DNA of 16,285 nucleotides from a bacterium (lineage in GTDB: Bacteria; Ratteibacteria; UBA8468; B48-G9; JAFGKM01): positions 1 through 16,285 of the forward strand of contig JAGHCG010000253.1 of the NCBI GenBank assembly GCA_021160565.1, written 5' to 3'. The first letter of the stretch is position 1, and each line of letters opens with the position of its first letter. Shown in pieces: positions 1 to 16,285 of the stretch. The notes beneath the pieces were generated by a model. The model made no database searches, was not told where the DNA came from, and saw only the letters and a list, made by a program, of their open reading frames with translations. A program made the position numbers and the translations under genes.

Positions 1-663
1 ATAAATTTTCGGACATGGATTAATCTTCTTTACGCAGGAGGTTTGACATTTTTGAGAGTTATGGGAGCATCTCTTATTGCTCTTTTATGGACTGTGCCTG
101 TTGGTGTTGCTATTGGGATGAATAAAAAACTTGCAAAATCTTTTCAGCCAGTTGTTCAGATATTTGCATCTATTCCTGCAACCGCTTTTTTCCCTGTGAT
201 TTTCTTCTATTTTTTAAGGCATAATTTTTCAAATTTAAATCTCTCCGCAATAATAATCATGCTTCTTGGTTCTCAATGGTATTTGCTTTTCAATGTTATT
301 GCAGGTGCTTCTTCTATTCCCGAAACCTTAAAAACAACTTCTTCACTTTTATTTTTGAGTAAAAAAGAAAAATGGAAAGTGCTTATTCTTCCTGCAATAT
401 TTCCCAATGTAGTTACAGGTCTTATAACAGCGACAGGTGGAAGTTGGAATGTTTCTATAATTGCCGAATATGTCCATTTTTCCGCTCAGACCTATAAAGT
501 GAAGGGACTTGGGTCCATGATTGTAGAGGCTACTGCAAAAGGAGATTATAATTTGCTTTTTGCTGCAACTCTCAGTATGATAATAATAGTGGTTCTTATA
601 AACAGATTTGTATGGAGGAAACTGTATGATTTTGCAGAAGAACGGTACAGAATGGAGTTTTAA
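1..663 (+). CDS. ABC transporter permease, nitrate/sulfonate/taurine type (3' part, 5' end outside window)
   Basis: This is an inner-membrane channel subunit of an anion/sulfonate-type ABC importer, and it pairs with the ATPase immediately downstream. The reading frame is open to base 1, so the TTG at 43 is not a convincing start and the gene is cut by the window edge; 220 residues are visible. Several hydrophobic membrane segments can be seen. The EAA loop that contacts the ATPase lies in the stretch beginning SLLFLSKKEKWKVLILPAIF and continues to about ITATGGSWNVS. The sequence resembles the C-terminal half of the duplicated permeases of the COG4986 type, which commonly travel with an ATPase carrying an AAA-associated tail, as here. 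Only 2 bases separate its stop from the ATPase start, so the two are one operon. The substrate cannot be told; nitrate, sulfonate, taurine or bicarbonate are family possibilities. Confidence 0.85.
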   Translation: MNFRTWINLLYAGGLTFLRVMGASLIALLWTVPVGVAIGMNKKLAKSFQPVVQIFASIPATAFFPVIFFYFLRHNFSNLNLSAIIIMLLGSQWYLLFNVIAGASSIPETLKTTSSLLFLSKKEKWKVLILPAIFPNVVTGLITATGGSWNVSIIAEYVHFSAQTYKVKGLGSMIVEATAKGDYNLLFAATLSMIIIVVLINRFVWRKLYDFAEERYRMEF

Positions 664-665
664 AA

Positions 666-1961
666 ATGGAGGAAGAGATTTTAAGACTTGAGAGTATTAC
701 AAAAATATATGGTGAAGATAAAAAATTTGTTGCTGTTGAAAATATAAATCTTAAACTAAATGAGGGAGAATTTCTCGCAATTCTCGGTCCAACAGGATGT
801 GGTAAAACAACGCTTCTCAGAATTATAGTTGGAGTGGATAAGCCAACAGAAGGAAAAGTTTTCTATAAGGGAAATGTTTTAAAGGGAATAAATCCAGAAG
901 CAACAATTGTTCTTCAATCTTTTTCTCTTTTTCCATGGCTTACAGTTCAGGAAAATGTTGAAATTGTTCTGAAAGCAAAAGGAGTACCTCATTCTATTCG
1001 GAGCAAAAGAGCAATAGAGTTACTTGATATTGTGGGACTTGATGGTTTTGAAAATGCATATCCAAAAGAGTTATCAAATGGAATGAGACAGAAGGTATGT
1101 TTTGCAAGAGCAATGGCGATGGAGCCTCAACTTCTTTGTCTTGATGAACCCTTTTCTGCTCTTGATATTTTAAGTGCTGAAACATTAAGGGGAGAGTTAC
1201 TTGAGTTATGGAATTCTGGTTCACTTTCAGCAAAAACAATAATTTTTGTAACTCACGATATAGAAGAAGCAGTATTTCTTGCAGACAGAATAGTGGTGAT
1301 GGATAAAAATCCAGGAAGGATTATTTCAGATTTTAAAGTGAGAATTCCTCATCCTCGTTCTCACAAATCTCAGGAATTTATTTCTCTTGTTGATAGAATT
1401 TATGGAATTCTAACAGGAAAACTTACACCTGAAGAAGTTGAAAAAATGCTTCTTTCTGAAAAAATTGATATAAGCAAATTTTTACCTGAAGTTAATGTAA
1501 ATGACATAGTTGGACTTGTGGAGAGGCTTGATGAGGAACCCCAGAATAAAGCAGATATTTATAAACTTGCAGAAGAACTTAAAATTGGGTCAGACCAGAT
1601 GTTGAAAGTAGTTGAAGCAGCACAACTTCTTGGTTTTGCCACTATTTTTCAGGGAGATATCATTCTTACTTTGCTCGGACAGACATTTGCAGAAGCGAGT
1701 ATTCTTGCAAGGAAGGAAATTTTTGCTACCAGAATTAGAAGAATTCCAATTTTCAGGTGGCTTCTTGATATGTTATCAGAGGGAGAAAAAGTCAAAAGAA
1801 GTATTGTTCTCGGAGCATTAAGTCTTTATTTTCCTGAAGAAGAGGCGGAAAAACAACTTGAAATAATTATTCAGTGGGGTAGATATGCAGAGATAATTTC
1901 ATATGACGACGATAGTGAGGTTATTTACAGAGAGGTTAGAACCCCTTCTTCAGCAGAGTAA
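666..1961 (+). CDS. ABC transporter ATP-binding protein with AAA-associated C-terminal domain (nitrate/sulfonate type)
   Basis: This cytoplasmic ATPase of 431 residues powers the importer whose permease lies just upstream. The nucleotide-binding domain fills about residues 5-250: Walker A GPTGCGKTT at 41-49, Q-loop Gln84, signature LSNGMRQK at 136-143, Walker B LLCLDEP ending at 162, D-loop SALD and switch His197 in VTHD. The signature departs from the usual LSGGM/Q by having Asn in place of the first Gly. Residues about 285-431 form an extra domain like AAA_assoc_C (PF09821), found on ATPases of the COG1116 group that pair with duplicated permeases; its role is not well defined and may be regulatory. 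The ATG is preceded by a GGAG sequence that overlaps the permease stop region, supporting translational coupling. The substrate-binding protein is not in view and may lie upstream. The stop is one base from the convergent zinc-ribbon gene. Confidence 0.9.
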   Translation: MEEEILRLESITKIYGEDKKFVAVENINLKLNEGEFLAILGPTGCGKTTLLRIIVGVDKPTEGKVFYKGNVLKGINPEATIVLQSFSLFPWLTVQENVEIVLKAKGVPHSIRSKRAIELLDIVGLDGFENAYPKELSNGMRQKVCFARAMAMEPQLLCLDEPFSALDILSAETLRGELLELWNSGSLSAKTIIFVTHDIEEAVFLADRIVVMDKNPGRIISDFKVRIPHPRSHKSQEFISLVDRIYGILTGKLTPEEVEKMLLSEKIDISKFLPEVNVNDIVGLVERLDEEPQNKADIYKLAEELKIGSDQMLKVVEAAQLLGFATIFQGDIILTLLGQTFAEASILARKEIFATRIRRIPIFRWLLDMLSEGEKVKRSIVLGALSLYFPEEEAEKQLEIIIQWGRYAEIISYDDDSEVIYREVRTPSSAE

Positions 1962-1962
1962 G

Positions 1963-2202
1963 TTAGAATTTTCCACATTTTGTACAGATTTTTGTTCCAA
2001 GAGAGTCAACTATAAATGTAGTGGTTTCTCCACAGTTTTTACATCTTTCTTTCAGAACAAATTCAATGGGTGGTTTACATACAATTTTATTTCCACACCA
2101 TACACATTCAATACAATCTTCCATCACTTTAAAAGGGGCTATATCTCCCTTTGTACATTTACAACTTAAATCTTCAATTCTTTCCTTTCCTATCCTTGCC
2201 AT
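1963..2202 (-). CDS. Small cysteine-rich zinc-ribbon protein
   Basis: This 79-residue protein has ten cysteines, at positions 14, 16, 30, 33, 36, 42, 54, 57, 73 and 76. The last four make a classic zinc-ribbon pattern (CKNCG, then CTKCG), and the CIECVWCG stretch could form a second metal site or bind an iron-sulfur cluster. I do not recognise a named family. It has no signal peptide or membrane segment, so it is probably cytoplasmic. It is the last gene of the leftward unit after the CooC-CODH-AcsE fusion and the DUF3786-like gene. A strong ribosome site spans the upstream stop codon, which supports both its reality and its co-expression. A role in metal handling or redox for the corrinoid/CODH module is inference from position only. 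Its 3' end leaves one base before the convergent ABC ATPase gene. Confidence 0.7.
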   Translation of the reverse strand: MARIGKERIEDLSCKCTKGDIAPFKVMEDCIECVWCGNKIVCKPPIEFVLKERCKNCGETTTFIVDSLGTKICTKCGKF

Positions 2203-2208
2203 CTTTTA

Positions 2209-2215
2209 TCACCTC
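2209..2215 (-). promoter_or_regulatory. Ribosome binding site of the zinc-ribbon gene
   Basis: On the minus strand the bases read GAGGTGA, 6 bases before the ATG at 2202. They overlap the TGA stop of the upstream DUF3786-like gene. This fixes the start of the small gene and suggests translational coupling. Confidence 0.7.
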
Positions 2216-2786
2216 ATTTTATCAATTTTTCAACAATTTCCTCGCACATAATTACAATATCTTCAATATTAAAAATTTTTTCTGTGATTGAACTGAAAAG
2301 AACTTTGGCATCAGAAGGGAATTCTTCGTCTTCGGGGTAGAAATTAATAATGACATGGATTTCAGGAAAGATATGAAATTTTACAGAATATTTTTCCATA
2401 GGTGTGGGAGTTGCTTGAAGAGAAAGGGCTTTTTCCATGAATTTCTCAGGCGAATTTGAAAATTTCTGAATGAGAGGATTATGAACTCTTGAAAAAATTG
2501 AAGGGAAATATATATTCCCTGTCTTGATTTCTTTAAAAGAAATAAAACTGGTATCGTAATTTTCTTCTGGAATGGGAGAGGAAAGATAATGAAGTATCAA
2601 AATTTTTTCTCTATCATTTAATTCATCAGCATTTATAAATTCAACTTCTGGGAGTTTAATCAGATAGTTTTTTCCAAAATAGAAAGTTTTTAAGACTTTC
2701 TGAACCGGATAAAGAAATCTTATTTTTTCTCTGGCAACTTTAAACGCTTCAATATAACCTTTTTCCATTTTTACAGGTTTAACCAT
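2214..2786 (-). CDS. DUF3786-like protein
   Basis: This protein of 190 residues has no signal peptide or membrane helix, so it is probably cytoplasmic. The C-terminal third (HVIINFYPEDEEFPSDAKVL, then FSSITEKIF and IEDIVIMCEEIVEKL) resembles the end of DUF3786 proteins as I remember them, where an FP-[AS]-D/E stretch leads to a predicted strand and an I-x-D-I-[AV] helix start. Some members of that family carry an added Fe-S domain; this one does not. The biochemical function is unknown. It overlaps the end of the fusion gene upstream by 16 bases and is followed directly by the zinc-ribbon gene, so it is very probably co-transcribed with AcsE-type functions. Neither ATG 2786 nor the alternative ATG 2768 has a convincing Shine-Dalgarno sequence, so the start is uncertain by six residues. 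The family call rests on recalled motif shape, not on a search. Confidence 0.6.
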   Translation of the reverse strand: MVKPVKMEKGYIEAFKVAREKIRFLYPVQKVLKTFYFGKNYLIKLPEVEFINADELNDREKILILHYLSSPIPEENYDTSFISFKEIKTGNIYFPSIFSRVHNPLIQKFSNSPEKFMEKALSLQATPTPMEKYSVKFHIFPEIHVIINFYPEDEEFPSDAKVLFSSITEKIFNIEDIVIMCEEIVEKLIK

Positions 2787-4858
2787 GAATCAGAGTATAT
2801 AGTATCTCCCTTTAAAACCTTTACTGTCTTTACATATTTTATCTCATCTTCATTCAATGAAGAAATATCTATTTCTTCTTCAAGTGCTTTCCAGATTAAC
2901 TCCTTTATTTTTTTATTTTCTCCTTTTGCAAAATTTATAAGTTCCGTATCAAAAGCATCAACTATTGCACTGTCCATTCCATATTTTTCCAGCATTATGA
3001 GGTATGTTCTGTTTAGGAGAGGTCTCAGATTTTCAGGAGCACCATTTGAGACATTTGAAAGACCACATGTGGAGTTGAAGTCAGGAAAAAGGTCTTTAAA
3101 CATTTTCATAAATTCAAGAGGAGAGACCACCTGTTCCTGCTGAAATCTTACAGGTAAAACGATGGGGTCAAAATATACTTTTGAATGTTCTATTCCATAT
3201 TCATCAATTTTTGCAACAAATTCTGCAGCAAGTGCTCCTCTTTCGTTTTCGTCTCTTGGCATTCCTTCTTTTCCAACAAGTAGAGCAATGAGTTTGCATT
3301 TAAACTGAGTTGCAAGAGGAAGAAGTTGGTTCATTCTTTCTTCTGTTGCCTGTATGGAATTTATTATTGCTTTATCGCCTTCCATTTCCAGACCAATTTT
3401 CATTGCTTCTACATTTGTTGTATCAAGGGAAAGGGGCAAGTTTGAAACCTCTCTTATTGTATTTATTATCCACTCCATAAGTTGAGGACCATCTTTTCTT
3501 GCAGGACCAATGTTTACATCAAGATAGTCAACTCCATTTTTTTCACTTTCAATTGCCATTTTAACAACTTCTTTTGCTTTTTCTAAAGCATTTTCTTCTG
3601 TAAATTCAACATGTATAGCACCTGGAATTTTTGCTTTATCAGATGTTGTTATTATTTGAGTGTGATAACACGAGGCGACTACTGGAAGGGATTGCATAAT
3701 ACACTGAATATCAACAGCCATCACTTCTATTGCTCCTGTGGTGATTGCAAGTTCCTGATTTAAAAAGTTTCCAAGAAGGGGTATTCCATGTCTCATAAGA
3801 ATTTCATTTGCAGTGCAGCAAATTCCTGCTATATTTATTCCTTTTGCTCCTTTCTCTTTAGCAAGTTTTATCATTTCAGGGTCTTCTGCTGCCACAACTA
3901 TCATTTCGGAAAGAAGTGGTTCATGTCCATGAACAATTATATTTACATAATCTTCTTTTAGAACTCCAAAATCCACCTCTCCAACTACAGGCTCTGGAGT
4001 TCCAAATAGAATGTCCTGCAACTCTGTGGCTATCATTGAACCACATTTTAAAGGTTTATCAGGTTTCCCTGGAAAAAATTTTTTATCAGTTGACCTTTTT
4101 CCATCTTTTACCTCCATTTTCTTAAGAATTCCCTCAAACTCCTGTAAGATTTCAGGTACTTTTTCCCATGGTGGAATTCCTTCAATTTCCGCCTCTTTTA
4201 ATTTCTCATAATAGGGTATAAAGCCAAGAATATTGAAATTTTTCAATTTTTCTTCAAGAAACGATTTTTCTTTTTCATTAGATATTTTATTTCCAATAAC
4301 TCCTATATTTCTGATGTTTAAATTCTTTGAAAGTTTTTCTGTTCTATATGCTGTATCTACACTTTTCCCGCTTGGTTCACACATCACTATAAGCCAGTCA
4401 ATTCCTTCTGCTGTTCCTCTACCAAGATGTTCAATTCCCGCTTCCATATCAAGGATAACAATGTCCTGTCTCTGTAAAATTAAGTGTCTGAGAAGCGCTT
4501 TTAAAAAAGCATTTTCAGGACAGGTGCATCCAAGTCCTCCACCTCTTACTGTTCCCATTATTCCCAGAAGAATATTTCCTTTCTTTTTGAAAAACCTTTC
4601 AGGTATATCGTCTACTTTTGGATTGAGTTTGAAAATAATGGAAGGTTTTCCAGGTTCTGCTCCTGTTCTTTCTTTTATAATCTCTCTCAATTCCACCAGA
4701 GGGGTTATTTCTCCTTCTATTCCAAAAGTGGCTTGAAGATTAGCATCAGGGTCTGCATCAATCAAAAAAACTCTTTTCTTTTTTTCAAAAATTATTGCTA
4801 AGACAGAGGCAGCCGTTGTTTTCCCTGTTCCCCCCTTCCCACTTATAGCAATTTTCAT
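2771..4858 (-). CDS. Three-part fusion: CooC-type Ni-insertion ATPase + middle domain of Ni-CO dehydrogenase + AcsE-like methyltetrahydrofolate methyltransferase
   Basis: Residues 1-250 are a complete CooC-like MinD/ParA NTPase: deviant Walker A GKGGTGKTT at 7-15, DADPDAN at 34-40, the CxC metal site GCTCP (Cys111, Cys113) and LDMEAGIEHLGRGT at 136-149. CooC proteins use ATP to help insert nickel into the CODH C-cluster. Residues about 272-437 match only the central domain of CooS/AcsA: GSMIATELQDILFGTPEP, VNIIVHGHEPLLSEM (His312), GICCTANEILMRHGIP (Cys347/348) and DIQCIM (Cys386). They hold the likely counterparts of three of the six C-cluster ligands. The CODH N-terminal B/D-cluster domain and the C-terminal third are absent, so CO oxidation is not expected. 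Residues about 438-695 match AcsE with its pterin/active-site motifs (LDVNIGPA, LSLDTTN, AIINS, YFDPIVLP, GLSNVS), but the first barrel strand (GERIN region) is missing. The start is the ATG that begins MKIAISG; the 13 codons upstream contain the promoter. It could be a true fusion, a deletion product or an assembly chimera. Confidence 0.75.
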   Translation of the reverse strand: MKIAISGKGGTGKTTAASVLAIIFEKKKRVFLIDADPDANLQATFGIEGEITPLVELREIIKERTGAEPGKPSIIFKLNPKVDDIPERFFKKKGNILLGIMGTVRGGGLGCTCPENAFLKALLRHLILQRQDIVILDMEAGIEHLGRGTAEGIDWLIVMCEPSGKSVDTAYRTEKLSKNLNIRNIGVIGNKISNEKEKSFLEEKLKNFNILGFIPYYEKLKEAEIEGIPPWEKVPEILQEFEGILKKMEVKDGKRSTDKKFFPGKPDKPLKCGSMIATELQDILFGTPEPVVGEVDFGVLKEDYVNIIVHGHEPLLSEMIVVAAEDPEMIKLAKEKGAKGINIAGICCTANEILMRHGIPLLGNFLNQELAITTGAIEVMAVDIQCIMQSLPVVASCYHTQIITTSDKAKIPGAIHVEFTEENALEKAKEVVKMAIESEKNGVDYLDVNIGPARKDGPQLMEWIINTIREVSNLPLSLDTTNVEAMKIGLEMEGDKAIINSIQATEERMNQLLPLATQFKCKLIALLVGKEGMPRDENERGALAAEFVAKIDEYGIEHSKVYFDPIVLPVRFQQEQVVSPLEFMKMFKDLFPDFNSTCGLSNVSNGAPENLRPLLNRTYLIMLEKYGMDSAIVDAFDTELINFAKGENKKIKELIWKALEEEIDISSLNEDEIKYVKTVKVLKGDTIYSDSWLNL

Positions 4859-4867
4859 GAGAAAAAT

Positions 4868-4897
4868 ATTATAGAATAGATTTTTCAAAAAAGTCAA
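4868..4897 (-). promoter_or_regulatory. Predicted sigma-70-type promoter for the fusion gene, apparently leaderless
   Basis: Reading the minus strand, TTGACT (4897-4892) and a perfect TATAAT (4873-4868) are separated by 18 bases. Only 9 bases lie between the -10 box and the ATG at 4858, so initiation 6-9 bases downstream of the -10 box would fall at or next to the start codon. No Shine-Dalgarno sequence is present before this ATG. The hexamers are seen directly; the leaderless reading is inference. Confidence 0.6.
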
Positions 4898-4924
4898 ATT
4901 TTTTAATCCTGCTTGGTCGAACCA

Positions 4925-4947
4925 ATTCTAACCGTGTAGGTTAGAAT
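4925..4947. repeat. Perfect 9-bp inverted repeat between the divergent promoters
   Basis: ATTCTAACC and GGTTAGAAT are exact reverse complements separated by the 5-base spacer GTGTA. A smaller inverted repeat, TTGGT-CGA-ACCAA, abuts it at 4913-4925. The element lies upstream of both predicted promoters (about 45-67 bases before the plus-strand ATG and 67-89 before the minus-strand ATG), where an operator or activator site for a shared regulator would fit. It has no following T-tract, so a terminator is unlikely. No regulator gene is in the window. The rest of the 133-base gap 4859-4991 holds only the two promoters. Confidence 0.55.
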
Positions 4948-4975
4948 GAGAATTAAGGTTTAAGTTCTGAAAATG

Positions 4976-4984
4976 TGGTATAAT
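4976..4984 (+). promoter_or_regulatory. Predicted extended -10 promoter for the NTPase/RACo/CooC operon, apparently leaderless
   Basis: TGGTATAAT is an exact extended -10 element (TGn followed by TATAAT at 4979-4984). There is no good -35 hexamer at the usual distance, which an extended -10 can tolerate. Only 7 bases separate TATAAT from the ATG at 4992, so the transcript would begin at about the start codon, mirroring the promoter on the other strand. No Shine-Dalgarno sequence is visible before this ATG. Confidence 0.55.
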
Positions 4985-4991
4985 TAGAAAT

Positions 4992-6062
4992 ATGGAAAAG
5001 AAAATTTTTATTGCTGCTACAAGACAAAATGATGGGAAGACAGTTATAAGTCTTGGCCTTCTCCTTGCATTAAAAAAATATGTAAAGAATGTGGGATTTA
5101 TAAAACCACTCGGACAGAAATATCTTCTTGTTGATGGAGCAAAAGTTGATAAAGATGCGGTTCTGGTAAAAAAGGTTTGTGGATTTAAAGAAGATTTGAA
5201 GGATATGAATCCTATAGCTGTGGAAGAGGGTTTTACAAGAAAATATTTAGATAATCCAGACCCTTCACAGTTGAGAAAAAAAATTAAGAGAAGTTACGAA
5301 AAAGTTGCTAAAGGGAAAGATATTATGGTGATAGAGGGAACAGGTCATGCAGGAGTTGGTTCTATTTTTGATTTAAATAATGCAGAAGTGGCAAGAATTC
5401 TGGATTCTCCTGTAATAATTATTTCAATAGGGGGGATTGGAAAACCATTTGATGAAATTTCACTTAACATTTCATTATTCAGGGAGAAGAAAGTTGAAGT
5501 TAAAGGAGTTATAATAAACAAGGTAATTCCTGAAAAAAAGCAGTTTGTTTCAAAATATCTCAGAAAAGGGTTTGATAGAGTTGGGATAAAATTACTTGGG
5601 GTAATTCCGTTTGTTCCTCTTCTCACAGAACCAGATTTGGGTCAGATATGTGAGGCTGTGAATGGAAAAATAATATGTGGATTTGATAAGATTCATCAAA
5701 AAATAAAAAATGTAATAGTGGGAGCAATGACACCAAGACATGCACTTGATTATTTTAAGCCAAATTCTTTAATTGTAACACCAGGAGATAGAGAAGATAT
5801 AATTCTGGCTGGAATTACATGTCATTCTGGAAAGGATGTTAAGGGATTTGTATTAACTGGTGGTCTATATCCTCATAAAACAATTCTTTCTCTTATAAAA
5901 AAGTTTGACGTTCCCACCATAATTGCGCCAAAGGGAACTTATGAAACTGCTTCTGCAATTCATGAACTTGTGGTGAAACTTACAGAGAATGATTGTGATA
6001 AGATAGAAATGGCAGGAAAACTTGTTGAAGAAAATATAGATATTGAAGAAATTTTAAAGTGA
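4992..6062 (+). CDS. BioD-like P-loop NTPase with DRTGG-type C-terminal domain
   Basis: This is a 356-residue cytoplasmic protein. Residues 1-210 resemble the dethiobiotin-synthetase-like AAA_26 fold: a variant P-loop ATRQNDGKT at 9-17, FIKPLGQ at about 37-43, and the Walker-B-region motif VIEGTGHAGVGS at about 113-124. Residues about 215-335 resemble the DRTGG domain (MTPRHALDYF, then IVTPGDREDIILAG and FVLTGG), although the DRTGG signature itself is not kept. The same two-domain arrangement forms the N-terminal regulatory part of long phosphotransacetylases such as E. coli Pta, but the catalytic PTA domain is absent. Its reaction and ligand are unknown; a nucleotide-sensing role beside corrinoid/acetyl-CoA genes is inference. 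It is the first gene of the rightward operon, and its TGA stop overlaps the GTG start of the next gene (GTGA). Confidence 0.75.
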   Translation: MEKKIFIAATRQNDGKTVISLGLLLALKKYVKNVGFIKPLGQKYLLVDGAKVDKDAVLVKKVCGFKEDLKDMNPIAVEEGFTRKYLDNPDPSQLRKKIKRSYEKVAKGKDIMVIEGTGHAGVGSIFDLNNAEVARILDSPVIIISIGGIGKPFDEISLNISLFREKKVEVKGVIINKVIPEKKQFVSKYLRKGFDRVGIKLLGVIPFVPLLTEPDLGQICEAVNGKIICGFDKIHQKIKNVIVGAMTPRHALDYFKPNSLIVTPGDREDIILAGITCHSGKDVKGFVLTGGLYPHKTILSLIKKFDVPTIIAPKGTYETASAIHELVVKLTENDCDKIEMAGKLVEENIDIEEILK

Positions 6063-7963
6063 AAGAGTATGCTATAATCACTTTTAAGCCAATCAATAAG
6101 AAAGTGGTGGTGAGAAAAGGGACAGACCTTCTTACAGCTATGGTGAAGGGAAATATTTTTATAACTTCCAGTTGTGAAGGAAAAGGTGTTTGTGGAAGAT
6201 GCAGAGTAAAAATATTAAAGGGTGAGTTTAAAACAGAACCGACAGGAAAAATTTCTGAAAATGATAGAAAAAACAATATTTTTCTGGCCTGTAGAACAAT
6301 AATTCTTGGCAATATAGAAGTTGAAATTTTGCCTGAGACACTCCTTACCGAAAAGGAAATAAAAGAAAAAAGATTATTTGCAAGAGGAGAAGAATTTCAT
6401 CTTGCAGAAGTTCCCCTAAAAGAAATTTATCCTTTTTCTCCTTTATCACAGAAGTATTTTCTTCGTCTATCTCTGCCATCTCTGGAAGATAATGTGAGTG
6501 ATTTTGAAAGAATATGCAGGGAATTGAAAAAATATAAAGGAGAAAAATTTGAATGTGAAACAGATTTACCTACTTTAAGAAGATTACCAGCACTTCTGAG
6601 AGGAAGTAATTGGGAAATTACTACCACTGTTGTTGAAAAACATAACAGGAAAGAAATTATTATTGTGGAGCCAAGAGATAATTCAAGGAGAAATTATGGA
6701 GTGGCTGTTGATGTCGGGACAACCACAATTGCTGCCAGTTTGATAGACCTGAGGAATGGAGAAAATTTAAAAACAGAAATTTCTTTCAATAAACAGAGCA
6801 GTTATGGAGAAGATATAATTTCAAGAATAATTTATGCTGAGAAAGGTGAAGGATTGGAAACTTTACACCATTTAGTTTGTGAAACTATTAATGAACTCAT
6901 TCAAAATCTTTCTGAAAATTGTTCTATAAATTTAAATGATATAACCTGTATTGTGTGTTCAGGAAATATGACAATGACACATCTTTTGTTGAAAATAAAT
7001 CCTTCCTTTTTGAGAAAAGAGCCGTAAGTTCCTGTTTCAAACTTCTTCCCAAGAATTAAAGCGGCTGAAGTGGGTATAAGAATTAATCCAGCAGGGATAA
7101 TGGAAGTTGTTGGTGGGGCTTATCCTTACGTAGGTGGGGATATTACGTCAGGGCTTTTAATTTCAAGAATTTATGAAAGGGAGGAGTTGAGTTTACTTAT
7201 AGATATAGGGACAAATGGTGAGATTGTTCTGGGAAATAAAGAGTGGATGGTTTGCTGTTCTGCTTCTGCTGGTCCTGCTTTTGAAGGAAGTGGAGTTAAA
7301 CATGGAATGAGAGCAGTTGCAGGTGGTATTCAGGGAGTTTGGATAAATGGAGAAAAAGTTAAGGTGGAGACAATTGATAATCAAATTCCTCTCGGGATTT
7401 GTGGTTCAGGGTATATTGATATAATTTCAGAACTTTATAAAAATGGAATTACAGATAGAAGCGGTGTTATAGTGGGTGAAAATAAAAGAGTGAGAGAAGG
7501 AGAGGAGGGTAAAGAATTTATAGTTGTTCCAAAAGAGGAAAGTGGGACAGGAGAAGATATTGTAATTACTCAGGTGGATATTGAAAATCTGATAAGAGCA
7601 AAAGCAGCAATATTTGCAGCTCTTTCCATCCTAATTAAAAAATCAGGGGTTGAGTGGGAAGATATTTCAAAAGTTTATGTAGCAGGTGGATTTGGAACAT
7701 ATCTCAATATTAAAAAAGCAATATCAATAGGTCTTCTGCCAGATTTTCCCGTTGAAAAATTTGAATTTCTGGATAATGCTTCACTTCTTGGATGTCAGGC
7801 ATATCTTTTAAGTGAGAAAGCCAGAGATATAACAAAAAAAATAGTTTCAATGTTAACTTATATTGAACTTTCAACTGAACCTGAATATATGGAAGAATAT
7901 TTAAAAGCACTATTTCTTCCACATACAGACCTCAATTTATTTCCATCTTTAAAAAATGATTAA
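6059..7963 (+). pseudogene. acsV: RACo-type reductive activator of corrinoid protein (ASKHA ATPase with [2Fe-2S] domain), interrupted by an in-frame TAA at 7025-7027
   Basis: The intact family member uses a [2Fe-2S] domain and ATP hydrolysis to re-reduce cob(II)alamin in corrinoid iron-sulfur protein. Read through, the frame is 634 codons, about the family length. Cys39, Cys45, Cys48 and Cys78 form the plant-type ferredoxin site. The ASKHA domain begins with VDVGTTTIA (Asp218) and continues after the stop with YVGGDITSG, LLIDIGTNGEIVLGN, CSASAGPAFEGSG and YVAGGFGTYLNI. Codon 323 is TAA, between RKEP and VPVSNFFPR, at a position I recall as tyrosine in homologues, so a single base change from TAT/TAC explains it. 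Both halves (6059-7027 and 7028-7963) are in the same frame, so this is a nonsense change and not a frameshift. A downstream product would have to restart at GTG 7070, which lacks a good ribosome site. Alternatives are sequencing error, true inactivation or read-through. The GTG start overlaps the previous stop; the 3' end overlaps cooC by 8 bases. The symbol is tentative. Confidence 0.8.
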
Positions 7964-8696
7964 AATAGGTATTGCTGGAAAGGGTGGAACCGGGAAAACA
8001 ACATTGAGTGCACTTATAATTCTTGTTCTTTTAAGGCATAACAAAAAACCTATTCTTGCAGTTGATGCAGACCCCAACAGTAATCTCAATGAAGTTCTTG
8101 GAATTCCAGCACCTGAAAGTCTTGTAGATATAGTTGATAGAGTAAGTAAAGAAAAAGACAGATTACCACCTGGAATGGAAAAAAGTAAATATCTTGAATT
8201 TCAGATAAGAGAAGCAATTCAGGAAGAGGAGGAGTTTGATTTACTTCTTATGGGGAAGACAGAAGGGCCAGGCTGCTACTGTTATGCCAATCATCTTTTG
8301 AGAGATTTTATGGAGAAACTTGAAAAAAATTATTCTTTTGTTGTAATGGATAATGAAGCAGGAATGGAGCACCTTTCAAGAAGAACTTCAAGAAATCTTG
8401 ATTTTCTTTTCATTACTTCTTTATGTGATAAAATTTCAATTAAAAGTGCAGAGAGGATTTACAGTATGGTGGAAAAGCTGGAATTGGAGATAAAAGAGAT
8501 TTACCTGGTTCTCAATGAGTTTGGTGGAAGAAAAATCTCTGAAAATTATAATCCTTTCCTTCCTCCTTTTTTTGTATTACCGTATGATGAAAAGATTGCA
8601 AAACTTACAGAAGAAGGGAAAGGAATTTTTTCTCTTTCCTCTGATTCAAAAGCATATAAAATTGTTGAAGAACACATTTTACCTCTCATAGAATAA
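7956..8696 (+). CDS. cooC: CooC/AcsF-type nickel-insertion ATPase
   Basis: This is a 246-residue MinD/ParA-family ATPase, the normal length for a stand-alone CooC. The deviant Walker A GKGGTGKTT is at 8-16, VDADPNSNL at about 36-44, the CxC metal/dimer site GPGCYCYAN has Cys107 and Cys109, and the switch region reads VVMDNEAGMEHLSRRTS. CooC and its relative AcsF dimerise with ATP and help deliver nickel to CO dehydrogenase or acetyl-CoA synthase. Which of the two is the client cannot be told from sequence. It is the last gene of the rightward operon; its ATG lies inside the last codons of the RACo gene. A second CooC forms the front of the divergent fusion gene, so the module has two paralogues. 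Transcription converges on rho immediately downstream. Confidence 0.88.
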   Translation: MIKIGIAGKGGTGKTTLSALIILVLLRHNKKPILAVDADPNSNLNEVLGIPAPESLVDIVDRVSKEKDRLPPGMEKSKYLEFQIREAIQEEEEFDLLLMGKTEGPGCYCYANHLLRDFMEKLEKNYSFVVMDNEAGMEHLSRRTSRNLDFLFITSLCDKISIKSAERIYSMVEKLELEIKEIYLVLNEFGGRKISENYNPFLPPFFVLPYDEKIAKLTEEGKGIFSLSSDSKAYKIVEEHILPLIE

Positions 8697-8734
8697 AAAC
8701 TCTCAAATTCATTCTCTCTCAATGCTTTCAGATG

Positions 8735-8751
8735 CCGAGGTTTAGCCTCGG
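8735..8751. terminator. GC hairpin between convergent cooC and rho, possible bidirectional terminator
   Basis: CCGAGG-TTTAG-CCTCGG forms a 6-bp GC-rich stem with a 5-base loop in the 55-base gap between the two stop codons, touching the rho TAA. It is the only strong GC stem in this AT-rich neighbourhood. Neither side has a clean run of T after the stem, so an intrinsic terminator is possible but weak. It could equally be an RNA 3'-end protector or a stray palindromic repeat. Confidence 0.45.
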
Positions 8752-10038
8752 TTAGCGAGAAAATTCTTTTGCCTGGGCTCTCAAACTCAGGAGAAGTTCT
8801 ATGTTTGATTTTGTATTTTTTATTTTCTGAATTAAAAGTTCCATTGCTTCAATTGGATTTAATGGTGCAAGTACTTTTCTCAACATCCATATAAGTTGAA
8901 GTTCCTCAGGATTTACAAGCAATTCTTCTCTTCTTGTTCCTGACCTGTTTATATCTATTGCAGGAAATATTCTTCTATCAGCAAGTTTTCTGTCAAGATT
9001 GATTTCCATGTTTCCTGTTCCTTTAAATTCTTCAAATATAACTTCATCCATTTTACTTCCAGTATCAATAAGAGCAGTTCCAATTATTGTGAGACTTCCA
9101 CCTTCTTCTATATTTCTTGCCGCTCCAAAAAATCTTTTTGGTTTATCAAGGGCTGTAGATTCAAGACCACCTGTCATTATTTTCCCACTGTGAGGAACAA
9201 GGACGTTATAAGCACGGGCAAGACGGGTAATACTGTCAAGAAGGATAACAACATCTTTTTTATGTTCAACCAGTCTTTTTGCCTTTTCAAGAGCAATTTC
9301 TGCAACCTGTGTATGTCTTTCAGGAGACTCATCAAAAGTTGCACTTATAACTTCACCCTTAACAAGTCTTCTCATTTCAGTTACTTCTTCTGGTCTTTCA
9401 GCAACAAGAAGAACTATTAGATAAACTTCAGGATTATTTGTGGCAATAGCATTTGCAATTTTCTGCAATATAACTGTTTTTCCTGCTCTTGGTGGAGAAA
9501 CAATCAATCCCCTCTGTCCTTTCCCAATAGGTGCTATTAAGTCAATTACCCTGGTGGTTATTTCATCTGGGGTTGTTTCAAGGATAAATCTTTCGTTTGG
9601 ATGAATTGGAGTAAGTTCTTCAAAAGGGATTCTTGACTGGATTTTTTCTGGAGGTTCTCCATTTACCATTTCAACTTTCAGAAGAGCAAAATATTTCTCA
9701 TTTTCTTTTGGAGGTCTGATTTGACCTGAAACAGTATCTCCAGTCTTAAGGCCAAATTTTTTGATTTGAGAGGGAGAAACATATATATCATCTGGACCTG
9801 GTAAATAGTTGTAGTTGGGACTTCTTAAAAATCCAAATCCATCCGGGAGGATTTCAAGAACTCCTTCTCCAAATAAAAGCCCATTTTTTTGAGTTTGTGC
9901 TTCCATTATTCTGTAAATTAATTCTTCTTTTCTCAACCCACTTATACCGTTTATTTTCAATTCCTTGGCTATTTTTTGAAGTTTGGGAATTGTCAATTTT
10001 CTCAGTGTTGATACATTTAACTCTTTTGCTTCTTCCAT
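8752..10038 (-). CDS. rho: Transcription termination factor Rho
   Basis: This is a full-length 428-residue hexameric RNA-dependent ATPase/translocase. The N-terminal Rho_N helices ([20 protein letters not shown]) are followed by the RNA-binding cold-shock-like domain with GFGFLRSP at 66-73. Then come Walker A SPPRAGKT at 181-188, Walker B VVILLDS (Asp268), [12 protein letters not shown], and the C-terminal [20 protein letters not shown] signature. The catalytic-glutamate motif usually reads DERPEE; here it is AERPEE (Ala213, Glu214), keeping the glutamate but not the aspartate before it. The start is supported by GGGGGG just upstream. It is the last gene of the leftward housekeeping operon and overlaps coaE by 22 bases. 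I see no leader typical of rho autoregulation, and its promoter must lie upstream in or beyond the operon. Confidence 0.97.
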
Positions 10039-10673
10039 TTTCCCCCCTTATTTTTACAATGTTGTTTTTTCAGAATTTCTATTACCTTTTTTGTTTCCTC
10101 ATATGTCTGATTAAAAGTAGAAGAATTGTTGATTACGAAATCTGCTTTTTTTTCTTTGTAAGAGAGAGGGAGCTGATTTTCCCATCTTTTCTCAATTTCC
10201 TCTTCAGAAAATTTGCCCTTTAATCTTTCTTTAATAACTTTCGGGGAAGCGCTTACCACAATTATTTTATCAAAATAACTCTCGGATTTTGTTTCAAAAA
10301 GTAGAGGTATTTCAATTACAATTATACCCTTATCTATTCCTGTGTCAAGTATTCTTTTTTCTATTTCCTTAAAAACAAGAGGATGGATTAAATTTTCAAG
10401 TAAGGTTTTTTTCTCTTTATCAGAAAATATAATTTGAGCCATTTTCTTTCTGTCAAGTTTATTTCCTTTCGCTACATCTGGGCCAAGGATTTCTTTCACT
10501 TCTTCAATGATTTGAGGCATTTCCAGTAATTGATGGACTATTTCGTCACATGAAATAACAGGAATATTTTCCTTTTTAAAAATTGATGCCACCGATGTTT
10601 TACCTGAACCAAAAATTCCTGTTATTCCCACCAAGATAATATCTTTTTTGATATTCAGGTTCCCAATTCCCAT
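10017..10673 (-). CDS. coaE: Dephospho-CoA kinase
   Basis: This enzyme phosphorylates the ribose 3'-hydroxyl of dephospho-CoA with ATP, the last step of coenzyme A synthesis, in the cytoplasm. It has 218 residues, slightly longer than the usual ~200. The P-loop GIFGSGKTS lies at 19-27, followed by the family signature [31 protein letters not shown] is the typical lid/CoA-binding stretch and the C-terminal part carries the ADFVINNS motif. The first ten residues before the first strand (DIILVGITG) are an unusual extra head; no later ATG precedes the P-loop strand, so the start at 10673 stands. It overlaps ahcY by 19 bases upstream and rho by 22 bases downstream. Confidence 0.93.
10042..10049 (-). 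promoter_or_regulatory. Ribosome binding site of rho
   Basis: On the minus strand the bases AAGGGGGG end 3 bases before the ATG at 10038, inside the coaE coding sequence. They support this ATG as the rho start. Confidence 0.55.
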
Positions 10674-11905
10674 GAAGATATATATTTTTTTTGAATTTTT
10701 GAAAGACGGTCAATTTTTATTCCCATGCTTTTCAATTTCAATTCAGCAATTTTCATATCTATTTCAGAAGGTACATTATATACATTCGGAGGGAGAGAGG
10801 GATTTTCCTTTAAGTATTTTAAGGAGAGAAACTGATTTGAAAAACTCATATCCATTACAGAAGAAGGATGACCTTCTGCACAGGCAAGGTTTAATAATCT
10901 TCCTTCACCAAGTATATATATTTTTTTTCCATCCTTCAAAGTATATTCTTCAAGCCCGTCTCTAATTTTTACTTTATTTTTTGTAATTTCTTCTATCCCC
11001 TTAATGTCAATTTCCACATTGAAATGTCCTGCATTTCCAAGAATTACTCCATCTTTCATTTTTTTTATTTCTTTCACTGTGATTACAGAAGTATTACCTG
11101 TTGAAGTTATAAAAATATCACCTAATTTTGCTGCTTCAGAAATAGGCATTACATAAAAACCATCCAGTGTTGCTTCAAGTGCTCTTAAAGGATTAACTTC
11201 TGTTATAATCACTTTCGCTCCCATTCCTGAAAACCTTCTTGCAATTCCTCTTCCACACCATCCATAACCGCAGATAACAACAGTTTTTCCTGCCAGAAGT
11301 ATATTTGTTGCTCTCAAGAATCCATCAACTGTGGACTGTCCTGTTCCATATCTGTTATCAAAGAGATATTTTGTTTTTGCATCATTTACAGCAATAACAG
11401 GAAACTTAAGTAATTTCTTTTTAGCAAGATTTCTCAATCGTATAACTCCTGTTGTGGTTTCTTCTGTTGCTCCTATAATATTTTCAGCGAATTTCTCATT
11501 TCTATGCAGAGAAGAAATTAAATCTCCGCCATCATCCACAACAAAATGGAGGTTTCTTTTCATCACATTTTTTATATTTTCATAATATTCCTCTTTACTT
11601 TCGCCTTTTTTCCCAAAAACAGATATTTTTTCTTCCTTTACCAGATAGGCAGCAACATCATCTTGAGTACTTAAAGGATTTGAAGCACAGAGAAAAACAT
11701 CTGCTCCACACTTTTTAAGAGTTATCACAAGATTTGCAGTTTCAGAAGTTATATGAAGACAGCATCCTATTTTTGTTCCTTTAAATATTTTTTCTTTTGA
11801 ATGTGTTTCTCTCAGTAGTGAAAGAACCTTCATATGCTGAAATGCCCATTTTACTTTCTTTTTTCCCTCTTTATACAGATTAATATCCTTTATTGAATAA
11901 TCCAT
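10655..11905 (-). CDS. ahcY: S-adenosylhomocysteine hydrolase (adenosylhomocysteinase), short type
   Basis: This NAD-dependent enzyme splits S-adenosylhomocysteine into adenosine and homocysteine, removing the product inhibitor of methyltransferases. At 416 residues it is the shorter archaeal/Thermotoga-like form, lacking the ~40-residue insert of many bacterial and eukaryotic enzymes. Visible motifs are NPLSTQDDVAA at 76-86, VDDGGDL at 123-129, GATEETTTGV, the catalytic VNDAKTKYLFDNRYGTGQS (Lys179, Asp183), the NAD fold GYGWCGRG at 213-220, GNAGHFNVEID, and a C-terminal segment running from YNVPSEID. It sits directly after metK, with stop and start sharing one base, which places SAM synthesis and SAH clearance under the same transcript. 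The start is fixed by a strong ribosome site. Confidence 0.96.
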   Translation of the reverse strand: MDYSIKDINLYKEGKKKVKWAFQHMKVLSLLRETHSKEKIFKGTKIGCCLHITSETANLVITLKKCGADVFLCASNPLSTQDDVAAYLVKEEKISVFGKKGESKEEYYENIKNVMKRNLHFVVDDGGDLISSLHRNEKFAENIIGATEETTTGVIRLRNLAKKKLLKFPVIAVNDAKTKYLFDNRYGTGQSTVDGFLRATNILLAGKTVVICGYGWCGRGIARRFSGMGAKVIITEVNPLRALEATLDGFYVMPISEAAKLGDIFITSTGNTSVITVKEIKKMKDGVILGNAGHFNVEIDIKGIEEITKNKVKIRDGLEEYTLKDGKKIYILGEGRLLNLACAEGHPSSVMDMSFSNQFLSLKYLKENPSLPPNVYNVPSEIDMKIAELKLKSMGIKIDRLSKIQKKYISSWELGT

Positions 11906-13050
11906 TAAGCTCCTCCTGCATTTTTAAATATTTTTACACTATCAGTTTTTTCCCATGTGAATTCCTTTTCATTCCTTCCAAAATGTCCGTAGCAGGCAGT
12001 CTTTCTATAAATTGGTCTTAAAAGTTCCAGTTTTTCTATAATACCTCTTGGAGAAAGGTCAAAATTTTCCCTGATTATTTTTACTATTTTTTCCTCAGGA
12101 ATAATTCCTGTTGAGTAGGTATTAACCATTATAGAAACAGGCTGTTTCTGGCCTATTACATAAGCAAGTTGAATTTCACACTTTTTTGCAATTCCAGAGG
12201 CAACAATGTTTTTTGCAAGATACCTTGCAAAATAAGAGGCAGACCTGTCCACTTTTGTAGGGTCTTTTCCTGAAAAACATCCACCACCATGACTTCCTAC
12301 TCCTCCATATGTATCAACAATTATTTTCCTTCCTGTAACCCCTGTGTCAGCCTGAGGACCTCCAATTGTAAAACTTCCTGTTGGATTAACAAAAATTTTC
12401 ATCTTTTTACTTCTTATCTCTTTTGGAATAACATACTCAATGACTGTTTCAATAAGGTCTTCTTTAATTTTTTTCTGTGGAATTCCTGGATTATGCTGAG
12501 CAGAGAGAACCACACTTTCTACTGTTTTTGGTGTTCCATTTTCGTAAAGAATTGTAACCTGTGATTTTCCATCCGGTCTCAAATAATCAAGAATTTTCTT
12601 TTTTCTTACTTCAGCAAGTCGTCTAACAAGTTTATGTGCTAAAATTATTGGCATTGGCATATATTCAGGTGTTTCATCAGTTGCATATCCAAACATCATT
12701 CCCTGGTCTCCTGCTCCTCCTTTGTCCACTCCTATTGCTATTTCAGGTGCCTGTTCCTGTATAGATGTTATCACAGCACTTGAATCAAAATGGAACCCAT
12801 AGGAAGGTTCTATATATCCAACTTCTTTTAACAGATTTCTCACCACACCAGGAATATCAACATAACCTGTGGTTGTAATTTCTCCTGCTACAAAAATCAG
12901 ACCTCTTGTTGTGAGTGTTTCACATGCCACTCTTCCATTTTTATCCTGTCTTAATACCTCATCAAGAATAGCATCTGAAATCTGGTCACATATTTTATCG
13001 GGATGTCCTTCAGTTACAGATTCAGATGTAAAAAGATATTTCCCATTCAC
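11905..13050 (-). CDS. metK: S-adenosylmethionine synthetase (methionine adenosyltransferase)
   Basis: This enzyme makes SAM from methionine and ATP as a cytoplasmic homotetramer or dimer. At 381 residues it is full length. Visible motifs are [19 protein letters not shown] at 9-26 (His16, Asp18), the [16 protein letters not shown] signature at 110-125, [19 protein letters not shown] and the phosphate-binding [17 protein letters not shown] loop. The start is GTG, overlapping the TGA of the upstream isomerase gene as GTGA, with a purine-rich GGGGG ribosome site upstream. Because its start is embedded in the previous gene there is no room for a SAM riboswitch, so any feedback must act at the operon's distant promoter or on the enzyme. 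Confidence 0.97.
11912..11917 (-). promoter_or_regulatory. Ribosome binding site of ahcY
   Basis: A consensus AGGAGG on the minus strand lies 6 bases before the ahcY ATG at 11905, within the last codons of metK. It confirms the ahcY start and allows its translation independently of coupling. Confidence 0.7.
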
Positions 13051-14093
13051 TTTTTCCCCCTTTTAAGTTCTTTTTTGAGAAAATCAATTTCTTTTATTTC
13101 TGTAGGGTCAACATTATTCAAAAGCCCGAGATAATAACTTATCCAGTCTCCAAGAATTATAATGTAAATCAACTTTTCAAATAAGTTTTCTCCCTTACCT
13201 TCAATTTTCAAAATTTCAGGTTGAAGTTTGGAAATTATTCTTGATGTTATTTCCATTCTTTCTTTATTTCGAGCATATTCCAGTCCAGTGGTTATAAACA
13301 CAACGACTATATTTTTTATAAACCACTCTGGAAAATGCCAGGACATAATTTCATTGTGATTCATTTCAGGAAATACATTTATGAAAGCAAACATTTTACT
13401 GTTTTCAGCAATTTGAGTTTTCCATCTAAGAATTGCAGGATAACATGTATTATCTGAATATATTACTGGAACTTTTTTGTGAAATTTCTGGGATATTTCT
13501 ATTGCAAGATTTTCTTCTTTTTCAGGGATAAAAGAATTTACCCATTCCTCAATTTTTTCAAAGATGGAACTGGGTAATGGTCTTAAAATTCCCATTTCAG
13601 TTAAAGCTTTATAAACAGGAAAGAATAAATATCCAAAAGCACATCTTGGAGGATATCCTCCTGGAATTTTAATAAATGGGATGTTATCTTTTAAAGCAAG
13701 ATTTTCAAGTTCACCATTACTTGTAATACATAAAATTGTACATCCTCTATTTTTCCCTTCTTCGTAAGCACTCAACGTTTCTTCTGTATTTCCTGAATAA
13801 CTGGCAGCGATTAAAAGAGTTTCTCTATCTACAAAGTTGGGAAGTCCATAATCTCTGTGGACATAAAATGGGATTTTTGAATTTTTATCCACAAAAATTT
13901 TTAGTATATCTCCACCAATAGCAGACCCTCCCATTCCACAGAAAACAATTTTGCTAAAATTTCTATTTGCTGGAAGAGGAGTAGGAAGAGAATAAGCCTC
14001 TCTGCATTGTGAAGGGAAATTTTTCAATAATTCCAGCATATCTGAAAGGTCATATTTTTTTATCAATTCAAAGTCAAATTTTTCTTTTTTCAT
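13047..14093 (-). CDS. Bifunctional phosphoglucose/phosphomannose isomerase (SIS domain)
   Basis: This protein interconverts glucose-6-phosphate or mannose-6-phosphate with fructose-6-phosphate. It has 348 residues, typical of the small archaeal/bacterial PGI/PMI family and distinct from the ~450-550-residue classical Pgi. Two SIS domains are visible: [10 protein letters not shown] at 53-62 and [17 protein letters not shown] from about 97. The segment following [13 protein letters not shown] leads to [13 protein letters not shown] and the family signature [11 protein letters not shown], which contributes catalytic residues. The ATG overlaps the ptsI stop as ATGA and the TGA overlaps the metK GTG, so translation is tightly coupled on both sides. 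Its place after PTS genes fits sugar-phosphate entry into glycolysis. Confidence 0.93.
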
Positions 14094-15817
14094 ATTCCCT
14101 CCTGTTTTAATTTTCTCTTAAGATAGTTAAAAACTTCATTATGCGATTTAAATTCAAAAACTTTATCAGCAATTTCTGTTAGTTTCTTTTTTTCTACTTT
14201 TCTTATTTTCTCTTTCACTGCAGGGATGGCAATTGGAGCCATACTCAGTTCATCCACTCCCATTCCAATTAAAAGACATGCTATTTCTGGAATTGATGCC
14301 ATTTCTCCACAAATTCCCACCCATATTCCATTTTTCTTAGCATTTTCAATTGTAATTTTTATCAATTTTAAAACGGAAGGATGGCAGGGTTGATATAAAT
14401 GTGCTATTTTCTCATTTATTCTATCAACAGCAAGAGTGTACTGAATAAGGTCATTTGAACCTATACTGAAGAAATCCACATGTTTTGATAATTCTTCAGA
14501 AAGTAAAGCAGCAGAAGGTATTTCTATCATTATTCCGATTTCAATATCTGGATTGAATTCTTTTCCTTCTTTTTTCAGAATTTCTTTTACCTCATCAATA
14601 AATTTTTTCGCTTCAATCACTTCACTTACTGTAGAGACCATGGGAAACATAACCTTTAAATCTCCGTGATAGGCTGCTCTCAAAATTGCCTTTATTTGAG
14701 TTTCAAATATATCTTTTCTTTCAAGACAAAACCTTATTCCTCTCCACCCTAAGAAGGGGTTTAATTCTCTGGGAGCAGGAAAATGGGATATGAATTTGTC
14801 TCCTCCAATATCTATTGTTCTGATAATAACAGTTTTTCCTTCCATTTTTTCCAGTACACTCTTATAAGCGAGAAATTGCTCTTCTTCTGAAGGTAAATCC
14901 TTCCTGTTAAGATATAAGTATTCTGTTCTGAAAAGACCAATTCCATCTGCTCCATATTTTTTTACAGTGGTAACCTCTTCTGGGAATTCTATATTTGCAT
15001 GAAGAATAATTCTTTCCTTATCCTTTGTAATACTGGGGAGTTTTTTCAAAAGATTAAATTTTCTTTTCAATTTTATTTCTTCTTCTTTTTTCTTCTTGTA
15101 TTTTTCAATGAGAGAAGGAGTTGGGTTTATAATAATTATCCCTTCTGTACCATCCACTATCAAATCATTCCCGTTTTCAATTTCTTTTGTAGCAATTCTT
15201 ACACCAACAACTGCTGGAATTTCAAGGGCTCTTGCAATAATGGCAGTATGAGATGTTTTACTTCCTATGTCAGTTACAAAACCTCTCACATATCTTTTAT
15301 CAAGAGAAAGAGTTTGTGTTGGAGAAAGGTCTTCAGCAACGACTATTTCATTTTTAAATTTTTTTATTTTCCCGGAAGGAGTTCCTCTCAAATTAGAAAT
15401 TATTTTTTCAACAACATCTAAAAGGTCTCTCCTTCTATCCTTCAAAAAATCTGTTCCTTTTTTTCCGAACTCCTTCCCTATTTTCTGTATCACTTTTCTC
15501 AATGCATTTTCACAACTCACATTTTCATTTCTTATAATTTTTTCAGTTTCTTCCCGGAGAAATTTATCTCTCAAAAGAAATCTGTGGAAGGAAAAAATTT
15601 CTGCATATTCTTCTCCAGCAGTGTCCCTCAGATTTTCCTGTAATTCGGCTATTTCCTTTTCCGCTTCAATTATCGCTTCATTTAGACGATAAATTTCTTC
15701 TTCTACTTTTGATTTATCAATCATATAACCTGGGATTGTCAGAAAAGAAGTTTTCCATATCCATGCTTTTCCAAATGCTATACCCGCGGAAACTCCCAAT
15801 CCTTTGAGTTTTTTCAT
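14090..15817 (-). CDS. ptsI: Phosphoenolpyruvate-protein phosphotransferase (PTS enzyme I)
   Basis: Enzyme I takes phosphate from phosphoenolpyruvate and passes it to HPr, starting the PTS relay. From the chosen ATG it has 575 residues, full family length. The N-terminal phosphohistidine domain holds DIGSKTSHTAIIARALEIP with the active His190. The PEP-binding barrel shows GLFRTEYLYLNRKDLPSEEE, RTIDIGGDK, NPFLGWRGIR, IGSNDLIQYTLAVDR and GICGEMA with the active cysteine at about 503. The reading frame can be extended 11 codons to a TTG at 15850, but the family normally begins close to the LKGLGVSAG motif, so the ATG at 15817 is preferred. No strong ribosome site precedes either. HPr is not next to it, unlike the common ptsHI order; it must be encoded elsewhere or upstream of the window edge. 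Confidence 0.95.
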   Translation of the reverse strand: MKKLKGLGVSAGIAFGKAWIWKTSFLTIPGYMIDKSKVEEEIYRLNEAIIEAEKEIAELQENLRDTAGEEYAEIFSFHRFLLRDKFLREETEKIIRNENVSCENALRKVIQKIGKEFGKKGTDFLKDRRRDLLDVVEKIISNLRGTPSGKIKKFKNEIVVAEDLSPTQTLSLDKRYVRGFVTDIGSKTSHTAIIARALEIPAVVGVRIATKEIENGNDLIVDGTEGIIIINPTPSLIEKYKKKKEEEIKLKRKFNLLKKLPSITKDKERIILHANIEFPEEVTTVKKYGADGIGLFRTEYLYLNRKDLPSEEEQFLAYKSVLEKMEGKTVIIRTIDIGGDKFISHFPAPRELNPFLGWRGIRFCLERKDIFETQIKAILRAAYHGDLKVMFPMVSTVSEVIEAKKFIDEVKEILKKEGKEFNPDIEIGIMIEIPSAALLSEELSKHVDFFSIGSNDLIQYTLAVDRINEKIAHLYQPCHPSVLKLIKITIENAKKNGIWVGICGEMASIPEIACLLIGMGVDELSMAPIAIPAVKEKIRKVEKKKLTEIADKVFEFKSHNEVFNYLKRKLKQEGI

Positions 15818-15842
15818 TTCAGTTTTTCTGGAATTATAAGAA

Positions 15843-16285
15843 TTATCCAAGACTGTTTAACTTTTCTTCATCTTCTTTTATAATCTTTATTGCTTCTTCC
15901 GGAGTTTTACATTCTCTCAGTGCATTTCTGAAAACTCTATCTTTCAATAACCTTGCTATTTTTGCAAGAGCTTTCAGATGTAATCCAATTGATTTTGTGG
16001 GAGCAAGAAGAAGGAAAATTATATAAACAGGTTCTCCATCAAGAGAATCAAAATCCACTCCATTTTGAGAAATTCCAAGTGCTCCTACAAGATTGTCTAT
16101 TTGTTCAGTTTTTGCATGAGGAACCGCTATTCCCTGACCTATTCCTGTAGAACCGAGTTTTTCCCTTTCCATAACTGTTTCAAGGATTTTTTTGCTCTCC
16201 TTTATATACTTGTTTTTTTCCAGTAAGGAGAGAAGTTCAGCAATTGCTCCTTTTTTATCTCTGCTTTTTAAATTCACTATTACAC
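15843..16285 (-). CDS. PTS EIIA domain protein, fructose/nitrogen (PtsN) type (5' end outside window)
   Basis: This is a single EIIA domain of the PTS_EIIA_2 type, which accepts phosphate on a histidine from HPr-like proteins. The visible frame carries the phosphohistidine motif GIAVPHAKT and the following VGALGISQNGVDFDSLDGEP, then LLLAPTKSIGLHLKALAKIARLL and a typical EEAIKII tail. The frame is open to the last base. The GTG at 16277 starts at NLKSRDKKGAIAELL, whereas relatives usually have some 10-15 residues before this point, so the true start is probably beyond the edge. It has no EIIB/EIIC in view, which fits a regulatory PtsN-like role or a soluble component of a split transporter; I cannot choose. 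Its stop lies 25 bases before the preferred ptsI start. Confidence 0.88.
   Translation of the reverse strand, partial: VIVNLKSRDKKGAIAELLSLLEKNKYIKESKKILETVMEREKLGSTGIGQGIAVPHAKTEQIDNLVGALGISQNGVDFDSLDGEPVYIIFLLLAPTKSIGLHLKALAKIARLLKDRVFRNALRECKTPEEAIKIIKEDEEKLNSLG

Follow-up and report, generated by a model that had tools for sequence, protein, structure and literature searches.

One open reading frame carrying CooC, the middle of CODH and a truncated AcsE: probable remains of a recently collapsed CODH/acetyl-CoA synthase operon

CooC, which is presumably a NifH/MinD-type nickel-insertion ATPase accessory to CODH/acetyl-CoA synthase (ACS), is represented by solved chains of 254 residues (PDB 3kje, 3kjg, 3kjh and 3kji), the Ni-Fe CODH catalytic subunit by a profile of 621 positions (TIGR01702), and AcsE (MeTr) by a profile of 261 positions (NF040758) and the structures 2yci, 1f6y and 2e7f. 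For relatives of the bacterium studied here, we examined eleven stretches of DNA belonging to ten genomes; four genomes carried cooC to acsE on one contig (G016:C56, G017:C43, G019:C10 and G020:C25) and six provided partial loci (G002, G006, G009, G011, G013 and G015). The four complete loci, all from members of the organism's own taxonomic order, showed a CODH/acetyl-CoA synthase operon running cooC - small ORF - ... - cooS - acsB - acsC - acsE, with separate genes and with acsD, acsB and acsC lying between them, whereas these three genes were missing from the window, a stretch of 16,285 nucleotides that makes up a whole contig (C178) of a MAG of 1.23 Mb in 265 contigs (completeness 78.28%, contamination 0). 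The genes in common had the same order and strand.

A preliminary description of this DNA had reported a single uninterrupted frame joining these proteins and had left its strand unstated. The frame was confirmed on the minus strand, where it runs for 695 codons from an ATG at 4858 down to 2771 with no internal stops and with its stop codon at 2771-2773; the plus strand over the same stretch was full of stops. The ATG is residue 14 of a longer stop-free frame of 708 codons, whose first possible start is a TTG at 4897. Pfam analysis of the fused frame matched CbiA at residues 16-242, Prismane at 286-455 (profile positions 175-339 of 513) and Pterin_bind at 432-646, and the motifs GKGGTGKTT (P-loop, 20-28), GCTC (123-126), HGH (323-325), CCT (360-362) and QCIM (398-401) were all present. 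The parts follow one another as a whole CooC, a probable small-ORF head, the middle of CODH (CooS/AcsA) and an AcsE without its first strand, so that the earlier assignment of a complete CooC, a central CODH domain and an AcsE minus its first strand was borne out by both Pfam and the matches to solved chains.

The CooC part (4088-4858, minus strand, lower limit approximate) was 56-64% identical to the cooC products of G002, G013, G016, G017, G019 and G020. Residues 14-263 of the fused frame matched residues 1-251 of the 254-residue CooC chains (E 6.9e-45), and the whole domain was found with its P-loop and CxC kept. In contrast to the CooC of these structures, it has lost its own stop and reads on into other sequence, and a full client CODH was not found in the assembly. 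This part may still fold.

The CODH part (3557-4042, minus strand) corresponds to residues 203 to about 364 of the 628-residue CooS of G002. Residues 286-454 matched positions 214-386 of TIGR01702 with 209.2 bits, covering just 173 of the 621 profile positions and falling under the 478-bit cut-off for the full-length subunit, and solved CODH chains matched at about the same residues, 286-454, only. As had been proposed, the piece holds HGH, CCT and QCIM, which we take to supply the first of the C-cluster ligands, namely His, Cys and Cys; on the numbering and roles that we assume, the remaining C-cluster cysteines and the N-terminal B and D clusters fall outside it. When the 628-residue CooS was searched against the organism's own assembly (78% complete), only residues 203-371 matched, at the fused locus, and no intact cooS was found elsewhere in that assembly.

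The AcsE part (2771-3546, minus strand) extends from the first helix to the gene's own stop. Residues 440-658 matched positions 26-243 of NF040758 with 176.3 bits, below its cut-off of 370 bits, and the MeTr chains 2yci and 2e7f matched residues 445-658. The first strand and the [GA]EN[IL]N motif, which was present in the AcsE of 9/9 relatives, are replaced in the window by CODH sequence. A barrel fold was predicted for the AcsE part; the stand-in first strand was weak, with block means of pLDDT of 39-54, and was uncovered by alignment rows. The fused protein is probably inactive both as CODH and as methyltransferase.

At the first join, CooC continues beyond its usual end via RSTDKKFFPGKPDKPLKC into GSMIATEL of cooS. 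The 45 nucleotides after CooC (4043-4087, minus strand, upper limit approximate), which the preliminary description had missed, probably come from the beginning of the conserved small ORF that relatives have after cooC, since GKPDKPLKC in the window and GKPDKPLKW in the small ORF of G002 agree in 8 of 9 residues; because this match has an E value of 2.0 on its own, the nine-residue stretch is identified by its position. A script found the small ORF in 5/6 relatives, starting no more than 11 bases from where cooC ends and always in a frame other than that of cooC; it found none for G019, where a tblastn match was yet obtained from residue 20 onward. In the window, CooC and the small-ORF head read in one frame. 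The cooC stop would therefore have been lost by a frame change, and the join to CooC would not be a clean deletion. On the cooS side, the first join lies at GGTTCAATG, with 1-3 bp common to both sides. At the second join, comparison with six cooS and seven acsE genes showed that the Met codon before Ala-Ile-Glu is cooS-like and the Ser codon after it acsE-like, and that the 10-bp stretch GCAATTGAAA between them (3547-3556, minus strand) fits both; we infer these 10 bp from the codon comparison. All fused segments share one stop-free frame, as described earlier for two joins, to which the junction of CooC and small-ORF head adds a third. If random, three joins would all fall in frame with a chance of about 1 in 27, by our own estimate.

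The distance from cooC to CODH was 1732-5316 bp in six genomes and 51 bp in the window, and that from CODH to AcsE was 4493-4556 bp in four genomes and none in the window. By this comparison, the window looks like the relatives' locus from which two stretches have dropped out, one of 1.7-5.3 kb separating cooC from mid-cooS and one of 4.5 kb separating mid-cooS from acsE. The genes of G016 run CooC2 - RACo - AAA_26/DRTGG, these being divergent from cooC - small ORF - acsD - ferredoxin - NuoE - NuoF - NuoG-like - cooS - acsB - acsC - acsE - DUF3786, and the two ends of this locus are present in the window in matching orientations, with a divergent block at 4992-8696 and the acsE tail plus DUF3786 at 2214-3546. 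The flanks of G017 were those of G016; G019 had the divergent AAA_26/DRTGG and RACo genes as well as DUF3786, with no CooC2 in the stretch read, and G020, its operon whole, lacked both RACo and DUF3786 as neighbours. Among genomes of genus g3, the four in which both were found (G002, G009, G013 and G015) had cooC/cooS and acsE on different contigs.

The DUF3786 gene (2214-2786, minus strand) is directly 3' of acsE, as it is in 7/9 relatives' loci with acsE (L104, L105, L106, L108, L109, L110 and L112). The divergent block begins with a gene for an AAA_26-DRTGG protein that is like the N-terminal part of phosphate acetyltransferase (4992-6062, plus strand) and has the same place in G016, G017 and G019. 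Without the catalytic part of phosphate acetyltransferase, such a protein adjoins RACo in the window and in four relatives (L104:3158-4273, L105:2424-3524, L106:13336-14436 and L109:5680-6837). It is followed by RACo, a corrinoid protein activator (6059-7963, plus strand), with an in-frame TAA at 7025-7027, and by a second, uninterrupted gene for a CooC-like ATPase (7956-8696, plus strand). Tyr occupied the TAA site in the four relatives displayed; a pattern scan of 12 loci gave six rows from G002, G015, G016 and G017, all Tyr, and no row from the other six loci. G019, with its operon otherwise whole, had a short RACo (503 aa, L105:916-2427, minus strand) and an acsB split into two frames of 567 and 142 aa (L105:9242-11446, plus strand), breaks that may be sequence errors or early decay. 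Because like breaks, perhaps MAG sequence errors, occur beside a whole operon, the stop in RACo is only weak support for a collapse. Contig C114 of the organism's own assembly carried another RACo-like gene, which was shorter.

The genes expected between the joined parts, and FTHFS, were sought in the same assembly (78% complete). A 734-residue AcsB query gave no match in a search that had no control; no matches were obtained for PF03598 (control positive in 2/14), for PF03599, which covers the corrinoid acceptor AcsC/AcsD (control positive in 4/14), or for PF01268 (FTHFS; control positive in 4/14). FTHFS was found in 29/35 genomes and was not found in the window's own genome (G000) or in five others, which in G000 may reflect incompleteness. 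With a MAG at 78% completeness and in 265 contigs, the missing genes could be unassembled.

We regard it as likely that this locus is a recently collapsed acs operon, which lost its middle and was left as a fortuitous open frame. One of the readings offered with the preliminary description, the remains of a collapsed cooC-cooS-acsE operon, is favoured by the four relatives with the same gene order, three of them with the same flanks, and by the failure to find the rest of cooS, acsB, acsC or acsD. A first deletion would have brought the small-ORF head next to cooS at about codon 203; another, with short repeats at its borders, would have linked cooS near codon 364 to acsE past its first strand; and a minor shift of frame where cooC ends would have removed the cooC stop. 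With the joins falling by chance in one frame, the debris would read as one 695-codon protein. Against this reading, three joins in frame would be improbable by chance (about 1 in 27, as above), and 695 codons free of stops are compatible with selection; the other flanks of G020, the weakness of the RACo stop and of the small-ORF match, the incompleteness of the MAG and the lack of FTHFS in five other genomes also count against it.

The main rival is an artefact of assembly or of chimeric reads, in which the organism, or a co-occurring strain, would have the full operon and the contig would have skipped two stretches. We consider this unlikely. In its favour, the MAG is in 265 contigs and 78% complete, sequence errors of the kind that G019 may show could account for the frame change near the first join and for the stop in RACo, and no second genome of the window's genus was among those surveyed. 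However, the bases fitting both sides amount to about 10 bp at one join and 1-3 bp at the other, too short for usual k-mer joins, the k-mers of assemblers usually being longer than about 10 bp; none of the other contigs yielded the skipped genes, and two separate errors would be needed within one 2-kb stretch.

The collapse, if it occurred in the organism, would probably be recent, as the preliminary description had supposed for any decay. At columns near-invariant in homologues, changes were counted at 2/26 in CooC, 1/45 in the CODH part and 0/39 in the AcsE part, each relative counted showing 0-1, in a test that was underpowered for CooC (13 homologues) and for DUF3786 (12). Far more changes would be expected at such columns after a long time free of constraint. 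The same test used 12 homologues for RACo and four for the AAA_26-DRTGG protein; RACo had 4/94 columns changed in the window, inside the relatives' range of 2/92 to 11/99, so no decay was shown beyond the stop. Tip branches of the window were 0.233 for CooC, 0.066 for CODH and 0.171 for AcsE, compared with 0.297-0.396, 0.085-0.190 and 0.215-0.254 for G016, G017, G019 and G020, and with 0.107-0.147, 0.025-0.054 and 0.023-0.082 in genus g3, whose tips are shorter because it contains close sisters. These trees are small, with some weakly supported nodes, and the CODH tree sets the window apart from genus g3. With no increase in rate and with near-invariant columns kept, the data fit a recent collapse as well as a frame under continued constraint.

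Another rival is a functional fusion, in which the CooC ATPase, carrying the CODH metal-site domain and an AcsE-like barrel as tethered modules, would act as a metal carrier or maturation factor. The fusion was sought in 35 genomes of the phylum (the window's own and 34 others, 27 of the others in its order and 15 in its family, f1) and was found in 1/35, the window's own, which is the sole member of genus g1 among the genomes surveyed. None besides the window was found in 28 genomes of the order or, among the matches listed, with some of the weakest left off, in 61 mixed genomes, sets that overlap with the phylum set, and of 7787 frames from 124 loci only two, both the window's own, had more than one of the domains; of 175 relatives found in GTDB contigs, 80 were covered. 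No homologue with all three domains was found in the other 34 phylum genomes or elsewhere in the 124 loci. A working fusion is very unlikely because nothing like it was found in these genomes or elsewhere in the loci read; moreover, its CODH part has neither the N-terminal clusters nor the cluster ligands that come later in the chain, on the roles assumed above, its AcsE has no [GA]EN[IL]N and a weak stand-in first strand, and no genes for a PF03599 corrinoid protein were found in the assembly. The interpretation first given to the frame stands in part: a collapsed operon, recent if it is decay, is supported, and a new client-tethered maturation protein, found in 0/34 other genomes, with no full CODH client and with incomplete CODH and AcsE parts, is not.

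It is highly improbable that the frame was retained after loss of the pathway for a function of its own, with CooC and the covalently attached CODH metal-site domain kept in frame by selection as a nickel or iron-sulfur carrier. We give almost no credence to a CooC that is made separately and goes on serving some other nickel enzyme, with nothing but debris in the remainder of the frame: its segment is complete and of ordinary divergence, but cooC has lost its stop, the only CooS sequence found was the fragment, and another CooC-like gene, free of interruptions, is present at 7956-8696.

In CODH/ACS operons the small ORF was found either immediately behind cooC or ahead of cooS, with 53-58 residues in the five relatives measured and the pattern GKP..W..KL..RE...YL...ERYW(F/Y)...GSEKRK. 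It was present in 23 loci, some genomes counting twice, and in 19/40 loci with both CODH and AcsE matches; copies lie at L107:12839-13006 (minus strand), L104:5126-5296 and L103:5062-5229, and also in L025-L029, L032, L033, L036-L042 and L048, the copy of L037 having an internal stop. The G002 copy gave no Pfam match at E 1. Flagged by a breakpoint, this ORF between cooC and acsD may outlast the fusion in interest.

PF03598, the acsB family, was found in 12/35 phylum genomes searched and in 4/16 genomes of family f1, so its loss is common in this family, several of the 12/16 without it being incomplete genomes. Other partial sets of these genes were observed. RACo and an adjoining CooC-like gene occurred on G014:C131, G018:C101 and G027:C24, in genomes where neither acsB nor a close cooC, cooS or acsE was found (completeness of G014 and G027 was just 54% and 62%). 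On G006:C81, G011:C74 and G022:C25, acsE was found in genomes that yielded neither acsB nor any close cooS or cooC, which represents either further partial losses or contig gaps.

The recently collapsed operon that we favour would be an ordinary kind of event, well preserved, and it cautions that what looks like a remarkable multi-domain protein in a MAG can be the debris of an operon. Should reads confirm the joins, the locus would be a snapshot of the Wood-Ljungdahl pathway losing its carbonyl branch, with both breakpoints still readable, in a family where acsB was unfound in 12/16 genomes.
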